Source of the DNA: Halalkalibacter oceani
GTDB lineage: Bacteria; Bacillota; Bacilli; Bacillales; Bacillaceae_D
NCBI RefSeq assembly: GCF_023715605.1
Contig: NZ_JAMBOL010000003.1
Span: 310,001 to 374,000 of the forward strand
DNA length: 64,000 bases
Reading direction: 5' to 3'
Numbering within the stretch: position 1 is the first letter of the stretch; every line of letters starts with the position of its first letter. A program made the translations under genes and the position numbers. The notes under the pieces were generated by a model. That model worked only from the letters and a program-made list of their open reading frames with translations, ran no database searches and was not told the DNA's origin. This document shows, one piece after another, positions 1 through 64,000 of this stretch.

Positions 1-1142
1 AGCAAAATAATCAATCCCATCGGCAATGCCGTAGCCCCGGCAATTCCAACTAACGGAGCCATCGCCCCGCCAATGCTGAATTGCACAAGCCCGAGTAAAG
101 CTGAAGCACTTCCGGCATGACTCCCTTGGCTCTTCATCGCCAGAGAGACTCCGCTCGGGTTAATGAAGCCGATGCTGGAAACCGTGAGAAATAGCGCGAC
201 TAAAAGCGCGAGTAAGCCGGCCTCCATAAACACGACAACCGAGAGGATCACCCCTCCGCTAACTAGAAGCAATAGACCGATGAATAGAAATCGAATCTCC
301 GGAACCCGGTCGGCGAAGCGGCCCGTTACTTGTGAAGCAATAATCAATCCGAGTGCATTCACCCCGAAAATGATGCTGTACATTTGCGGTGACACCCGAA
401 AAAGGTCCTGCAGTACAAATGGTGATCCTGAAATGTAGGCAAACATCCCGCCAGACGCAAGTCCGACAATCAGAGCATAGCTCATAAACAAGCGGTCCTT
501 CAGCAATCGTTTAAATACCGCCAGCGTTTCGCCGATCCCGCCAGTTGAACGGCTCTCTTCACCTAACGTTTCAGGTAAACGCCATGTAATAAGAAGAAGC
601 ATCACAGCCCCCAGAACACTAAGAGCGACGAATATTCCGCGCCACGAAACATATTGCAGCAAAAAACCGCCTAAAACCGGCGCAAAAATCGGCGCGACTC
701 CCATAATGAGGACAAGCAGCGAAAATATCTTCGTCATCTCTGAACCAGAATAGCGATCACGGACACACGCCCGGGAAATGACCATTCCCGCCGCCCCGGC
801 AGCACCTTGCACAAAGCGCAGCAGCACGAGCAGCCAGATTGACGGCGCAAACGCACATAAAAGTGAAGCGACAGCGTACACAGTTAAAGCGATGATCAAT
901 GGTTTGCGGCGCCCATGAATATCGCTTAGCGGTCCGACAACCATCTGGCCAACCGCCAGCCCAAGCAAACATGCCGTTAAGCTAAGTTGAATCGTTGAGG
1001 CCGGCGTTTGGAGATGTTCAGCCATTGCCGGAAAGGCAGGCAAATACATATCGATCGTTAATGGACCAAATGCTGATAACGCCCCTAACATCACAATAAA
1101 CATTCCCCTGCTCATTCGGCTTGCAGCAGCTTCTTTTTCCAT
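1..1142 (-). CDS. Bcr/CflA-family MFS drug efflux transporter (3' end outside window)
   Basis: Read by translating the minus strand from the ATG at 1142; the frame stays open to the window edge, so the C-terminus is missing. The N-terminus has the Bcr/CflA signature (LTIDMYLPAFPAM around residues 28-40) and an MFS motif A (GPLSDIHGRRKP, about 70-81) between the second and third membrane helices; further hydrophobic segments follow at normal MFS spacing. The family exports drugs such as bicyclomycin and chloramphenicol, or sulfonamides and cysteine, in exchange for protons; the substrate here cannot be told. An AGAGGGG Shine-Dalgarno lies just before the start. It follows the MinD-like gene on the same strand but a terminator separates them. 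Confidence 0.9.
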   Translation of the reverse strand, partial: MEKEAAASRMSRGMFIVMLGALSAFGPLTIDMYLPAFPAMAEHLQTPASTIQLSLTACLLGLAVGQMVVGPLSDIHGRRKPLIIALTVYAVASLLCAFAPSIWLLVLLRFVQGAAGAAGMVISRACVRDRYSGSEMTKIFSLLVLIMGVAPIFAPVLGGFLLQYVSWRGIFVALSVLGAVMLLLITWRLPETLGEESRSTGGIGETLAVFKRLLKDRLFMSYALIVGLASGGMFAYISGSPFVLQDLFRVSPQMYSIIFGVNALGLIIASQVTGRFADRVPEIRFLFIGLLLLVSGGVILSVVVFMEAGLLALLVALFLTVSSIGFINPSGVSLAMKSQGSHAGSASALLGLVQFSIGGAMAPLVGIAGATALPMGLIIL

Positions 1143-1300
1143 TCTTTACAATCCCCTCTCTTATGACCCTTTGATTGTAAACAGGTTTCCAATGAGAGGT
1201 CAAGAGAAGAGATCGGAAAGCGCAAGACGGTGGATTACGGTATCGCAAAAAATAGAGTCCGCCTTCAGTTCTTTCTTCCGTTTTCTTTTAAACGTGCAAC

Positions 1301-1330
1301 AAAAAAACTCCGGCGTATTATTTGCCGGAG
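1301..1330 (-). terminator. Rho-independent terminator after the MinD-like gene
   Basis: On the minus strand CTCCGGC and GCCGGAG pair around a 9-base AT-rich loop and are followed by seven T. It sits 17 bases after the stop of the MinD-like gene and ends that transcript before the transporter. Confidence 0.85.
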
Positions 1331-1346
1331 AAATCGCTACCGTCTT

Positions 1347-2189
1347 CTAACGAGCCATGCCTCTAACAAAATGGTCGTTTTTGCTACGCTTGTGCTTCAT
1401 CAGCTTTAAAGGAAGCGGAATTAAATGTGCCTGCTTCTTCATGCTTTTAGTTGGTTCGTACGCTTTCGTTTCCTGCTTTATTATATTTCTGCCTATTTGG
1501 CGAAATCTCATTCCTGCTTCCAACTCCGGTTGCAGCGTAATCACTTTACCCCGTTGAACTGAAGTAATAATCGCTTCATCTTCCAAAATCGTGCCAAGTA
1601 ACGGAATCGCCAACGTTTGCACGACATCATCAATACTCAGCCTTCCATCTTTTTCATTGTACCAATTGATCACTAAGGAAGAAGAGAATCGAATGGTTTC
1701 TTCAAGAATACCGATTACTCTGTCAGCATCACGCAAAGCGATTAAGTCCGGAGTCGTGACGACAATCGCTTCATCTGAAGATTGAATGACCGTGTCGAAC
1801 CCTTTTTCAATGCCGGAAGGTGAATCAATCAACACGTAATCAAATTGTCCGCTTTCTCGAATCTCGGAGATTACTTGGTGAAGTAAGACAGGATCATGCT
1901 CAACAAACGAGCCTTTTTTATTCCCAGGAAGCAAATAAAAATTTGGTATATATTTATCCTTTACTAACACGCTTTTCAATGAAAGAGAGGTGTGATTGAA
2001 GTAATCAAACAAATCAAAAATAATGCGATTGGTCAATCCGAGAGGAATGTCCAAATTACATAAACCGAAATCTGCATCTACGACACATACCTTTTTCCCC
2101 ATTAGTGCCAGGGACGCCCCAACATTCGCCGTCACTGTCGTTTTGCCGACTCCCCCTTTACCTGAGGTGATTGCAATTACTTTTGTCAT
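1347..2189 (-). CDS. MinD-like ParA/MinD-family ATPase
   Basis: 280-residue P-loop ATPase of the MinD/ParA/FlhG class. The deviant Walker A is at residues 11-18 (KGGVGKTT, with the signature lysine K11), followed by VVDADFGLCNLD and, mid-protein, LIDSPSGIEKGF, the usual MinD Walker B and switch region. The open frame extends to 2225, but only the ATG at 2189 has a ribosome binding site (AAGGGGG), so that start is used. There is no minC beside it and no flagellar gene, so it is a second, unlinked MinD-type protein, not the division-site minD by context. The C-terminal 30 residues are rich in Lys, Leu and His instead of the short amphipathic helix typical of MinD. It could position a cell-surface structure or act like FlhG; its function is open. 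Confidence 0.85.
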   Translation of the reverse strand: MTKVIAITSGKGGVGKTTVTANVGASLALMGKKVCVVDADFGLCNLDIPLGLTNRIIFDLFDYFNHTSLSLKSVLVKDKYIPNFYLLPGNKKGSFVEHDPVLLHQVISEIRESGQFDYVLIDSPSGIEKGFDTVIQSSDEAIVVTTPDLIALRDADRVIGILEETIRFSSSLVINWYNEKDGRLSIDDVVQTLAIPLLGTILEDEAIITSVQRGKVITLQPELEAGMRFRQIGRNIIKQETKAYEPTKSMKKQAHLIPLPLKLMKHKRSKNDHFVRGMAR

Positions 2190-2370
2190 AGACAATTCCC
2201 CCTTCGTTCGTCCTGAGCGAATCAATCAGCCGTTGCTTGATTTGCTGCTTTTTTTGATATATTTTCCGTTTTCTTTTATAATAAAACGCCATTCTTGCTG
2301 TTAATGTAATTAAAATCAGACAGATGAAAAATGCCAATTTTCGCCCTTCCCTTCCCGAAAAATGCCCCAT
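2158..2370 (-). CDS. Possible small membrane protein overlapping the MinD-like start
   Basis: A 70-codon frame with one strong hydrophobic segment (residues about 12-30) followed by a very basic tail (YYKRKRKIYQKKQQIKQR), the look of a small type II membrane protein. It ends 31 bases inside the MinD-like gene in another frame, which would allow translational coupling. There is no convincing Shine-Dalgarno before the ATG, so the frame could be chance. Nothing in it is recognised. Confidence 0.3.
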   Translation of the reverse strand: MGHFSGREGRKLAFFICLILITLTARMAFYYKRKRKIYQKKQQIKQRLIDSLRTNEGGIVYDKSNCNHLR

Positions 2371-2584
2371 TCGTTCAATTCGTGTCGATTAGGCTCATCA
2401 TACTACAGCCTCACTTAAAAAAAACTGAAATATGTTGTTTTCTGTCAAAGCATAGACTTTTTCTAGGTATAATAGAGTATTATGTCGCAGAATGAGTAGG
2501 AATTTGGAATGGATTGATTTTGTTTTTGAGATTAATTTGATACGATATCTACTAATAGAAGGAGAAGGAGAGGAGGCAAACGTA

Positions 2585-3688
2585 TTGCTTAATGTCATCA
2601 TTATCGACGATGAAATACACGCGATAAAACTAGTAGAACATTATTTAAATGAAATTCCTCAAGTATATGTATCGGCGCGCTTCCAGGACCCAATGCAAGT
2701 CTTTACGATCAACGACTTGTCGAAAATTGATGTCATTTTTCTGGATATTGAAATGCCAGAGGTGAATGGATTTGAATTTGCCAAGAAAATCAGTGAACGA
2801 AATGAGAAAATAAAGATTGTCTTTGTCACCGCTTTCACTCAATATGCTGTCGGTGCCTTTGAACTGGATACCGTCGTCGATTATTTAGTCAAGCCGATTA
2901 CCAAGGAACGGCTTTTGAAAACGATGAATCGGTTGATCAAACATGACGAAACACACAGCCCGGAGCTCTACATTTCCTGCTGCGGATCTTTTGAAGTCTA
3001 TTATAAAGGAGAGCCGCTTGCCTGGAAAACGTATAAAGTGAAGGAGCTTTTCGCTTACTTGCTTCACCAGCATGCCCCTGTGGATAGGCTGAAAATTTTT
3101 GATGATCTTTGGCCCGAGTTGCCTGACGAGAAAGCAAAGGTGAATTTTCACACTTGTATTTCTTTGCTTCGCAAAGCTTTTCGCGAAATTGGATACGACC
3201 ATGTTATTAAAAGAACCGGAAGTCAGTATCAGTTTACCCTGACTGCCTATCAATCTGACATTCAGACTATTGAACAAGCTCTAGTGGAGCTACAGCAGGA
3301 ACCTGCTGGAAATTCGGAAAAAAACTATAAGACGATTTTTTCCATATACAAAGGCGCTTATTTGGAACAAGAGGACTATCATTGGAGCTTTCATAAACGG
3401 GAAGAACTGCAGCAGAGCGTCCATACCTGTCTCTTAACAAGAGCGTCCCAATTCATGAAATCTGGACGCCTTGATCAAGCTGCTGTCTACTTTCAGAAAA
3501 TGATTGAAGTCAACCCGACGATGGAAGAAACATACTACCAATTAATGACTGTCTACAGGCAATTGGATAAAAAGATAGAAGCGTTGAAGCTCTATTCACG
3601 CCTTGAAGCGACATTGGAGGAATTTGGCCTGGAACCTTCTTTAAACTCAAAGAAAATATACAGAGAGATTAAGAACAAAAATGTTTAG
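2585..3688 (+). CDS. Response regulator with SARP/BTAD-type output
   Basis: 367-residue regulator. An N-terminal receiver domain has the acidic pair D8/D9, phospho-acceptor D54 (FLDIEMP), T82 and K103 (LVKP). It is followed by a winged-helix DNA-binding domain (about 130-205) and a helical bacterial transcriptional activation domain (about 215-365, TPR-like). The frame opens at 2492, but the TTG at 2585 lies 8 bases after a perfect GGAGG and places the first strand (NVIIIDDE) at the very N-terminus, so it is taken as the start. A TATAAT at 2468-2473 is a likely -10, with no good -35. No histidine kinase is adjacent. Such regulators act as activators of secondary or stress genes; the target here is unknown. 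Confidence 0.85.
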   Translation: MLNVIIIDDEIHAIKLVEHYLNEIPQVYVSARFQDPMQVFTINDLSKIDVIFLDIEMPEVNGFEFAKKISERNEKIKIVFVTAFTQYAVGAFELDTVVDYLVKPITKERLLKTMNRLIKHDETHSPELYISCCGSFEVYYKGEPLAWKTYKVKELFAYLLHQHAPVDRLKIFDDLWPELPDEKAKVNFHTCISLLRKAFREIGYDHVIKRTGSQYQFTLTAYQSDIQTIEQALVELQQEPAGNSEKNYKTIFSIYKGAYLEQEDYHWSFHKREELQQSVHTCLLTRASQFMKSGRLDQAAVYFQKMIEVNPTMEETYYQLMTVYRQLDKKIEALKLYSRLEATLEEFGLEPSLNSKKIYREIKNKNV

Positions 3689-3689
3689 A

Positions 3690-3728
3690 CTTACCTGAAA
3701 AGGGAAAACATTCCCTTTTCGTGGTAAG
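3690..3728. terminator. Convergent terminator hairpin
   Basis: CTTACC at 3690-3695 pairs with GGTAAG at 3723-3728 and encloses AAAAGGGAA/TTCCCTTTT. The hairpin lies between two converging genes (regulator and racemase) and probably serves both, although no long U-run follows on either strand. Confidence 0.6.
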
Positions 3729-3743
3729 CCTCTGAGTCAAAGG

Positions 3744-4481
3744 TTACGCTTTGCTTCCAAATGGGGCGAGCATACCGATAAACTGTTTTGTTTCAGGTGC
3801 TTTATACGTTTTTAATTTGCTCGTCGTTTTCCCCAGATCGACGATCGCTTCGGCAAACTTCACTGCGGCGACCACACCGTCAATAACCGGCACCTGCAAT
3901 TCCTCTTCTAACTCATTGGCAAATTCAGCCATCCCCGCACATCCGAGTAGAATCGCCTCGGCATTCTCCTCTTCAACAGCTTTGCGTCCCTCCTGTCGCA
4001 GGAGTTCCATTCCTCTCTCTGGATCACGTTCGAAATCAAGGACGCACATCGGTGTCGTCCGGATATTGAGCACACGCTTGCTCATGCCATAGCCGTCAAC
4101 AAGCTCTTCAAGCATCGTCTTAATTCTTGGCAGCACAGTTACAATTGAAAAACGGGCGGCGAGCATTGATGCCATATACAAGGAAGCTTCCGCAATGCCG
4201 ATTACGGGTGCTTCCGTCACTTCTCGCGCTGCCTGCAGGCCCGGGTCTCCGTAGCAGGCAATCACATAAGCATCGACTCCTTCCTCCTCTCCTTTTTTCA
4301 CCTCTTCAAGCACACCGGGAATACTTAAATATTCATCATAAAAGGATTCAATTGAGGCTGGGCCGATTTCCGGGCTGACGGCGATAATCTGCGTATCCGG
4401 ACGCCTGACACTTTCAGCAGCGTCGGCGATGCCCTTTGTCATTTCCCACGTCGTATTCGGATTGATGACTTTTATTTTCAC
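3744..4481 (-). CDS. hyuE: Hydantoin racemase (Asp/Glu/hydantoin racemase family)
   Basis: 245-residue enzyme of the Asp/Glu/hydantoin racemase family, which interconverts D- and L-5-substituted hydantoins with two cysteines. Both are visible: the first in IACYGDPGL (about residue 75) and the second in LLGCAGMAEF (about 180). The N-terminus KVINPNTTWEM is typical of hydantoin/allantoin racemases. The frame opens further upstream, but the GTG at 4481 follows a perfect AAGGAGG by 9 bases. It is the last gene of the hyu operon, one base after the permease stop. Context favours hydantoin over allantoin racemase, since no allantoinase is seen. Confidence 0.87.
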   Translation of the reverse strand: MKIKVINPNTTWEMTKGIADAAESVRRPDTQIIAVSPEIGPASIESFYDEYLSIPGVLEEVKKGEEEGVDAYVIACYGDPGLQAAREVTEAPVIGIAEASLYMASMLAARFSIVTVLPRIKTMLEELVDGYGMSKRVLNIRTTPMCVLDFERDPERGMELLRQEGRKAVEEENAEAILLGCAGMAEFANELEEELQVPVIDGVVAAVKFAEAIVDLGKTTSKLKTYKAPETKQFIGMLAPFGSKA

Positions 4482-4482
4482 G

Positions 4483-5913
4483 TTATATTGCCTCCTTCTT
4501 TTCAACAGGCTGCTGCTGCGCCAATGAATGCTGAACTTCGATTTTCCCGAAAATTTCCGGCTGGTAGTATTTCTTCGCAATCCAAAATTTCATCAACGGG
4601 TAATAGAGGGCATTTGAAATAAGAAACGCTGTAAAGAATCCGTAGTCAGGAAAAAAGAAAACAGAGAGACCTGCCGGGACATAAGAAATCAGCGCGGCCG
4701 GGTTTACATTATTCCAATATTCATATTGCCCTCCGGATTGATACAGCTCCTCGATATTAAGCTGGCGCTTGCGCAGGAAGTAATAATCGCAAAACATTAT
4801 GCCAGCAATTGGTGATAAGAGAGCGGAGATGATGATCAAAATTTGCGGCAGGGCATCGGCGAACGCCCACGGCTGCATCACTAAGCCGATCGTGCCGGCA
4901 ATGATCGCCCCCGTTGCAAATGTAATCTTCTTCGGAAAATAATTGACAATAATGTAACCAGGCGGCAGTAAATTCGCGCTGATATTCGTCGACCACTGGG
5001 CCAAAATAACAAAGGCGAGACAAAGCACAAGTACAAGCGGGCTGCCTTCTCCGAGAACGGCGGTCATCGTCTCAATCGGATTCCAGTTGCCTGTCGCCAC
5101 GCCGCTGGTCATGCCGATAATCGTAAATAGAATCATCGAACTTAATAAGCCTAACACTTGACTCACGGCACTCCCTTTATTCGCTTTAAACCACGAGCCT
5201 TTCTTATCCGCGTTTTTTACTTTCAAAAATCTCGTGAAATCTGAGGCGTTAAGGGCCATCGTGATGTACATTCCCATGAAGACAACGATGCCGTATCCAA
5301 GTGAAAGCCCTCCATCACCTTCAAGGGTGAAAAGCGAGCTGAAGGTGATATCGAATTGGGTCATAATTAAATACTGCAAGTAGATTCCGATTATTAAAAT
5401 ACTTGGAGCCGCCAAAATTTCAAACTTTTTAATTGCATCGATTCCCATTGCTGTATTAATAATCTGGATCGCACCAAATAAAATAATTAACAGCGTCAAA
5501 TTGGAGTAATCAAAAAGGATGATGGTAATTTCATTTAAGGCAAAGGCCCCCATCCATGTTTGGAAGCCAAACCAGAATATAGCCGGAATCGCCCGAACAG
5601 TAGCCGGAATATGTGTTCCTAAGTAACCGAAGCATGCCCGAATATAAACCGCGTACGGAATCCCGTATTTAATCCCGAAGTCACCGAGCAGCACGAGCAA
5701 CGCGGCAACCACTAAATTTCCCAACAGCGCCGCGGTTACGATCTGACCTGGAGATAAGGAGGGGTAAAGCTGAGCTGCCGTCGTAAAAGTCGCAAGCTGT
5801 ACGGCAATCCCTACCCATAAGAAGAAGAAGCCGAAAGTCGAAATATTTCTTTCCTTGTCTAAAGTAGGCATAATATCTTTTCCCTGTAAACTTACTTCTC
5901 TTTTCTGACTCAT
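4483..5913 (-). CDS. hyuP: NCS1-family hydantoin/allantoin-type permease
   Basis: 476-residue membrane protein of the nucleobase:cation symporter-1 family (relatives: Mhp1 benzyl-hydantoin permease, PucI allantoin permease). About twelve hydrophobic segments can be counted. Typical NCS1 stretches are the Gly/aromatic-rich segment around [13 protein letters not shown], the NASDFTRF motif before a cytoplasmic loop, and [11 protein letters not shown]. The ATG at 5913 has GGAGGGAG in front; the open frame upstream has no ribosome binding site. It lies 28 bases after the carbamoylase and abuts the racemase, so the operon should import its own hydantoin substrate. Confidence 0.9.
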
Positions 5914-5941
5914 CGTATAAACTCCCTCCATACTGCTTATT

Positions 5942-7192
5942 TTATTGGTAAGCAAGATACTGCAACGTCGTTTCCAGCAGGATCGAAGCTCCCTTGGAGA
6001 TGTCCTCAATCTCCGCCCACTCCTTAGGGTTGTGGCTGATTCCATCCTGACAGCGAACAAAAATCATCCCCATATCTGTGATCTCTTTCATCATCATCGC
6101 ATCATGGCCGGCACCGCTTATCATCAACGGCGGCGCGTATCCGAGTGACTTCGCCGCTTCCTGCATTCGTGCTATCACGTGCCCGGCACATTCAACTGGC
6201 GGCTGAACAAGATGGCAAATTAGCTCGTGCTGTAAGCCGCGCTTTTCTGCAATAGCGTGCGCCGCTGCTTTAACCTCCTCTATTCGCGCTGTTCTTCTCT
6301 CCAAATCGGTATCGCGAATATCAAGGCTGAACTGTACTTCTTCGGCAATGACATTCGCTCCGCCGGGAAATGCCCTAATCTTTCCAACCGTCCCGACGGT
6401 CGCCGCCTCCGCCTCCTGCGAACAAATCTGTTCAATTTTCGCGATCAGCTCCGCCGCGCCGGCGACGGGATCAATCCGCAATGACATCGGAACCGTACCG
6501 GCATGCCCGGCTTCTCCACGTAATTTCACTGTAAACCAGGCCGGACCAGCAATCCCTCTGACAATTCCTACCGGCTCGTTCACCGCCTGCAAAAACGGGC
6601 CTTGCTCAATGTGCATTTCAAGATAGACTTTCACCTCACCCGGGCCACGAACGCTTTCCCCGCATTTTTCCGGCTCCAGAGTGAAGGAACGCATCGCTTC
6701 AAGACGGCTCACCCCCGCTTCATCCGTTTTCCATAATTCCTCCTGGCTGACTTTTCCGACCATCCCGCGGCTGCCGAACAATCCACCGGAAAATCGGGTT
6801 CCTTCCTCGTCAAGGAAAGCGACGACCTCCAGCGGGTGATCATGCGTGACCGCCGCTTCCTTTAAAATTTGCGCGATTTCGATACCGGCGATCACCCCGA
6901 CGGTGCCATCAAACATCCCTCCATTCGGAACGGTATCAATATGCGAGCCGATCATTACCGCCGGTGCATGTCGATTGTTTCCGTTTTTCCGGCCGATTAG
7001 ATTACCAAAATGATCGTGATAAACGGTTAATCCCGCTTCTTCCATCCATTTCGTCACCTGCATTTGTGCCTGATGATCTTCGATTGTTAACGCCTCGCGC
7101 GTCACCCCCCCTTCTGCTGTTCTGCCAATCTCTGCTAGTTGTTCCAACCGTTTCATCATGCGCTGACTATTAACCCGGAATAATTGTTTCAT
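5942..7192 (-). CDS. hyuC: N-carbamoyl-L-amino acid amidohydrolase (M20 family)
   Basis: 416-residue M20-family amidohydrolase of the AllC/HyuC/ureidopropionase group. It hydrolyses N-carbamoyl amino acids to the free amino acid, CO2 and ammonia at a binuclear metal site. Visible ligands are H84 in [10 protein letters not shown]95 in FDGTVGV, the DEEGTRF acid pair near 129-130, H194 in MHIEQGP, and the C-terminal GISHNPKEW histidine; the SGAGHDA motif near 359-365 is also present. Allantoate amidohydrolases share these features, but the HyuA/HyuB neighbours make carbamoyl amino acid the likely substrate. AAAGGG precedes the start. Confidence 0.9.
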
Positions 7193-7243
7193 CCTACGCC
7201 CTTTCCTGTTTCTAATGTCGTTGTTGTTTTATTCGTAAGACAC

Positions 7244-9010
7244 TTATGCGCCACGTAAAGCTCTCGTTTTCTCTTCATTAATTTGTCCGTTTTCAATTAC
7301 GACGCCGTATTGTGTTTCCGCCATTTCGACCGTGATGTATTCGTCGATGACATCCTCAAGCACAAGCTTCGGCTGGCGTTCATAAGGATGCCCGTACCCT
7401 CCACCGCTCGGCCCGATGAGCTGAATCGTATCTCCCTGCTTCATACGCGTGTTCGGAATTTTTGAAGGTAAATGGTGCTCGCGTTCTGTGTTTGGATGTA
7501 AAATCACTCCGCCGACATAGCCATCCTTCCCTCCAAGAAACCCCCACGGTGCAAAATGATGACCATCAGCTTCAATCGACAAGCTGCCATCTTCTAAAAA
7601 AGTCACTTCTTTAATCGAGCCGATTCCGCCGCGATCTTTCCCGGCGGCGCATGCTTCCTCCCGCAGCTCATAGCGATTGACGCGCAGCGGATAATGCGAT
7701 TCAATGTCCTCAATCGGGTTATTTCGGGTGTTAGCGTACAACGTATCAACAGCATCCATTCCTTTTTGTCCGTTTCTTCCGCCGTAGCTGCCTTCCATGA
7801 TGTCCATGAACACCCAGTAATTTTCTTCATTTAATCCGCTGTAGGAAACGACCTGTAAATTGCCGACTCCAGCACTGACCTGATGCGGCACGACTTCACC
7901 AAGTGCTTTCATCAGCGTGTCGGCGACGAGGTTTCCCGGACAAAAACGGGCAATCGTTGGCGCCGGGAAAATCGGATTACATAACGTTCCTTTCGGGGCG
8001 TAAATCTCAATCGGCCGAATCAGCCCGGCGTTTTGCGGAATATGTCCATAAGTTTCCGAGTCCAGGAGTATCGAACGCAGCGTTAAATAAATTGCGCAGT
8101 CAACCGTTCCCTCAAATGGCATATTGATCGGCTTGTTAATTTGCGGGGAGGTGCCCGTTAAATCGATTTTGATGCTGCTTCCTTCTACCGTAAGCGCAAC
8201 GGCAATTTTCAAGTTTTTCTCAGCCGGATCATCGCTGTCGAGGTAGCCGTCTAAAAAGCCTTCTGCTTGATAGGTGCCATCCGGTAAATTTTCGATCGCG
8301 TTTCGCAGCATCGTTTCCGAATACTTCATTAAATCTTCACTCGCGGCAAGCACAGTCTCGATTCCATACTTTTCAATAATGTCAATGTATCGTTCCGCAC
8401 CGATCCGGGCGGCGGCAATTTGGGCCTCAATGTCCCCGACCACCATTGCCGAAGCACGGATATTATCCTTTAACATGCTCCATACCTGCTCATTTTTTTG
8501 ACCGTTCTCATAGACTTTGATTGCTTTAAATTGCAAGCCTTCCGCATAGGCATCAACGGCATCGACAATTCCGCAGCTCCCTGGCGTTAACGCACCAATA
8601 TCAAGATGGTGAGCCGTCGTCACTGAAAAGCCGATCAGCTGCCCTTCATAAAATACCGGGATACAAATTCCAATATCTGGACCGTGCGAGGCCCCATGAT
8701 AAGTGGAATTGTGCATAATGACATCCCCAGGGGCGAATTCCTGTCCCCTTTCCGCAAAGATTTTTTTAATCCCCCTTACATAACCTGGGATCGGACCGGA
8801 CTGCAATGGTGTACTTTCGGTTGATTCACAAAGCTGCTGCATATTCATATCGACGAGGGCGCAGCCAAAATCCTCGGATTCGCGAATAATACTGGAATAG
8901 GACATCCGCGCTAGCTTATGACCCATCTCGATCGCGATGTTTTCCAATGCTCCCTGAATCACCTGTGAGGTAATCGGATCAATCGCCGCCTTGCTTTCTA
9001 GTACACTCAT
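7244..9010 (-). CDS. hyuB: N-methylhydantoinase B / hydantoinase beta subunit (HyuB)
   Basis: 588-residue protein of the HyuB family (hydantoinase B / 5-oxoprolinase C-terminal half / acetone carboxylase alpha). Recognisable parts are the N-terminal [19 protein letters not shown]-type start, [19 protein letters not shown] with the metal-binding H/D cluster, and the C-terminal [17 protein letters not shown]. The ATG overlaps the stop of hyuA by four bases (ATGA), showing translational coupling and an expected 1:1 complex. HyuA/HyuB together open the hydantoin ring at the cost of ATP to give N-carbamoyl amino acids. Confidence 0.92.
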
Positions 9011-11088
9011 TTTGCTCCTCCTCCTAACGTAATCATCATGTTTCCATTTTCCTCGACGAGCGCTTGACAGTCAGGTGGCATAATCGTTGTCGTGTCTTTT
9101 TGGAAGATAATCGCCGGACCGGCAATCACTGCTCCAGCCGGCAGCTTTTCCCGCTGATAGAAGCTCGTTTCGATTTCTTTTAACTCGCCATCCTTGCGAA
9201 AAACCGTTTTTCCTTTTTTTATTAACGCCTCTTCCACTGGATAGTCGCTTGAAACGCTTGGCGGTTGAATTTTCGGCATCGCCCCTTTGCCTGTTACGCG
9301 GACATTGACAATTTCAATCGGACTTCCTTCAAAAAAGTGACCATACTCCGCCTGGTGAAGCTGATGAAAAGCAGTCCATGTTTCTTCAATGTTGTCCGTC
9401 GTTATGTCACCTTGCGGCAAGGCGACGCGTAATTCATAGCCTTGACCGACATAGCGGCAATCGGCTGTAAAAGCAAGCTCGATTTCGTTGGCGCTTAAGC
9501 CGTCTGCTTTTAGTTGCCCGATAATTTGCTTCCTTAATAAGTCGAGATCCGTGTTCAGCTTTTCTAAATCCAGTTCCGGACTGCGCATGAATTCCGTTTT
9601 GATCAAATCATATTTCAAATCAGTCGTCAGCAGCCCCGTCGCCGAGGTAATCCCCGGATGCGGGGGAATGATGACTTCCGGGATATTGAGAATGCGTGCG
9701 ACATCAACTGCATGGAGAGGTCCTGCCCCACCAAAGGCGACGAGCGTAAATTCACGCGGATCATGTCCTTTTTGAATCGTCTTCTCGCGAATCGCATTGG
9801 CCATGTTGTTGTTGACGATCGTTAAGATGCCTTCAGCCGTCTCATTGACTGACAAGTTCAGCTGTGAGGCGAGCTCTTCCATGACGCGAAAACCTTCCTG
9901 GGCGTAAATCTTCATCGAGCCGCCAAGAAAATGGCTTTCATCGAGGCGGCCGAGGACAACATTAGCGTCGGTCACTGTCGGCTTCGCACCGCCATGTCCA
10001 TAGCTGGCCGGTCCCGGTCTTGAGCCGGCGCTGCGCGGCCCGACTTTAAACGCTCCTCCCTGATCAACGTAAGCGATGCTGCCGCCGCCCGCGCCGATTG
10101 TATGAATGTCGATCATCGGCACCATCACCGGATAGCCGGCGATCCACGTATCTCTTGCCGAGGATTCATCAAAGCCCTGCTCGGTTATGATGCCAATATC
10201 GGCACTTGTACCGCCGACATCAAACGTAATCAGCTTTTGCTTCTGGGACAGTTCACCGGACCAGCTTCCGCCAAGCACTCCGGCGGCCGGACCTGAAAGC
10301 AATGTATTAACCGGCTTGGCAGCTACGGTTTCCGCCGTGCCGACCCCGCCATTGGAGCACATGATATGAAGGTCTGCTTCCAAGTCCGCTTTTTTTAGAC
10401 CTGTTTTCAAATTGTCGATATATTTTTTTACCTTCGGCCCGACAAACCCGTTAATTGATGCCGTCGTAAAGCGTTCAAATTCACGGAACTGCGGCGATAC
10501 ATCGGCCGAGGTTGTCACAAATGCTTCCGGATACTCCTCTTTTATGATTTCTTTCACTCGCTCTTCATGTACCGGGTTAATGTAGGAGAATAAGAAGCAA
10601 ACAACAATCGATTCTACCCCTTCCGCCTTTAGCTCCTGGATGGCGGCCCGGACTTCTTCTTCATTCAGCGGCGTCAAAATCTCTCCCTTTGGCGAGACGA
10701 GTCGTTCACTGACGACTTTCCGATGTCGTCGTGCCACAAGGGGACGGTCCTGCCACGGAATTTCCTGCATAATCGAATAATTTTGTGGGCGCTGATGGCG
10801 GCCGATATGCGTAATATCGCGAAACCCTTTTGTCGTCACCATCCCGGTAACCGCCCCATCATTTTCTAAAATGGCGTTTGTCGCAATCGTCGTGCCATGA
10901 AACACATGATCGATCTCATTTCCGTCAATTCCTTCACGCTCGCATAGCTCCATGATTCCTTGAACGACCCCGATTGAAGGATCCTCCAATGTCGTAGGAA
11001 CTTTGTTGATCCACGTCAGTTTCGTGATTGTATCTGTGTACATAATATCTGTGAACGTTCCTCCGACATCGACGCCGACTAATTTCAT
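9007..11088 (-). CDS. hyuA: N-methylhydantoinase A / hydantoinase alpha subunit (HyuA)
   Basis: 693-residue ATP-dependent subunit with the actin-like ATPase fold of the hydantoinase A/oxoprolinase family. The phosphate-binding signatures are [11 protein letters not shown] at the N-terminus and [15 protein letters not shown] mid-protein; [11 protein letters not shown] is also diagnostic. AAGGAGT precedes the ATG. It is the first gene of hyuA-hyuB-hyuC-permease-racemase. The same gene set, with a racemase last, is known from Pseudomonas sp. NS671, where it turns racemic 5-substituted hydantoins into L-amino acids. N-methylhydantoin (creatinine breakdown) or 5-oxoproline remain possible substrates. 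Confidence 0.92.
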
Positions 11089-11271
11089 CTGCCTACACTC
11101 CTTGTTTTCATGTTCTTTTTGCTTGATGATGATTTTACTGAATAAATTTCATGAATCTTCAGACTATGTCAGATCTTTTGCCACTATTCTTTTTCCAAAT
11201 TTGTGGTGATTGCATTTTTGCAAGATGGCATTTATAAAAACTCTCCACATCTCTGTTGCTATCCTTGCTTA

Positions 11272-11313
11272 CAAAAAAATTGCAGAACCGCAATTTATCA
11301 TTGCGGTTCTGCA
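11272..11313 (-). terminator. Terminator overlapping the end of the PAS/AAA+ regulator
   Basis: Perfect 13-bp stem TGCAGAACCGCAA/TTGCGGTTCTGCA with a 7-base loop, followed on the minus strand by A and seven T. The regulator's TGA (11298-11300) lies in the loop, so the 5' arm is coding. It insulates the hyu operon from the regulator's transcript. Confidence 0.92.
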
Positions 11314-13001
11314 ATTTCAAGCTTGAATTTCTTTACTTTTCTCGTTAACGTTGAAGCATCAATTCCCAAAACGATACTTGCTTCCTTAAGTGTCCTTGAT
11401 TTTTTTAATGCTTTCGCAATGATATTCTTTTCAAATTCTTCGACCGCTGTTTTTAATTTTTGACCGGAGAAATCCTCATTGGCTAAGGTCGCGTTTTTGA
11501 TCTTGTCAGGAAGCTGGTCAAATGTAATTTCATCATCAGCCGAGGTGACAACCACTGTTTCAATCACGTTTTGCAATTCACGAATGTTTCCTGCCCAGTC
11601 ATTTTTCAAAAAAGCCTGGATCACCTCTTTATCAAACTTTTTTTCATAGTGATATTTACGATTATAATACTCGAGAAACGACTGGATAAAAAACGGCAGC
11701 TCCTCTTTACGCTCACGTAATGGCGGAATGATGATCGGCACAGTGTTTACTAAATAGTACAGCTCTCTGCGAAATCGGTGCGCCCGAACCATTTCTTCCA
11801 AATCCCTTTCCGTTGCCGCGATGATCCGGACATCGACATCTACCGCGGTGGTACCGCCTACCGGAATCACCTTTTTCTCCTCCATTACTTTTAATAATTT
11901 CACCTGCACGGGAAGAGACAATTCATCAATGTCATTCAGAAAAAGCGTCCCTTGATCCGCCTCTCTTATGCAGCCTTGTCTTTCAACTTGCTTTCCTTCC
12001 CCGCCCGTTTCCACCTGACCAAATAATTCAGCTTCGATTAATGCTTCCGGAATCGTCCCGCAATTGATTTCGACAAACGGATGATTTTTTCTTACCTTTG
12101 AAGTTGAATGAATGTACGTCGCAAGCGTCCTTTTTCCGACGCCGGCTTCACCGAGCAGCAGCACAGTTGAATCCAAATCCTGAATCCTCTCCGCCAAATC
12201 ATAGACAGCCTTTAGCTGCTTTGATTTGATAAGCGGCTTTTGCCCGTTCGTCTCTTTTTTGTGGAGCTCACTTTCATAATAGTCAATCAATTTCTTTGTT
12301 TCCTGTAATTCCTTGGAAATCAGATCGGTTTCGGTAATGTCCTTGGAAATATTGATCACCTTCGTCAGCTTTCCCTCTTCATTAAATATCGGATGACCGG
12401 TTACGAGCAGCCTTCTTCCGGATTTCGTCGTTTGGGTCACCGTGACCTTTCTTCCTTCTTTGATCACTTGTTTCGTTGAAGAATGGCTGACAATCTTTTC
12501 TTTTTCAAGAAAATCCATTGGTTTGCCGATGAAATCCTTTTTTGATACGCCCATCATCCGCTCACATGCTTCATTGACCTTTAAAATGGTTCCTTGCTCA
12601 TCCGTAATCGTCACTAATTCACCAACTAAACTCATAATCAATTGAAGCTCCTGCTTCATCTCGTTGATTTTGTCAACGAAATAAGCCATATGCTCAACAA
12701 AGCTGCTGTGAAACAGTAATGTCGCGCCCGCTTTTTGCCCATCCCATTCAACTGGATACTCGTACAGTATTTTTGGATTCTTTTTATTCGAGTTTGCAAG
12801 GGAAAGCGAAGGCTGCGCCTTCTTGATCGTCTTAATAATATTACTTTCCGGGATCACTTGACAGATCGGGCATCCGATCAAGGTTTCATGCTGGCCCGCT
12901 ACCATACTGAACGCCAGGTCATTATGATACATAATAGCGCCGTGATCACCGGTTATGACAAGGCCGATCGGAAGCTGTTTTACCAGTTCATCCATATTCA
13001 C
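11298..13001 (-). CDS. PAS-AAA+-Fis transcriptional regulator lacking GAFTGA (likely hyu regulator)
   Basis: 567 residues in bacterial enhancer-binding protein order: PAS-like domain (about 5-100), second PAS (about 120-225), AAA+ domain (about 255-480) and a Fis-type helix-turn-helix at the C-terminus (ASIVLGIDASTLTRKVKK). Walker A is GEAGVGKR at 284-291. Two key parts are abnormal. The GAFTGA loop that contacts sigma-54 is absent where it should follow ELFG (about 328-345), and Walker B reads LFLNDIDEL, with Asn for the usual Asp. It may therefore regulate sigma-A promoters, as TyrR does. A GTG at 13001 (GGAGGGGAG, 5 bases away) or the ATG at 12995 starts it. It lies just upstream of hyuA on the same strand. 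Confidence 0.85.
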   Translation of the reverse strand: MNMDELVKQLPIGLVITGDHGAIMYHNDLAFSMVAGQHETLIGCPICQVIPESNIIKTIKKAQPSLSLANSNKKNPKILYEYPVEWDGQKAGATLLFHSSFVEHMAYFVDKINEMKQELQLIMSLVGELVTITDEQGTILKVNEACERMMGVSKKDFIGKPMDFLEKEKIVSHSSTKQVIKEGRKVTVTQTTKSGRRLLVTGHPIFNEEGKLTKVINISKDITETDLISKELQETKKLIDYYESELHKKETNGQKPLIKSKQLKAVYDLAERIQDLDSTVLLLGEAGVGKRTLATYIHSTSKVRKNHPFVEINCGTIPEALIEAELFGQVETGGEGKQVERQGCIREADQGTLFLNDIDELSLPVQVKLLKVMEEKKVIPVGGTTAVDVDVRIIAATERDLEEMVRAHRFRRELYYLVNTVPIIIPPLRERKEELPFFIQSFLEYYNRKYHYEKKFDKEVIQAFLKNDWAGNIRELQNVIETVVVTSADDEITFDQLPDKIKNATLANEDFSGQKLKTAVEEFEKNIIAKALKKSRTLKEASIVLGIDASTLTRKVKKFKLEIAEPQ

Positions 13002-13190
13002 TCATTCTCCCCTCCACAGTTTTCCAACCTCTCGAAAGTGGTTTCATCATAGCAAACTGATCAATCATTTCACAACACGTCTACTGTTTTTCCTCAAATT
13101 AGTACGGAAGAAAATCTGACAGAATCAACCAACGTTCTCCATGCTTCCTTCTATAATAAGCGATAGAAAATGAAGAGGAGGAAAAGGCGG

Positions 13191-13928
13191 ATGAATGAAG
13201 TGACACAGTTATTACAAAGCCATCGCTCGATTAGAAGATACACGGATGAAAGCATACCGGAAGCGGTTCTCAACGATATTCTCCGCTCCGGCCAATGGGC
13301 GCCGTCAAGCCACAATGTCCAGGCTTATAGTATCATCGCCGTGAAAGACCCGGGTAAAAAGCAAGCGTTGTCCAACGTATGCGCCGGGCAAAAATATGTA
13401 GCGAACTGTCCCGTTTTTCTCGTTCTTTGCGTCGACTACTACCGTCTCTATCAAGCTGGTGTAATGAACAATTTACCACTGAATATTGAAGAAACGAACG
13501 ACCTTGTTGTCGGCGCTGTCGACACCGCCCTAGTCGGGGAAAATATATTGATCGCCGCCAGATCCCATGGACTCGGCGGGGTGATGATTGGCGAAATCCG
13601 CAATAATTTTGATGAGGTGGCGGCACTGTTAAAGCTGCCACCTTACACCTTCCCTTTATTTGGCATGTGTCTCGGCTATCCTGCCGAAATCCCGGAACAG
13701 AAACCGCGACTGCCGGCCAACGTCGTCATTCATGAAGAAACCTACCAGACTGAGCATATTCCCACAGGATTGCTAGAATACGAAAAACGATCAGCTGCCT
13801 ATTACACGAAACGGACGAATGGCAGAAAGACAACAGGCTGGACAAAGCAAATCTCAGACTACATGAGCCGACAGCGCGGAATTAAATTAAAGGAGTTTAT
13901 TTTAAAGCAAGGCTACGGATTAAAATGA
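13191..13928 (+). CDS. NfrA-type NADPH-dependent FMN nitroreductase
   Basis: 245-residue nitroreductase-family flavoprotein of the NfsA/NfrA/Frp subgroup. The FMN-phosphate motif HRSIRRYTDE is at the N-terminus, followed by WAPSSHNVQAYSII, and the C-terminal half carries the subgroup's KRSAAYYTKRT-like extension and a long helical tail. It reduces FMN, quinones or nitro compounds with NADPH. The ATG at 13191 lies 9 bases after AGGAGG; a TATAAT at 13152-13157 is a plausible -10. It is transcribed away from the hyu regulator and may be unrelated to hydantoin use. Confidence 0.88.
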   Translation: MNEVTQLLQSHRSIRRYTDESIPEAVLNDILRSGQWAPSSHNVQAYSIIAVKDPGKKQALSNVCAGQKYVANCPVFLVLCVDYYRLYQAGVMNNLPLNIEETNDLVVGAVDTALVGENILIAARSHGLGGVMIGEIRNNFDEVAALLKLPPYTFPLFGMCLGYPAEIPEQKPRLPANVVIHEETYQTEHIPTGLLEYEKRSAAYYTKRTNGRKTTGWTKQISDYMSRQRGIKLKEFILKQGYGLK

Positions 13929-13959
13929 AAAAATGCTTGGCCAAATATCACGGCAAACA

Positions 13960-13996
13960 GAAACTCCCGGCTGCATAACAGCAACGGGAGTTTCTA
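13960..13996. terminator. Hairpin between converging nitroreductase and MFS genes
   Basis: AGAAACTCCCG (13960-13970) pairs perfectly with CGGGAGTTTCT (13986-13996) around a 15-base loop. The position between two convergent genes suggests a bidirectional terminator, though the U-tract is only the TTT of the stem. Confidence 0.65.
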
Positions 13997-14033
13997 GGTG
14001 CAGCGAAAGCTTCACTATGAATCTAGTTTCATT

Positions 14034-15386
14034 TCATGCCGCCCGCGGCAGGCGCAGCGTCAAGACGAACATCACCAGTCCCAGTGCTGCGCAAACCCAC
14101 GCCATACTGTGCATATTCCCGGTCGTGATCGTCTGGCCGAAAAGCGCCGCCAGCAGACTGGAAGACAAAATCGTGCCAATAAATCGCGAGGTCATGAAAA
14201 GCCCGGAAGCGATGCCGGTTTCCTCCTTCGAAACAAAATCATAAAGCGCCGTCTGCATGCCCAAATTATTGAAGCCGTTGGCGATACCAAGTACACATAG
14301 GACGAGAAAAATGACGACGACACTTGTTTGATCGCGAATAATAAGCATCAGCATGCTTCCTGCCACGACGGACGCCGTGCCGACGATCAGCGACGGCCTT
14401 GAGCCGCTCCGTTCAATCCAGCGGCCGACAATCGGAGTGACCAATACGCTGAAGCCGGCAATCGACAGCATAACCAGCCCCGTCTTTTGCGGATCCATCC
14501 CCTGCGCCTGCTGCAAATAGGACGGGACGCCGAACATAATCGAATAAAATGCCATATTGGTCAAAATATACTGGGCATAAATCAGCGTTACATTCATATT
14601 TTTTTTCAAAAAACCGACATTGATAAACGGCTCGCTTCGGTCCAGTTCATAGCGGTAGAGGACGAGCGATAATGCCGCGCTAAGCACAAGCAGCCAGGGG
14701 CTGAAGCCTTCAGCAAGTTCAAGAAAGAACAGCAGCCATACGAAGATCGCCGCAGAAAACAACGCCACCCCTCCCCAGTCCATCCGCGCCTTGCCGCCGG
14801 GTGATGGTTTGGGATCGCTCGGGAACAGACGCCAGGCGAGCAAAAAGGAGGCGATAATAAACGGGAAATTACATAAAAAAATAAGGGGCCAATCCCCGTA
14901 ATGCAGCAAAAGCCCGCCGAGCGAAGGGCCGAAAGCTGCCGAAGTGCTGGAAAAGATCGAAATAATCACGAGCGCTTTCGCCTGATGTGCCGTAATTCGG
15001 TTACGGATGATTCCCATACCGGCCGGAAACAGCGCCGAGCTGCCAAACGCCTGAATAATGCGAAAGCCGATCAGCCAGCCGAAGCTCGGTGACAACGGGG
15101 CAAGAGCCGAGGACACCGTCACAAGCAGCAAGCCGATCATAAATACTTTTTTACAGCCGAACAAGTCACTCCATTTGCCAAGCAGAGGCTGCCCGATCGC
15201 ACTGACTAAATAATACGTTGAAATCAGCCATGTCACATCGGCAAATGTTAGATGAAACTCCTCCTGCAAACGAACCAGGGCAACGGAAATCATCGTTGTG
15301 TTAAGCGGATTAAGCAAAATACCTAAAGCGACGGCTGTCACAAGCAGCGTTTCTTTCGTTTTAAGCGGAGTCGATTGGTGCGTCAT
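14034..15386 (-). CDS. MFS multidrug transporter, DHA2/EmrB-like
   Basis: 450-residue membrane protein. The early segment has LNPLNTTMISVALVRLQEEF, the DHA2/EmrB-QacA type start, then GKWSDLFGCKKVF (MFS motif A) and a motif C-like stretch SSTSAAFGPSLGGLLL typical of drug:H+ antiporters. At 450 residues it is at the short end for the 14-helix class. GAGGTG lies just before the ATG. It is monocistronic by context (hairpin on one side, long non-coding stretch on the other). The substrate cannot be inferred. Confidence 0.88.
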   Translation of the reverse strand: MTHQSTPLKTKETLLVTAVALGILLNPLNTTMISVALVRLQEEFHLTFADVTWLISTYYLVSAIGQPLLGKWSDLFGCKKVFMIGLLLVTVSSALAPLSPSFGWLIGFRIIQAFGSSALFPAGMGIIRNRITAHQAKALVIISIFSSTSAAFGPSLGGLLLHYGDWPLIFLCNFPFIIASFLLAWRLFPSDPKPSPGGKARMDWGGVALFSAAIFVWLLFFLELAEGFSPWLLVLSAALSLVLYRYELDRSEPFINVGFLKKNMNVTLIYAQYILTNMAFYSIMFGVPSYLQQAQGMDPQKTGLVMLSIAGFSVLVTPIVGRWIERSGSRPSLIVGTASVVAGSMLMLIIRDQTSVVVIFLVLCVLGIANGFNNLGMQTALYDFVSKEETGIASGLFMTSRFIGTILSSSLLAALFGQTITTGNMHSMAWVCAALGLVMFVLTLRLPRAA

Positions 15387-15722
15387 AAAGTCACCTCATT
15401 TTACTATCTCCAATTTTACTAAAAGACGCTCCGGCTTGACAAGACGAAACTGGCAAAGCCTTCCACTTATTCACATAAGAAAACCGCGTAGCGGCTTTTC
15501 TTAGAAGCGGCGTGCGGAGCCGTTACCATCTTTTAAGGATGGCTTAAATCGGGCTTTTTTCAGCCATCTGCGTAACGTGCGAAGCCGCCGTCCTTCCTCG
15601 AATCCACCCGAAACTTCTATCCTTTCTTAATCATTTAACAAAGAGAATGACCCGAACGTCGAGTCATCCTCCAGCGTCTCGGCAAAAGGTAGAAAAACAC
15701 CCTTATGCCCAGCTCCTCATTC
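15387..15722. other. Gene-free stretch between the MFS gene and the phosphodiesterase
   Basis: 336 bases without a credible reading frame. It holds the MFS gene's leader, a near-perfect small hairpin (AAACCGC..GCGGCTTT around 15481-15499), and an 80-base imperfect palindrome annotated separately, which resembles another near 59.95 kb. The remainder shows nothing recognisable. Confidence 0.7.
15507..15588. repeat. Imperfect palindromic intergenic element, copy A
   Basis: Outer arms GCGGC/GCCGC and inner arms GTTAC/GTAAC enclose small hairpins (CCATC..GATGG). On the plus strand it reads GGAGCCGTTAC on the left and GTAACGTGCGAAG on the right. A second element at 59933-60004 has GAGCCGTTAC on its left and GTAAGCGCGGTGCGAAG on its right with unrelated stems between. 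The shared arms suggest a small dispersed repeat; copy number in the genome is unknown. Confidence 0.5.
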
Positions 15723-16679
15723 TTATTCAGCGACTAATTTGTCTATCCGGTTCGTCCATATTCCACCGTGATAATCAGGCGGAATACGTTCTGCATCCTC
15801 TTTAGAGTCAAAGCCTTCGGAAAAACCACCATCCCCGGCGACGAGTATCACCCTTGTGTCGGCAGCATCCATCCGGTTAACAAATTTCGTTGGCCAGCCC
15901 CAGAGCCATTTCGCAATCGTCTCAGGAAGATGGAGCTGCGTATTTTCGCAGGCAGCCGGCATGTAACCTGTCCAGCCGACAGCCAAATATGGAACAAGAC
16001 AAGCTTTCATCGTTTCTTTTGACATCACCCGCACATCAGGAAGCAGCTCCTTCAAGCGGGCAACCGGCTCATCTCCGCCGTACACGGTAACCGTGTCGAG
16101 GTCTCTTCCATTCGCCAGCAAATAATCAGCAAGCATGTCTCCCTCTGTCGGATCATTGCTTTTTATATGAATTAGAAGGGCCTGCTCCGGGAACGTGTCC
16201 AGCACTTCCTTCAATGTCGGGATTTGTCCAGGCTCCTGCCCGCGAAAAGGAAAGGTTTCTCCGCCATCGGCCGTATAGCCATAGCCGATATCAAGCTGCT
16301 CCAGCTCTTCCATCGTCATTTCCCTTGTCACTCCCGACCCGTCCGTTCGGCAATCAACGGTCCAATCGTGAAAAACGGCAAACTCCCCGTCCAATGTCGG
16401 CTGAATATCAAGTTCGACGATATCCGCCCCTAATTCAAAAGCAGCTTCCATTGAAGGGATCGTATTTTCAAGGTACGGATGCTCCGGCTCATAGATGCGC
16501 TCCGCCGTGCACGTATCATTTCCGACTCCCTCCAGCGGGAATGTTTGACTAAGGCCACGATGAGCAAGCAAAAGCGGCTCCGATGAAGTTGGACTTACAA
16601 AAAACGAGCTGTTATTGAAAAACATAAATACGAGTAAAATAGCGATTACAACAGCCGTTCTTTTCAAAATCTTTTTCAT
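15723..16679 (-). CDS. Membrane-anchored glycerophosphodiester phosphodiesterase-like protein
   Basis: 318 residues. An N-terminal hydrophobic segment (about 9-22) follows a Lys/Arg start and acts as signal or anchor. The GDPD TIM-barrel motifs are present: LLLAHRGLSQ (catalytic HRG), ENTIPSMEAAFELGADIVELDIQ with the metal-binding E and D, and FAVFHDWTVD with the catalytic HD. A long insertion with Cys follows the HRG. ATG at 16679 is preceded by AGAGGAG; the frame upstream has no ribosome site. Likely an extracytoplasmic phosphodiesterase acting on deacylated phospholipids or teichoic-acid-type polymers. Confidence 0.85.
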   Translation of the reverse strand: MKKILKRTAVVIAILLVFMFFNNSSFFVSPTSSEPLLLAHRGLSQTFPLEGVGNDTCTAERIYEPEHPYLENTIPSMEAAFELGADIVELDIQPTLDGEFAVFHDWTVDCRTDGSGVTREMTMEELEQLDIGYGYTADGGETFPFRGQEPGQIPTLKEVLDTFPEQALLIHIKSNDPTEGDMLADYLLANGRDLDTVTVYGGDEPVARLKELLPDVRVMSKETMKACLVPYLAVGWTGYMPAACENTQLHLPETIAKWLWGWPTKFVNRMDAADTRVILVAGDGGFSEGFDSKEDAERIPPDYHGGIWTNRIDKLVAE

Positions 16680-16889
16680 GTGTGCTCCTCTTTTCAAATG
16701 AACTTGTCTAAAACAAGTCCAAAGCAGCATGGAAAGCCTGACGATAAAGTTCTATGTGCAGCGACACAAGAAAGATCGTTAGCCACAGTCACTGATGTAC
16801 AGCGCCTGAAATCATCACCTTCCATCAACCATAGTTAGTGTAAATCACGCTCTTTAAGGTAGCATGATTTTTTTATAAAAGCAACCAGC

Positions 16890-17585
16890 CTATGGAGCTT
16901 CAAATTTATAGCCGACTCCCCAGACGGTATGTATTGCTTCGCAGTTAACCTTTTCTAATTTCGCTCTGATTTTTTTAATATGGGTATCGACCGTGCGAAT
17001 GTCGCCAAGGAAATCATATCCCCATACTTGTTCAAGCAGTACTTCCCGCGTATAGACGTTTCCCGGGTTTTTCGCCAGATAGACGAGCAGGTCGAATTCC
17101 TTCGGACGGAGAGCAATCTTTTGACCTTTCACGACCACTTCCCGCCGGTTAATATCAATCAAGATCTGACCATAATCATACGTTGCTGCTTGTTGAGACG
17201 GTGGATGGTAGCACTGCTGCGTTCCTTCCGCTCTGCGTAAAATCGCTTTGATCCGGGCCACCAGTTCACGTGGACTGAACGGCTTTGTCATATAGTCATC
17301 CGCCCCGAGCTCCAAACCGAGCACACGGTCAAATTCATCGCCGCTTGCCGTCAGCATAATAATCGGCGTCTCTGAGCGCCGTCTTATTTCCCGGCAAACA
17401 TCATAGCCGTCCATTTCAGGCATCAGCAAATCCAAAACAACAAGATCAGGCTTCTCGTTTATGACTAATTCAAGCGCAGCTTTTCCATTATCGGCATGAA
17501 GGACATTCATGCACTGCTTTTCTAAATAATGAAGGATAATATTCCGAATGTTCAAATCATCGTCTGCTACCAAAATCTTTAGCAT
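16890..17585 (-). CDS. OmpR/PhoB-family response regulator, orphan
   Basis: 231 residues: receiver domain with D8/D9 acidic pair, phospho-acceptor D52 (VVLDLLMPEMDGYDV), and TKPFSPRELVARI, followed by a winged-helix Trans_reg_C domain (about 130-228) with DIRTVDTHIKKIRAKLE and the C-terminal VWGVGYKF. No sensor kinase is next to it on either side, so its partner is encoded elsewhere. Start at the ATG 17585, 8 bases after GGGAG. The nearest genes are the repeat protein and a small unknown frame, both on the same strand upstream. Confidence 0.92.
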   Translation of the reverse strand: MLKILVADDDLNIRNIILHYLEKQCMNVLHADNGKAALELVINEKPDLVVLDLLMPEMDGYDVCREIRRRSETPIIMLTASGDEFDRVLGLELGADDYMTKPFSPRELVARIKAILRRAEGTQQCYHPPSQQAATYDYGQILIDINRREVVVKGQKIALRPKEFDLLVYLAKNPGNVYTREVLLEQVWGYDFLGDIRTVDTHIKKIRAKLEKVNCEAIHTVWGVGYKFEAP

Positions 17586-17610
17586 ACCGATCACTCCCTT
17601 AAAAGCAAAC

Positions 17611-17871
17611 CTATTTTTCTATTCGCCTTTTATAAGATAGACAATTTAAAAAACGACGACAAGAGTCGATTGATATAGGTCTTCCTGCAAACAGGCCAAA
17701 TCTATCTTTCGTTTCCCGCTTTTCAGGCTGCTGAACCTTCACAAAAAAAGATTCGTTCCCATCTAAAACAACGCTGGCCAGCTTAAGCAGAAAGGTAGCG
17801 GGCCTAAACTCCTTCAAGGGGGTAATTTCATAAGAAGAATACAGTAAGTTTGTCAAAAAAAGAGAATACAA
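17611..17871 (-). CDS. Hypothetical 86-residue protein
   Basis: Supported mainly by its start: a TTG at 17871 lies 8 bases after a perfect AAGGAGG, and the frame stays open for 86 codons to 26 bases before the regulator start. The protein begins hydrophobic and ends basic (CLSYKRRIEK). It is not recognised. An ATG nearer to the Shine-Dalgarno gives only seven codons. It may be co-transcribed with the response regulator. Confidence 0.45.
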   Translation of the reverse strand: MYSLFLTNLLYSSYEITPLKEFRPATFLLKLASVVLDGNESFFVKVQQPEKRETKDRFGLFAGRPISIDSCRRFLNCLSYKRRIEK

Positions 17872-17969
17872 GTCATTCCCCTCCTTGCCATCCTTAAAAA
17901 AATAGTTAGAAAAGCCCCCGATAGAGATGACTCTACCAGGGGCTTATCTGCAAAAGCTGTCTTACTCTT

Positions 17970-19664
17970 TTATTTTAGAAATGAGATAAAGTTGGAATAC
18001 GCTGTTTTTAGCTCTTGGTAATAATGAACCAATTTATCCAACGTCGTAACAGGCGCTTCCACTTCTTCCTCTGCTTGCTCAGAAGCTTCGTCATCTGCCG
18101 GCGCTTCCTCGTTACCTTCCTCTACCGGTGTTTCTGAAGCTTCCTCGTTACCTTCTTCTACCGGCGTTTCTGGCGTTTCCTCAGTTCCTTCCTCTACCGG
18201 CGCTTCTGGCGTTTCCTCGTTACCTTCCTCTACCGGCGCTTCTGGCGTTTCTTCACTACCTTCTTCTACCGGCGCTTCTGGGGTTTCTTCGCTACCTTCT
18301 TCTACCGGCGCTTCTGGCGTTTCTTCGTTACCTTCCTCTACCGGCGCTTCTGGCGTTTCTTCGTTACCTTCCTCTACCGGCGCTTCTGGCGTTTCTTCGT
18401 TACCTTCCTCTACCGGCGTTTCTGGGGTTTCCTCAGTTCCTTCTTCTGTTGGAACTTCAACAGGATCCTCCGTTACTTCTTCTACTGGAACTTCAGGGGC
18501 TTCCCCGGTTCCATCTTCTGTTGAACCGTTCTCAGCAAAGAGGTTCTGGATATAAAGCCCTTGGAATTGGATCAGGTCTGCATACCCATTTATGATGGAG
18601 CTATAAGTATCATAAATAAGCGTATCAAACTGATCTACTTCCTCTTCTGTCTGCCCATCTTCATCAACCGGCGCTTCTACTTCTTCTTCTGTCTGCCCAT
18701 CTTCATCGATTGGCGCTTCTATTTCCTCTTCTGTCTGCCCATCTTCATCAACCGGTGCTTCTACTTCCTCTTCCGTTTGCGCATCTTCATCAACTGGCGC
18801 TTCTACTTCTTCTTCTGTCTGCGCATCTTCATCAACCGGTACTTCTACTTCTTCTTCTGTCTGCCCATCTTCATCGATTGGCGCTTCTATTTCCTCTTCT
18901 GTCTGCCCATCTTCATCGATTGGCGCTTCTACTTCTTCTTCCGTTTGCCCATCTTCATCAACTGGCGCTTCTGCTTCGTCCTCTGTTTGCGCATCTTCAT
19001 CAACCGGCGCTTCTACTTCCTCTTCTGTCTGCGCATCTTCATCAACCGGTACTTCTACTTCCTCTTCTGTCTGCCCATCTTCATCAACCGGTGCTTCTAC
19101 TTCCTCTTCCGTTTGCGTATCTTCGTCAATTGGTGCTTCTGCTTCGTCCTCTGTTTGCCCATCTTCATCAACCGGCGCTTCTACTTCCTCTTCTGTCTGC
19201 TCATCTTCGTCAATTGGTGCTTCTGCTTCGTCCTCTGTTTGCCCATCTTCATCAACCGGCGCTTCTACTTCCTCTTCCGTCTGCGCATCTTCATCAACCG
19301 GCGCTTCTACTTCTTCCTCTGTCTGCCCATCTTCGTCAATTGGCGCTTCTGACTCGTCATCTGTTTGACCGTCTTCGTCATCAGCTTGTCCTTCTTCATT
19401 TTTTGGGAATTTATCAATAAGGTGCTTTTTCTCTTTCGCCATTTCTCGAATCAGCTTACCTTTTTCATTTGAACCGTCTATTTCAACTGCTGCTTCCGAG
19501 ACGAATTGTCCATGATTTTTCGCTTTTGCTTCAAGCTCGTCCGCTGATACCGGGGCACCGGCCGCAGCAAATGTTCCGGCTAGCATCGCTGTTGTCACAA
19601 GTAGTGGGAATACCTTTTTCGGTCTCTGATTATTTGACACCTTTTGGTTTGATTTTTTCACCAT
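17970..19664 (-). CDS. Exported acidic protein with two tandem-repeat regions
   Basis: 564 residues. The N-terminus is a signal peptide: basic start, hydrophobic run about 19-35, then AGAPVSADE, with cleavage likely after VSA (position about 41). Residues 42-95 are charged. Residues 96-347 are eighteen 14-residue repeats of the type DEDGQTEEEVEAPV; 348-394 is a non-repetitive linker with aromatics; 395-514 are ten 12-residue repeats of the type EEGNEETPEAPV plus a partial one; the last 40 residues form a mixed helix (TTLDKLVHYYQELK). Composition is extremely Glu/Asp-rich and Cys is absent. No LPXTG, transmembrane tail or SLH domain is seen, so it is probably secreted or wall-associated by charge, perhaps binding cations. 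GAGGAGG precedes the ATG. Confidence 0.85.
   Translation of the reverse strand: MVKKSNQKVSNNQRPKKVFPLLVTTAMLAGTFAAAGAPVSADELEAKAKNHGQFVSEAAVEIDGSNEKGKLIREMAKEKKHLIDKFPKNEEGQADDEDGQTDDESEAPIDEDGQTEEEVEAPVDEDAQTEEEVEAPVDEDGQTEDEAEAPIDEDEQTEEEVEAPVDEDGQTEDEAEAPIDEDTQTEEEVEAPVDEDGQTEEEVEVPVDEDAQTEEEVEAPVDEDAQTEDEAEAPVDEDGQTEEEVEAPIDEDGQTEEEIEAPIDEDGQTEEEVEVPVDEDAQTEEEVEAPVDEDAQTEEEVEAPVDEDGQTEEEIEAPIDEDGQTEEEVEAPVDEDGQTEEEVDQFDTLIYDTYSSIINGYADLIQFQGLYIQNLFAENGSTEDGTGEAPEVPVEEVTEDPVEVPTEEGTEETPETPVEEGNEETPEAPVEEGNEETPEAPVEEGNEETPEAPVEEGSEETPEAPVEEGSEETPEAPVEEGNEETPEAPVEEGTEETPETPVEEGNEEASETPVEEGNEEAPADDEASEQAEEEVEAPVTTLDKLVHYYQELKTAYSNFISFLK
18123..18482 (-). repeat. 36-bp in-frame tandem repeats (about 10 units)
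   Basis: DNA encoding ten 12-residue units of the EEGNEETPEAPV type. Units differ at the fourth residue (N, S, T, V) and at the ninth to eleventh, so the array is slightly diverged. Some neighbouring units appear identical at DNA level, a sign of recent duplication. Confidence 0.9.
18624..19379 (-). repeat. 42-bp in-frame tandem repeats (18 units)
   Basis: DNA encoding eighteen 14-residue units of the DEDGQTEEEVEAPV type, with variation at the fourth residue (G, A, E, T), at EEEVE/EDEAE, and at V/I in the last position. Variants recur in blocks, consistent with expansion by unequal exchange. The array is in frame throughout. Confidence 0.92.
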
Positions 19665-20013
19665 TTCTATTCCTCCTCAGATCAATTCAATTTATTGTTT
19701 TCGGCAAAGCAGCTCTGTCAGGGTACACCTCCTTTTTTCTGATGACAGTTTTTCTAACTGCCTGGTTCATACACTACTCGACAAAAATGACCAATTTATG
19801 ATCATTCCAAGAAAGGTTTTTGATCTTTTTTAGAATAAATTGATGCAATATTACGAAATTTCCGCCCTTCATAAAGGAGCTGATGCTATAATAAGCAGGA
19901 ATCCTGTCCGAGGAAGAGACCGACCGGAAAAAATAAATGAGCAACACGTAACTTTCTTTTCACTTCGGACGTTTTATGATAAACATCATTTCTTCATAAA
20001 GGAGGCAAATGCA
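19665..20013. other. Divergent upstream region, no gene seen
   Basis: 349 bases between the diverging repeat-protein and SIMPL genes. It must hold both promoters, but no unambiguous -35/-10 pair was picked. The open frame from 19840 is only an upstream extension of the SIMPL gene without a ribosome binding site. Confidence 0.6.
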
Positions 20014-20772
20014 TTGATACAAAAGAAAAAAGGCTTACAAATTGGCGGCTTCATCGTTGGCGCCGCAGCACTCGCTCTCGTTGTTTTCAGCTTTTCCTCT
20101 GACCAGGCAACAACTGCGGAAGAATTAAGCAATGGACAAACAGGAACAATCGTTGTCAATAGCGTCGGCGAAGTGAAGGTGGAGCCGGATATGGCCTATG
20201 TTCATCTTGGGGCGCAGGCGCTTGCTGATTCTGCCGAAAAAGCGCAAAAGCAGGTCGGCGAGCGTATGACGGCGGTTCGTAACGTGTTAAGCGAACATGG
20301 AATTCAGGAAGAAGACATTCAAACGGCCCGTTTTAATGTCTATCCGGAGCATCAATATTCACCAAACGGTGAAACGACAAATGAACGCTACCGTGCTCAG
20401 CATATTTTACGAATCGAATATCGTGAAATAGCAACGTTAGGCGAGCTGATTGATGCAGCCGCAGCTGCTGGAGCGAACCAAATTGAGCATACCCAATTTG
20501 CGCTGGAAAATCCGGAAGCAGCAGAGCATGAAGCGATGAAGCAAGCGATTGAGAAAACAAGAGCAAAAGCAGATGTAATGGCGGAAAGCGTCGGCAAAGC
20601 CCGGGGCGAGGTTCTGCAAATCTCCGACCGCGCCGCTCAAGTGCATTTCCCAACGCAGGACTTTTCAGGAGGACGTGAAGAGTCTGCCGATTCAAGCAGT
20701 GCTTCTACTATCATTGAAGCCGGAGAAGTGCAAATCACCCAAAGCGTGGACGTCGTCTACCGTTTGCAATAA
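20014..20772 (+). CDS. SIMPL-domain (DUF541) protein, exported or membrane-anchored
   Basis: 252 residues. A basic start and a hydrophobic segment (about 9-26) give an export signal or anchor, followed by a SIMPL/DUF541 domain to the C-terminus. Family marks are the opening GTIVVNSVGEVKVEPDMAYVHLG, SEHGIQEEDIQTARFNVYP, and the C-terminal IIEAGEVQITQSVDVVYRL. The start is the TTG at 20014, 8 bases after a perfect AAAGGAGG; the ATG 4 bases after the Shine-Dalgarno is out of frame. Relatives include E. coli YggE and mouse SIMPL; their role is linked to oxidative stress but is not firmly known. Confidence 0.87.
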   Translation: MIQKKKGLQIGGFIVGAAALALVVFSFSSDQATTAEELSNGQTGTIVVNSVGEVKVEPDMAYVHLGAQALADSAEKAQKQVGERMTAVRNVLSEHGIQEEDIQTARFNVYPEHQYSPNGETTNERYRAQHILRIEYREIATLGELIDAAAAAGANQIEHTQFALENPEAAEHEAMKQAIEKTRAKADVMAESVGKARGEVLQISDRAAQVHFPTQDFSGGREESADSSSASTIIEAGEVQITQSVDVVYRLQ

Positions 20773-20801
20773 GAGCGGAGATATCGAATGAGAATGATAA
20801 G

Positions 20802-20844
20802 AGGGGCTGGGAAAAGGTATAAAACAACCTTTTTCCCAGCCCCT
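20802..20844. terminator. Strong hairpin after the SIMPL gene
   Basis: AGGGGCTGGGAAAAGG (20802-20817) pairs with CCTTTTTCCCAGCCCCT (20828-20844), one of the most stable stems in the window. It lies between converging genes and probably ends both transcripts, with U residues only inside the arm. Confidence 0.75.
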
Positions 20845-20903
20845 AAGCAATGAGTAGAGCCGTCACAGCCTTTTTATGTAGGATGTCATCCAATTGAAGA
20901 CCA

Positions 20904-21488
20904 TTATTCTTTTTCTTTAAGCTTCAATAAATAATGGGTATATCCCTTTACACTATCCTCTGTTTCGCCGGTGGATATCGTTTCCATCGCAACATAAATA
21001 TCGTTATTTGTAATATAAAACGCAGGATTGGACAAAACCCCATCTTCTACATACATAATATAATGTTCGATCTCATCAACATCTAATTCTTTTTTAATCT
21101 CATCATAATCAAATAGAGAACTCAAGCCCTCAAAATTCTCAAGGTTTTCCCCGCCTACCTCATCATAATATTTATCATCGTAGTCCTTCATGGTGATAAA
21201 TTCAAAACCTTCTGCTGGGTTTTCTCCAAATGTTCCTGAAGTTTCAGAAAAATAACTCTCTCCTATGGAAAACTCTACATCTGTGAACATTTCTGTTACT
21301 GCTTTTACGTCATTTTGATATTCTTTTTCACTTCTATCAGAAGATTTGAGCATATATGCTACTTCATCAAACGTATATTCTCCATAAAAATCAGCTATGT
21401 TTAAAGACGTATTATCTGCAGATTGATTAGAAGACCCACACCCCATTAAAAAGAAAATCATGATACTGTGCAAAATAATGTTGTTCAT
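20904..21488 (-). CDS. Hypothetical lipoprotein
   Basis: 194 residues. A short signal peptide ends in the lipobox FLMGC, putting the lipid-anchored cysteine at position 17. The rest is acidic and Tyr-rich with no cysteines and no recognised domain. AGGGGGAG precedes the ATG. The gene is clearly AT-richer than the SIMPL gene on its other side and marks the left edge of the AT-rich block that also holds the iron genes. Function unknown. Confidence 0.75.
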   Translation of the reverse strand: MNNIILHSIMIFFLMGCGSSNQSADNTSLNIADFYGEYTFDEVAYMLKSSDRSEKEYQNDVKAVTEMFTDVEFSIGESYFSETSGTFGENPAEGFEFITMKDYDDKYYDEVGGENLENFEGLSSLFDYDEIKKELDVDEIEHYIMYVEDGVLSNPAFYITNNDIYVAMETISTGETEDSVKGYTHYLLKLKEKE

Positions 21489-21784
21489 TCTTATCTCCCC
21501 CTTCTTTTATACGTAGTATACTATTTTTTCGGTACATGATATACAGTTATTCCAATATATTCATTTAACTTGGTTTTATTTGTATAAGCCATTACCTGCT
21601 AATAAGATGACCGTAAAATGGTTAGTAATGCTACATAGGCGCAAACACTCGGACTGATTGCTATGGTGCTCCCACAACATATAAGAATGCCGGGACAGTA
21701 ATAACTGCTAATATTAAACATAGATAACTGAAAATTGCCCACCAACGATTTTATCACCTTTCGCTTCACGATCTCAGTAAAAAT
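21489..21784. other. Gene-free stretch with a possible gene remnant
   Basis: 296 AT-rich bases. On the minus strand, about 21750 down to 21661, a 29-codon run reads as the last transmembrane helix of some membrane protein (RWWAIFSYLCLI then ending VVGAP and stop), with two stops directly before it and no start. It may be the tail of a decayed gene; chance is not excluded. Nothing else is seen. Confidence 0.3.
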
Positions 21785-22801
21785 TTATACTTCTTTCGTC
21801 TTATACATCAAATATAGGAAGTATGGGGCACCGATAATGGCAACAACTATCCCAGCTGGTATTGTTCCTATTGTCAGAATCACTTGGCCAATTGTATCAG
21901 CAATTACAAGTAAAAATGCACCTATCACTAATGCAATAGGTAAAAATAGCTGATGACGTGGTCCGACAAGTGATTTAGCTATGTGTGGTCCCATTAAACC
22001 TATAAAACCTATAGAACCAGCTACTGCAACTGTAACTGATGATAAGATTACAGCTGCAATTAATAGAATAACCCTTTCTTTATCAAGCTTGACTCCGAGA
22101 CTTATTGCCGTTTGATCATTGGTATTCATAATATTTAAGACATTTGATTTTAAAAACAAAAGAGGAATAATGATTAAAATCCATGGCAAAAAAGCGATGA
22201 CAAATGGCCATTCATCTCCCCAAATATTACCTGCAAGCCAAGTGGCAATAAATTCTGCCTGATCTTCATTGAACTTTCGCATGATTGTAATCGAGCCGCC
22301 GCTTAAGGCAGTAGATAATCCGACACCAATCAAAACCATGTTTATAGGACTAATTCCGTTTCCCTTATCATAACTGAACAGGAAAATTAATAATGCAGTT
22401 ACTATACCGCCTATTGCACTTACAAGCGGCAATACATAAACAAATGTATTTGGATTGGCTTGTCCAAGAATAATTAATACAGCAATGGCAAATCCACTAC
22501 CTGCATTTATTCCAAGAATTCCTGGTTCAGCTAAAGGATTTTTTGTAATGCTTTGAATGATTGCCCCACTTAAGCTTAAAGCCATACCAGCTAAAAGGGT
22601 AATAATCATTCTTGGCATCCTAAAGTTCATTAAAATTAAATTATCCATGAATTCGCCTTGTCCAATGATTGTTTTTAAATATGTATTGATATCCATTTTA
22701 TATTCACCCGAAGTGATGCTCCAAGTAATTACTAAAAACAGAAGTATTAATGAAATTCCTAATACAATGAACTGTTTTCTTTTTAACCGTGGATCAATCA
22801 T
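21785..22801 (-). CDS. Iron-siderophore ABC permease (FecCD family), second subunit
   Basis: 338-residue membrane protein of the FecCD/BtuC family with about nine to ten hydrophobic segments. Family marks include LAGMALSLSGAIIQSITKNPLAEPGILGINAGSG-type sequence in the N-terminal third, and GFIGLMGPHIAKSLVGP in the C-terminal third (the segment that contacts the ATPase). Its ATG overlaps the stop of the first permease by four bases. The two subunits should form the heterodimeric channel. No ATPase gene is present in this operon. Confidence 0.92.
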   Translation of the reverse strand: MIDPRLKRKQFIVLGISLILLFLVITWSITSGEYKMDINTYLKTIIGQGEFMDNLILMNFRMPRMIITLLAGMALSLSGAIIQSITKNPLAEPGILGINAGSGFAIAVLIILGQANPNTFVYVLPLVSAIGGIVTALLIFLFSYDKGNGISPINMVLIGVGLSTALSGGSITIMRKFNEDQAEFIATWLAGNIWGDEWPFVIAFLPWILIIIPLLFLKSNVLNIMNTNDQTAISLGVKLDKERVILLIAAVILSSVTVAVAGSIGFIGLMGPHIAKSLVGPRHQLFLPIALVIGAFLLVIADTIGQVILTIGTIPAGIVVAIIGAPYFLYLMYKTKEV

Positions 22802-23799
22802 ATCGTTCGTCCCCTTTTTTTAATTAAATATAGAAAATAAGGGACACCTATAAAGGAAATAATTGCACTAACAGGTGATTCGCCCATCAGTCTTGCAACT
22901 GTATCAGCAGCCAAAACTAGACTGCCACCCATAACTGCTGTTAAAGGAATAACTTTTTTATAATCCGTTCCAACTAAAAACCTAGCAATATGAGGGACCA
23001 TTAACCCTACAAAAGCGATTTGTCCTACAATAGCTACAGCAATTCCGGCCAGCAGCATACTAAGAAGCAGGGTGACGAATTGTATTAGCTTCACATTTTG
23101 CCCAAGCCCTTTTGCCACTGATTCTCCTAAATTTAAAATCGATAAATGCCTGCTTATTAGAATAAACAGAACGACTACAATAATAACAATTGGAGAACCT
23201 ATATATATTTGTTTCCAGGTTGTAGCAGAGACTCCTCCAGAACTCCAATAAGTAATGGATTGATTCAACCTAAAAAAGAGAGCCACTGCCTGACTTAATG
23301 CACTGAGCAATGCACTAATAGCAGCTCCCGCTAAAATTAAACGGGTGGAGTTAAAGCCACCCCTTTTAGAACGACCAATCATGATCACCATTGTTCCGCC
23401 AATCATTGCACCTAAAAAACTAGTGAATATCAATTTCTCGAATGAAACGGAAAGCGAGAAAGCATATGTCAGTGCAATCATAAGTGCAGCACCAGAATTT
23501 AAACCAATCAAACCTGGATCAGCCAGACTATTTCTTGTCACACTCTGAATTCCTGCTCCCGAAACTGCAAGTGCTGTGCCTACAAGTAATGCCCCAATGA
23601 CTCTAGGAATACGTATGTCCACAATTATATTATGATCCACGTTTGTAGAGTCATAATTTAAAATAGCATTAAAAACAGTTTGGATATTTACATCCGCGCT
23701 TCCAAGTACGATTGACAACATAAAAATAACGACCATCAAGAGGCAGGCGATAGAAAAAATAAAAATAAAGTTTATGTGACCTTCTTCCTTAAGTCTCAT
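22798..23799 (-). CDS. Iron-siderophore ABC permease (FecCD family), first subunit
   Basis: 333-residue FecCD-family permease. Marks are ALLVGTALAVSGAGIQSVTRNSLADPGLIGLNSGA-type sequence and FVGLMVPHIARFLVGTDYKK in the ATPase-contacting loop. It is 165 bases downstream of the binding-protein gene, with a stem-loop in between, and is translationally coupled to the second permease. Order and sequence style recall the B. subtilis YfiZ/YfhA pair, which share the ATPase YusV encoded elsewhere. Confidence 0.92.
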   Translation of the reverse strand: MRLKEEGHINFIFIFSIACLLMVVIFMLSIVLGSADVNIQTVFNAILNYDSTNVDHNIIVDIRIPRVIGALLVGTALAVSGAGIQSVTRNSLADPGLIGLNSGAALMIALTYAFSLSVSFEKLIFTSFLGAMIGGTMVIMIGRSKRGGFNSTRLILAGAAISALLSALSQAVALFFRLNQSITYWSSGGVSATTWKQIYIGSPIVIIVVVLFILISRHLSILNLGESVAKGLGQNVKLIQFVTLLLSMLLAGIAVAIVGQIAFVGLMVPHIARFLVGTDYKKVIPLTAVMGGSLVLAADTVARLMGESPVSAIISFIGVPYFLYLIKKRGRTI

Positions 23800-23922
23800 C
23801 CCTATTAACTCACTTCTTTATAAATTTATACGAGTGATGATTTTATTACCCTATGCAATAGTCAGTCCACTTCCCGTCAGACGATTCATATCACTTCCCC
23901 TTCTTGATCAGTTGTTAGATAA

Positions 23923-23955
23923 AACCTTTTCATAAAGATTTCTCATGAAAAGGTT
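23923..23955 (-). terminator. Stem-loop between binding-protein and permease genes
   Basis: AACCTTTTCAT and ATGAAAAGGTT form a perfect 11-bp stem followed on the minus strand by TTATC. It begins 10 bases after the binding-protein stop. Such internal hairpins often act as partial terminators or as RNA protectors, raising the binding protein above the permeases. Confidence 0.6.
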
Positions 23956-23964
23956 ATCAGCTCT

Positions 23965-24918
23965 TTATTTCATTGCATCAAGCTGCTTTTTAATCAATTC
24001 TCGTTGATATTCCAATGATATCGGATCATTATAACGTGTTACATCCAAATCCAATTTAATGACTCTGCCGGCTTGGACAGCATCCGCATTTTGCCAAACT
24101 TTACTTTCTGTTACGGGTGCCTCTTCAGCTCCGACAGTGGCTAAAACAACGAAATCTCCAATATATTTTGGCAACTCCTCATTGGATAGCTCAACATTAA
24201 ATTGATCCTTCGTAATTTCAGCAAGTTCCGTGGGTTGTACAAAGCCGTAGCCATCATATAAGATTTCTCCACCACGCCCATAGTCTGTATTAAATGAGAC
24301 TAGCGCTTTAGAAGTAGATTGAAAAATCGATAGTGTCTTCCCTTCAATTAAATCTGCATACTTCTTAGCATCTTCTGCCATTTTTTCTTCCCACGCATCT
24401 AACCATGCTTGAGCCTGTTCTTCTTCGCCGACAAGCTCTCCTAGTAACCTTGTATTATCTTTATATGTACTAATCATGTTGTCAAATGTAACAGTAGGAG
24501 CAACCTGTTTGAACTTATTTAAGTTAGGGTCTGTAACTGTAGCAATAATTAAATCCGGCTCCAAATTAATAATGCCTTCTACATCCTCTGGATCAATTCT
24601 AGTGATTCCCTCTGTAGCTTCATTTAGTACCTCATCTTGGTCAACATAATAAGATACACCTATAGGATCATGACCAAACTGAATTAATGCTCCGACATAT
24701 GCAGGATGAAGAACTACAATTCTTTTCGGCTCTATGGGTACCTCTACCTTATCACCGCTATCTGTCGTAAAAATTTTTGTTTCATTAGAATCAGACGGCT
24801 CCTCATTGCTTACCACTTCATTAGCGTCTCCCTTATCAGATACACTTTCACTATTACACGCCGCTAGAAAAGTTAAAAATAATACACTTAATGCTATTAC
24901 TAATAAATTTCTTCTCAT
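23965..24918 (-). CDS. Iron-siderophore ABC substrate-binding lipoprotein
   Basis: 317 residues. The signal peptide ends in the lipobox FLAAC with C21 as the lipid anchor, followed by an acidic Ser/Glu linker and a class III periplasmic-binding-protein fold (TDSGDKVEVPIEPKRIVVLHP start; INLEPDLIIAT; C-terminal RYNDPISLEYQRELI). The family binds ferric siderophores or heme; the closest B. subtilis types by order are YfiY-like binders of hydroxamate/citrate-type siderophores, but the ligand cannot be read from sequence. It lies 30 bases after the reductase. Confidence 0.9.
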   Translation of the reverse strand: MRRNLLVIALSVLFLTFLAACNSESVSDKGDANEVVSNEEPSDSNETKIFTTDSGDKVEVPIEPKRIVVLHPAYVGALIQFGHDPIGVSYYVDQDEVLNEATEGITRIDPEDVEGIINLEPDLIIATVTDPNLNKFKQVAPTVTFDNMISTYKDNTRLLGELVGEEEQAQAWLDAWEEKMAEDAKKYADLIEGKTLSIFQSTSKALVSFNTDYGRGGEILYDGYGFVQPTELAEITKDQFNVELSNEELPKYIGDFVVLATVGAEEAPVTESKVWQNADAVQAGRVIKLDLDVTRYNDPISLEYQRELIKKQLDAMK

Positions 24919-24948
24919 AGTTTTTTCTCCCCGCCTTACATTAAATGT

Positions 24949-25989
24949 TCATCGATATAAATACTTTTTATTCTTTTCATCTAGAATATTATTGTGTGAT
25001 GATACTTGTGCAACTTTATGAGCATCTGGTTCAATATATAATTTTGCAGAATTAACGGCGTTTGCTGCATCCTGATACGCACCGGCTATCAACTGTAATT
25101 TGCCATCATACAAGACACAATCACCAGCACCATAAATACCTGGTATAGTCGTGTGTCCTGCAGAATTACCATTAATGTATAGGTGCTCCGTTAATTCCAA
25201 CCCTAGTGGTTTACTGTTAAGGAGAGGGTTGTTTTTATGATAACCATGGTTTACTAGCACTGCATCAACTTTCACATTAAATATTTCTTGATTCTTGTTA
25301 TTATAAAGTACTACTTCATTTATTTTATTTATACCAATTAACTCGTGAATCTGCGTGTTAAAAAGAATTTTTACACCATTATTTATCAGTTTGGTTTTCG
25401 TTGCTTCCAAACCTTTCAAATCATCCCCGCGATAAACGAGGGTGATATCTTTTGCTATCGGCGCTAAATCGTTTCCCCAGTCAATCGATGTTGGGCTACC
25501 ACCAGATATTAGCAATGACTTTCCCCTAAAGTCGTTAACATCGAATACTTCGTAGTATAGATTCTCCTCCTCAAATTTGGTTGCTTTCGGTACTTCAAGC
25601 TTCATCGGCTTAATTATGCCTCCCGATCCAGTTGCAATAACAACCGTTTTAGTATGATGAATAACCCCTTTTGTCGTCATAACTAGAAAGGTACCGTCAT
25701 TCTTCTTTTCTATAGTCGTTACAACTTGTTCTAATACTACCGTTGGGCTAAATGAAAGTCCTTGTTCAATAGATTGATTAATTAATTCCCTTCCAGTCAA
25801 AGGTGTTTGTCCCCCTACATCCCAAACCATTTTCTGAGGATAGACATGAACTTTACCACCAAGCCTATTATCAGCTTCTATAATCTTAGTTTTCATCTCA
25901 CGTAAACCTGCATAAAATGACGCAAATAACCCTGCAGGTCCTCCACCAATAATTGTAATATCATATAATTTGGAATTTTCACTCAACAT
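24949..25989 (-). CDS. Ferredoxin/flavodoxin-NADP+ reductase, YcgT/YumC type
   Basis: 346-residue FAD/NAD(P)H protein of the thioredoxin-reductase-like ferredoxin-NADP reductase group. It has the FAD motif IIGGGPAGLFASFYAG near the N-terminus, the NADP-binding SLLISGGSPTSIDWG in the middle, and GIYGAGDCVLYDGKLQLIAGAYQDAANAVNSA near the end. The redox CxxC of thioredoxin reductase is absent, as expected for this group. It heads the iron operon directly behind a Fur box and may supply electrons for release of iron from ferric siderophore in the cytosol, as proposed for Fur-controlled ycgT in B. subtilis. Confidence 0.9.
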   Translation of the reverse strand: MLSENSKLYDITIIGGGPAGLFASFYAGLREMKTKIIEADNRLGGKVHVYPQKMVWDVGGQTPLTGRELINQSIEQGLSFSPTVVLEQVVTTIEKKNDGTFLVMTTKGVIHHTKTVVIATGSGGIIKPMKLEVPKATKFEEENLYYEVFDVNDFRGKSLLISGGSPTSIDWGNDLAPIAKDITLVYRGDDLKGLEATKTKLINNGVKILFNTQIHELIGINKINEVVLYNNKNQEIFNVKVDAVLVNHGYHKNNPLLNSKPLGLELTEHLYINGNSAGHTTIPGIYGAGDCVLYDGKLQLIAGAYQDAANAVNSAKLYIEPDAHKVAQVSSHNNILDEKNKKYLYR

Positions 25990-26056
25990 TTACTAGCACA
26001 TCCTTATCCATTATCTTTAATTATCCTCTCTCTCACCTAGTATTTGATAGGCAATG

Positions 26057-26071
26057 TGAGAATGATTATCA
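26057..26071 (-). promoter_or_regulatory. Fur box upstream of the reductase-led iron operon
   Basis: TGAGAATGATTATCA matches the Bacillus 7-1-7 Fur consensus TGATAATNATTATCA at 14 of 15 positions, counting N. It lies 68 bases before the reductase ATG, in the gap between that gene and the AraC regulator, so Fe-Fur should repress reductase, binding protein and permeases. Confidence 0.85.
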
Positions 26072-26130
26072 ATTATAATTGTATCAGCACTATTTCTTTT
26101 TTGAATATCATTTTCATGAAAATCTATGGA

Positions 26131-26964
26131 TTATTCATGAAAAATGATATTCACATACGCTTTTGGAGATATACCAAAATGTTTTTTAAAACGTCGGCTA
26201 AAATATAATTGATCAGTAAATCCAACCATTTCAGCGACTTCTTTTACTTTGTACCTTACATCCTTAGAACTTAATAATTCTTTGGCCTTATTTAAACGGT
26301 AATGATTCAAGTACTCTCCAGGCGGCATCGATAAATATTTTTGAAATAAGTATGCAATTTGGTTTACATTTATTTGATGCCTTTCTGCTAAAATCGAAAC
26401 ACTTAACGCTTTTTCATAGTTCTCATGAATATCATCTAAAATTCGTTCAAGTATTTGTTTGTTATCACTTCGCCCGAAATTCTCCATAGTAGACACCATT
26501 AAATTTAACGTATTAAACCAAATTTCTTGTATACGAAGGCTATAATAAGAAGCGGGACTTTGCCAATAATGAACTAACTTATTTAAATTATCAATTATAC
26601 GCATGTGTTCTATAGATGATATTTGAAAATGTTTAGTAGATAAATCATCTTCTGCATCGTCTTTTATTTTTAACGATTTATAAAGAACAAGAACATACAC
26701 CCAATCCTCATCCCCTACAACTTCACGGTCATTTCTCATATAAGGACCAGCGTGTATAATACTACCGGGCTTTACATTATAAGTTGTTTCATTAAAGTGA
26801 AAAATAGCTTCCCCTCGAACCGGAAAGATAAATCCTGAATACTCCGAATTCCTCCATCCTCTAGACTTTACTTTCGGTTTATGAACAACTTTCATAATAC
26901 TTTCAATACGCATATAATATTTTGAAAAGTATTGCAATAACATTTCCGCTGTTCTAATCTCCAT
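26131..26964 (-). CDS. AraC-family regulator of the iron operon
   Basis: 277 residues: an N-terminal cupin-like sensing half (SGFIFPVRGEAIFHFNETTYNVKPGSIIHAGP) and a C-terminal AraC double helix-turn-helix (about 175-277; KVKEVAEMVGFTDQLYFSRRFKKHFGISPKAY is the typical second half). Start at the ATG 26964; the GTG nine bases upstream lies too close to the AAGGAAGG. It sits upstream of the reductase operon and has its own Fur box. Btr of B. subtilis is an AraC activator sensing bacillibactin; here the sensor half is cupin-type, so the signal may differ. Confidence 0.9.
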   Translation of the reverse strand: MEIRTAEMLLQYFSKYYMRIESIMKVVHKPKVKSRGWRNSEYSGFIFPVRGEAIFHFNETTYNVKPGSIIHAGPYMRNDREVVGDEDWVYVLVLYKSLKIKDDAEDDLSTKHFQISSIEHMRIIDNLNKLVHYWQSPASYYSLRIQEIWFNTLNLMVSTMENFGRSDNKQILERILDDIHENYEKALSVSILAERHQINVNQIAYLFQKYLSMPPGEYLNHYRLNKAKELLSSKDVRYKVKEVAEMVGFTDQLYFSRRFKKHFGISPKAYVNIIFHE

Positions 26965-27036
26965 TTTTATCACACCTTCCTTTATTCATTTAAATGCTGG
27001 TTTCACTAACATCCTGTTTAGTATACTATTATAAAT

Positions 27037-27055
27037 GATAATGAGAATTATTATC
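27037..27055 (-). promoter_or_regulatory. Fur box upstream of the AraC regulator
   Basis: GATAATGAGAATTATTATC fits the 19-bp Fur consensus GATAATGATAATCATTATC with two mismatches, 72 bases before the regulator start. It makes regulator synthesis iron-repressed as well. Confidence 0.87.
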
Positions 27056-27509
27056 AAATATACAGGTACTTTATACAAACAAACAGGAATTTAATAGTGT
27101 CTTCTTGTATTGATCGATTTTAAATAAAAGAAAGACAGGTTCCCCTGTCCAAACATTAGTAAATCATATTAACTTTTCTAGCTATTCTTTCTTACTAACA
27201 ATTTCCTGCGTTTCGTTTGATTTACCATTACTTGTGATACGTTTCCCTCGATTAATCTCAAACAACTTATACTCAAATATAAACCTTAACTCAATGTCTA
27301 GCTTGTTTATTGCGCAGGATTTAGCCTACGATTACCCCCTAACCTGTCCGTTGATGACATAAGGATTATTAAACAACTTATTTCTGCCCAGTTGAGCATA
27401 GTGAAAGTGTTCACCTGAACGACTGCACTAAGCGTTCACATAGTAGATGAAATAGACGTAGACCCGCCCAGAGATGTTTGGGTGTTTCCCTTCTCTCCAA
27501 TCCCCTGCT
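27056..27509. other. Gene-free AT-rich stretch
   Basis: About 450 bases with stops in all frames. A small perfect hairpin GACAGG..CCTGTC at about 27143-27159 is followed on the minus strand by TTTCTTTTAT, which looks like a terminator without an attached gene. Short runs such as the one around 27190-27300 read protein-like on the minus strand but are not identifiable. It may be a decayed gene between the iron block and the next gene. Confidence 0.5.
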
Positions 27510-28088
27510 CTATTTAGTGAAAAACGTTCCCGTCAGCTTATCGATTAATTCTTTTTCCACAAGAAAATCGCGGATAGAAATTGCTGCGAAATACGAGGAG
27601 AAATCGAAATCAGCCAGTAAACAATCGTCATAAAGCAAACTGATCGTCAATTCCTTCTGCGGCGTGATGCCTTTTTCCAGTAGCCATTCTGCTACCTGCG
27701 TGTAAATCGTCTGTCCCTGTTCAGAAATTGAACTTTCCACAGCAAATTGCCCGGCCAGGCTTTGCCACCAGACGTTAAAGGAGTGATAAATATCCTCATA
27801 TTCTTTTAACGTCCTCTCGCATTGAGCGAACAAGCGCTGATAAAATAAGCTTTTCTCTCTGAAAATTTCCAGGTCATTTATTGGATTTTCAGAAATCCGC
27901 CTTGCTACTTCACTCCACACCTCTCGATACCGCATTTCAAAGTCTTCTTGAAATTCACCTCTTGATGGCAGGTAGGGAAATTTCCATTCATCCTTATTTT
28001 GTTGGCGATTTAGAAAGATATTTTGGATATACACTAAAAAATTCAACGTATAACTGGCTTCTATTTTCATTAGCAACGTATTTTCCAT
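27510..28088 (-). CDS. Hypothetical cytoplasmic protein
   Basis: 192 residues with no signal peptide or membrane segment; rich in Trp, Tyr and Phe and largely helical by pattern. A ribosome binding site AAGGAG lies about 15 bases upstream, with GGGGAG nearer. I do not recognise a family. It stands alone between the AT-rich iron block and the transposase remnant. Confidence 0.7.
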   Translation of the reverse strand: MENTLLMKIEASYTLNFLVYIQNIFLNRQQNKDEWKFPYLPSRGEFQEDFEMRYREVWSEVARRISENPINDLEIFREKSLFYQRLFAQCERTLKEYEDIYHSFNVWWQSLAGQFAVESSISEQGQTIYTQVAEWLLEKGITPQKELTISLLYDDCLLADFDFSSYFAAISIRDFLVEKELIDKLTGTFFTK

Positions 28089-28152
28089 ATAAGCTCCCCT
28101 CTCCTTAAATTATTGCTGCAAATAGAGTTAATTCTACTTCTTTCTCAAAGAA

Positions 28153-28178
28153 AAAAATCCTGCTGGAACAGGATTTTT
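28153..28178 (-). terminator. Hairpin, copy 1 of a duplicated terminator-like sequence
   Basis: AAAAATCCTG and CAGGATTTTT pair around CTGGAA, directly after the end of the transposase remnant on the minus strand and followed there by more T. A second copy, identical but for one loop base, lies at 28592-28617. Confidence 0.7.
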
Positions 28179-28415
28179 CAGACCGTAGACAAAACTTGTC
28201 TCTTTTGGGTTAGTGACACTGGAGGATATGTGTTTCTCCAGTGCCAGTCGATAATTTTTTTAGGTCCATGGCAGCAAAAACAAGCATCGCCTGCATCGAA
28301 TTTTTTTCCAACCCTTTCAGGTTTGTCAAACGCACCCCATGCTTTTGTTTCTGCAAAGACACGTGCAATCGTTGCTTTCCGTCTTACATAGATCTCTCTC
28401 TTTACGGTCAAGCAA
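28178..28415 (-). pseudogene. IS1182-family transposase remnant (C-terminal end, frameshifted)
   Basis: On the minus strand a frame reads EIYVRRKATIARVFAETKAWG and ends DWHWRNTYPPVSLTQKR.., which is the C-terminal end of IS1182-type transposases. Between these parts the frame is wrong, but another frame reads MQAMLVFAAMDLKK, the expected family sequence, so at least two frameshifts are present. Only about 80 codons remain and no catalytic core is left. Confidence 0.75.
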
Positions 28416-28444
28416 CCCCCTTTTTTCCCCTTAGGCAAAGCGGA

Positions 28445-28550
28445 CGGGATGGGAGGGCCGACTCCTGCAGGAGGAGAGGGCAGGTTGAAATCCACCGGCT
28501 GGGCCGGTTAGTTCAACGCCCTCCTGCGGAAAGCGTGCCCCCATCCCGGG
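28445..28550. repeat. GC-rich imperfect palindromic intergenic repeat
   Basis: GGGATGGG/CCCATCCC form the outer arms; inside are ACTCCTGCAGGAGG and CTCCTGCGGAAAGCG, GGTTGAA/TTCAAC, and a central CCGGCTGGGCCGG. The CGACTCCTGC..GCGGAAAGCG wording is that of dispersed palindromes common between genes in Bacillaceae. It stands out by G+C against its AT-rich surroundings. Confidence 0.6.
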
Positions 28551-28591
28551 AGCGGGTTCGAAGCTCTGGATCGTGACAAATCCTTCTACCA

Positions 28592-28617
28592 AAAAATCCT
28601 GCTGTAACAGGATTTTT
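28592..28617 (-). terminator. Hairpin, copy 2, terminator of the TauE-like gene
   Basis: AAAAATCCTG..CAGGATTTTT around CTGTAA, 17 bases beyond the TauE stop on the minus strand and followed there by T and GG. Same sequence as the hairpin at 28153-28178 apart from one loop base. Confidence 0.75.
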
Positions 28618-28633
28618 CTCAGTGTATTAAATG

Positions 28634-29386
28634 TCACCACGGCAGCAAAAGCCGGATGCCGCCGATGCCTGCCAGAACCATGATGATCAGGTTGAAATTT
28701 TTCTGCGGGATATAGGGCAGTACTTTGATGCCGATCAACGCACCGAGCAGAATGATCGGAATAAACCATAAATAAAAGAGAAACGTTTCTCCAGTAATTA
28801 AATCGAGATTCACGTACAGCGGCACTTTAATCAAATTAACCGCTAAAAAGAACCACGCGCCAGTGCCGATAAAGACGTTCTTCGGCAAAGCGAGCGCCAA
28901 TAAAAAAATAGCCATCACGGGCCCGGCTGCGTTTCCTATCATTGTTGTAAAACCGGCCAAAGTTCCCATTACGCCGATAAACAGCTTCGACTGCGGTATA
29001 TTCGTTAGCCATTTCGCCCCAGCTTTTGCCCGGTATATTTGCAAACTAACCATACTAATGATAATAAGTCCTAAAATAATTTCAATCGGTCTGCTTACGG
29101 TGACAAAAAATAATAGCACGTAGCCGGCGGCCAGACCTCCGAGAACCCAAGGCAGCATTCGCAGCAACGTTTTCCAGTGGACCGTATGACGATAATAGGC
29201 GACCGCAATCAAATCAGCGGTAATCAACATCGGCAGACTGATTCCAATTGAATCGCGCGCCGGAAAAATCGAAGCCATTGTCGCGACAACGAGAATCGTT
29301 AACGCCGGCAGGCCCGTTTTGGCAATCCCAATAAAGATGGCACAGATGCCGACAAGGACAATCTGAAACCAGCTCAACTCTAACAT
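28634..29386 (-). CDS. TauE/SafE-family sulfite/organosulfonate exporter
   Basis: 250-residue membrane protein with about eight hydrophobic segments. The two TauE/SafE half-repeats are visible, each opening with a Gly-rich stretch (AIFIGIAKTGLPAL at the start; MGTLAGFTTMIGNAAGPVMAIFLLA in the second half). The family exports sulfite, sulfoacetate or other small anions. GAGGGAGAG precedes the ATG. No sulfur genes are adjacent. Confidence 0.88.
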   Translation of the reverse strand: MLELSWFQIVLVGICAIFIGIAKTGLPALTILVVATMASIFPARDSIGISLPMLITADLIAVAYYRHTVHWKTLLRMLPWVLGGLAAGYVLLFFVTVSRPIEIILGLIIISMVSLQIYRAKAGAKWLTNIPQSKLFIGVMGTLAGFTTMIGNAAGPVMAIFLLALALPKNVFIGTGAWFFLAVNLIKVPLYVNLDLITGETFLFYLWFIPIILLGALIGIKVLPYIPQKNFNLIIMVLAGIGGIRLLLPW

Positions 29387-29558
29387 ACAACTCTCCCTCT
29401 CCTTCTCTCCTCTTCACAACCTCTACCAGTATACCACTACATTATTCATGAGACTCGCTAAACATGTCGAAAACATGACTCTAGCAGTCGATTTTCGCCT
29501 GAATTTGCTCTTTTCTTTTTCGTTTTCTCTTTATTTCGTAAAAATTTGAGCAACCCAC

Positions 29559-29587
29559 TTGAAAGTCAAAAAAGGTCAAAGTATAAT
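29559..29587 (+). promoter_or_regulatory. Sigma-A promoter of clpE
   Basis: TTGAAA at 29559-29564 and TATAAT at 29582-29587 with a 17-base spacer, 49 bases before the clpE ATG. Confidence 0.85.
29564..29580 (+). promoter_or_regulatory. CtsR operator 1 of clpE
   Basis: AGTCAAA-AAA-GGTCAAA, the CtsR heptanucleotide direct repeat with 3-base spacing, filling the promoter spacer between -35 and -10. Confidence 0.88.
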
Positions 29588-29589
29588 AT

Positions 29590-29606
29590 AGTCAAAGATA
29601 GTCAAA
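29590..29606 (+). promoter_or_regulatory. CtsR operator 2 of clpE
   Basis: AGTCAAA-GAT-AGTCAAA just downstream of the -10, followed by another GTCAAA half-site. Two operators bracket the -10, which predicts tight CtsR repression lifted by heat or protein stress. Confidence 0.88.
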
Positions 29607-29635
29607 GTCAAACTAATTCAAGGAGGGTCTATCAG

Positions 29636-31771
29636 ATGAAATGTCAACATTGCAACCAACATGAGGCAACCGTAAATGTGAGATTTCAATTGAATCAAGA
29701 TGTTCACCAGCTCCTTTTATGCCATACATGCTATCAATCGTTACAAGCCGGCTCAAAGATTCCTTCCGGATTTGGAAGCGGGTTTTCGCCAATGTCGTTT
29801 GATGAATTGTTTAAGCAATTCGGCGGAGCGCACCCAACCGGAAATGAAGGAGTTGCGGCTGTTCAGCAAGGAGGACGCGGCGGTGGCGGCTTTTTGGATC
29901 AATATGGCCGTAATCTGACACAAGCGGCAAAAGCCGGCCTGCTCGATCCGGTAGTCGGCCGCGATGATGAGGTCGCGCGCGTGATTGAAATTTTAAATCG
30001 CCGCAACAAAAATAACCCGGTGTTAATCGGCGAACCAGGCGTCGGAAAAACAGCGATTATCGAAGGCTTGGCGTTAAACATTCATGAAGGGACCGTCCCA
30101 TCCAAGCTTAAGAACAAAGAGGTTTATTTGCTTGATGTCGCTTCGCTCGTCGCCAACACGGGCATTCGCGGTCAATTTGAAGAGCGGATGCAGCAGCTGA
30201 TTGCTGAGCTGCAAAGCCGCAAAAACATTATTTTATTTATCGATGAAATTCATTTACTTGTCGGCGCCGGCTCAGCGGAAGGTTCAATGGATGCCGGAAA
30301 CATTCTCAAGCCGGCTCTCGCCCGCGGTGAGCTGCAAGTCGTCGGAGCGACAACGTTAAAAGAATACCGCGCAATCGAAAAAGATGCCGCGCTGGAACGC
30401 CGCTTCCAGCCCGTTAAGGTTGACGAACCGACAACAGAGCAAGCCATTGAGATTTTACAAGGATTAAAGGAAAAATACGAAGCTTATCATAACGTTCAGT
30501 ATACGGATGACGCCTTGGCAGCCTGCGTCAATCTGTCAGACCGCTACATTCAGGATCGCTTTTTGCCAGATAAAGCAATTGACCTGCTGGATGAAGCAGG
30601 CTCAAAGAAAAATTTAGAAGCTGGTGTGACAAGCAGCGATGAAATTGAAAAGCGGTTGGCCGAACTGGAGCATGAAAAGAAAAAAGCGCTTCAGGACGAA
30701 AATTATGAAGCAGCCGCCAAGCTGCGTGACGAGGAGGCCGCGCTTGAAGCCCGTCTTCAGTCAAAAGAAGATGTGAAAGCAACGATTGAGGTTGCGGATA
30801 TTGAAGCGATCATCGCCAAGAAAACCGGTATTCCGGTCGGAAAATTGCAGGCCGATGACTCGGCAAAGCTTAAGCATTTAGCGGAAAACCTCAGCAAAAA
30901 GGTCATTGGGCAAAAGGAAGCTGTCGAAAAAGTCGCCAAGGCGATCCGCCGTTCCCGGGCAGGGCTGAAAGCAAAGCACCGGCCGATCGGTTCCTTCCTT
31001 TTTGTCGGACCTACCGGCGTCGGGAAAACAGAGCTGACAAAGTCATTGGCGGAAGAATTGTTCGGCTCGAAGGAGGCGCTTGTCCGGCTTGATATGAGTG
31101 AGTATATGGAAAAGCACGCCGTCTCGAAATTAATCGGCTCCCCTCCTGGCTATGTCGGCCATGAAGAAGCCGGGCAATTAACCGAGAAAGTGCGCCGCAA
31201 TCCGTATTCCATCATTCTTCTCGACGAAATTGAAAAGGCGCATCCCGATGTCCAGCATATGTTTTTGCAAATTTTGGAGGATGGCCGCCTGACAGACAGC
31301 CAGGGACGCACGGTCAGCTTCAAGGATACCGTCATTATTATGACAAGCAATGCCGGGATCACGGACAAAAAAATCACCGTCGGCTTCGGCGCGACCGATG
31401 CCGTCAAGCAAACTTCCGTGCTTGATTCGCTCTCCGCTTACTTCAAGCCGGAATTCTTAAATCGCTTTGACGCGATCATTGAATTCAATCATCTGAACAA
31501 AGAAGAGCTTGTCCAGATTGTTGATCTGATGCTGAATGAACTTCAGCAAAGCCTTGCTGAACAGCAGATTTCCTTATCCGTTTCAACCGAAGCGAAGGAA
31601 AAGCTGGTCGAGCTCGGCTACCACCAGGCGTTCGGCGCACGTCCACTGAGACGCGCGATTCAGGACCAGCTCGAAGACAGAATCACCGACCTCGTGCTCG
31701 AAGAAGAGACGATTCACGCTATTGATGTAACCGTGAAAGATGGAGAGATTTATGTAGCCGCTGCTACGTAA
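29636..31771 (+). CDS. clpE: ATP-dependent Clp protease ATP-binding subunit ClpE
   Basis: 711 residues. The ClpE-specific N-terminal zinc finger has C3/C6 and C29/C32. Two AAA+ modules follow: the first with GEPGVGKTA and a Walker [10 protein letters not shown], the second with GPTGVGKTE and [15 protein letters not shown]. Between them lies a UvrB/UvrC-like coiled segment ([23 protein letters not shown]). It unfolds aggregated proteins for the ClpP peptidase. ATG at 29636 follows AAGGAGG; the frame upstream is not translated by this evidence. Two CtsR boxes control it, as in B. subtilis. Confidence 0.96.
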
Positions 31772-31812
31772 GCTGTAGCAGCTGTTTCTCTCCTTTTTGG
31801 CAAAACAAGTAG

Positions 31813-31856
31813 AGGCAGACTCAAAAGGAATTTTTCCGATTGCGTCTGCCTTTTTT
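31813..31856. terminator. Bidirectional terminator between clpE and HemAT
   Basis: AGGCAGAC (31813-31820) pairs with GTCTGCCT (31844-31851), followed by T on the plus strand, with internal pairing in the loop. It serves clpE and probably also the converging HemAT gene. Confidence 0.85.
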
Positions 31857-31872
31857 GCTGCCGGGGAGCGCT

Positions 31873-33174
31873 TTACGCCTCCGCCACGGCCCCGTTAAGA
31901 TCCTCGGCTGAGGTCGCGACCTCAAAGCTTGCTTTTTCAATTTCCATGACGGCCATCATCAGCTCTTCCATCTTCTCCTTCACATTGCCAAGAGTCCGGC
32001 CGCTTTGATCGATCGAGCGCACGATGTCCTGATACATTTCCTGCATATTTTCGGATGCGTTCAATCCTGTCGAGACAGCTCCTTCCACTTGCTGCAAGGA
32101 ATCAATTACTAGTCCAGTCAATTGGTTGGAGTTCTCGATTAATGTTTGAATTTGTCCGATGGAATTTTTCGTCTGCTCGGCCAGTTTTCTCACTTCGTCG
32201 GCCACAACGGCGAAGCCTTTACCATGTTCGCCGGCACGGGCCGCTTCGATTGCCGAATTTAGCGCCAGCAAATTGGTTTGGTCGGCAATTCCTTTCACGA
32301 GTGTAATGACATTCGTAATTTCTGTCGTCGAGGAACTAAGCTGGCCGATCGCTTTATTCATATCCTCCGTGTATTTTTCAATTGAACGAATCTTTTCAAA
32401 CATCGCCCGGAGTGTATTCTCTCCCTCCACGCTCTTTGATGTAGCTGTCATAAATGTTGCATTGCTTTCACCGGTTTTGTCATTAATCGCCGCCAGGTTC
32501 GTAGTTAGCACTTTGGTTGCGGCCTGTGTTTCTTCAGCTAGAGCGACCAGGCCTTCACTGACGATTAAAATTTTGTTGCGCAAGTCTTTTTTCCCTTCGT
32601 CGTAGCGCCCGTGAATTTTGGCCACCGTCTCCTTCTCATACGCTTCCAATACGATTTGCTGTTCAAAGCTTAGCAGCTTGTTCATAGCTGAGATGATCGT
32701 ATAACGCTCCGTTTCGATCTCCACTTCTTTGCTAATGAGAGAAAATAGCGCCTGCTGTAAATTTTGGAACGCGCCCATGTACCAGGCCGGCTGTAACCCG
32801 ATCCGATAGTGGATTTGAGCGACTCGTACTCTCTTTTCAAGAAAGGCTTGATCGATTCGGCAATGAAACAATTCTATCAAATGCAGTTGCAACGTTTTTT
32901 CCAGTTTGGCAACCTCTGTATGCTGCTCAATCATCTCTCTTAATTCATTTGTTTGCAGCATTTTTTCGTAAAACGTCTTTACTAACCTCCCGCTATGCTG
33001 CTCGATTAACGGCTTTACTTGTTTTATCGCTTTTAAATCCTCCTCTGTTAATTGAATCATCGCCAGCTTGTCCTGCATGCTTTCATCTTCGATCTCAATA
33101 AGGACATCAACTTGATGATTATTGAGCCACCTTTTTGGCTTGTTGTTTCTTTTCCTGCTTCCAAACAAATTCAC
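31873..33174 (-). CDS. hemAT: Globin-coupled heme aerotaxis transducer HemAT
   Basis: 433 residues: an N-terminal globin sensor domain (about 35-190) with the proximal heme ligand H122 in VAQIHYRIGLQPAWY, and a C-terminal methyl-accepting signalling domain with the conserved hairpin tip around GIADQTNLLALNSAIEAARAGEHGKGFAVVADEVRKLAEQ. There is no transmembrane segment, so it is a soluble oxygen sensor for chemotaxis. A GTG start at 33174 follows AAGGAGAG. It is a stand-alone gene; the rest of the chemotaxis system is not in the window. Confidence 0.93.
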   Translation of the reverse strand: MNLFGSRKRNNKPKRWLNNHQVDVLIEIEDESMQDKLAMIQLTEEDLKAIKQVKPLIEQHSGRLVKTFYEKMLQTNELREMIEQHTEVAKLEKTLQLHLIELFHCRIDQAFLEKRVRVAQIHYRIGLQPAWYMGAFQNLQQALFSLISKEVEIETERYTIISAMNKLLSFEQQIVLEAYEKETVAKIHGRYDEGKKDLRNKILIVSEGLVALAEETQAATKVLTTNLAAINDKTGESNATFMTATSKSVEGENTLRAMFEKIRSIEKYTEDMNKAIGQLSSSTTEITNVITLVKGIADQTNLLALNSAIEAARAGEHGKGFAVVADEVRKLAEQTKNSIGQIQTLIENSNQLTGLVIDSLQQVEGAVSTGLNASENMQEMYQDIVRSIDQSGRTLGNVKEKMEELMMAVMEIEKASFEVATSAEDLNGAVAEA

Positions 33175-33594
33175 TTTTCTCTCTCCTTCGTTTGGCCGGT
33201 TGCGCTACTCACTCCAACTCTCCCAAAGCGCCCATTTCCAGAAGAATCTTCATTGCTCCCAAGTTATTTGTCTCAAGTATAAACGAAAAGAAAAAAGAAG
33301 ATAACTCATTTTGTAAAATTCAGATTTATCCTGATTAGCACTGTGAAAACGGTTGAAATAGCGATGAAAGGAAACAAAATGCTCTGCTTGTCTGTTTAGA
33401 TCATTTCGTAATTTAAGTCGCTTGAGTTGAGGGCAAAAAACGCCAATTCTTCAACTCGGCTTCGGTGGCTTACGTGAAGAGCAGATTACAGAGGAGGTTT
33501 TGAAGCTTTATGATGCCTGTTTTTTTATAAACCAGATAAATTTAGTTAAGGAAGTACCTGCTCGTTGACCGATTGTCACCCTTTTTCATTTTCC
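33175..33594. other. Gene-free stretch upstream of HemAT
   Basis: 420 bases. It contains the HemAT leader, with TATACT (minus strand, 33277-33282) as a candidate -10. At about 33429-33462 GAGTTGA and TCAACTC pair around an inner GGC..GCC hairpin. Nothing protein-like is seen. Confidence 0.5.
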
Positions 33595-34161
33595 CTACAG
33601 CCACACCGTCTTTTCCTGATACGGCGTTCGTTTCTTCTCCGTCGCCGCTTCGGTTTCGCCTTCTGCCGGGTAGCCTAAGAAAATCGTTCCAACGACCTTT
33701 TTGTTCGCCGGCGCGCCGATGAAGTCATGAATCCGCTGATCATGGACGAGGCCGACGCCGCGTGTGCGCCAGACAAAGCCGAGGCCGAGCTCCCGGGCGG
33801 CGAGCCACATCGAAAAAATCGCGCAGCAAACCGCGTATTCGTTGTCCTTCGTATCCGCTTCGTTTTCTGTGATGTCGGCAGTGGCAATGATGATCACCGG
33901 GGTTGTTTTGACGACTTTAAGTGAGCTTTCAATTAGCGTCAGCTTAGTTGGAAAACGCTCCTGCAAATAGCCGTCAGCGAGCTGTTCGTATTTTTTCTTT
34001 GCTTCACCCTGGATGACGTAAAAGCTCCATGGCTCGCGCAGCCGGTCATTCGGCGCCCAGGTCGCGGCTTCAAGCAGCTGTTCGATTTTCTCTCGTTCCA
34101 CTTCTCTGTTCGCGTAATTGCGAATCGCCTTGCGCGCTTTTAACAGCTCAAACCCATTCAT
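33595..34161 (-). CDS. Nitroreductase-family flavoprotein at the end of the Fur-controlled operon
   Basis: 188 residues with the nitroreductase fold marks: ARKAIRNYANREV at the N-terminus (FMN phosphate), WAPNDRLREPWSFYVI, and a C-terminal GTIFLGYPAEG. It belongs to the short YdjA/YodC-like group. Its ATG overlaps the ferredoxin stop by four bases, so the two are probably made together. In this setting it could reduce or cleave a corrinoid or siderophore ligand, or act like the DMB synthase BluB, but BluB-specific residues could not be confirmed. Last gene of the run. Confidence 0.85.
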   Translation of the reverse strand: MNGFELLKARKAIRNYANREVEREKIEQLLEAATWAPNDRLREPWSFYVIQGEAKKKYEQLADGYLQERFPTKLTLIESSLKVVKTTPVIIIATADITENEADTKDNEYAVCCAIFSMWLAARELGLGFVWRTRGVGLVHDQRIHDFIGAPANKKVVGTIFLGYPAEGETEAATEKKRTPYQEKTVWL

Positions 34162-34556
34162 GCTTGCTTCTCTCCTTTTTCTTTATCCTTCCCTTTGGCA
34201 ATCCCTCTAAAGCGCTCCGTCGTAAAAGCGGGCGTCATTTTTTCTTCTTCAAAACGATAGATTAATGAACCCTCCAGGCGAATCGACGGGTCAAGATGGC
34301 GCTGAATGATTGCGCGCCCGACTTCCGCCGAAGATGCGGCGTACCAGCTTCCTTCCGGATAGACGATCAGCACACACGCATCCTTGCAGCGGCCGTTACA
34401 TCTTGTTCGGGTCGTATGAATCTTCTCGTCAAGACCGAGGCGGCTGATTTCATCGCGGACTGCCTGGGTGACCTCCTCGCCGCCATGCTTCATGCATGTC
34501 GAGCCGTTGCAAATCAAAACATGCTTCTCCGTCCCCGTTAAATTCCATGTTGTCAT
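34158..34556 (-). CDS. Thioredoxin-like [2Fe-2S] ferredoxin
   Basis: 132 residues. Cysteines C16 and C21 (ICNGSTC) and C53/C57/C61 (RCNGRCKDAC) give the C-x4-C...C-x3-C arrangement of thioredoxin-fold [2Fe-2S] ferredoxins, with one extra Cys. VLIVYPEGSWYA is also typical of the fold. It lies 46 bases after the methyltransferase with AAGGAGGAG before the ATG and is coupled to the nitroreductase. It is a likely electron donor for a reaction carried out by this gene set. Confidence 0.88.
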   Translation of the reverse strand: MTTWNLTGTEKHVLICNGSTCMKHGGEEVTQAVRDEISRLGLDEKIHTTRTRCNGRCKDACVLIVYPEGSWYAASSAEVGRAIIQRHLDPSIRLEGSLIYRFEEEKMTPAFTTERFRGIAKGKDKEKGEKQA

Positions 34557-34602
34557 CGTGTAACTCCTCCTTGTTTTTGAAAGCTGCGCGCGACAGAAAC
34601 TG

Positions 34603-35442
34603 TTATTTTCTCGTTAGCGGCACCGGCTCCCAATCAATCAGGGCGCCGTAAAATTGATGCTCGTATAGGAAAACGCCGTCCTTCTTGCGGACATACGGCG
34701 CGAGTGACTGCCTGATTACATCTTCATCCACATCCGCAGCGAGCAGACGGCTGCTGTTATCTTTGAGTAACGCTTCCTCACTCGCGAATCTGTATGTTTT
34801 TGTCAGCGGCACTATGTTGCAGCTGGCGTAAATGCCCATTTCATATAACAGATGAACGAGATGAATATAATCGCGGCGCGGATACTTCAGCTGATAGCCG
34901 TAAGCGGCTTGCAGATCTAAATAATGCGGACGCATCGGCGCAGTCGTCATGCCGATGATCGCCCGTTTTTTAGCATGGGCGTTCATGCGTTCAAGCGCGC
35001 GGCGGATTTCCTTGATCCGGTAAAAGCAATTGACGCCGATAATCACATCATGCGACTCCGGCTGATAGTCCTCCCATTTCGCCTGAACATAGGTAAGCGG
35101 CAGCTGCTTCTCCTGATTAAGCCGCTGTAAAAATTGCAGGCAGCTTTTCGAGCTGTCGACACAGGTCAAAGCCGCTGCTTTTTCGGCCAAAGCAAATGTG
35201 TAATTGCCCCAGCCCGGACCGATTTCAAGCACCGTATCCCCTTCTTCGATATAGGTCAGCAACGCTTTCGTCATTTCCTTCGCATACTCGTCAACATGCT
35301 CGCCACGCCGCTTTTTTTCGAGGTGGCGGCGCCAAAATTGCTCCTCTTCCTCGTCATCTTCGATTCGTTTTGGCAGCCTGCCGTTTTCATCCTTCATTCC
35401 GTCAAGCCAAAGCTGTTCCAGCTCGGAGATCGTCTGCTTCAC
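34603..35442 (-). CDS. Class I SAM-dependent methyltransferase in a metal/corrinoid uptake operon
   Basis: 279 residues with a Rossmann methyltransferase core: motif I EIGPGWGNYTFAL (73-85), an acidic residue after strand 2 (TCVDSSKS) and VIIGVNCFYRIKEIRRAL further on. The N-terminal 50 residues are charged and helical. The ATG overlaps the ABC ATPase stop by four bases, so it is translated with the transporter. It is none of the known cobalamin methyltransferases (those are tetrapyrrole methylases, of different fold). Its substrate, possibly the imported ligand, is unknown. Confidence 0.85.
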   Translation of the reverse strand: MKQTISELEQLWLDGMKDENGRLPKRIEDDEEEEQFWRRHLEKKRRGEHVDEYAKEMTKALLTYIEEGDTVLEIGPGWGNYTFALAEKAAALTCVDSSKSCLQFLQRLNQEKQLPLTYVQAKWEDYQPESHDVIIGVNCFYRIKEIRRALERMNAHAKKRAIIGMTTAPMRPHYLDLQAAYGYQLKYPRRDYIHLVHLLYEMGIYASCNIVPLTKTYRFASEEALLKDNSSRLLAADVDEDVIRQSLAPYVRKKDGVFLYEHQFYGALIDWEPVPLTRK

Positions 35443-36236
35443 CGGCTCACCTCCGCTACAGCGGCTACCGAGCGGGCAGGTAAATAGGTGATGTGGACGC
35501 TGTTCGTTTTCGGATGAATGATCACGTCGGTTTCCACCTGAAATACGCGGCGCAAAAGCTGCTCGGTCAGCACCTCAGCCGGCGTGCCGGAAGCGACGAT
35601 TTCACCGTTATCGACGACATAAATCCGGTCGCAGTAGGCCGCGGCGATGTTCAAATCATGCAGAGCGGCGATGATGGTAACGCCAAGCTCGCGCGCGATT
35701 TCCATTACCTGCAGCTGATGATGAATGTCCAGATGGTTCGTCGGCTCGTCGAGAACGAGAATTTGCGCCTGCTGAGCGATCGCGCGGGCGATCATCACAC
35801 GCTGCTTTTCACCGCCTGATAGCGTGATAAAGCTGCGCTCACGGTCCTCCCAGAGGCCGACCTGCTCCAGCGCCCGCTTTACAACGCGGCGATCATCGTC
35901 ACTATCCGCCTCAAACCACTTTTTATGCGGAGAGCGTCCCATCAGCACCATTTCCTCGACAGAAAAATCAAATTGGGCCGCTCCCTCCTGACTGACGACC
36001 GCCATATACTTCGCTGCTTCCTTCGCCGAGCAGGCCGCCCAGTCAATCCGGTCGACGTAAATTTCTCCCGCATCATATGGCAGGGCACGGTAAATGGATT
36101 TCAGCAGCGTTGACTTGCCACTCCCATTCGGGCCGATGATGCCAATACATTCACCTGAGCCAACGTCAAGAGACATGTCCTGAATAATCGGACGCTTTTG
36201 AATCGTAGTTGTTACGTTCTGAACGGCAATTTTCAT
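35439..36236 (-). CDS. ABC transporter ATP-binding protein, BtuD/FecE/HmuV type
   Basis: 265-residue ATPase: Walker A GPNGSGKST near residue 38, signature TLSGGEKQR, Walker B ILVLDEPTNHLD, and a switch His in ALHDLNIAA. The frame extends upstream to 36536, but the ATG at 36236 has GGAGGGGAAGG before it and overlaps the permease stop by four bases. It energises the permease next to it. The FecE/BtuD family carries iron-siderophores, heme and cobalamin, and sequence alone does not decide between them. Confidence 0.92.
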   Translation of the reverse strand: MKIAVQNVTTTIQKRPIIQDMSLDVGSGECIGIIGPNGSGKSTLLKSIYRALPYDAGEIYVDRIDWAACSAKEAAKYMAVVSQEGAAQFDFSVEEMVLMGRSPHKKWFEADSDDDRRVVKRALEQVGLWEDRERSFITLSGGEKQRVMIARAIAQQAQILVLDEPTNHLDIHHQLQVMEIARELGVTIIAALHDLNIAAAYCDRIYVVDNGEIVASGTPAEVLTEQLLRRVFQVETDVIIHPKTNSVHITYLPARSVAAVAEVSR

Positions 36237-37336
36237 TTTCCTTCCCCTCCAAATGAGTACTTGCTTTTCCTCAGCAGCCAAATAAAAAAGGGACCTCCGC
36301 ATAAGGCGGTGACGATGCCGATCGGCAGCTCCTGGGGCGCGACGACGAGGCGGGCGAATACATCGGCCCAAATAACGAAAATCGCCCCGGCAAGTGCACT
36401 GATCGGCAGGACTCGGCGATGATCCGAGCCAACGGTCAGCCGGACTAAATGAGGAATCATCAGGCCGACAAAGCCGATCGCCCCGCTCACCGCGACGACG
36501 ACGCCCGTCAGCAACGCCGTGATAACGATCATCCATTTGCGAAACCTGTCCATATCAACACCTAGCGTGCCGGCTGTTTCTTCTCCTAATAAAAGCAGAT
36601 TCAGCGGCCGGAACTGGACGAGCAAGCAAATCAGCCCGAGCGTGACGGCGATCACCGGAATAACCAGATGATCCCACCGTGCCCCGGCAAGGCTGCCCAT
36701 CATCCAGAACATCGCATCGCGAATCCCGCGCTCATTCGGACTTGAGATGACGATAAAGCTCGTGATCGCTGATAAAATCATCGAGACGACGACGCCGGCA
36801 AGCAAAAGCCGGGTCGTTGTCAGCCGTCCGGCGACATGGGCGAGCATATAGACGAGCAGCAGCGAGAATAGCGCGCCGAGAAACGCCGCTGTCGAAAGAG
36901 CATACTGACCGAACAGACCGAAGGCGCCAAACAGAATGACGAGCGTCGCCCCGACGGAAGCTCCTGACGAGATCCCCAAAATATACGGATCAGCGAGCGA
37001 GTTGCGAACCAGCGCCTGAATGACGACTCCGACGACGGCGAGCCCCGCGCCGACGACGATGCCAAGCAGCACGCGTGGAAAGCGGATATCCCAAATAATC
37101 CGCTCCTGCGCCAATGTCCAGTCCCCCTGGAAAGAGACCGGCAGCAGCGTCAGCTGATTCAGCGCGATTTTCCAGACGGTAAGCGGATGAATCGGCACCG
37201 GGCCGAGCATGACACCGAGCGTGACGGAGACGAATAACAGCAGAAACAGAATGAGAATGGCAGCCACAAGCGGAAAAGGCTTGCTCTTCGTTGGCCCTTC
37301 TTTGCTTTGAAACCGATTTTTCTCCTTACTCACCAT
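36233..37336 (-). CDS. ABC permease of the BtuC/FecCD family
   Basis: 367-residue permease with about ten membrane segments after a polar N-terminal tail of some 22 residues. Family marks are IRFPRVLLGIVVGAGLAVVG, NSLADPYILGISSGASVG and GFVGLMIPHLVRLTVGSDHR, the ATPase-coupling loop. It stands alone (no second permease), so the channel should be a homodimer as in BtuC. It lies 11 bases after the binding protein. Confidence 0.92.
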   Translation of the reverse strand: MVSKEKNRFQSKEGPTKSKPFPLVAAILILFLLLFVSVTLGVMLGPVPIHPLTVWKIALNQLTLLPVSFQGDWTLAQERIIWDIRFPRVLLGIVVGAGLAVVGVVIQALVRNSLADPYILGISSGASVGATLVILFGAFGLFGQYALSTAAFLGALFSLLLVYMLAHVAGRLTTTRLLLAGVVVSMILSAITSFIVISSPNERGIRDAMFWMMGSLAGARWDHLVIPVIAVTLGLICLLVQFRPLNLLLLGEETAGTLGVDMDRFRKWMIVITALLTGVVVAVSGAIGFVGLMIPHLVRLTVGSDHRRVLPISALAGAIFVIWADVFARLVVAPQELPIGIVTALCGGPFFIWLLRKSKYSFGGEGK

Positions 37337-37347
37337 ACCTCTCCTAT

Positions 37348-38313
37348 CTATTCGTTGTCATAAAATCCTTCCACAAGTGTTTCCAGGGCGAGCGCGATCC
37401 GCACCCCTTCCGCCGCCGTACTTAACGGCATGACGACGAAATGCTGATTTTGAACGGCAGTCGTATTGGCGAGCATCGGGTTTTCAAGCAGAAAATCAAT
37501 CTTCTCCTCAGCTGATGTCGTGCCGTAATCCATGATGACGATGATTTCCGGGTCACGCTCAACCACTTCCTCCCAGCTGACGTCCGGCCAGTGCTGCTCA
37601 AGCTCAGAAAAAATGTTCTCCCCGCCGGCGACGGTGATCAGCTCATTCAAAAAGTTCTGTCCAGCTGTTTTCGGCGTCGTGTCGCCGCTGTCAAACACAA
37701 ATACCCGCGCCGCTTCGTCAACCTCCGGAATGTCAGCCGTCAATTCAGCAATCCGTCCGTCGGTTTCAGCAATAAACTGTTCAGCTCGATCCTCCACTTG
37801 GAAAATCTCGGCGACATGGCGAATATCCGTGTAAATATCCTCGAGCGTTGGCGCCGTCTTCATTGACGATTCGTGCAAATACGGAATAATGCCATATTCA
37901 ATCAGCTCCTCCTGTGTCCCAAGACTGTCCTCGCGAAACGCGCTCGGCCAGCCGGCATAAGCGAAGTCAGGCTCGACCGCGAGAAACACCTCCTTCGATG
38001 GATAGGTGTCGGATAACACCTCGACCTGTTCATACGCCTCTTTGTACTCCGGCAGGATTTCATCATCCAAATAAGCGGTACCGACCATCCGGTCTTCAAG
38101 ACCGAGGGCGAGCATCACTTCGGTGACATGCTGATTCAGGCTGACCGCCCGCTGTGGCGATTCGCTCACTTCAAGCGTCATACCGTTATTTTCAATTTCA
38201 ATGACTTGTCCGCTCTCCTCTTCGGAAGCGGCCGGCTCTCCTTGATTACAGCCGGCGAGCAGCAAAACGAGACTAATGAGCACCCCGCTGTACCTCACGA
38301 TATTCAACTTCAT
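37348..38313 (-). CDS. ABC substrate-binding lipoprotein, BtuF/FecB type
   Basis: 321 residues. The lipobox LLLAGC puts the lipidated Cys at 22, followed by an acidic linker and a class III binding fold (SPQRAVSLNQHVTEVMLALGLEDRMVGTAYLDDEI; EPDFAYAGWPSAF; VFVFDSGDTTPKTAGQNFLNELITVAGGENIF). It follows cobA by 49 bases, so context suggests corrinoid uptake. Its own promoter with overlapping Fur boxes suggests iron. Both a vitamin B12 binder and a siderophore/heme binder are possible. Confidence 0.9.
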   Translation of the reverse strand: MKLNIVRYSGVLISLVLLLAGCNQGEPAASEEESGQVIEIENNGMTLEVSESPQRAVSLNQHVTEVMLALGLEDRMVGTAYLDDEILPEYKEAYEQVEVLSDTYPSKEVFLAVEPDFAYAGWPSAFREDSLGTQEELIEYGIIPYLHESSMKTAPTLEDIYTDIRHVAEIFQVEDRAEQFIAETDGRIAELTADIPEVDEAARVFVFDSGDTTPKTAGQNFLNELITVAGGENIFSELEQHWPDVSWEEVVERDPEIIVIMDYGTTSAEEKIDFLLENPMLANTTAVQNQHFVVMPLSTAAEGVRIALALETLVEGFYDNE

Positions 38314-38328
38314 TTCTTTCTCCCCTTA

Positions 38329-38355
38329 TGAAAATTATTATGAAAATCGTAATCA
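38329..38355 (-). promoter_or_regulatory. Two overlapping Fur-box-like sites before the ABC transporter
   Basis: On the plus strand TGAAAATTATTATGA (38329-38343) and TGAAAATCGTAATCA (38341-38355) are two 7-1-7 half-dyads sharing three bases. They match TGATAATNATTATCA at most positions and lie between the -10 of the candidate promoter and the binding-protein ATG. Confidence 0.65.
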
Positions 38356-38362
38356 TTACGTT

Positions 38363-39160
38363 TTATTTTACTTCATTTTTTGTTGATTGCAACTCTTTTT
38401 TTACAAAGTCATCCGCTGTAAACCAAGATAACGTTGGATAAAGTGAGGCTACCTCGCCGACGATAATGATCGACGGATTGCGGACGTCCGCCTGTCTGGC
38501 TTCTGTGACAAGCTGATTAAGCGGAGCGGCAATCACCCTCTGGTCGGCAAGCGTCCCCCATTCAATGATCGCCGCTGGCGAATCCGGGCTGCGCCCATAC
38601 TCAATCAGCCTGTCAACGATGTCCGGCAAGTTTTTCACTCCCATATAAAAGATGACCGTATCAATTCCGGTCGCAAGCGCCTGCCACCGTTCGGCCGACA
38701 GCTCCCCCCGCGCCGTATGACCGGTGACACAGGCAAATGACTGACCGAGTTCGCGATGCGTAACCGGAATTCCGGCATATAACGGTACGGCAAGCCCGGC
38801 GGTAATGCCCGGAACGATTTCATATGGAATGCCGTGTCTGCGGCAATGCTCCGCTTCTTCACCAACGCGGCCAAACACGCCCGGATCGCCGCCCTTTAAG
38901 CGGACGACGACCTTTCCAGCCCGCGCATAGGCGAGAATCAGTTCATTCAGCTCCTCCTGCCTGAGCGTATGATGATCGGGCAGCTTCCCGCAGTAGATTT
39001 TTTCACTGTCTTCCTTCGCATGCCGAAGCAGCTCCGGATTGGCAAGCCGGTCGTAGATCAGCACGTCAGCTTCCCGAATACATTCCAGGCCGCGGACGGT
39101 GATCAGCTTCGGATCACCCGGCCCTGCTCCGACAAAATAGACGATTCCAGCCTTGTTCAT
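38363..39160 (-). CDS. cobA: Uroporphyrinogen-III C-methyltransferase
   Basis: 265-residue tetrapyrrole methylase that methylates C2 and C7 of uroporphyrinogen III to give precorrin-2, the entry to cobalamin and siroheme. Marks are [47 protein letters not shown] and [23 protein letters not shown]. The frame opens at 39223, but the ATG at 39160 overlaps the cbiA stop (ATGA) and has GGGAGG nearby. There is no fused HemD or CysG dehydrogenase domain, so precorrin-2 oxidation must be done by an enzyme elsewhere. Confidence 0.95.
38365..38392 (-). promoter_or_regulatory. Candidate sigma-A promoter inside the 3' end of cobA
   Basis: On the minus strand TTGCAA (38387-38392) and TAAAAT (38365-38370) with a 16-base spacer, overlapping the last codons of cobA. 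Together with the adjoining Fur-like sites it would start a separate iron-controlled transcript for the transporter set. Confidence 0.55.
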
Positions 39161-40557
39161 GATCCCATTTCCTCCCCTGCCTTTTGGCGGCGTTTCTGAT
39201 AGACGGCGCACGCTTCCACCCAATTTGGCGCAAGCTGCGGCGCCGAAGCAAAATGAAGATGGGTATAGCCGGCAACGAGCTGCTTCATCTGATAGCCTTC
39301 CTGCTTGCTGCCGCGGAGACCGTTCGTTTCATAAGCCGCCTTTTGCGGTCCGGAAAACGCAGCTGTCGAATAATGAAATTCATGGCCGCGTATGTGTTCG
39401 CCCCGCTTCAGCAGAAAGCAGTCTTCGAGCAAAGTCGCCTCACGATAGCCGAGCGCGGCGAGTCGCGCTTGCATGCGCACCTCCATCGGAATCAGCCCAA
39501 CCATCGGAAATGTCTCTCCCGCTGTCGTCGTCAGACTTTCTCCTAAATACATATAGCCGCCGCATTCGGCAAGCGTCGGCATCCCGCTGCTAACGGCTTC
39601 TCTGATCGCCTGCTTCAGTCCCGTATGACCGGCAAGCTCCTTTGCAAATTCTTCTGGAAAGCCGCCGCCGAGATAAAGCCCATCACAGTTTTCCGGCAAC
39701 GATTCAAGCTTCAGCGGGCTGAAAAAGACAAGCTCGGCCCCGGCCTGACGCAGCAGGGTGAAGTTTTCCTCGTAATAAAAATTAAACGCCGAATCATAGG
39801 CGACTGCGATTTTGACGCGGGGCTGCGGCATCGCCTGCTGAAAAAAATCCGTTTGTCGTTCGAGTAGCGGAGCCGCTTCGGCCTGCTGCTTCAAGAGTGA
39901 CAAATCGACCTGAGCGCTGATCACATCGGCCAGCCTCGTAAACAGCTGATCATGCTCGCCGCGCTCCAACGCGGGTATGAGACCGAGATGACGTTCGGGA
40001 ATCGCCGGAACATCGCCTTTTTTCAAGTAGCCGGCGACCGGAATGCCGCATTCTTGCTCGATCGCCTCCTTGCACATGTCGGCATGGCGGGCACTGCCTG
40101 CCTGATTGAGAATGACCGCCGTAATGGTAACCTCTTGATTGAGCGCCTGATAGCCTTTCACAATCGCCGCGGCGCTGCGAGCCATGCTGCTAATGTTGAC
40201 GACGAGCACGACCGGCGTTTTCAGCAAAATGCTAATGTCGGCACTGCTTCCTTCATCGCTCAGCGTTGACTTTCCATCATACAGCCCCATGACCCCTTCA
40301 ATCAGCGAAAGATCCGCTCCGCGGCTGCCTTCAAGGAAAATATCGGACACGAGCGGACGCGAAAGCATCCAGCTGTCCAGATTGCGGGAAATCCGCTTCG
40401 TCAACGCCGTATGATAGCTTGGGTCAATATAATCAGGACCGCATTTAAAGCCCTGAACGGTCAGCCCCTGGCGCTGAAATGCCGCCATCAGACCGAGTGT
40501 AATCGTCGTTTTTCCTACGCCGCTGTTCGTTCCGGCAATCAGTAAACGTGGCTGCAT
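39157..40557 (-). CDS. cbiA: Cobyrinic acid a,c-diamide synthase
   Basis: 466 residues. The N-terminal P-loop is [12 protein letters not shown], followed by the dethiobiotin-synthetase-like domain (GVMGLYDG), and the C-terminal class I glutamine amidotransferase-like domain has the nucleophile Cys in [13 protein letters not shown] and the [13 protein letters not shown] motif. It amidates the a and c side chains with glutamine and ATP. The ATG at 40557 is preferred over a GTG nine bases upstream for its spacing to AAGGGGTGAGG. Confidence 0.95.
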
Positions 40558-40562
40558 CGGCC

Positions 40563-41651
40563 TCACCCCTTTTCTCCTTTTCGGGCAATCGAAATCGTCA
40601 CATTGCCGCTTTTCTTCTTTTCAAGCAGCAGCTGCCTGCTTTTTGCCGTCCGCAGCGCGGCCGGCTCACTGACGCCATAGGCTCCTGTGTAGCGAAACAC
40701 CGTTTCCGAAGGGTTCGGGAACGGAATTTCATTGAGTTCCTCCGGGCTGTAGCAAATAAACTCCCATTGAAATGTTTCACAGACGGCAAGCAGTCCGGCC
40801 TCATCCTTTTTCAAATCAATCGTGCTAATGCTCGCGACTGATTTTGGTGAGAGTTCCAGCTCCTGCAATGTCTCGAAAATCACCGCTTCAATTTCTTCCG
40901 CCGACGTTCCGCGGTTACAGCCGATCCCCAGGCAAAGTGTCTTCGGCCGGTAGAGCACACCCTTTGTCCGTAAAATGGTCATCCATTCTTCAGACAGCAG
41001 CCGGTCTGAAATGACGAGAGCGGCCTGGAAGCGGCCCGGCTCAGCATCCGCTAACGAGGAGACAAGCGTAAAGTGAGACGGCAGCGCTTTGTCATGCTTC
41101 CACCAGTGACGCTCCCCCGCTTCCTGGACGATCAACACCGGCTCTTCATTGACGATTGCCGCGCTGACCGGCGTCACAGCCTGCTCATCCTCAATCGTCC
41201 AGCCGAATTCCCGCCCGAATATGTCGACCGGAATTGTTTTTTGGACATCGGAAGCCGTCGTAATAACCGGGATCGCGCCAAGCAGTCCGGCAATCTCCTT
41301 CGTCAGCTCATTCGCTCCGCCGACATGGCCGGATAGCGCGCTGATCACAAATTGACCACGTTCATCGACGACGACGACAGCCGGATCGACTTTCTTTCCT
41401 TTCAAAATCGGAGCGATCATCCGGATGACGGCACCGAGCGAGATCACGATCACGAGTCCGTCATATTCGGCAAACAGCCGCGGCAGCTGAAGCTTGACCG
41501 AGCCTTCAAACAGCTGAAAGCCCTTTTCTTCCTCATCCCCGTAAGCATGCTTCGTCATATAGTACAGGTCGGCATCCGGACGCTTTTGCCAAAGCTGGCG
41601 AATCAGTTCGGTGCCATGCTTCGTGATGGCGACAAAAGCGATCTTATCCAT
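40563..41651 (-). CDS. cbiG: Cobalt-precorrin-5A hydrolase
   Basis: 362 residues, the CbiG three-part layout: N-terminal domain ([16 protein letters not shown]), the middle domain ([35 protein letters not shown]) and the C-terminal domain ([47 protein letters not shown]). It opens the delta-lactone and removes the C20 carbon as acetaldehyde in the early-cobalt pathway. The ATG at 41651 overlaps the end of cbiF by eight bases. Confidence 0.95.
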
Positions 41652-42438
41652 TGGCCGGCTCCCCTTTCCGAAAGCCGTGCGTAAATGTTTTGTCATAGAG
41701 CTTTGATTCGTATTTGCCACGCTGTTCGAGCAATGCTTGATCCGCGGCCTTGCTGATGATCACCATTGCCTGCTTGCGGATGCCGGCTTTGCGCATCTCC
41801 TCATCCACCGTGCCGAGCGTCGCCCGGACAATTTTCTGATCAGGCCATGTCGCCTTGTAGACAACGACGACGGCGTCGGATTCCTTCCAGCCGGCAGCCA
41901 AGCATTCGCGCACGACTTTTTTCATCAACGTCGCACTTAAAAACAGGGCGAGCGAGCATTGATGCTTGGCGAGGTCGATCAGCTGCTCTCCTTCCGGCAT
42001 CGGCGTCCGTCCTTCCGCCCGCGTCAATATGACGGATTGCGTCAGCTCCGGTATAGTCAGCTCAATACCGGCCGCGGCAGCCGAGGCGAAGACCGAGCTG
42101 ACACCGGGAATGATCTCATAGCCGATGCCGCGCTCCTTCAAGTAGGTCATCTGCTCAAAAATCGCACCGTAGACGGCCGGATCGCCGGTATGGACGCGCG
42201 CGACACTGTGCCCCTTTTCCACTTCCGAGGCGATGATTTCGATGATTTCCTCCAAATGCATCCCGGCCGTCTTGATTACAGCTGCTTCCGGCTTTGCCTG
42301 CTCCATCAGCGCCGGGTTGACGAGCGAGTCGGTGTACAGCAGGACATCAGCCTCCTGCAAAATCTTCTGGCCCTTCACGGTAATTAAGTCGGGATCACCG
42401 GGTCCGGCGCCGACGATATACACTTTCGCTTCAAGCAT
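41644..42438 (-). CDS. cbiF: Cobalt-precorrin-4 C11-methyltransferase
   Basis: 264-residue tetrapyrrole methylase: [22 protein letters not shown] with the SAM loop, YTDSLVN, VARVHTGDPAVYGAIFEQM and PGVSSVFASAAAAGIELTIPE, all diagnostic of CbiF/CobM. It adds the C11 methyl group. The ATG at 42438 lies 10 bases after AAAGGA and inside the end of cbiL. Confidence 0.95.
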   Translation of the reverse strand: MLEAKVYIVGAGPGDPDLITVKGQKILQEADVLLYTDSLVNPALMEQAKPEAAVIKTAGMHLEEIIEIIASEVEKGHSVARVHTGDPAVYGAIFEQMTYLKERGIGYEIIPGVSSVFASAAAAGIELTIPELTQSVILTRAEGRTPMPEGEQLIDLAKHQCSLALFLSATLMKKVVRECLAAGWKESDAVVVVYKATWPDQKIVRATLGTVDEEMRKAGIRKQAMVIISKAADQALLEQRGKYESKLYDKTFTHGFRKGEPANG

Positions 42439-43156
42439 GAACGCCACATCCTTTGCGCACGAGCATCAGCGTTAAATATTCCAGCTCTGCGGTTTTTAAT
42501 TCCGTCACATCACGCCAAATGTATTCCTCGGACGAAGTGACCTTCGTTGCGACCGCCGCATCCTGCACGAGGTCAAGCTCCTCGAGCAGCTCGATCATCA
42601 TCGGCAACACCTTCGCGACCTTGATAAAGACAAGCCCGTCATGGTCCAGCAGCGCCTTTTTCATCTGCTGGCGATCTTCGGTTGCCGGAATGACCGCCAT
42701 CCAGTCATCGCCGTCCGCCAGTGGAATGCCAAGCTGTGACGCCACGCCATTGACCGAGGAAATGCCGGGAATCGACTTGATCGGCACCTCAGGATAGGTC
42801 GCCTTCATCGTCCGCTGCAAATGAATAAATGTACTGTAAAGCATCGGATCGCCCTCTGTCACGAAAGCGACGGTTTTACCGACGGACACATGGGCATAAA
42901 TCTCAGCGGTAATTTGCTGCCATTGCTCCGTCAGCACAGCCTGATCCTTCGTCATCGGAAAGACGAGGCCGAGCATCTCTTTTTTGTTCATGTCGACAAA
43001 CGCTTCAATAATTTGATGGGCGTAGCTTTTACTGCCCTTTCTTTTCTTCGGATAAGCGACAACATCAGCCTCCTGCAGCATCCGATACGCTTTTAACGTA
43101 ATTAGCTCCGGATCGCCAGGGCCGACACCGACACCGTACACTTCACCTGTTGCCAT
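42431..43156 (-). CDS. cbiL: Cobalt-precorrin-2 C20-methyltransferase
   Basis: 241-residue tetrapyrrole methylase: [49 protein letters not shown] and [24 protein letters not shown], typical of CbiL/CobI. It methylates C20 of cobalt-factor II / precorrin-2. The start overlaps the end of cbiET by 14 bases. Confidence 0.95.
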
Positions 43157-44363
43157 CTGTCTCCTCCTTCGTTGCTGTCAGAATATAAATCGGATTTAAC
43201 GCATCAAATCTTGTCATATGTAAAATCGGCTTGCTCCGGGACAGCTGGGCAAGTGTCATCTCAAGCGCAAGTCCTGCCTCCTTGAAAGCGGTCTGTGCTG
43301 TCGCCAGCGTTTCGACCGTCACGGCGTTCAGCACAATCCGGCCTCCCGCTTTTAACCGTTCCGCACAGGTTCTAATAATTTCCGGCAGCTCTCCTCCCGT
43401 CCCGCCGATAAAGACGGCATCCGGATCGGGCCAGCTGTCAAGCTGCGCCGGCGCTTTGCCATGAACAACGGTAAAATCGGTGCGAAATGTTTTCATATTT
43501 TCATAGCAATTGGCCAGATCGGCTTCGTTTTTCTCAATCGCAAACACTTGCCCTTCTGTCGCAATCCGCGCCGCTTCGATCGCGACCGAGCCTGTACATG
43601 TGCCGATATCCCAGACAGTGCTCGTTTTCGTCAGCTTCAGCGCGGCGATGCTGAGCGTGCGCACTTCTTTTTTTGTAATCAAGCCTTTATCCGGCTTGCG
43701 CTGCCTGAAAAGATGATCATCGATCCCGAGCGGAAACGAAGGCGCCTTTCCGGTCTGCTTCAGGATCACAAGATTGAGCGGATGCGCTTCGTAGCGCGTA
43801 AGCTCGTCCAGCTCAAACCAGCCTGTTTTCTCATTAGCGCCACCGAGCGCCTCCGCTACGAACGCTTTGTATTCGCTCATGCCATAGTCGAGCAAATAGG
43901 CGGCGATTGCTGCCGGGCTGTTCGTTTCATCCGTCAGCAGACAAACCTTCTTCTGCCCGTCGATTTTTTGCGCCAGTCCTTTCATCGCCCGTCCGTGTAC
44001 GCTAAGAAACGTCGCATCATGCCAGCTTTCCTGCATTTTTGCAAAACCGGCCTGAATCGAGCTAAGCGCCGGATAGAGTTCAATCTTCGGTACTTTCTTC
44101 GCCAAATAGCCGCCAATCCCGTAAAAAAGCGGATCACCTGAAGCGAGAATGACCGTTTTTTTGTCGGTTTCGAGCAGGCGTTCAACCGTCGCCTTCAAAC
44201 CGCCTTTCAGTCCGATTTTCTCCCCCTGATAACCGGGAAAGAACGCCAGCTGGCGCTCGCCGCCGACGAGCCTCTCGCTTTCGTCTACCCATTGCTGATA
44301 GAGCGCCGGCCAGGCAGCCGGGCCCTGCTCACTCATGCCAATGACCTTCATTGTCGCGGCCAT
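43143..44363 (-). CDS. cbiET: Fused cobalt-precorrin-7 C5 / precorrin-6B C15 methyltransferase (decarboxylating), CbiET
   Basis: 406 residues. The N-terminal half is a tetrapyrrole methylase of the CbiE type ([45 protein letters not shown]). The C-terminal half (from about 215) is CbiT, a Rossmann methyltransferase with [18 protein letters not shown] as SAM-binding motif. It methylates C5 and C15 and decarboxylates ring C. The fusion is the same as CobL and B. megaterium CbiET. The start overlaps cbiD by 16 bases. Confidence 0.95.
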
Positions 44364-45457
44364 CTCACCGCCTCCCTTCCTAATAGCTCATTTTTCATCG
44401 TCAACAGAATCGTTTCAATCGTCAGCCCGCCGTTCACTTCCTGCAACCCGGCCTCTGATGCATAGCGGCACAAGCGCTGAAAGAAGTCAGCATATCCTGC
44501 CTCATCGAGCATCGTCCCGACCTGAGAGGCGGTATTCGCCCGCAAAATCTCCTGCTGAAGCTCCGGCGGGACTCCACTTTCCGCGGCGACCTTGGCGAGA
44601 AATTCAAAGCTGACCGGAGCGCTTTTCGAATGGACCATCATCACGCCCTGGGCGACTTTTGAAAATTTCCCCATCATCCCGACGAGGGTCACCTGCTTCA
44701 TCCGTTTCGCCTTGCACTGCTTTAACGTAAAGCCGACAAAATCACCCATTTCGATAAACGCTTCTTCCGGGGCATCCGGGAAAAGCTCCATCGCATATTT
44801 TTCACTCCGTCCGCCCGTCGAGCAGATGACATGCTCGCAGCCGCTTTCCTTGGCGACCTGCAGCGCCTGGGCGATGCTTGCGCGAAACGCCGAAGTCGAA
44901 AACGGCACGACCGTTCCCCTCGTACCGAGAATCGAAATGCCGCCGATAATGCCGAGCCGGCTGTTTAACGTTTTCTTGGCGATTTCCTCTCCATCCGGCA
45001 CGGAAATGATGATCGAAATGCCCTGCTCGACGCCGGTCTCCTCCAGCACGTCCTCTGCAACCTCAAACAGCATCCGGCGCGGCACAGGGTTAATCGCCGC
45101 TTCCCCGACCGCCACCGGTAGCCCCGGCTTCGTTACCCGGCCGACGCCGACGCCGCCATCAAGCTTAATGCCAGGCGCGCTCTCCCAGGCGACACGCGAC
45201 ACGATTCGCGCACCGTGTGTCGCATCGGGATCGTCGCCGCCATCTTTAATGATCGCCGCCTCGGCATACTGCTCGGTAAATTGAACAGACTCCATTTGAA
45301 AGGTGACAATTTCTTTATTCGGCAGCTTGATCGTCGCTTCGTTAACCGCTTTTTGCGTAATCAAGCTAAGAAGCGCCGCCTTCGTCGCCGCCGTTGCGTT
45401 GGAGCCTGTCGTATAGCCATGCCGCAGCTGCTTTGTTTCCTTTTGCCCGCTTGCCAT
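44348..45457 (-). CDS. cbiD: Cobalt-precorrin-5B C1-methyltransferase
   Basis: 369 residues with the CbiD marks [19 protein letters not shown] at the N-terminus, [14 protein letters not shown], and [21 protein letters not shown] plus [11 protein letters not shown] in the centre. It adds the C1 methyl group with SAM; it is unrelated in fold to the tetrapyrrole methylases. Located between cbiC (four bases upstream) and cbiET. Confidence 0.96.
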
Positions 45458-45461
45458 CTTT

Positions 45462-46112
45462 TCAGCCTTGCTGCTCCGCCATTAAGGAAATCGCGTTGAT
45501 CGCGGCCACGGTTACCGGACTGCCGCCTTTTCTGCCAACGTTCGTAATAAACGGCAGATCAAGCTTCGCCAGCTCCTCCTTCGATTCGGCCGCCGAGACA
45601 AAGCCGACCGGCATTCCGACGATCAGCGCCGGCTTTGCTTCCCCGTTTTTCACGAGGCGAATCAATTCAAGCAGCGCGGTCGGCGCGTTTCCAATCGCGA
45701 AAATGCCGCCCTCCGCCAGCTTGACCGCCTTGCGCGTCGCCACGATTGCTCTCGTCGTGTTGAGCCGCTTCGCTTCCTCGATCACATCGGGATCGGAAAT
45801 ATGAACGTGAACGCTTCCGCCAAACTTTTCGATCCGCGGCTTGCTGATGCCGCTTTGAATCATTTGCACATCGGCGATTACCTTGCAGCCAGAACGGATC
45901 GCCGCCACGCCGGCGCGTACTGCGTCAGGATGAAAGAGCACGCTTCGCCCAAGCTCGAAATCGGCCGAGGCGTGGATCACCCGCTGGACGACGGGGTACT
46001 GCTCGTCGGTAAAGGAATGCTCGCCAAGCTCCTCGGTAATCATCTGAAAGCTCTTTCCTTCAATCTCCTGCGGTTGTACGGTCAACGGTTTAAATTCTGT
46101 TTTGAAATCCAT
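45462..46112 (-). CDS. cbiC: Precorrin-8X / cobalt-precorrin-8 methylmutase
   Basis: 216 residues of the CbiC/CobH family. The catalytic histidine is in VVQRVIHASADFE; DVQMIQSGISK, IVATRKAVKLAEGGIFAIGNAPTAL and VGMPVGFVSAAESKEEL are family marks. It moves the methyl group from C11 to C12, forming cobyrinic acid. Directly adjacent to cbiJ with no intergenic base. Confidence 0.96.
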   Translation of the reverse strand: MDFKTEFKPLTVQPQEIEGKSFQMITEELGEHSFTDEQYPVVQRVIHASADFELGRSVLFHPDAVRAGVAAIRSGCKVIADVQMIQSGISKPRIEKFGGSVHVHISDPDVIEEAKRLNTTRAIVATRKAVKLAEGGIFAIGNAPTALLELIRLVKNGEAKPALIVGMPVGFVSAAESKEELAKLDLPFITNVGRKGGSPVTVAAINAISLMAEQQG

Positions 46113-46886
46113 TTATTTTCCCTCCATCAGCTTAGTGACTGTTGCTACAACATCTTCCTTCGTATGAACGAGATCGTGGACATCCTGCTTCGGTCGCTCG
46201 ATAACGATCACCTCTAAGCCAAGCTCCCTGGCGGCTTCCAGCTTCTCATCGACCGAGCCGACCTTGCCGCTTTCCTTCGTGATGACGAGGGTGACGCCGA
46301 ACTGGCGATAAAGCGCCTTGTTAAGCTCCTTTGAAAAAGGACCCTGCATCGCGACGATGTTTTTTTGCTCAATGCCCAGTTGTTCACAGCGCTCCATATT
46401 GTCCTTGCGCGGCAGCATCCGCGCGATCATCCGTAGGTCAGGCAGCTCGAGCAGCTTGTCCGCGAAGACAGCGAGCGTCTTGCTGCCGGTCGTCAGCATA
46501 ACGACCCCTTTATGCTGACTCGCAAGCTCAGCTGCCTCGGCGTAGTCCGCGACGAAGCTGATCCGCTCATCCTCGGCAATTTCGCTCGCCTGCCGCTCAA
46601 ACCGGACATAAGGAATGCCTGCCTGTTCCGCGGCCGCGTGCGCATTTTTTGAAGCCTCCTCGGCAAAAGGATGGGTCGCATCGACAAGGAGAGAAATGTG
46701 CTTTTCCTGCAAAAGCGCCGTCATTTCCTCGATCGTCAGGCGGCCGACGCGCACCGGAATTCCGGCCTCGCTGATGCTTGCCGCCCCGCTCTCCGTCACG
46801 ACGCTCGCCAATAACGGATAGCCCGCATCCTTTAAGGCGATGGCCACTTCGCGCGCATCACTCGTTCCTGCCATAATAAAGATCAT
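46113..46886 (-). CDS. cbiJ: Cobalt-precorrin-6A reductase
   Basis: 257 residues: IFIMAGTSDAREVAIALKDAGYPLLASVVTESGA at the start, LLVDATHPFAEEASKNAHAAAEQAGIPYVRFER, and MLTTGSKTLAVF, all typical of CbiJ/CobK. It reduces the macrocycle of (cobalt-)precorrin-6A with NAD(P)H. It follows cbiX by 68 bases. Confidence 0.95.
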   Translation of the reverse strand: MIFIMAGTSDAREVAIALKDAGYPLLASVVTESGAASISEAGIPVRVGRLTIEEMTALLQEKHISLLVDATHPFAEEASKNAHAAAEQAGIPYVRFERQASEIAEDERISFVADYAEAAELASQHKGVVMLTTGSKTLAVFADKLLELPDLRMIARMLPRKDNMERCEQLGIEQKNIVAMQGPFSKELNKALYRQFGVTLVITKESGKVGSVDEKLEAARELGLEVIVIERPKQDVHDLVHTKEDVVATVTKLMEGK

Positions 46887-46954
46887 CCGCTTTCACCTCT
46901 CTTTTGCAGATTTGTTTTGCAAGACCCGCATCCACCTATGAAAGCAAATGCGTT

Positions 46955-47794
46955 TTAATGATGATGGTGGTGATGATGATCGTGGTTGTGGTCAAGCTCA
47001 AGATGCTCCTTCGCGAATAAACGGTACTGACAGTTATCGCAGTTTAACGCGGCCAATCCTTGTAATGCTTCCTCGGCTCTTTCCTTGAAAATCGTCGCCA
47101 GCAGCGGATGGAAGCCAAAAAACTTCGTCATCAGAAACGATGAGTCCGGATAGCTTCGCTTGAACCCCTCAAGCTTCTCCTCCATCCGGTCCATCAGCAC
47201 GCCGCTGAAAAAGAAGTAAGGAAGCAGGCAAACCGAGCTTGCGCCGAGCTTTAAAGAGCGCTCGACAGCTTGTTCCACCGTCGGCGAAGTGACGCCGATA
47301 AACGACAGCTCGACATCGGTCATATTCAGCCGTTCACTGAGCAGACGGGAAATTTTGTACAGCTCACTGTTTGCATCACCGTCACTGCTTCCGCGTCCGA
47401 CGATCACGAGGCTACTCCCTTCCTTCGCCTGCCAGCCGGCTTCTTTCAGCCTGTCGGCTAAAATATTAATCACGCCCGGATGCGAACCGATCGGCCGGCC
47501 ATATGTAAAAGAGACGAGCGGAAACTTCTGGCGCGCCTTGTCCACTTCCGCCGGAATGTGGATTTTCGCATGTCCGGCCGAGAAGAACATCATCGGCACA
47601 AGCGCGACCTTTGTCGCCCCCTGCTTCACGCACGCTTCAATTCCAGTGGCAATCGCCGGCTCAGCAAACTCCAGAAAACAGGTTTCAACAATATCAGCCT
47701 TGACCTGCTGCTTCATCCCGTTGACAAACTCCAGCAGTTGCTCGTTCCCCTCTGGCTTTCGGCTCCCGTGGCCGATAAATAATACAGCTTCCAT
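46955..47794 (-). CDS. cbiX: Sirohydrochlorin cobaltochelatase CbiX, long form with His-rich tail
   Basis: 279 residues with two tandem chelatase domains. The active-site histidine is in FIGHGSRKPEGNE and the metal-site region PMMFFSAGHAKIHIP lies in the first domain. A CxxC (NCDNC) at about 250 and a C-terminal HDHNHD plus seven His follow; the same CxxC and histidine tail occur in B. megaterium CbiX, where the cysteines belong to an iron-sulfur centre. It inserts cobalt into sirohydrochlorin, the step that defines the anaerobic route. The frame runs far upstream, but only the ATG at 47794 has AAAGGAGG. Confidence 0.95.
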   Translation of the reverse strand: MEAVLFIGHGSRKPEGNEQLLEFVNGMKQQVKADIVETCFLEFAEPAIATGIEACVKQGATKVALVPMMFFSAGHAKIHIPAEVDKARQKFPLVSFTYGRPIGSHPGVINILADRLKEAGWQAKEGSSLVIVGRGSSDGDANSELYKISRLLSERLNMTDVELSFIGVTSPTVEQAVERSLKLGASSVCLLPYFFFSGVLMDRMEEKLEGFKRSYPDSSFLMTKFFGFHPLLATIFKERAEEALQGLAALNCDNCQYRLFAKEHLELDHNHDHHHHHHH

Positions 47795-47810
47795 CTTATC
47801 TCCTCCTTTG

Positions 47811-49472
47811 TTAATCGCCGCACACATTGTCAACGGCGATCGGCTCCGGCACGTCACGGTACTGATAACCGGCAACGACCTGGACCCGTTTAAAAAACTT
47901 GTGAAACCGTTCATTCGGCATGCCACGCTGCTGGAAATCGCGGACAACCTTGATGACTGTTGCGACGAGCTGCTCCTTGCTCATTCCTTCGGCGACGAGC
48001 TGGCCGACATGGGCGTTTCTCCCTGTCGTTTTCGCCCCTAAAAACAAATCAAATGCTTTTTTGCGGTAAATGATGCCGATATCGTTCGTCGGCGCGCCGT
48101 AGCACGCCATTCCGCAGCCGTTGAAGCCGATTGTCAGCCGCTTCGGCACGGGTTCGCCGCCAATTGAGCGAAAGATCTCATCAAGCTGCGGCAATGATTC
48201 GCCCTTGTCACCGTCACAAAAGTCACACGCCTTAATCGTGACAACATCGCCGACCGGATGCAGCAGCAGCCCCTCCCGCTCAAGCTCGGCCGTCACCTGT
48301 GCCGCGTCCCCCGTTTTCATCGTCACCTTCATTTGATGATCGGGCGTATATTCAATCTCGCCTTTATCGCCAATTACCTCGCCAATCAACTGCATTTGCG
48401 CCGCACTGAATTTTTTGTTGGCAAGACCTGGCGAGATCGCAAATTCAAACACCGTTTCCTGCCTGAACAGACTTTCCGACGCCGGCTCAACGTCACGCTT
48501 CCCTACGTTTTCCTCCCCGTGCAGGAGCGAAAGCGCTTCTTCGGCCAGCTCACGCAGCGATCCCCGCGCCGGTTCGGGTCCTGCTTCCTCGGCAAGCTCT
48601 TGAAGCGAAGATGAAGCCGGTTCAACTTCCTCTTCACCTTGATGTAGCGCCCACGGCTCGTGCTCCGGCTTTAAGCGCTGATGCGGCCGCAAAGCCTGCT
48701 TCGCTTCTCCAAGCGTATATTTTTTCTGATAGCCGCGCGGCGTGATCATCTTGCCGTCGTACATAAACGTCGATCCATTGCCGATGATGACCGTCGTCAG
48801 CATGCCGATCTCATGCTCAAGCATCTCGCCGAGCGTTGTCATCACGATATGTTGACGCTCGCGATAGGCGCTTTTGACAAGTCCAACAGGCGTCTCGGCA
48901 GAACGGTATTGCAGCAAAATCCGCTGCGCCTCTTCAATCTGTCTCGTCCGCCGCCCGCTTTTCGGATTGTAGAGCGCAATCACAAAATCAGCCTTGCCCG
49001 CGGCGTCAAGTCTCGCTTTAATCAGCTCCCATGGCGTCAGATGGTCACTGAGGCTGATCGTGCAGGCATCATGCATGATCGGCGCGCCGAGCAGCGAGGC
49101 GCAGGAGTTAATCGCCGATATCCCGGGAATAATTTCAACCTCGACCCCCTCCTGCTCCGTCCAGCCTTTTTCAATTAACACCTCATAGACGAGACCGGCC
49201 ATGCCGTAGACGCCGGCATCCCCGCTTGAAATAACCGCAACCGTCTTTCCCTCTTCCGCCTGACGCACGGCTTCCTGTGCCCGGCTCACTTCCTCCGTCA
49301 TTCCGGTCCGGATAATCGCTTGATCCGTCAGCAACGGTTTAACCAAATCCACGTACGTGTTGTAGCCGATAATTGAATCACTTTCAGCGATCGCTTCCCT
49401 CGCCCGGCCTGTCATATGCTGCTCGTGGCCCGGCCCGAAGCCGATCAATAAAAGCTTTCCTTTCGCTCCCAT
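47811..49472 (-). CDS. cbiH60: CbiH60: precorrin-3 C17-methyltransferase fused to an iron-sulfur domain
   Basis: 553 residues. Residues 1 to about 245 are a CbiH/CobJ tetrapyrrole methylase (LLIGFGPGHEQHMTGRAREAI, VAVISSGDAGVYGMAGLVYE, EIIPGISAINSCASLLGAPIMHD). A linker of about 100 residues follows, with two near-identical ELAEEA segments, then a nitrite/sulfite-reductase-like ferredoxin domain with ACDFCDG and GFNGCGMACYG, four cysteines fit for a [4Fe-4S] cluster. This fusion is the CbiH60 of B. megaterium, which methylates C17 and contracts the ring. First gene of the operon, behind the riboswitch terminator, with AAGGAGG. Confidence 0.95.
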   Translation of the reverse strand: MGAKGKLLLIGFGPGHEQHMTGRAREAIAESDSIIGYNTYVDLVKPLLTDQAIIRTGMTEEVSRAQEAVRQAEEGKTVAVISSGDAGVYGMAGLVYEVLIEKGWTEQEGVEVEIIPGISAINSCASLLGAPIMHDACTISLSDHLTPWELIKARLDAAGKADFVIALYNPKSGRRTRQIEEAQRILLQYRSAETPVGLVKSAYRERQHIVMTTLGEMLEHEIGMLTTVIIGNGSTFMYDGKMITPRGYQKKYTLGEAKQALRPHQRLKPEHEPWALHQGEEEVEPASSSLQELAEEAGPEPARGSLRELAEEALSLLHGEENVGKRDVEPASESLFRQETVFEFAISPGLANKKFSAAQMQLIGEVIGDKGEIEYTPDHQMKVTMKTGDAAQVTAELEREGLLLHPVGDVVTIKACDFCDGDKGESLPQLDEIFRSIGGEPVPKRLTIGFNGCGMACYGAPTNDIGIIYRKKAFDLFLGAKTTGRNAHVGQLVAEGMSKEQLVATVIKVVRDFQQRGMPNERFHKFFKRVQVVAGYQYRDVPEPIAVDNVCGD

Positions 49473-49511
49473 CGGATGTCCTCCTTTTTAACCTTCGGGG
49501 AAAGCGGGGCA

Positions 49512-49548
49512 ATAAAAAAAGCCTCCACCCGCAAAAGGGTTAGAGGCT
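49512..49548 (-). terminator. Expression-platform terminator of the cobalamin riboswitch
   Basis: On the minus strand AGCCTCTAACCC pairs with GGGTGGAGGCT around TTTTGC, followed by seven T and ATT. It lies between the aptamer and cbiH60 and should form when B12 is bound. Confidence 0.92.
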
Positions 49549-49594
49549 AGTCCTTTTTTATATCTTCAGAAAAGGAATCCAGCAGAGACAGCAT
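49547..49594 (-). CDS. Possible 15-codon leader peptide ending in the terminator stem
   Basis: ATG at 49594, six bases after GGAG, opens a frame MLSLLDSFSEDIKKD whose TAG (49547-49549) lies at the foot of the terminator's 5' arm. The spacing to the Shine-Dalgarno is good and the placement is suggestive of a role in opening the terminator, but a frame this short can be chance. Confidence 0.35.
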   Translation of the reverse strand: MLSLLDSFSEDIKKD

Positions 49595-49647
49595 TGTCGT
49601 CTCCTGCTCTAACACCTCCCCATCTCCCGTAGGTCAATCAGTGTCGT

Positions 49648-49815
49648 TGGATAAGGCAGGTCTCCTGGCTCAAGGTCTTACGCTGCAGCTCCTTCCCGTC
49701 CTATGGACAGTGGCTCATGCATACAGCACTCCTTTTACAGTGGCGGGACCGCGTCGGCTTTTCACCGAACTTCCCTTTTAGAAAGTCAACGATGACTTTC
49801 ACCTTTTCCCAAACA
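49648..49815 (-). ncRNA. Cobalamin (B12) riboswitch aptamer
   Basis: On the minus strand the classical conserved parts occur in order: AAAGGGAA, CGGTGAAAAGCCGACGCGG, CCCGCCACTG, GAGCCACTG, GGGAAGG, and the B12 box AGCCAGGAGACCTGCC close to 49655-49671. It precedes a terminator and the cbiH60 operon, so adenosylcobalamin should switch the biosynthetic operon off by premature termination. Confidence 0.97.
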
Positions 49816-49837
49816 TATGCAATTTCATGTTTCTTTT

Positions 49838-49866
49838 ACAGTACGTAACAATCTGATAGAAGTCAA
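49838..49866 (-). promoter_or_regulatory. Sigma-A promoter of the cob operon
   Basis: TTGACT (49861-49866) and TACTGT (49838-49843) on the minus strand with a 17-base spacer, just upstream of the riboswitch aptamer. The -10 is weak but the -35 is nearly consensus. Confidence 0.6.
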
Positions 49867-49966
49867 CTATTTTTTCCTGCATTCCTTGTTTCCCAGCTTA
49901 CGAGAGATTCACTGTGATCAACCGGATAATCGGCGATTTCAACTAGTGGAGAAGGACATTTTCTCA

Positions 49967-49994
49967 TTGACAACACAGCTTTTAAAAAGATAAT
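49967..49994 (+). promoter_or_regulatory. Promoter of the exported-protein gene
   Basis: TTGACA (49967-49972) and GATAAT (49989-49994) with a 16-base spacer, 66 bases before the ATG at 50061 and pointing away from the cob promoter. Confidence 0.65.
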
Positions 49995-50060
49995 GATAGT
50001 AGGATTCTTTTTCCAATTCCAAAAATACTAGATGCCATTCATCATAAAGGAGTAATAGAG

Positions 50061-50645
50061 ATGAAACGGAAAAAAGCAATAGTGATTTCAGCGATTGTTG
50101 CCCTACTGATTGCCGCGGCTTATGCAGTCGCCGATGCGACAGTCGTTAAAACGGCTCCGTTACAATTCGGCATCATGGAAACATTTGATAATTACGAAGA
50201 ACGACTGGAAGGCAGCGATTTAGCTGTAGTCGCCGTACTGAATGGTGAGCCGGAAAACGTCGTTTACTATGAAGATGGATTACCTACCCCCAGCAGCCAC
50301 CATTTGAGCGATATTTTCATACAAAAAGTGATCAAGGGTGACGAAAGTTTGGAAGGTTCTACGATCACGATACGTGAACCATATTATATTGTCGATAACG
50401 GATGGGCGCCAGGCGTTACTGAAATCTATTACGGCGACTATACCGCTCTGCAAAAGGGCGCTGAGTATTTGCTGTTCCTCGGATGGACGGAAAGCTGGGG
50501 GCAATACGGTATCGCCTCCGCCCACGAAGGGAAATTTGATTTAAGCGAACACGATGAAGAAGAAAAACGAGCGGTTGAACAAAACCCTCGTTTGCAAAAA
50601 CTGAGAAGCGACATTTTAGCCAATGTGGAGCTTGAGCTTGACTGA
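50061..50645 (+). CDS. Hypothetical exported protein
   Basis: 194 residues. A lysine-rich start and a hydrophobic segment (about 6-24) ending AYAVADA suggest a signal peptide or N-terminal anchor. The remaining 170 residues are acidic, Tyr/Glu-rich and end in a helical charged tail. I do not recognise the family. AAAGGAG precedes the ATG; a promoter and a terminator flank it, so it is a single-gene unit. It diverges from the B12 operon and is not obviously part of it. Confidence 0.75.
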   Translation: MKRKKAIVISAIVALLIAAAYAVADATVVKTAPLQFGIMETFDNYEERLEGSDLAVVAVLNGEPENVVYYEDGLPTPSSHHLSDIFIQKVIKGDESLEGSTITIREPYYIVDNGWAPGVTEIYYGDYTALQKGAEYLLFLGWTESWGQYGIASAHEGKFDLSEHDEEEKRAVEQNPRLQKLRSDILANVELELD

Positions 50646-50651
50646 TCGGGG

Positions 50652-50708
50652 TGTTTAGGACAGGGTGGGAAAAAGGGCAAATCCTCTCTTTTGCCCCCAT
50701 CCTCCCTT
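50652..50708 (+). terminator. Terminator after the exported-protein gene
   Basis: AAGGGCAAA pairs with TTTTGCCC around TCCTCTC, with outer GGGTGGG/CCATCCTCCC pairing, followed by TTTTATTATTT on the plus strand. It lies between converging genes and may also serve the anti-sigma gene on the minus strand. Confidence 0.8.
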
Positions 50709-50711
50709 TTA

Positions 50712-51014
50712 TTATTTACTGGCATGAAACAACATCAAAAGAATGATATAAACGGCGAAAAACAACAGCGTTCCTTTGATGATCATCCTGCCAAAATATT
50801 TGCGCCACACATGGCGGTCTGTTTGCACCGCCTCTTCTGTACAGATAGCGGGCACCGGCAGAGGGGCAACCGTTTCGTCTGAGCGCAGTTCAGCCAGCAG
50901 CTCCTGGCAGCCGTGGCAAGTCGAGAGATGCTGTTCAACCAGCTTCTCCGATTCAGGGCGGCATTTCGCTTCGACATAGTGCGGCAGCAAATCTCTAATA
51001 ATTGAGCATTTCAT
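50712..51014 (-). CDS. Zinc-finger (ZAS-type) membrane anti-sigma factor
   Basis: 100 residues. The N-terminal anti-sigma domain has the Hx3Cx2C zinc motif (HLSTCHGC, about 29-36) and CSIIRDLLPHYVEAKCRPE, typical of zf-HC2 proteins. One transmembrane segment (about 78-95) lies near the C-terminus with a very short tail. ATG at 51014 follows AAGGAGT and overlaps the sigma gene by 20 bases, the usual sigma/anti-sigma arrangement. It should hold the ECF sigma at the membrane until a signal releases it. Confidence 0.88.
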   Translation of the reverse strand: MKCSIIRDLLPHYVEAKCRPESEKLVEQHLSTCHGCQELLAELRSDETVAPLPVPAICTEEAVQTDRHVWRKYFGRMIIKGTLLFFAVYIILLMLFHASK

Positions 51015-51534
51015 CGCTTCTGACTCCTTTCTTTCCGGCTTCCTTTTTGTACTGCAGGCGCGCGCGATGGATCGTCGTCTTGACCTTGCCAAGCGACCAG
51101 CCGAGCACATGGGCGATTTCCTGATAGGACAGCTCCTGCATATCACGCAAAATTAAAATATCGCGGAAAACCGGCTTCATTTCATCAAGAATGCGGTAAA
51201 GCTCGTCCAGCTTTTCTTTGTGCAAATAAAAGTCTTCAGGCGAATGAACGGCGCTGAGCAGCGGATATAAATTCGTATCCTCCATCACCGTCACGGCCTG
51301 CACGTCTTTTTTGCGAAAATAGGAGACATAGTGGTTGTGGGCTATCCGGTAGAGCCATGACTTGATCGTTGCGTCTCCGCGAAAATGCGGCAGCGCCTCA
51401 AATGCTTTTAAAAAAACGTCCTGACAGAGATCCTCGGCCGTAGCTGTGTTTTTCGTCTGTCTGAGCAAGTAAGCGTAAATTGCCGGCTGATAGGCTTTAT
51501 AGATCGATTCCAGTTTTTCTAAATACGAGGTCAT
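50995..51534 (-). CDS. ECF-type RNA polymerase sigma factor
   Basis: 179 residues: region 2 (ATAEDLCQDVFLKAFEALPHFRGDATIKSWLYRIAHNHYVSYFRKK) and region 4 (MQELSYQEIAHVLGWSLGKVKTTIHRAR) joined by a linker, the two-domain ECF form. It recruits polymerase to envelope-stress type promoters. It is preceded by a membrane zinc-finger gene 34 bases upstream and followed by an overlapping anti-sigma, so two potential inhibitors flank it. The regulon is unknown. Confidence 0.93.
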   Translation of the reverse strand: MTSYLEKLESIYKAYQPAIYAYLLRQTKNTATAEDLCQDVFLKAFEALPHFRGDATIKSWLYRIAHNHYVSYFRKKDVQAVTVMEDTNLYPLLSAVHSPEDFYLHKEKLDELYRILDEMKPVFRDILILRDMQELSYQEIAHVLGWSLGKVKTTIHRARLQYKKEAGKKGVRSDEMLNY

Positions 51535-51568
51535 GTTTCAAAAGCCCTTTCTCTAACCGAAGTCATTT

Positions 51569-51856
51569 TTAAATATATAGCCAAATCGACACCCATATTA
51601 GGAAAAGTGCGATCATGCCGATCCCCACCGCTAAAAACCTTCTCGCTTTTTTGATCGTTTCCAGCTCTAAGCTTTCCTTTTCATCAATCGGCAGCTCCGG
51701 CTGTTGCTCCGCTCTGTTTTGTTCCTTCTCACTCCAGTCACGGCAGAGGGGACAGCTCATTTGGTGAGCTGCCATCCATTCAGCCGTTTCCGCTTCCACC
51801 ATCCCATCCTGCCAGTCTTCTTTCAAGTCGCGAAATACAGCGCATTCCCGTTTCAT
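51569..51856 (-). CDS. Second zinc-finger single-pass membrane protein, putative anti-sigma
   Basis: 95 residues: Hx3Cx2C motif (HQMSCPLC, 31-38) in a short acidic cytoplasmic domain, then one transmembrane segment at the very C-terminus (about 75-94). The ATG overlaps the stop of the PepSY protein by four bases, and the ECF sigma gene follows 34 bases on. By motif and topology it is a ZAS-like anti-sigma or a co-regulator, as YhdK accompanies YhdL for SigM in B. subtilis. Confidence 0.78.
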   Translation of the reverse strand: MKRECAVFRDLKEDWQDGMVEAETAEWMAAHQMSCPLCRDWSEKEQNRAEQQPELPIDEKESLELETIKKARRFLAVGIGMIALFLIWVSIWLYI

Positions 51857-53847
51857 GATCTCACCCCGTCAATATCGTCGTACACATCCGTCATTTCCCC
51901 TGTTTCCATGTCAACAAAATGAACCTGCTTATGCGGCTTCGCGAATGGAACGACGACAATCATCCAAACAAGCTCCGCCTCTCCGTCGCGGCTATAAATT
52001 AAGGCCAGCTCTCCCCGCTGGGCATAAATCGAAAACGGCGGATACTCATCGGCGACAAGCTTCATCGCCTTACTCATCGAAACGTCTTTTTCAGCGAGCA
52101 GTGCCTGATCGATCTTCTGACGATGCTGCGTCGGATACCAGTTTTGATGAAAGGAAATCAATTCACCGTCGGCAGTAAGATGTACCTGGACATGGTGGGA
52201 AAGCAGTCCGTCCTCATCCTGCCACGAATAAGCGCCATATTCCCCCTGCTCATATTGCGCCTCCTGCATCGCAAACTGAGGAGATAATGTCCGTGCAGCT
52301 TCCTTGGCCTCTTCGGCGAACGCTCCATCCTCATCGGTCACTTCTTCGTCTCTTAGCATTAGCTGCAACAGCTCACCCGTTTCCGCATGGAGGTGTATCC
52401 TTTCTCCATTTTTCGTTTTGATCGTGACAGTCGGCTGCGATTCGTAGGTGAACGAGCTCCACACATGGTCAATATACGTTGGGGATGAAGGCCGGCCAAG
52501 CGCGATCAAAATGTCCTCTACTTTTTCATTTAGCTCCTCCATTGTCAGTTTGACGACAGAGCTTTCAAGCTCGAGCGGACCGCTGAGCGGAGTCGGGGAA
52601 AACGAAATGAGCTGCAAATCATAATTCCAGACGACACTACTCGCCTCGGCGCCTTTTACCCTTTCGCCGTCAGACCAGAGTGGCAGAAAGGAAACGACGG
52701 CTTGCTTTGCTGCATCATCAAATTGAACCGCGATCTCAAACCGTTCTTGATCATAATTAATTTCTGCTCTTTCAAGCAGGCCCTCCGTCTGCTGGAGCAC
52801 GTCCTGTTCGGAAGGGGGCACAGCTGCCGATGACGCTGCCTCCTCTGGATCGGTTCGTGACAAGCCGAACAATTCGCCCGAACTGTCAAATCTGATCGAA
52901 TAACCGCCCCCGTCGAGCGTATAAGCATTATAAAAATCTTCGCGAATCGAGGAATGAGCATTAAAGCTTACTTCCTCGCCGATCAGCAGCCTTGCGCGCT
53001 CCTGCATCTCGGCAAGTGAAGGCATCTCCGTTTCCGCGCGATACGCAGTATGAATATAATAGTTTGCCTTTGCTTCGACGACATGCCATAGATTGTAGAA
53101 TGGGTTGGCGATAACTATTAGGGTGACACTAATGCTTGCGACAGCAGCATACCACCCCTTCCCTCCGATTAGCGGGCGGCGTTCCAGCAGCTGCTTGACC
53201 CACTCTGATCCGCCGAGCAAAAGCAAAAATAACGTCAGTGGAAATAACGCCTCAAACTGACTCATTCTCGTAAAGGCCACCGTTCCGCCACTGACGACAA
53301 AGAACACGGCCCACACTACCATGCTCTGGCGCCAGTAGCTCTGAAACAGCACGTAGATGACGGCAAAGCTGGCGGCAATCAACGCCAAAGCCGCCAACGT
53401 GTAGGCGTCGGACAGATCCGCAAGCGTCAGGCTCGGAAGCATCAAAAGGATCGGAATACAGAGCACGATCACATCAAACAGATAAAAAAATCCGTGCAAC
53501 GCCCGGAAAGGCAAGGTGATGAGATAATGCATTCCGACGACTAGTATGTATCCGTAAAAAATCACATTCACAATTTGATTCAGAACATTATACTGAAAGC
53601 TGACATGTTCCCCGCTAATAAGAAAATGATGAAAAAATTCAAGCGTGACCGCGAGAAACAGTAACGCCCGCAGCATAACACCTGCCCTGATCATCCACTT
53701 CTCACGATTCTTCGCCGACGGACGCTGAGCCGCCAAAGCGGTCAGGCTTAAAAGCATCAAGGCAACCCCGACCAAGAACAGTGTCCATAAACTGACCGGG
53801 ATGTAACGCTGGATATGGTTAATGACACTGTACAAAACATCCCACAT
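51853..53847 (-). CDS. Polytopic membrane protein with extracytoplasmic PepSY/YcdB-like domains
   Basis: 664 residues. The N-terminal 260 residues hold about eight hydrophobic segments; the rest is a large soluble part, most likely outside the membrane, with repeated PepSY/YcdB-like units (e.g. TVTIKTKNGERIHLHAETGELLQL and WMIVVVPFAKPHKQVHFVDMETGEM). The frame opens upstream, but the ATG at 53847 has AGGAG in front. It leads the operon with the zinc-finger protein and the ECF sigma, so it may sense or transduce the envelope signal. No enzymatic motif is seen. Confidence 0.8.
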   Translation of the reverse strand: MWDVLYSVINHIQRYIPVSLWTLFLVGVALMLLSLTALAAQRPSAKNREKWMIRAGVMLRALLFLAVTLEFFHHFLISGEHVSFQYNVLNQIVNVIFYGYILVVGMHYLITLPFRALHGFFYLFDVIVLCIPILLMLPSLTLADLSDAYTLAALALIAASFAVIYVLFQSYWRQSMVVWAVFFVVSGGTVAFTRMSQFEALFPLTLFLLLLGGSEWVKQLLERRPLIGGKGWYAAVASISVTLIVIANPFYNLWHVVEAKANYYIHTAYRAETEMPSLAEMQERARLLIGEEVSFNAHSSIREDFYNAYTLDGGGYSIRFDSSGELFGLSRTDPEEAASSAAVPPSEQDVLQQTEGLLERAEINYDQERFEIAVQFDDAAKQAVVSFLPLWSDGERVKGAEASSVVWNYDLQLISFSPTPLSGPLELESSVVKLTMEELNEKVEDILIALGRPSSPTYIDHVWSSFTYESQPTVTIKTKNGERIHLHAETGELLQLMLRDEEVTDEDGAFAEEAKEAARTLSPQFAMQEAQYEQGEYGAYSWQDEDGLLSHHVQVHLTADGELISFHQNWYPTQHRQKIDQALLAEKDVSMSKAMKLVADEYPPFSIYAQRGELALIYSRDGEAELVWMIVVVPFAKPHKQVHFVDMETGEMTDVYDDIDGVRS

Positions 53848-53914
53848 CTTCCTCACTCCTTTGTATCGTCTGTTATATAGACACATTAGAATGATAAAAG
53901 TTTCAGAGTGCCTT

Positions 53915-53960
53915 AAAAAAAAAGCCGCTTCAACAGGCAAAAGGCCTATTAAAGCAGCTT
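53915..53960 (-). terminator. Terminator of the ZIP transporter gene
   Basis: AAGCTGCTTTAATAGGC and GCCTGTTGAAGCGGCTT pair on the minus strand around CTTTT, followed by nine T. The stop codon of the transporter lies at the foot of the stem. Confidence 0.9.
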
Positions 53961-54768
53961 AAATAAACAGCAGCAAACTAATCGCCATGACGGCCATTCC
54001 GCCGATCAGGCCGTAAATCGATGTATGGGCTTCATCATATTTTTTCGCCGCCGGGAGCAGTTCGTCGAGCGAAATGAAAACCATGATTCCCGCCACCGCT
54101 GCAAAAATGATGCCGAACATCACATCATTTAAATACGGCATTAAAAACAAAAAGGCGACGAGCGCGCCGACCGGCTCGGCAAGACCGGAAAGAAATGATA
54201 GTCTGAACGCTTTCTTTTTGCTTCCGGTCGCGAAATAAATCGGCACCGAGACGGCGATCCCTTCAGGAATATTGTGAATCGCGATCGCCACGGCGATGGC
54301 AATCCCGAGCGCCGGGTCCTGCAAAGCCGAAGTGAATGTCGCAATGCCTTCAGGGAAGTTGTGGATCGCAATCGCCAGCGCGGTGAACGTCCCCATTTTC
54401 AATAGCTGGCGATCCTTCACCTCCGGCTTTGCTGTTTCCATATCCTCGACTTTCTTGATCTCGTGCGGGTTTCCCTGCTTTGGAAGAAGCCGGTCAATCG
54501 CCGCTGTCAGCACCATTCCGCCGAAGAAGCCGGCGGCCGTCAGCCAATGGCCAAGCTCATTTCCAAGCGAAGCAACGAGCGCGTCCTGCGCCTTCATAAA
54601 GATTTCCACCATCGATACATAAATCATCACCCCGGCTGAAAAGCCTAAGGAAAAGGACAAAAATTTCGTATTTGTTGTTGAAGTAAAAAAGGCAAGCAGA
54701 CTGCCAATGCCTGTTGCAAGACCTGCCATTAAAGTTAAACCAAATGCCAAAAGCAGATTTTCCGTCAT
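53959..54768 (-). CDS. zupT: ZIP-family zinc/divalent metal transporter
   Basis: 269 residues with eight likely membrane segments. The two ZIP metal-site motifs are HNFPEG (136-141, helix 4) and HNIPEG (165-170, helix 5), as in ZupT, and a charged cytoplasmic loop lies between helices 3 and 4 (about 95-122). It takes up Zn2+ and other divalent metals. No Zur box was recognised upstream. Separated from the ATP-grasp cluster by 149 bases. Confidence 0.9.
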   Translation of the reverse strand: MTENLLLAFGLTLMAGLATGIGSLLAFFTSTTNTKFLSFSLGFSAGVMIYVSMVEIFMKAQDALVASLGNELGHWLTAAGFFGGMVLTAAIDRLLPKQGNPHEIKKVEDMETAKPEVKDRQLLKMGTFTALAIAIHNFPEGIATFTSALQDPALGIAIAVAIAIHNIPEGIAVSVPIYFATGSKKKAFRLSFLSGLAEPVGALVAFLFLMPYLNDVMFGIIFAAVAGIMVFISLDELLPAAKKYDEAHTSIYGLIGGMAVMAISLLLFI

Positions 54769-54917
54769 GATGTCCGCCTTCTTTCAAGGGCTTTTTGCTC
54801 TATCATTTTAGACTATATGTCATCCAAATCAAAAAAGTGTTTGTTGCACCCATTTTTTTATTTTATCGAAAAACACCCTTGAAAGAAATCTTTATTTTAG
54901 CCATTCCTAAAAATCAG

Positions 54918-56159
54918 CTAGCTGTCTGTATAGGCGACGAACATCGAGAGGTTGCCGGTGATCGCCTCTCCCACTCTGAAAAACAAACCGGCCGGCTGCC
55001 CGTTCAGCACATGCGAGCCAATCAGCAGCTTGCCTGTATAGGGGCCGTCCCATGTCGCTACCGTCTGCTCAGGCATCGGAAAATAGTGCTGATAAATCAC
55101 TTCCTGATCCTGATAATGATCAACATCCTCATCAAGAACCGCCCCATTTTCCACAATCTGAATCCCGCCACCTTCCCGGCCCAACACCGGCTTTTTCACA
55201 TAGGAAGACATTCCGTTCGCCGTATGGAAGGTCGGTAAAAAATACGTATCGATCGCCCTCTGTTCACTGCGCGAATACCATTCGTGACGCTTTTCCCAAA
55301 TCAAGGCGAATACTGCCTTTGACTGCATCAGCAAAGCGGAAGGCGGGTTAATGATTTTTAGCTTGCTGTCAAGCAAATGGACGAGAAATTGCTCGCCTAT
55401 CAATTCCCCGGTATGGCTCTTTTCCGCGAGAAAATAGTCAAGCGGGTACAACCGGTAGAGAAATTCGATTTTTTCGCCATTCGGCGTCCGCACATCGTCT
55501 TTTTCCACAACGATCTCCTCCAGCGGGATGTATCTCGCTTTCTGTGGATAATGCTTCATCAGCAAACCGACCGTTTGCTTGTCTTCTTCATGCCAGTCGG
55601 CACAAGTAAAATAAAGCGTATCGCCGCTGCCGATCTGATAATCCTTGATCACTTGATTCCACGCTTCTGCCAGCTTTTTTGTTAGACCGGCATTCGGATT
55701 GCGCGCTCCATGCTCGCGGCAGATCACCTCCTGGGCGACAGCCGCCTCAACGAGACCGACCGGTGTATCGGTATTGGCCTCAATCACCTTTAAGCCGTCT
55801 GCCGAAGCGATGAAATCAAAGCGGCAAAAGTAGGAAAATGCCGTTTTCACCTCGGCTAACAGCAGATCCCAAACATAAACGGAAATCCCCAGCCGATGGA
55901 TCAGCGAATGATCGGCGAGAATGCGCTGATACGTTTTCGCCAAAATATCGTATACGGCGCGCGAAGCATTTTCGACTTCCTGAACGAGCGAAGCCGGCAC
56001 GCGGAGCAAAGAATCGCTCATATATTGATTGTCCTCATAGTTTTCGTACAATGTCGCCCACGTAAAGCCCTCGCTGGCGACCTTCCGCTCAAGCTCCAGC
56101 CACCTTTTCAGGTACGCTTCCTCAGAAAATGGCTCTGTTAATGATTGATAGGGTAGCAT
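54918..56159 (-). CDS. Glutathionylspermidine-synthase-like ATP-grasp ligase, paralogue 2
   Basis: 413 residues of the GSP_synth / YgiC-YjfC family. The N-terminal half is the pre-ATP-grasp part (FCRFDFIASADGLKVIEANTDTPVGLVEA); the C-terminal half is the ATP-grasp (KPVLGREGGGIQIVENG glycine-rich loop, then LLIGSHVLNGQPAGLFFRVGEAITGN). There is no amidase domain. The enzyme should ligate an amine to an activated carboxylate; Bacillaceae lack glutathione, so the true substrate is unknown. It lies 13 bases after the DUF350 gene. Confidence 0.87.
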   Translation of the reverse strand: MLPYQSLTEPFSEEAYLKRWLELERKVASEGFTWATLYENYEDNQYMSDSLLRVPASLVQEVENASRAVYDILAKTYQRILADHSLIHRLGISVYVWDLLLAEVKTAFSYFCRFDFIASADGLKVIEANTDTPVGLVEAAVAQEVICREHGARNPNAGLTKKLAEAWNQVIKDYQIGSGDTLYFTCADWHEEDKQTVGLLMKHYPQKARYIPLEEIVVEKDDVRTPNGEKIEFLYRLYPLDYFLAEKSHTGELIGEQFLVHLLDSKLKIINPPSALLMQSKAVFALIWEKRHEWYSRSEQRAIDTYFLPTFHTANGMSSYVKKPVLGREGGGIQIVENGAVLDEDVDHYQDQEVIYQHYFPMPEQTVATWDGPYTGKLLIGSHVLNGQPAGLFFRVGEAITGNLSMFVAYTDS

Positions 56160-56172
56160 CGCAAGCCTCCTT

Positions 56173-56589
56173 TTAATAGCTGATCGTCGCAGCGACGATC
56201 AGACCGACAAGGACCGATACGCCGCCGAGCAAGAGGCCGACTGCCGTGTTGCCGTTTTCAACCTCTTTCGTTACATTCGTTTTGCGCGTCAGTCCGTATT
56301 CAATGACGAGATGAAGGACAATTTGAATCACGATCGCGATAAAAGCCCAAATGATCAAATCAAGTAAATTTATCGAGTGACGAATCGCCGACTGCAGCAC
56401 GACGACGACCCCGGCCATTTTTCCGAGCAGCTTTAACGTCACGGCGATATTGCCGCTCTTTATCAGCTTTCTTTCGGAATACGGGGTGATCAGCTTGAAA
56501 ATATACGTCGCTATCGCGAATAAGGCGAGGGCGACAAGCAAATAAATGAGAAACCGATCGAGAGTATCCAAATAATAGGAAATGTTCAT
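56173..56589 (-). CDS. DUF350 (YjfL-type) membrane protein
   Basis: 138 residues, four hydrophobic segments in two homologous halves. The paired DUF350 marks are SGNIAVTLKLLGKMAGVVVVL and NGNTAVGLLLGGVSVLVGLIVAATI. In E. coli the same family (YjfL) lies next to the ATP-grasp gene yjfC. Here it is placed one base after paralogue 1 and 13 bases before paralogue 2, which argues for a joint function. Its role (channel or flippase-like) is not known. Confidence 0.87.
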   Translation of the reverse strand: MNISYYLDTLDRFLIYLLVALALFAIATYIFKLITPYSERKLIKSGNIAVTLKLLGKMAGVVVVLQSAIRHSINLLDLIIWAFIAIVIQIVLHLVIEYGLTRKTNVTKEVENGNTAVGLLLGGVSVLVGLIVAATISY

Positions 56590-56590
56590 G

Positions 56591-57817
56591 TTATACTCCT
56601 TTCACTCCACAAGGTAAGAAATAAGCCAGATTATCGGTAATTTGCGCTCCGGCTCGAATGCCGAACGCGCTTGCTTTTCCATTGACAATAAAGCTGCCAA
56701 ACAATAGATGAGCCTGCTTTTCACCTTTTTCTGTCCGGATCGTCCCGGAAGGCAGCTGACAGAAGGCTTGATACACTTTTTCATAATGCTCATAGCTCGC
56801 CGCCTGTTTTTCGCCCAAAAGCTTGCCGTGCTGCTTAATCTCGACGGTATCTCCTTCTCGACCGAAAACGGGCTTCGCCACATAGCGTTCACCTGATTCG
56901 ATAAACGGCTCCTCATCCAAATAGGTCGGTAAAAAATAACGGCTGATCGTCCGATGCTCAGCAGCCGTAAAATAAGGTGACTGCTGCTCATGCATTCCCC
57001 AGATTGCCGCCAGCACTGCCTTGCTTTGCAGCAAAAAAGCAGAAGCCGGGTTCAGCATCGCCACCTTTTTTTCCCGGACGAGGTTCATAAATTCAAGCCC
57101 GATCGGAAACCGATCATCTGCTTCGTCGTCGATCAGCGCTTCAAGTGGATATGTATGTCTGTACACAACATCAATTCGGCGCCCTGCTTGATCAAAAACG
57201 CCGACTCCTTCTACAATTTGCAGGTGATCGAGAGCGACGAAGGCGGCGTCTTTCAGCTGCGTGATTTTCAATAAATAGTTCATCGTTTCCCGATCTTCAA
57301 TATCATCCGCATGAGCGGTAAAGACAACATAAGGATGACGTTCCAAAGCGATTGACGTCATACTGTGGTAAATGCTGTTGCGGATCGCCCGCCCAAGCCG
57401 CTCCTCTTCGCCTTCATTCGGATCGGCAGCAGCAAAGGACCGGCAAACACGGCCGTTCACCTCAAACAGCTCGCGAATAAAGGTCGGCGTATCGGCGTTA
57501 AATTCCAGCAGCTTGAAGCCGTCTTTCACCTGGACAAAATCAAAGCGCCCGATCACCGTCTCATAAGGGATCGTTTTCATTTGCAGAAAGGGCACCGCTT
57601 TGACTGGAAAGCCGAGCTCATGCAAGGTCTCGACAGGAGCGTTCCGCAGCAGCGGCGCGATCTTGGCAAAAATCCGATAAGCAGCCTCGGTCGCCGTACG
57701 AATCTCTGCTACTTGTCCCGCTTCAAGCAAATAGCAATCATACAAGGCATATTCCTCGCCGTAGAGGCGGTCCCAAAAAGCGGGGATCTCCTGATAAAAC
57801 AGATCCCGGCTGCTCAT
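56591..57817 (-). CDS. Glutathionylspermidine-synthase-like ATP-grasp ligase, paralogue 1
   Basis: 408 residues of the same family as the gene at 54918: GRFDFVQVKDGFKLLEFNADTPTFIRELFEVNG in the N-terminal half and VAKPVFGREGDTVEIKQHG plus LLFGSFIVNGKASAFGIRAGAQITDN in the ATP-grasp half. The two differ widely outside the motifs, so they are old paralogues and may use different substrates or work as partners. The ATG at 57817 is taken (GGCGGG before it); a GTG at 57841 would overlap the lipoprotein gene. Confidence 0.86.
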   Translation of the reverse strand: MSSRDLFYQEIPAFWDRLYGEEYALYDCYLLEAGQVAEIRTATEAAYRIFAKIAPLLRNAPVETLHELGFPVKAVPFLQMKTIPYETVIGRFDFVQVKDGFKLLEFNADTPTFIRELFEVNGRVCRSFAAADPNEGEEERLGRAIRNSIYHSMTSIALERHPYVVFTAHADDIEDRETMNYLLKITQLKDAAFVALDHLQIVEGVGVFDQAGRRIDVVYRHTYPLEALIDDEADDRFPIGLEFMNLVREKKVAMLNPASAFLLQSKAVLAAIWGMHEQQSPYFTAAEHRTISRYFLPTYLDEEPFIESGERYVAKPVFGREGDTVEIKQHGKLLGEKQAASYEHYEKVYQAFCQLPSGTIRTEKGEKQAHLLFGSFIVNGKASAFGIRAGAQITDNLAYFLPCGVKGV

Positions 57818-57821
57818 GTGC

Positions 57822-58286
57822 TTACCCGCCAAAGGAACCACCGCTTCCCATTCCGGAGCGTGGATTCGTTGCCCGGTTTGGCGTTCTCTGCTGATCGTTG
57901 TCCTGCCTTGGCGGCTGGGTCACATTTTGATCCGGACGGTTCGGCGCCGGCTGTCTCACCTGCCCCGAGCCACCGCCCATTGCTCGTCCGGCCATAAAAG
58001 CAGCGATCGTCGGGAACCACATTCCTCCGTAATAATAATGGCCATAGTTCTCGTTGCCTTCTTCGGCGCATTGATAGCCTTGCGCTTCTTCATCCCACGT
58101 CCATGTCTGGCAATCAGCTTCTTCCGGTGATGGCAGCGCCGCCGGATCAGGCTCAACCTCCTCGGTTTCCGGAGCAACAGAAAAGAACTCCTCCTGAATC
58201 CCCTGCGAGCAGCCTGTCACGCCTAAAAGTGCGACGCTGGACCCGACCAGTCCTTTCAACAGCCGGTCTGTTTTCGGCTTTTTCAT
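57822..58286 (-). CDS. Lipoprotein (YgiB/YjfM-like) with Gly-rich C-terminus
   Basis: 154 residues. The lipobox GVTGC gives a lipidated cysteine at about 26. An acidic linker, a compact Cys/Trp/Tyr segment (CQTWTWDEEAQGYQCAEE then HYYYGGMW) and a Pro/Asn/Gln-rich tail follow, ending GMGSGGSFGG. The E. coli ygiBC and yjfLMC loci pair a DUF1190 lipoprotein with a GSP-synthase-like enzyme, and this gene has that place and appearance. It heads the four-gene operon, four bases before paralogue 1. Confidence 0.8.
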   Translation of the reverse strand: MKKPKTDRLLKGLVGSSVALLGVTGCSQGIQEEFFSVAPETEEVEPDPAALPSPEEADCQTWTWDEEAQGYQCAEEGNENYGHYYYGGMWFPTIAAFMAGRAMGGGSGQVRQPAPNRPDQNVTQPPRQDNDQQRTPNRATNPRSGMGSGGSFGG

Positions 58287-58441
58287 CCTTCACACCCCCC
58301 TCGTTCTTTCTACGCATTGCTTTTTTACATGGTTTCACTTTGTTTTGATTGTACCAATAGTATGACAATCGATTGAAGCTTTTTATCCCTTTTTCTTTTC
58401 TGCTAACAAAATTGCACCGTAGCCTTTATAAATTATTTAAC

Positions 58442-58485
58442 AAAAAAAGAGCATCCGCAATGTCTCTTGCGTTCTGCCCTCTTTC
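58442..58485 (-). terminator. Terminator after the FAD-linked dehydrogenase
   Basis: On the minus strand AAGAG.GCA..ACGCAA pairs with TTGCGG.TGCTCTT, with a few mismatches, followed by seven T. It lies just after the dehydrogenase stop at 58489. Confidence 0.8.
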
Positions 58486-58488
58486 TTA

Positions 58489-59853
58489 TCAATCGATAAA
58501 AATCTTCCCCGGATTCATGATCCCATTTGGATCAAGCGCTGTCTTGATCGCCTTCATCACCTCGAAAGCGGCGCCGTGTTCCTGACGCTGATAGATCGCT
58601 TTTCCGACGCCGACGCCGTGTTCGCCCGTACATGTACCGCCACGGGCCAGCGCATAATGAACGATATGCTCGTTGAGTCGTTTTGCCCGCGCCACTTCCT
58701 CTTCATCCTTCATATCAATCATGAACAACGCGTGATAATTTCCGTCACCGACATGACCCAAGACAGCACCATCAAGACCTTCTTTCTCAATCGCGGCACG
58801 AGTATCCTGAATCGCCCCGGCCAGCTCGGTTAACGGCACGCTAACATCGGTCACCATCATTTTGCGGCCGGGAGAGCCGTGGATAAAGGCATAGGCCAAA
58901 TTATGGCGCACCTCCCACAGCTGCGCCTGAGCTTTCGTATCGAGTTCAAATTGCAGCTCCTCACAGCCAAAATCGTTCACTATTTCCTGGGCGAAGGCGA
59001 CATCTTGTTTCAACCCGGCTTCATTGCCGTGAAATTCAAGAAAAAGCGTTGGCCGCTCAGCGTAATGCAGCTCGTTGATTTTATTTACCTGTTGAATCGA
59101 GCGGGCATCGACCAGCTCCATTCTGGCGATTGAGATTCCCGATGTCCGGATCATCGTCACGGCGTCCACAGCAGCTTGAACTGTCGGAAACGTCGCCCGG
59201 CCTGCCATGATCGCTTCTGGAATGCCATACACTTGCAAGGTCAACTCAGTGATCACTCCAAGTGTTCCTTCAGAGCCGACGATCAATCCATTTAAATGGA
59301 GGCCGGAGGATGATTTAGCGGCCATCCCCCCGGTATGAATGACCTTACCGTCAGGCAAAACGACCTCCAGATCCTTCACCTGATCCCGCATAATGCCGTA
59401 TTTGACTGAGGTCGTGCCGCTCGCGTTTGTCGCCGCCATCCCTCCAAGTGTGGCGTCAGCTCCGGGATCGACCGAGAAAAACAAGCCATGCTTTTTCAAT
59501 TCTTTATTAAGCTGCGTCCGCGTCAGTCCCGGCTGTACTTTGACGAGAAAATCCTGAGGCCTGACATCCAGTACCTTGTTCATCAGCGAAAGGTCGAGTG
59601 AAATCCCACCTTGATACGGAATGACATGCCCTTCGAGGCTTGTGCCAAGTCCGAACGGAATGAGCGGAATGCGCCGTTCATTCGCAAAGGCGACGACTTT
59701 TTGCACGTCCTCTGTGGAAGCGGGAAAGACAACAGCGTCGGGCAGACTGAGCGGATGATAGCCTTCGTCACGTCCGTGCTGCTCAAGCGTCGTCTCATTG
59801 GTCGAAACCTGCTTCGGTGTAAGGAGTTGCTGCAATTCTTCGATATAACTCAT
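58489..59853 (-). CDS. FAD-linked D-lactate/glycolate-type dehydrogenase (GlcD family)
   Basis: 454 residues of the vanillyl-alcohol-oxidase flavin family. FAD-binding domain marks are RIPLIPFGLGTSLEGHVIP and DPGADATLGGMAATNASGTTSVKYG; the C-terminal cap has GHVGDGNYHALFMIDMKD and the final GTCTGEHGVGVGK..LDPNGIMNPGK. It oxidises D-2-hydroxy acids and passes electrons to the respiratory chain. Start taken at the ATG 59853; an ATG seven codons upstream has no better ribosome site. No iron-sulfur partner (GlcF/LutA) is adjacent. Confidence 0.88.
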   Translation of the reverse strand: MSYIEELQQLLTPKQVSTNETTLEQHGRDEGYHPLSLPDAVVFPASTEDVQKVVAFANERRIPLIPFGLGTSLEGHVIPYQGGISLDLSLMNKVLDVRPQDFLVKVQPGLTRTQLNKELKKHGLFFSVDPGADATLGGMAATNASGTTSVKYGIMRDQVKDLEVVLPDGKVIHTGGMAAKSSSGLHLNGLIVGSEGTLGVITELTLQVYGIPEAIMAGRATFPTVQAAVDAVTMIRTSGISIARMELVDARSIQQVNKINELHYAERPTLFLEFHGNEAGLKQDVAFAQEIVNDFGCEELQFELDTKAQAQLWEVRHNLAYAFIHGSPGRKMMVTDVSVPLTELAGAIQDTRAAIEKEGLDGAVLGHVGDGNYHALFMIDMKDEEEVARAKRLNEHIVHYALARGGTCTGEHGVGVGKAIYQRQEHGAAFEVMKAIKTALDPNGIMNPGKIFID

Positions 59854-59932
59854 GGATAAATCAGCCCCCGTCATCGTTTGATTATTCAGTTAATAAAGAA
59901 TGGAACAAAAGGTCGTTTTTCTACCTTTTGCC

Positions 59933-60004
59933 GAGCCGTTACAACGGTATTCGTTCTCCATGAAAGCGTGGGTCTTTCATGGAGAACGTAAGCGCGGTGC
60001 GAAG
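59933..60004. repeat. Palindromic intergenic element, copy B
   Basis: Contains a perfect 14-bp stem, GTTCTCCATGAAAG (59953-59966) with CTTTCATGGAGAAC (59974-59987), loop CGTGGGT. Its borders GAGCCGTTAC and GTAAGCGCGGTGCGAAG match those of the element at 15507-15588. The stem may also act as a terminator for the amidase gene, but no U-run follows. Confidence 0.55.
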
Positions 60005-60112
60005 TGCCTTTCTGGAATCTTCCCGCAAATTTAATCTCTTTTCTGCAAATCAGCCTGCGAGACAGTCCTGCTTTTCCCTGTCCTGTATCGTTCAGAGGGC
60101 ACTGCCGCTTAC

Positions 60113-61549
60113 TTAGTTTGATTGCTTCTGCCCAATTTGCCATTTGGCCGGCTGAAGAGCGAGTCCCTGCTCTAACGCGTAGCCGATTTGATACAGCAAC
60201 GCCTCATCCAGAGGACGGCCGATCAGCTGCGCTCCGATCGGCAGCCCGTTGTCAGCTCGGCTTGACGGTAGCGATAAACTTGGAAGGCCGGTAAAATTCG
60301 TCGGTGCGGTCAGCTTCATAATCGACCAGCGGATGTGCTGCTTTTGATAGGACTCGATATCAACATGGCGCCCATTAATTTCAGGAGCTAAAATCGGAAC
60401 CGTCGGTGTAAGCAGTACATCTACCTGCTGTAAAGCCGCGGCGAACTCTTCTTTCGCCTGCTGACGTATTTGCAGCGCTTCAGCGTATTCAAAGCCTTTC
60501 GTCTCCAACCCGGTCAAAAGCCGCTCTTTGACCTCATCATCCCACTCGTCGGGATGGGCTGCCAGCCGCTCGCGGTGAACTGCATAGGCATCCGAACGGA
60601 GAATCACTTTATGCGCTTCTGCGAACTGCTCAATATGCGGCACGTGCACCTCTTCGATCACCGCTCCGCTTTCACGCAGGACGGCAATGCTTCGTTCCAT
60701 GCTTTCCCTCACTTCCGGATGCAAATCCGTATAGTAAAAGCTTGATGGAAGGCCGACTTTTATTCCTTTGATGCTTGCTCCGATCTTTTTTGACACATTC
60801 TCTTCTTCGACAGCGAGGCTGTAAGGATCGCACCGGTCGTAGCCCGTAAGCACCTGCAACAGCAGCGCATTATCTGTCACCGTCCGCGTCATCGGCCCGA
60901 CATGATCGAGCGTCCAGGAAAGCGGGAACACCCCGTGCTTGCTCACTCGGCCAAAGGTCGGCTTCATCCCGACAATCCCGCAAAAAGCCGCTGGCACACG
61001 AATCGAGCCACCCGTATCGGTCCCCAAAGCGCCAAAGCACATGCACGCAGAGACGGCGGCGGCCGAACCGCTGCTTGATCCGCCTGTCATTTTCGTCAGA
61101 TCGTACGGATTCTTAACCGGACCCGCATGAGAGCGGTCGCCTGTAGGACCGTACGCGAATTGATGCGTGTTCAGCTTGCCTATGATAATCGCTCCGGCCT
61201 CTTGCAGCCTCTCGACGACTGACGCATCAATAGATGGCACGTAGTCAGCAAAGAGCGGCGAACCCATCGTTGTTTTCATATCCTTTGTGTAAATCAAATC
61301 CTTAAGCCCGATTGCAACCCCATGCAAGGGGCCTTTATAGCGGCCGGCCTGTATTTCCTGCTCCGCCTCTGCCGCCTCGCTCATCACCCGCTCCTGATCA
61401 ATCGTAATAAAAGCATTAATCTCCGGGTCGACCTCCTCAATCCGCAAAAGCAGCTGCTTCGTCACTTCCACCGGCGAGAGCTTTTTTTGCTGGAAATGCG
61501 CTGCAACCTCTGCCAGGCTTAATGTCAGCATCTCTTCCTGTCCCTTCAT
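60113..61549 (-). CDS. Amidase (amidase-signature family, GatA-like)
   Basis: 478 residues with the full amidase signature: catalytic K83 (GLKDLIY), GGSSSGSAA with the cis-Ser near 158, and nucleophile S182 in GTDTGGSIRVP. Such enzymes hydrolyse aliphatic or aryl amides, or form the glutamine amidase part of GatCAB; no gatB/gatC is adjacent, so a catabolic amidase is more likely. The ATG at 61549 follows GGAG by six bases and is preferred over the frame start at 61567. It lies 20 bases after the tartrate/malate dehydrogenase, in one operon with it. Confidence 0.9.
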   Translation of the reverse strand: MKGQEEMLTLSLAEVAAHFQQKKLSPVEVTKQLLLRIEEVDPEINAFITIDQERVMSEAAEAEQEIQAGRYKGPLHGVAIGLKDLIYTKDMKTTMGSPLFADYVPSIDASVVERLQEAGAIIIGKLNTHQFAYGPTGDRSHAGPVKNPYDLTKMTGGSSSGSAAAVSACMCFGALGTDTGGSIRVPAAFCGIVGMKPTFGRVSKHGVFPLSWTLDHVGPMTRTVTDNALLLQVLTGYDRCDPYSLAVEEENVSKKIGASIKGIKVGLPSSFYYTDLHPEVRESMERSIAVLRESGAVIEEVHVPHIEQFAEAHKVILRSDAYAVHRERLAAHPDEWDDEVKERLLTGLETKGFEYAEALQIRQQAKEEFAAALQQVDVLLTPTVPILAPEINGRHVDIESYQKQHIRWSIMKLTAPTNFTGLPSLSLPSSRADNGLPIGAQLIGRPLDEALLYQIGYALEQGLALQPAKWQIGQKQSN

Positions 61550-61569
61550 CCGCGTCTCCTCCACCATTT

Positions 61570-62625
61570 CTACTTTTTCAGCTGCTCACAAATCGCAGCC
61601 GTCACTTCTTCCGTCGTTGCGCTTCCGCCGATATCAGGCGTCTTCACCCCGTTTTTCGTTACTTCTTCGACCGCCGACAATATCCCGGCGCCAAGCTCGG
61701 TCTCCCCTAAATGGTCAAGCATCATTTTCGCCGTCCAAATTTGCCCGATCGGGTTGGCGATATGCTTGCCGACAATATCCGGTGCTGAACCGTGGACAGG
61801 CTCAAACATCGATGGAAACTCACCGCTTAAGTTGATATTGGCTGCCGGGGCAATACCGATGCTGCCCATGACCGCTCCGCCGATATCGGTTAAAATATCG
61901 CCGAACAAGTTGCTCGCCACGACGACATCAAACGCTTCCGGCTTCGTCACAAAGAAGGCGGCGAGCGCATCGATATGCGTGCTCTCGGCTTCAATCTCCG
62001 GATAATCAGCCTTCACATCGGCAAATACTTCATCCCAGAACGGCATCGTATGGACAATTCCGTTTGACTTCGTCGCGCTCGTCACATGACCCTTGCGCCC
62101 TTTAGCCAGCTCAAACCCGTAGCGCAGCGCATTTTCAACCCCCGGTCTCGTGAAAATCGAGTTTTGGATCGCGATTTGCGAGGACCCTTGGTGAATCCGG
62201 CCGCCGACTTCACTGTATTCCCCTTCACTATTTTCACGGACGACAATGAAATCAAACTGTTTCGGATCAGCTAACGGCGAGCGCAGCCCTTCAAAATATT
62301 TCGCAGGCCGAATGTTGATCGATTGCTGAAAGCCGCGGCGGATGTTAATTAACAGCCCCCAGAGGGAAACATGATCTGGAACGAGCTGCGGATTCCCGAC
62401 CGCTCCAAGGAGAATCGCATCAAACTTCTTTAATTGCTCCAGCCCATCTTCAGGCATCATCTCGCCATGCTCCAAATAATATTCGCAGCTCCAGGGGAAC
62501 TCCGTATAATCAAAGGCAATGCCGCCATGGGCGGAGGCCGCTGTATCAAGCACATTAAGCGCGGCAGGCACAACCTCTCTTCCGATTCCATCCCCCGGTA
62601 TTACAGCAATTGAAAACCTTTTCAT
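61570..62625 (-). CDS. Tartrate / D-malate dehydrogenase (isopropylmalate dehydrogenase family)
   Basis: 351 residues of the beta-decarboxylating dehydrogenase family: AVIPGDGIGREVVPAAL at the N-terminus, RENSEGEYSEVGGR with substrate-binding residues, the Lys of ATKSNGIVH, SNLFGDILTDIGGAVMGSIG and FEPVHGSAPDIVGK. The length and the SLWGLLINIRRGFQQSINIRP region are of the TtuC/DmlA/YcsA type, not LeuB. It converts D-malate to pyruvate and CO2, or oxidises tartrate, with NAD. The frame opens far upstream, but the ATG at 62625 has AGGAG. Confidence 0.9.
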   Translation of the reverse strand: MKRFSIAVIPGDGIGREVVPAALNVLDTAASAHGGIAFDYTEFPWSCEYYLEHGEMMPEDGLEQLKKFDAILLGAVGNPQLVPDHVSLWGLLINIRRGFQQSINIRPAKYFEGLRSPLADPKQFDFIVVRENSEGEYSEVGGRIHQGSSQIAIQNSIFTRPGVENALRYGFELAKGRKGHVTSATKSNGIVHTMPFWDEVFADVKADYPEIEAESTHIDALAAFFVTKPEAFDVVVASNLFGDILTDIGGAVMGSIGIAPAANINLSGEFPSMFEPVHGSAPDIVGKHIANPIGQIWTAKMMLDHLGETELGAGILSAVEEVTKNGVKTPDIGGSATTEEVTAAICEQLKK

Positions 62626-62750
62626 AAATGCACACTCCTCTAGTATTCTATTATTTTTATTTATGTACAATGACCGCCTGAGACGAGTCAATTTTACCGA
62701 GCTTCCCCCTGCACGGTTGCAGGGGAGAGTGCTCAACCAAGAAAGACGTC

Positions 62751-63446
62751 TTACTGCTGCTTTGACTGCTTGCCCCGTTTCACGAAACGGTAAGCGAGAT
62801 AAGCAATATAAATCGGCGTTGCGATGTAAATCAAATAAGGAAACGAGCTGTACGTTCCTCGATAAATGATAAAGAGAAGACAGCCTAGAAAAAGAGTCAC
62901 AATCGTTCCGTATTTCGGCAAAGGAACTTCCTTCAGGCTTGGAATTCTCAGCTTGCTGATCATCAAAAAGCAAAGCGCGGTAAAGATCACCGTCGTAATA
63001 ATTTGCGGGATATGATTACCGAATAACGTCAGCAACGCTAAAATTCCGCCCGCAGCCGTAATCGGTACACCGATAAAATAGCTGGTTGACTGCTTAGGAG
63101 AACCGATATTAAAACGCGCAAGCCGATACGCCCCAAACAACGGAAACAAGCCGGCGACAGCCAGTCCTAAAAGGCCAAATTGATAAAAGTAGGTATAATA
63201 CATTAAAAACGATGGCGCCACACCGAACGTAACAACATCGGCCAATGAATCCAATTCCTTTCCAAGCTGACTGTCCGCCTTCAGCATTCTTGCCAAACGC
63301 CCATCCATACTGTCCAGCATCATTCCGATTAAAATTAAAATCGCCGCATTGTTAAATTGACCGTTTGCGGCAAAACCGATCGAGAGAAATCCACAATAAA
63401 GATTCCCCTGGGTAAACATATTTGGAATGCTTTTTGTCCAACGCAT
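62751..63446 (-). CDS. pssA: CDP-diacylglycerol--serine O-phosphatidyltransferase
   Basis: 231-residue membrane enzyme. The CDP-alcohol phosphotransferase motif DGx2ARx8Gx3Dx3D is complete, from D48 to D70 (DGRLAR...LGKELDSLAD), after NMFTQGNLYCGFLSIGFAA, and five to six further hydrophobic segments follow. It makes phosphatidylserine, the precursor of phosphatidylethanolamine. In B. subtilis pssA lies with ybfM and psd; here no psd is in the window, and a DUF2062 gene diverges from it. Confidence 0.93.
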   Translation of the reverse strand: MRWTKSIPNMFTQGNLYCGFLSIGFAANGQFNNAAILILIGMMLDSMDGRLARMLKADSQLGKELDSLADVVTFGVAPSFLMYYTYFYQFGLLGLAVAGLFPLFGAYRLARFNIGSPKQSTSYFIGVPITAAGGILALLTLFGNHIPQIITTVIFTALCFLMISKLRIPSLKEVPLPKYGTIVTLFLGCLLFIIYRGTYSSFPYLIYIATPIYIAYLAYRFVKRGKQSKQQ

Positions 63447-63615
63447 ATTCTATCTCACTTTCCAACATCAATTTCATCGCCCATAGAGACATCCTTTATC
63501 TCTCTAGTATAGCATGGGGATTTAGCCTTTACTATGGATGAAAACAATTACAGGTTGATTCAAGTACAAATTGCTAGACCAGCAATGGCTTTGCGCTGAA
63601 TTCAAAAAAGAAAAA

Positions 63616-63644
63616 TTGTAAAAATGTCAAAAAACGATTATGAT
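63616..63644 (+). promoter_or_regulatory. Sigma-A promoter before the DUF2062 gene
   Basis: TTGTAA (63616-63621) and TATGAT (63639-63644) with a 17-base spacer, about 20 bases before the predicted start. The short leader leaves little room for a Shine-Dalgarno. Confidence 0.5.
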
Positions 63645-63664
63645 CAGATAAGAACAAATTGATT

Positions 63665-64000
63665 ATGACAACATGGCTGGTGGACACTATTAATAAATAT
63701 ATTCGTAAATTCAAATTTTTATTAATCCGTTTGTTACGCATTAAAGATAATGCCCATCACATTGCAATTGGTTTTACTGCTGGTCTGTTAATTAATTTCG
63801 TCCCTTCGTTCGGAATTGGCCCGATTATCTCCATTGCCAGCGCCAAACTTGTAAGGGGAAATTTAACGAGCGGTTTCATCGGCGGCATATCAATTATTTG
63901 GGCGTTCCCGCTCTTGTTTTATTTAAATATGGTCGTGGGAGAAAAGCTCATTCCTATTGAGCTTGATGAATTAGGTGAAAGTATTGAGGAGACGGTAGAA
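63665..64000 (+). CDS. DUF2062 membrane protein (3' end outside window)
   Basis: Frame from the ATG at 63665 open to the window end, 112 codons visible. It has the DUF2062 look: NAHHIAIGFTAGLLINFVPSFGIGPIIS and GGISIIWAFPLLFYLNMVVGEKL, with two hydrophobic segments. No clear ribosome binding site precedes the ATG, so an in-frame GTG at 63680 is an alternative start. It diverges from pssA. The function of the family is not established. Confidence 0.8.
   Translation, partial: MTTWLVDTINKYIRKFKFLLIRLLRIKDNAHHIAIGFTAGLLINFVPSFGIGPIISIASAKLVRGNLTSGFIGGISIIWAFPLLFYLNMVVGEKLIPIELDELGESIEETVE

Follow-up and report, generated by a model that had tools for sequence, protein, structure and literature searches.

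Gss and trypanothione synthetase use the tripeptide glutathione as their substrate. Their E. coli relatives YgiC and YjfC bear the RefSeq product name peptide--spermidine ligases, and the partner proteins of these enzymes, the products of ygiB and yjfM, both end in Gly-Gly. Ligases of the YgiC/YjfC type are common, with PF03738 members in 169 of the 398 genomes sampled from the class, and are without an established physiological substrate in the literature searched. In PspA-linked polyamine operons, GSPS-like ATP-grasp proteins occur together with DUF350 proteins, a DUF1190 lipoprotein and a K+ channel, according to PMC11237479. The joining of a protein C-terminal carboxylate to spermidine, with use of ATP, is described for SUMO Pmt3 in PMC12270671.

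The window (the whole 64,000-nucleotide stretch of Halalkalibacter oceani DNA that was analysed) contains a four-gene Bacillota set related to ygiBC and yjfLMC of E. coli. All four open reading frames proposed in the earlier note were located, on the minus strand, and their families assigned with Pfam (Table 1). The two ligases score 207.8 and 198.3 bits against PF03738 (cut-off 29.3), and the DUF350 protein scores 121.9 bits against its family model (cut-off 26). The partner protein carries a lipobox-like ...LLGVTGC and matches DUF1190 weakly, at 15.1 bits under the Pfam cut-off of 22 and at 18.4 under the cut-off of 223 for the DUF1190 NCBIfam model. This weak DUF1190 match was the only one among its Pfam matches to 0.1, in which no ubiquitin-like domain was found. 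Within the set of 85 partner bodies, the body of the window lipoprotein is linked to that of E. coli YgiB by BLAST (E<=1e-3). The gaps between the genes, given earlier as 1-13 bases, were computed as 4 bases from the lipoprotein gene to ligase A (counting from the ATG), 1 base from ligase A to DUF350 and 13 bases from DUF350 to ligase B; the GTG start of ligase A chosen in the open reading frame list would run into the lipoprotein gene. The parallel that had been drawn with E. coli ygiB-ygiC and yjfL-yjfM-yjfC holds both in gene order and in the Gly-Gly ends of the E. coli partners.

Table 1. Features of the four-gene set, in positions of the window
Feature	Position	Strand	Remarks
Partner lipoprotein, 154 aa	57822..58286	-	Lipobox-like VTGC (Cys26); tail NPRSGMGSGGSFGG
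Tail codons, NPRSGMGSGGSFGG	57825..57866	-	Final codon pair GGC GGG, proposed substrate end; conserved
Ligase A, GSP_synth (PF03738) ATP-grasp	56591..57817	-	Preferred start ATG 57817; GTG 57841 possible
DUF350 (YjfL-type) small membrane protein, 138 aa	56173..56589	-	Pfam PF03994
Ligase B, GSP_synth (PF03738) ATP-grasp, 413 aa	54918..56159	-	Deep clade differs from that of ligase A

The four-gene set recurs in the close relatives that were identified, and the close lipoprotein homologues at loci L003-L009 have the same tail. This recurrence, the frequency of PF03738 in the class and the E. coli parallel all speak against a chance grouping of the genes. Downstream of the window set is a ZIP gene, and E. 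coli has zupT close to ygiC. In the loci search, a ZIP transporter was seen only at the window, L003, L085 and L020, and it was dropped as a component of the system because it is confined to these loci.

Both window ligases are of the single-domain type and resemble YgiC, as judged by sequence matches to its solved structure (7uk8; E 3.1e-14 for ligase A and 1.6e-22 for ligase B). Gss and trypanothione synthetase were both matched as relatives. The match to Gss covers the synthetase part alone, far under the equivalog cut-off of 882, and the Gss amidase domain was not matched in either window ligase. We checked ten catalytic positions of Gss (R316, D318, E330, N332, E391, E392, K498, K533, R538 and R598). 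Both window ligases have the Gss residue at nine of them and the tenth, E392, is Asp in both, as it is in 108 of 111 ligases; the ATP-grasp catalytic residues, whose possible loss had been raised as a check, are thus retained. The glutathione-contact region differs in the window ligases. Ligases A and B fall in different deep clades of the ligase tree, which rules out a recent duplication as their origin. The arrangement of two ligases flanking one membrane protein, which had been singled out earlier, is real in the window but is a trait of one clade and not of the system as a whole. The DUF350 gene itself is absent from 19 of the 82 loci examined, most of which still have the tail.

In several phyla, exported proteins with differing bodies carry a near-identical Gly-Gly tail and are encoded next to ligases. 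Under a positional rule that asks for an open reading frame ending in Gly-Gly within 200 nt of the ligase start, such a frame lies upstream of 72 of 111 ligases, compared with 7 of 512 other long open reading frames. When the rule is applied to 25 new loci from the same order, 24 have a Gly-Gly neighbour; at the sole miss (L142), a partner ending KGFGG sits two genes upstream (L184). There is no such neighbour for any of 14 low-scoring PF03738 matches. Among 13 further matches of at least 75 bits in a phylum-wide sample, four have a Gly-Gly neighbour, one of them (L145) chance-like, and several of the other neighbours end in Ser or Ala-Ser. Only two of 65 other lipobox proteins at the loci end in Gly-Gly, one being a second partner copy (L015). 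Chance, or a general habit of lipoproteins, is therefore disfavoured as the source of the tail by the controls (7/512 and 2/65).

The partner bodies fall into 19 BLAST groups, 16 of which include Gly-Gly members. In a catalogue of 103 partners, which was partly assembled through a search for Gly-Gly ends so that its counts are biased, conservation across the last 15 positions is highest at the final two, tail ends are far richer in Gly than the remaining tail, and an inner G-hydrophobic-G motif is present in 91. The other 19 ends of the 103 comprise 12 with Ser, 5 with another Gly context, 1 SIHA and 1 IDID, and terminal Gly as a strict universal rule is rejected on this count. The expectation in the earlier note that the terminal Gly residues are conserved in orthologous loci thus stands as a strong tendency but not as a universal feature. 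Mapped onto the ligase tree, which has 19 non-Gly-Gly tips out of 102, tail type changes 11 times, against a mean of 17.6 and a minimum of 14 in 500 shuffles; this reflects shared descent or co-evolution, which the comparison does not separate. At locus L006, a solitary pair of lipoprotein and DUF350 genes retains Gly-Gly without a ligase.

Bacillaceae are not known to make glutathione. The window genome encodes the AdoMet decarboxylase and spermidine synthase families. A hand tally, uncorrected for kinship, finds AdoMet decarboxylase in 151 of 169 ligase-positive genomes compared with 141 of 229 ligase-negative ones. Because it is missing from 18 of the 169, cell-made spermidine cannot be the amine in every genome, and a universal role for spermidine is unsupported.

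The sequence evidence leads us to propose, with a probability of about one half, that the four-gene set is a peptide-amine ligation system whose target is the exported partner encoded with it. In the cytosol, the C-terminal tail of the freshly synthesised lipoprotein would be bound, still unfolded, by ligase A and perhaps also by ligase B, which would spend ATP to phosphorylate the carboxylate of the last Gly. We infer that this C-terminal carboxylate is activated in order to be linked to an amine, for which spermidine or some other polyamine is the likeliest candidate. Export and lipidation of the lipoprotein would follow, so that a cationic, amide-capped C-terminus is displayed in the envelope, where it may act jointly with the membrane protein DUF350 and also, in relatives, with a K+ channel. 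The tail as substrate, the identity of the amine, modification ahead of export and the purpose of the system are all four what we infer. The timing follows from an exported partner and a ligase that has no evident export signal, such that modification must precede translocation; export order remains an awkward difficulty for reading the tail as the substrate.

That topology problem disappears if the ligase instead acts on another peptide of the cell, turning it into a small soluble peptide-polyamine metabolite that the partner, with its unmodified tail, senses, binds or exports. The use of glutathione by Gss and trypanothione synthetase also favours this reading. In PMC11237479, moreover, these operons are treated as polyamine metabolism and DUF1190 as a metal-chelating lipoprotein. 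However, a soluble product does not account for a C-terminus conserved across partners with unrelated bodies and leaves the Gly-Gly of the L006 copy, away from the ligases, unexplained; we regard it as unlikely, if the foremost of the alternatives. The L006 pair fits with a tail that is a docking or sorting signal for DUF350, a chaperone, a channel or a non-catalytic ligase, and not a substrate. The inner motif exceeds the needs of a substrate end, and the Ser at the end of some tails points the same way. Against docking are the persistence of the tail at most loci without DUF350, the conserved catalytic residues of the ligases and the peak of conservation at the final two positions, and this reading seems to us similarly doubtful.

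A substrate tail need not be joined to a polyamine: an amino acid, aminosugar, wall peptide or aminolipid might be the amine, anchoring the protein. The ligase-positive genomes without AdoMet decarboxylase would accord with this, as would two ligases of different clades in one set, as though there were two amines or two steps. The name of the E. coli members as peptide-spermidine ligases argues otherwise, as does the retention as Glu/Asp of E391/E392, which we take to lie near the amine site, and we consider a non-polyamine amine improbable. The least credible explanation by far is that Gly-Gly is a by-product of codons resembling a Shine-Dalgarno site ahead of the ligase gene, or is simply a flexible spacer of Ser and Gly. 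GAGG or GGGGG does occur within 39 of 84 Gly-Gly codon pairs, and the window pair immediately precedes the ligase start. However, neither string occurs in the other 45 pairs and Gly-Gly is retained at 11 loci where the next gene is not a ligase, which together disfavour the Shine-Dalgarno origin; the rarity of Gly-Gly ends among control frames and the far greater density of Gly at the ends than elsewhere in the tail also count against a by-product.

The recurrent Gly-Gly tail points to a candidate widespread protein modification. The conserved neighbouring tail suggests a likely substrate across many species simultaneously, turning an orphan enzyme family into a directly testable hypothesis, and, if true, would imply a phylum-spanning C-terminal modification of bacterial surface proteins. 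We found no paper describing the tail in a literature search that left most subscription journals outside its reach. The main text of PMC11237479 does not contain the word 'glycine' and hence does not take up the tail. A bolder version of the ligation proposal, which we think quite improbable, is that bacteria have a dedicated system for capping the Gly-Gly ends of exported proteins with a polyamine and that, in the two-ligase clade, the second ligase, of a different deep lineage, attaches the polyamine's free end to another tail. The outcome would be two lipoproteins bridged by one polyamine, analogous to trypanothione at the scale of proteins, and this bridge would tune the K+ channel found in the same operon in relatives.

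Among known systems, the window set is most like E. coli ygiB-ygiC and yjfL-yjfM-yjfC in placing a one-domain GSP_synth ligase beside an exported partner that ends in Gly-Gly; the inner GG[FY]G motif is common to the window and E. coli partners, and DUF350 is shared with the yjf set. It differs from both in having a partner under the DUF1190 cut-off and two ligases of different clades, and in being without PspA, DUF2170 and DUF2491 genes. The lack of PspA also separates it from the PspA-linked operons of PMC11237479. The window ligases belong to the same ligase family as E. coli Gss (2io7 series) and have the same catalytic positions. Unlike Gss, they have no amidase domain, match it weakly overall (E 0.03 for ligase A and 2.2e-6 for ligase B) and have an altered glutathione-contact region (S335 to Thr and A336 to Pro). 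The proposed joining of a protein C-terminal carboxylate to an amine resembles Pmt3-spermidine conjugation solely in how it would work: as described in PMC12270671, that conjugation is eukaryotic and carried out by E1/E2 enzymes, unlike that proposed for the ATP-grasp ligases of the window.

The window comes from a genome of the Bacillaceae, and its lipoprotein has its nearest named match, at 98% identity, in Halalkalibacter oceani. The set consists of four minus-strand genes, read from the lipoprotein through ligase A and DUF350 to ligase B. With the ATG at 57817 as the start of ligase A, the intergenic gaps are 4, 1 and 13 bases. Pfam profiles confirmed both ligases and the DUF350 protein. 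The lipoprotein fell short of the cut-off for DUF1190, and BLAST within a set of 85 bodies of partners (the exported proteins encoded beside the ligases) linked its body to E. coli YgiB (E ≤ 1e-3). Downstream of the set is a gene for a ZIP (ZupT-like) transporter, and zupT is also near ygiC in E. coli; linkage of this transporter to the ligase set is not conserved across the compared loci.

Coordinates of the features discussed
Feature	Locus	Coordinates	Strand	Remark
Lipoprotein	window	57822-58286	minus	
Ligase A	window	56591-57817	minus	GSP_synth (PF03738)
DUF350 protein	window	56173-56589	minus	
Ligase B	window	54918-56159	minus	GSP_synth (PF03738)
ZIP (ZupT-like) transporter	window	53959-54768	minus	same strand as set
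Extra lipoprotein and DUF350 copy	L006, Alkalihalobacterium chitinilyticum	5833-7050		no ligase
Two-domain fusion ORF, 878 aa	L172	3389-6026		two GSP_synth-like domains
Two-domain fusion ORF, 822 aa	L173	3203-5672 (minus-strand coordinates)		two GSP_synth-like domains

The best sequence matches of both ligases are the solved YgiC and YjfC chains. We aligned 111 ligases from 104 loci to the C-terminal part of E. coli Gss and checked ten Gss positions, which we take to be catalytic or substrate-binding. Both window ligases match Gss at nine of the ten; at the tenth, Glu392, both have Asp, as do 108 of the 111 ligases overall. In a tree, ligase A clusters with single-copy ligases of Bacillaceae-like loci (support 0.735); the group of ligase B (support 0.993) comprises a ligase from a Bacillus subtilis plasmid and three further ones. 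These separate groupings rule out recent duplication of one from the other. The two-ligase arrangement occurs in 15 distinct loci (the window set, L003, L004, L005, L007, L008, L009, L113, L174-L176 and L178-L181, with L177 identical to L007 and counted once). The pairing of ligase domains in one chain in L172 and L173 is compatible with two steps on one substrate. Both fusion ORFs have a DUF350 gene nearby, and the small protein directly upstream has a Ser end.

The comparison drew on 76 more stretches of genomes within the class (one of them, of 10 bases, was left out), 22 stretches from plasmid records of other bacteria, and E. coli K-12. Gly-Gly (GG) is a very frequent end of the ligase's neighbour protein in these loci. 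Because selection by tail had to be kept out, position alone was used as the criterion: an ORF counted if it was 40 aa or longer, ran on the ligase's strand and had its stop codon no more than 200 nt from where the ligase ORF starts. By this rule, a GG end accompanies 72 of 111 ligases; among the 512 other long ORFs of these loci, it accompanies 7. For last two residues that are both Gly or Ser, the counts are 86/111 and 18/512. The misses include second ligases and loci in which DUF350 or another gene intervenes (L010-L012, L015, L017, L040, L041 and L049).

The same distance rule was applied to new loci, which are best-scoring matches rather than a random sample; in the order-wide search, 24 of 25 have a GG end (L117, identical to L007, was removed). 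The sole miss, L142, has its partner two genes upstream, with the end KGFGG (L184). Among 13 phylum-wide matches of at least 75 bits, GG is found in four, L145's apparently by chance, and two residues of Gly or Ser in eight, L157's apparently by chance as well; the inner G-hydrophobic-G motif is often kept at these tails, but with Ser at the end. Lower-scoring matches gave no GG end (0/14).

GG ends are found in 2 of 65 other lipobox proteins of the loci, one being the second partner copy in L015, and in 6 of 1,046 other gene-like ORFs. The codons of the GG pairs contain GAGG or GGGGG in 39 of 84 cases and neither in 45. GG is also retained in 11 loci where the next gene is not a ligase, and in the ligase-free L006 copy, whose host carries its full set on a different contig.

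A catalogue of one partner per locus holds 103 partners, some of which were found via their ends, and its figures are therefore descriptive and no test. Bacilli partners end in GG (71/84), Ser (8), another Gly context (4) or IDID (1); those from other bacteria end in GG (13/19), Ser (4), CCG (1) or SIHA (1). GGASS or GGSSS forms the end of three cyanobacterial plasmid partners. In Bacilli partners, Gly is the final residue in 89% and the penultimate one in 85%; at positions -3 to -15 its share is at most 44%. In 91 of the 103 partners the inner motif falls within the final 48 residues. The bodies long enough to compare (85) fall into 19 groups, 16 of which have GG members. L015 carries a tandem pair of partner lipoproteins, both with a GG end. 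In many Bacilli partners (including those of L021-L023, L033 and L044), an acidic segment such as DNDGYCDDDG looks similar to a calcium-binding loop.

The sequence data establish the genes, their families, the conserved ligase residues and the conservation of the tail. The set is best read as using ATP to attach an amine to the partner's C-terminal Gly; the tail as substrate, the amine, the timing and the purpose are all inferred. The ligase would carry out this joining in the cytosol, and export of the partner would follow. As to the amine, families for spermidine synthase and AdoMet decarboxylase are both present in the organism's own genome; of the genomes with a ligase, 151 of 169 have the decarboxylase, and of those without one, 141 of 229, by a hand tally that ignores kinship. 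As to purpose, one may speculate that a cationic cap could tether the free end of the lipoprotein to anionic polymers or lipids; an effect on a channel is a second speculative role. Of the 15 two-ligase loci, 9 (L004, L005, L008, L113, L174, L175, L176, L178 and L181) have a gene downstream of ligase B that encodes the K+ channel filter TVGYGD, the channel ORF of L175 being apparently broken. Across all loci, 19 of 104 have a K+ channel filter gene on the same strand and no more than 3.5 kb away, a raw count without a control; the neighbourhood of the window set yielded none.

No description of the tail as a feature common to the partners was found in the literature searched, and we state its novelty with reserve because Pederick 2023 may have proposed the idea for E. 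coli. The gene set and the class of enzyme activity are already known. A published study already places the GSPS-like ligase in operons with PspA, along with DUF350, DUF1190 and a K+ channel (PMC11237479).
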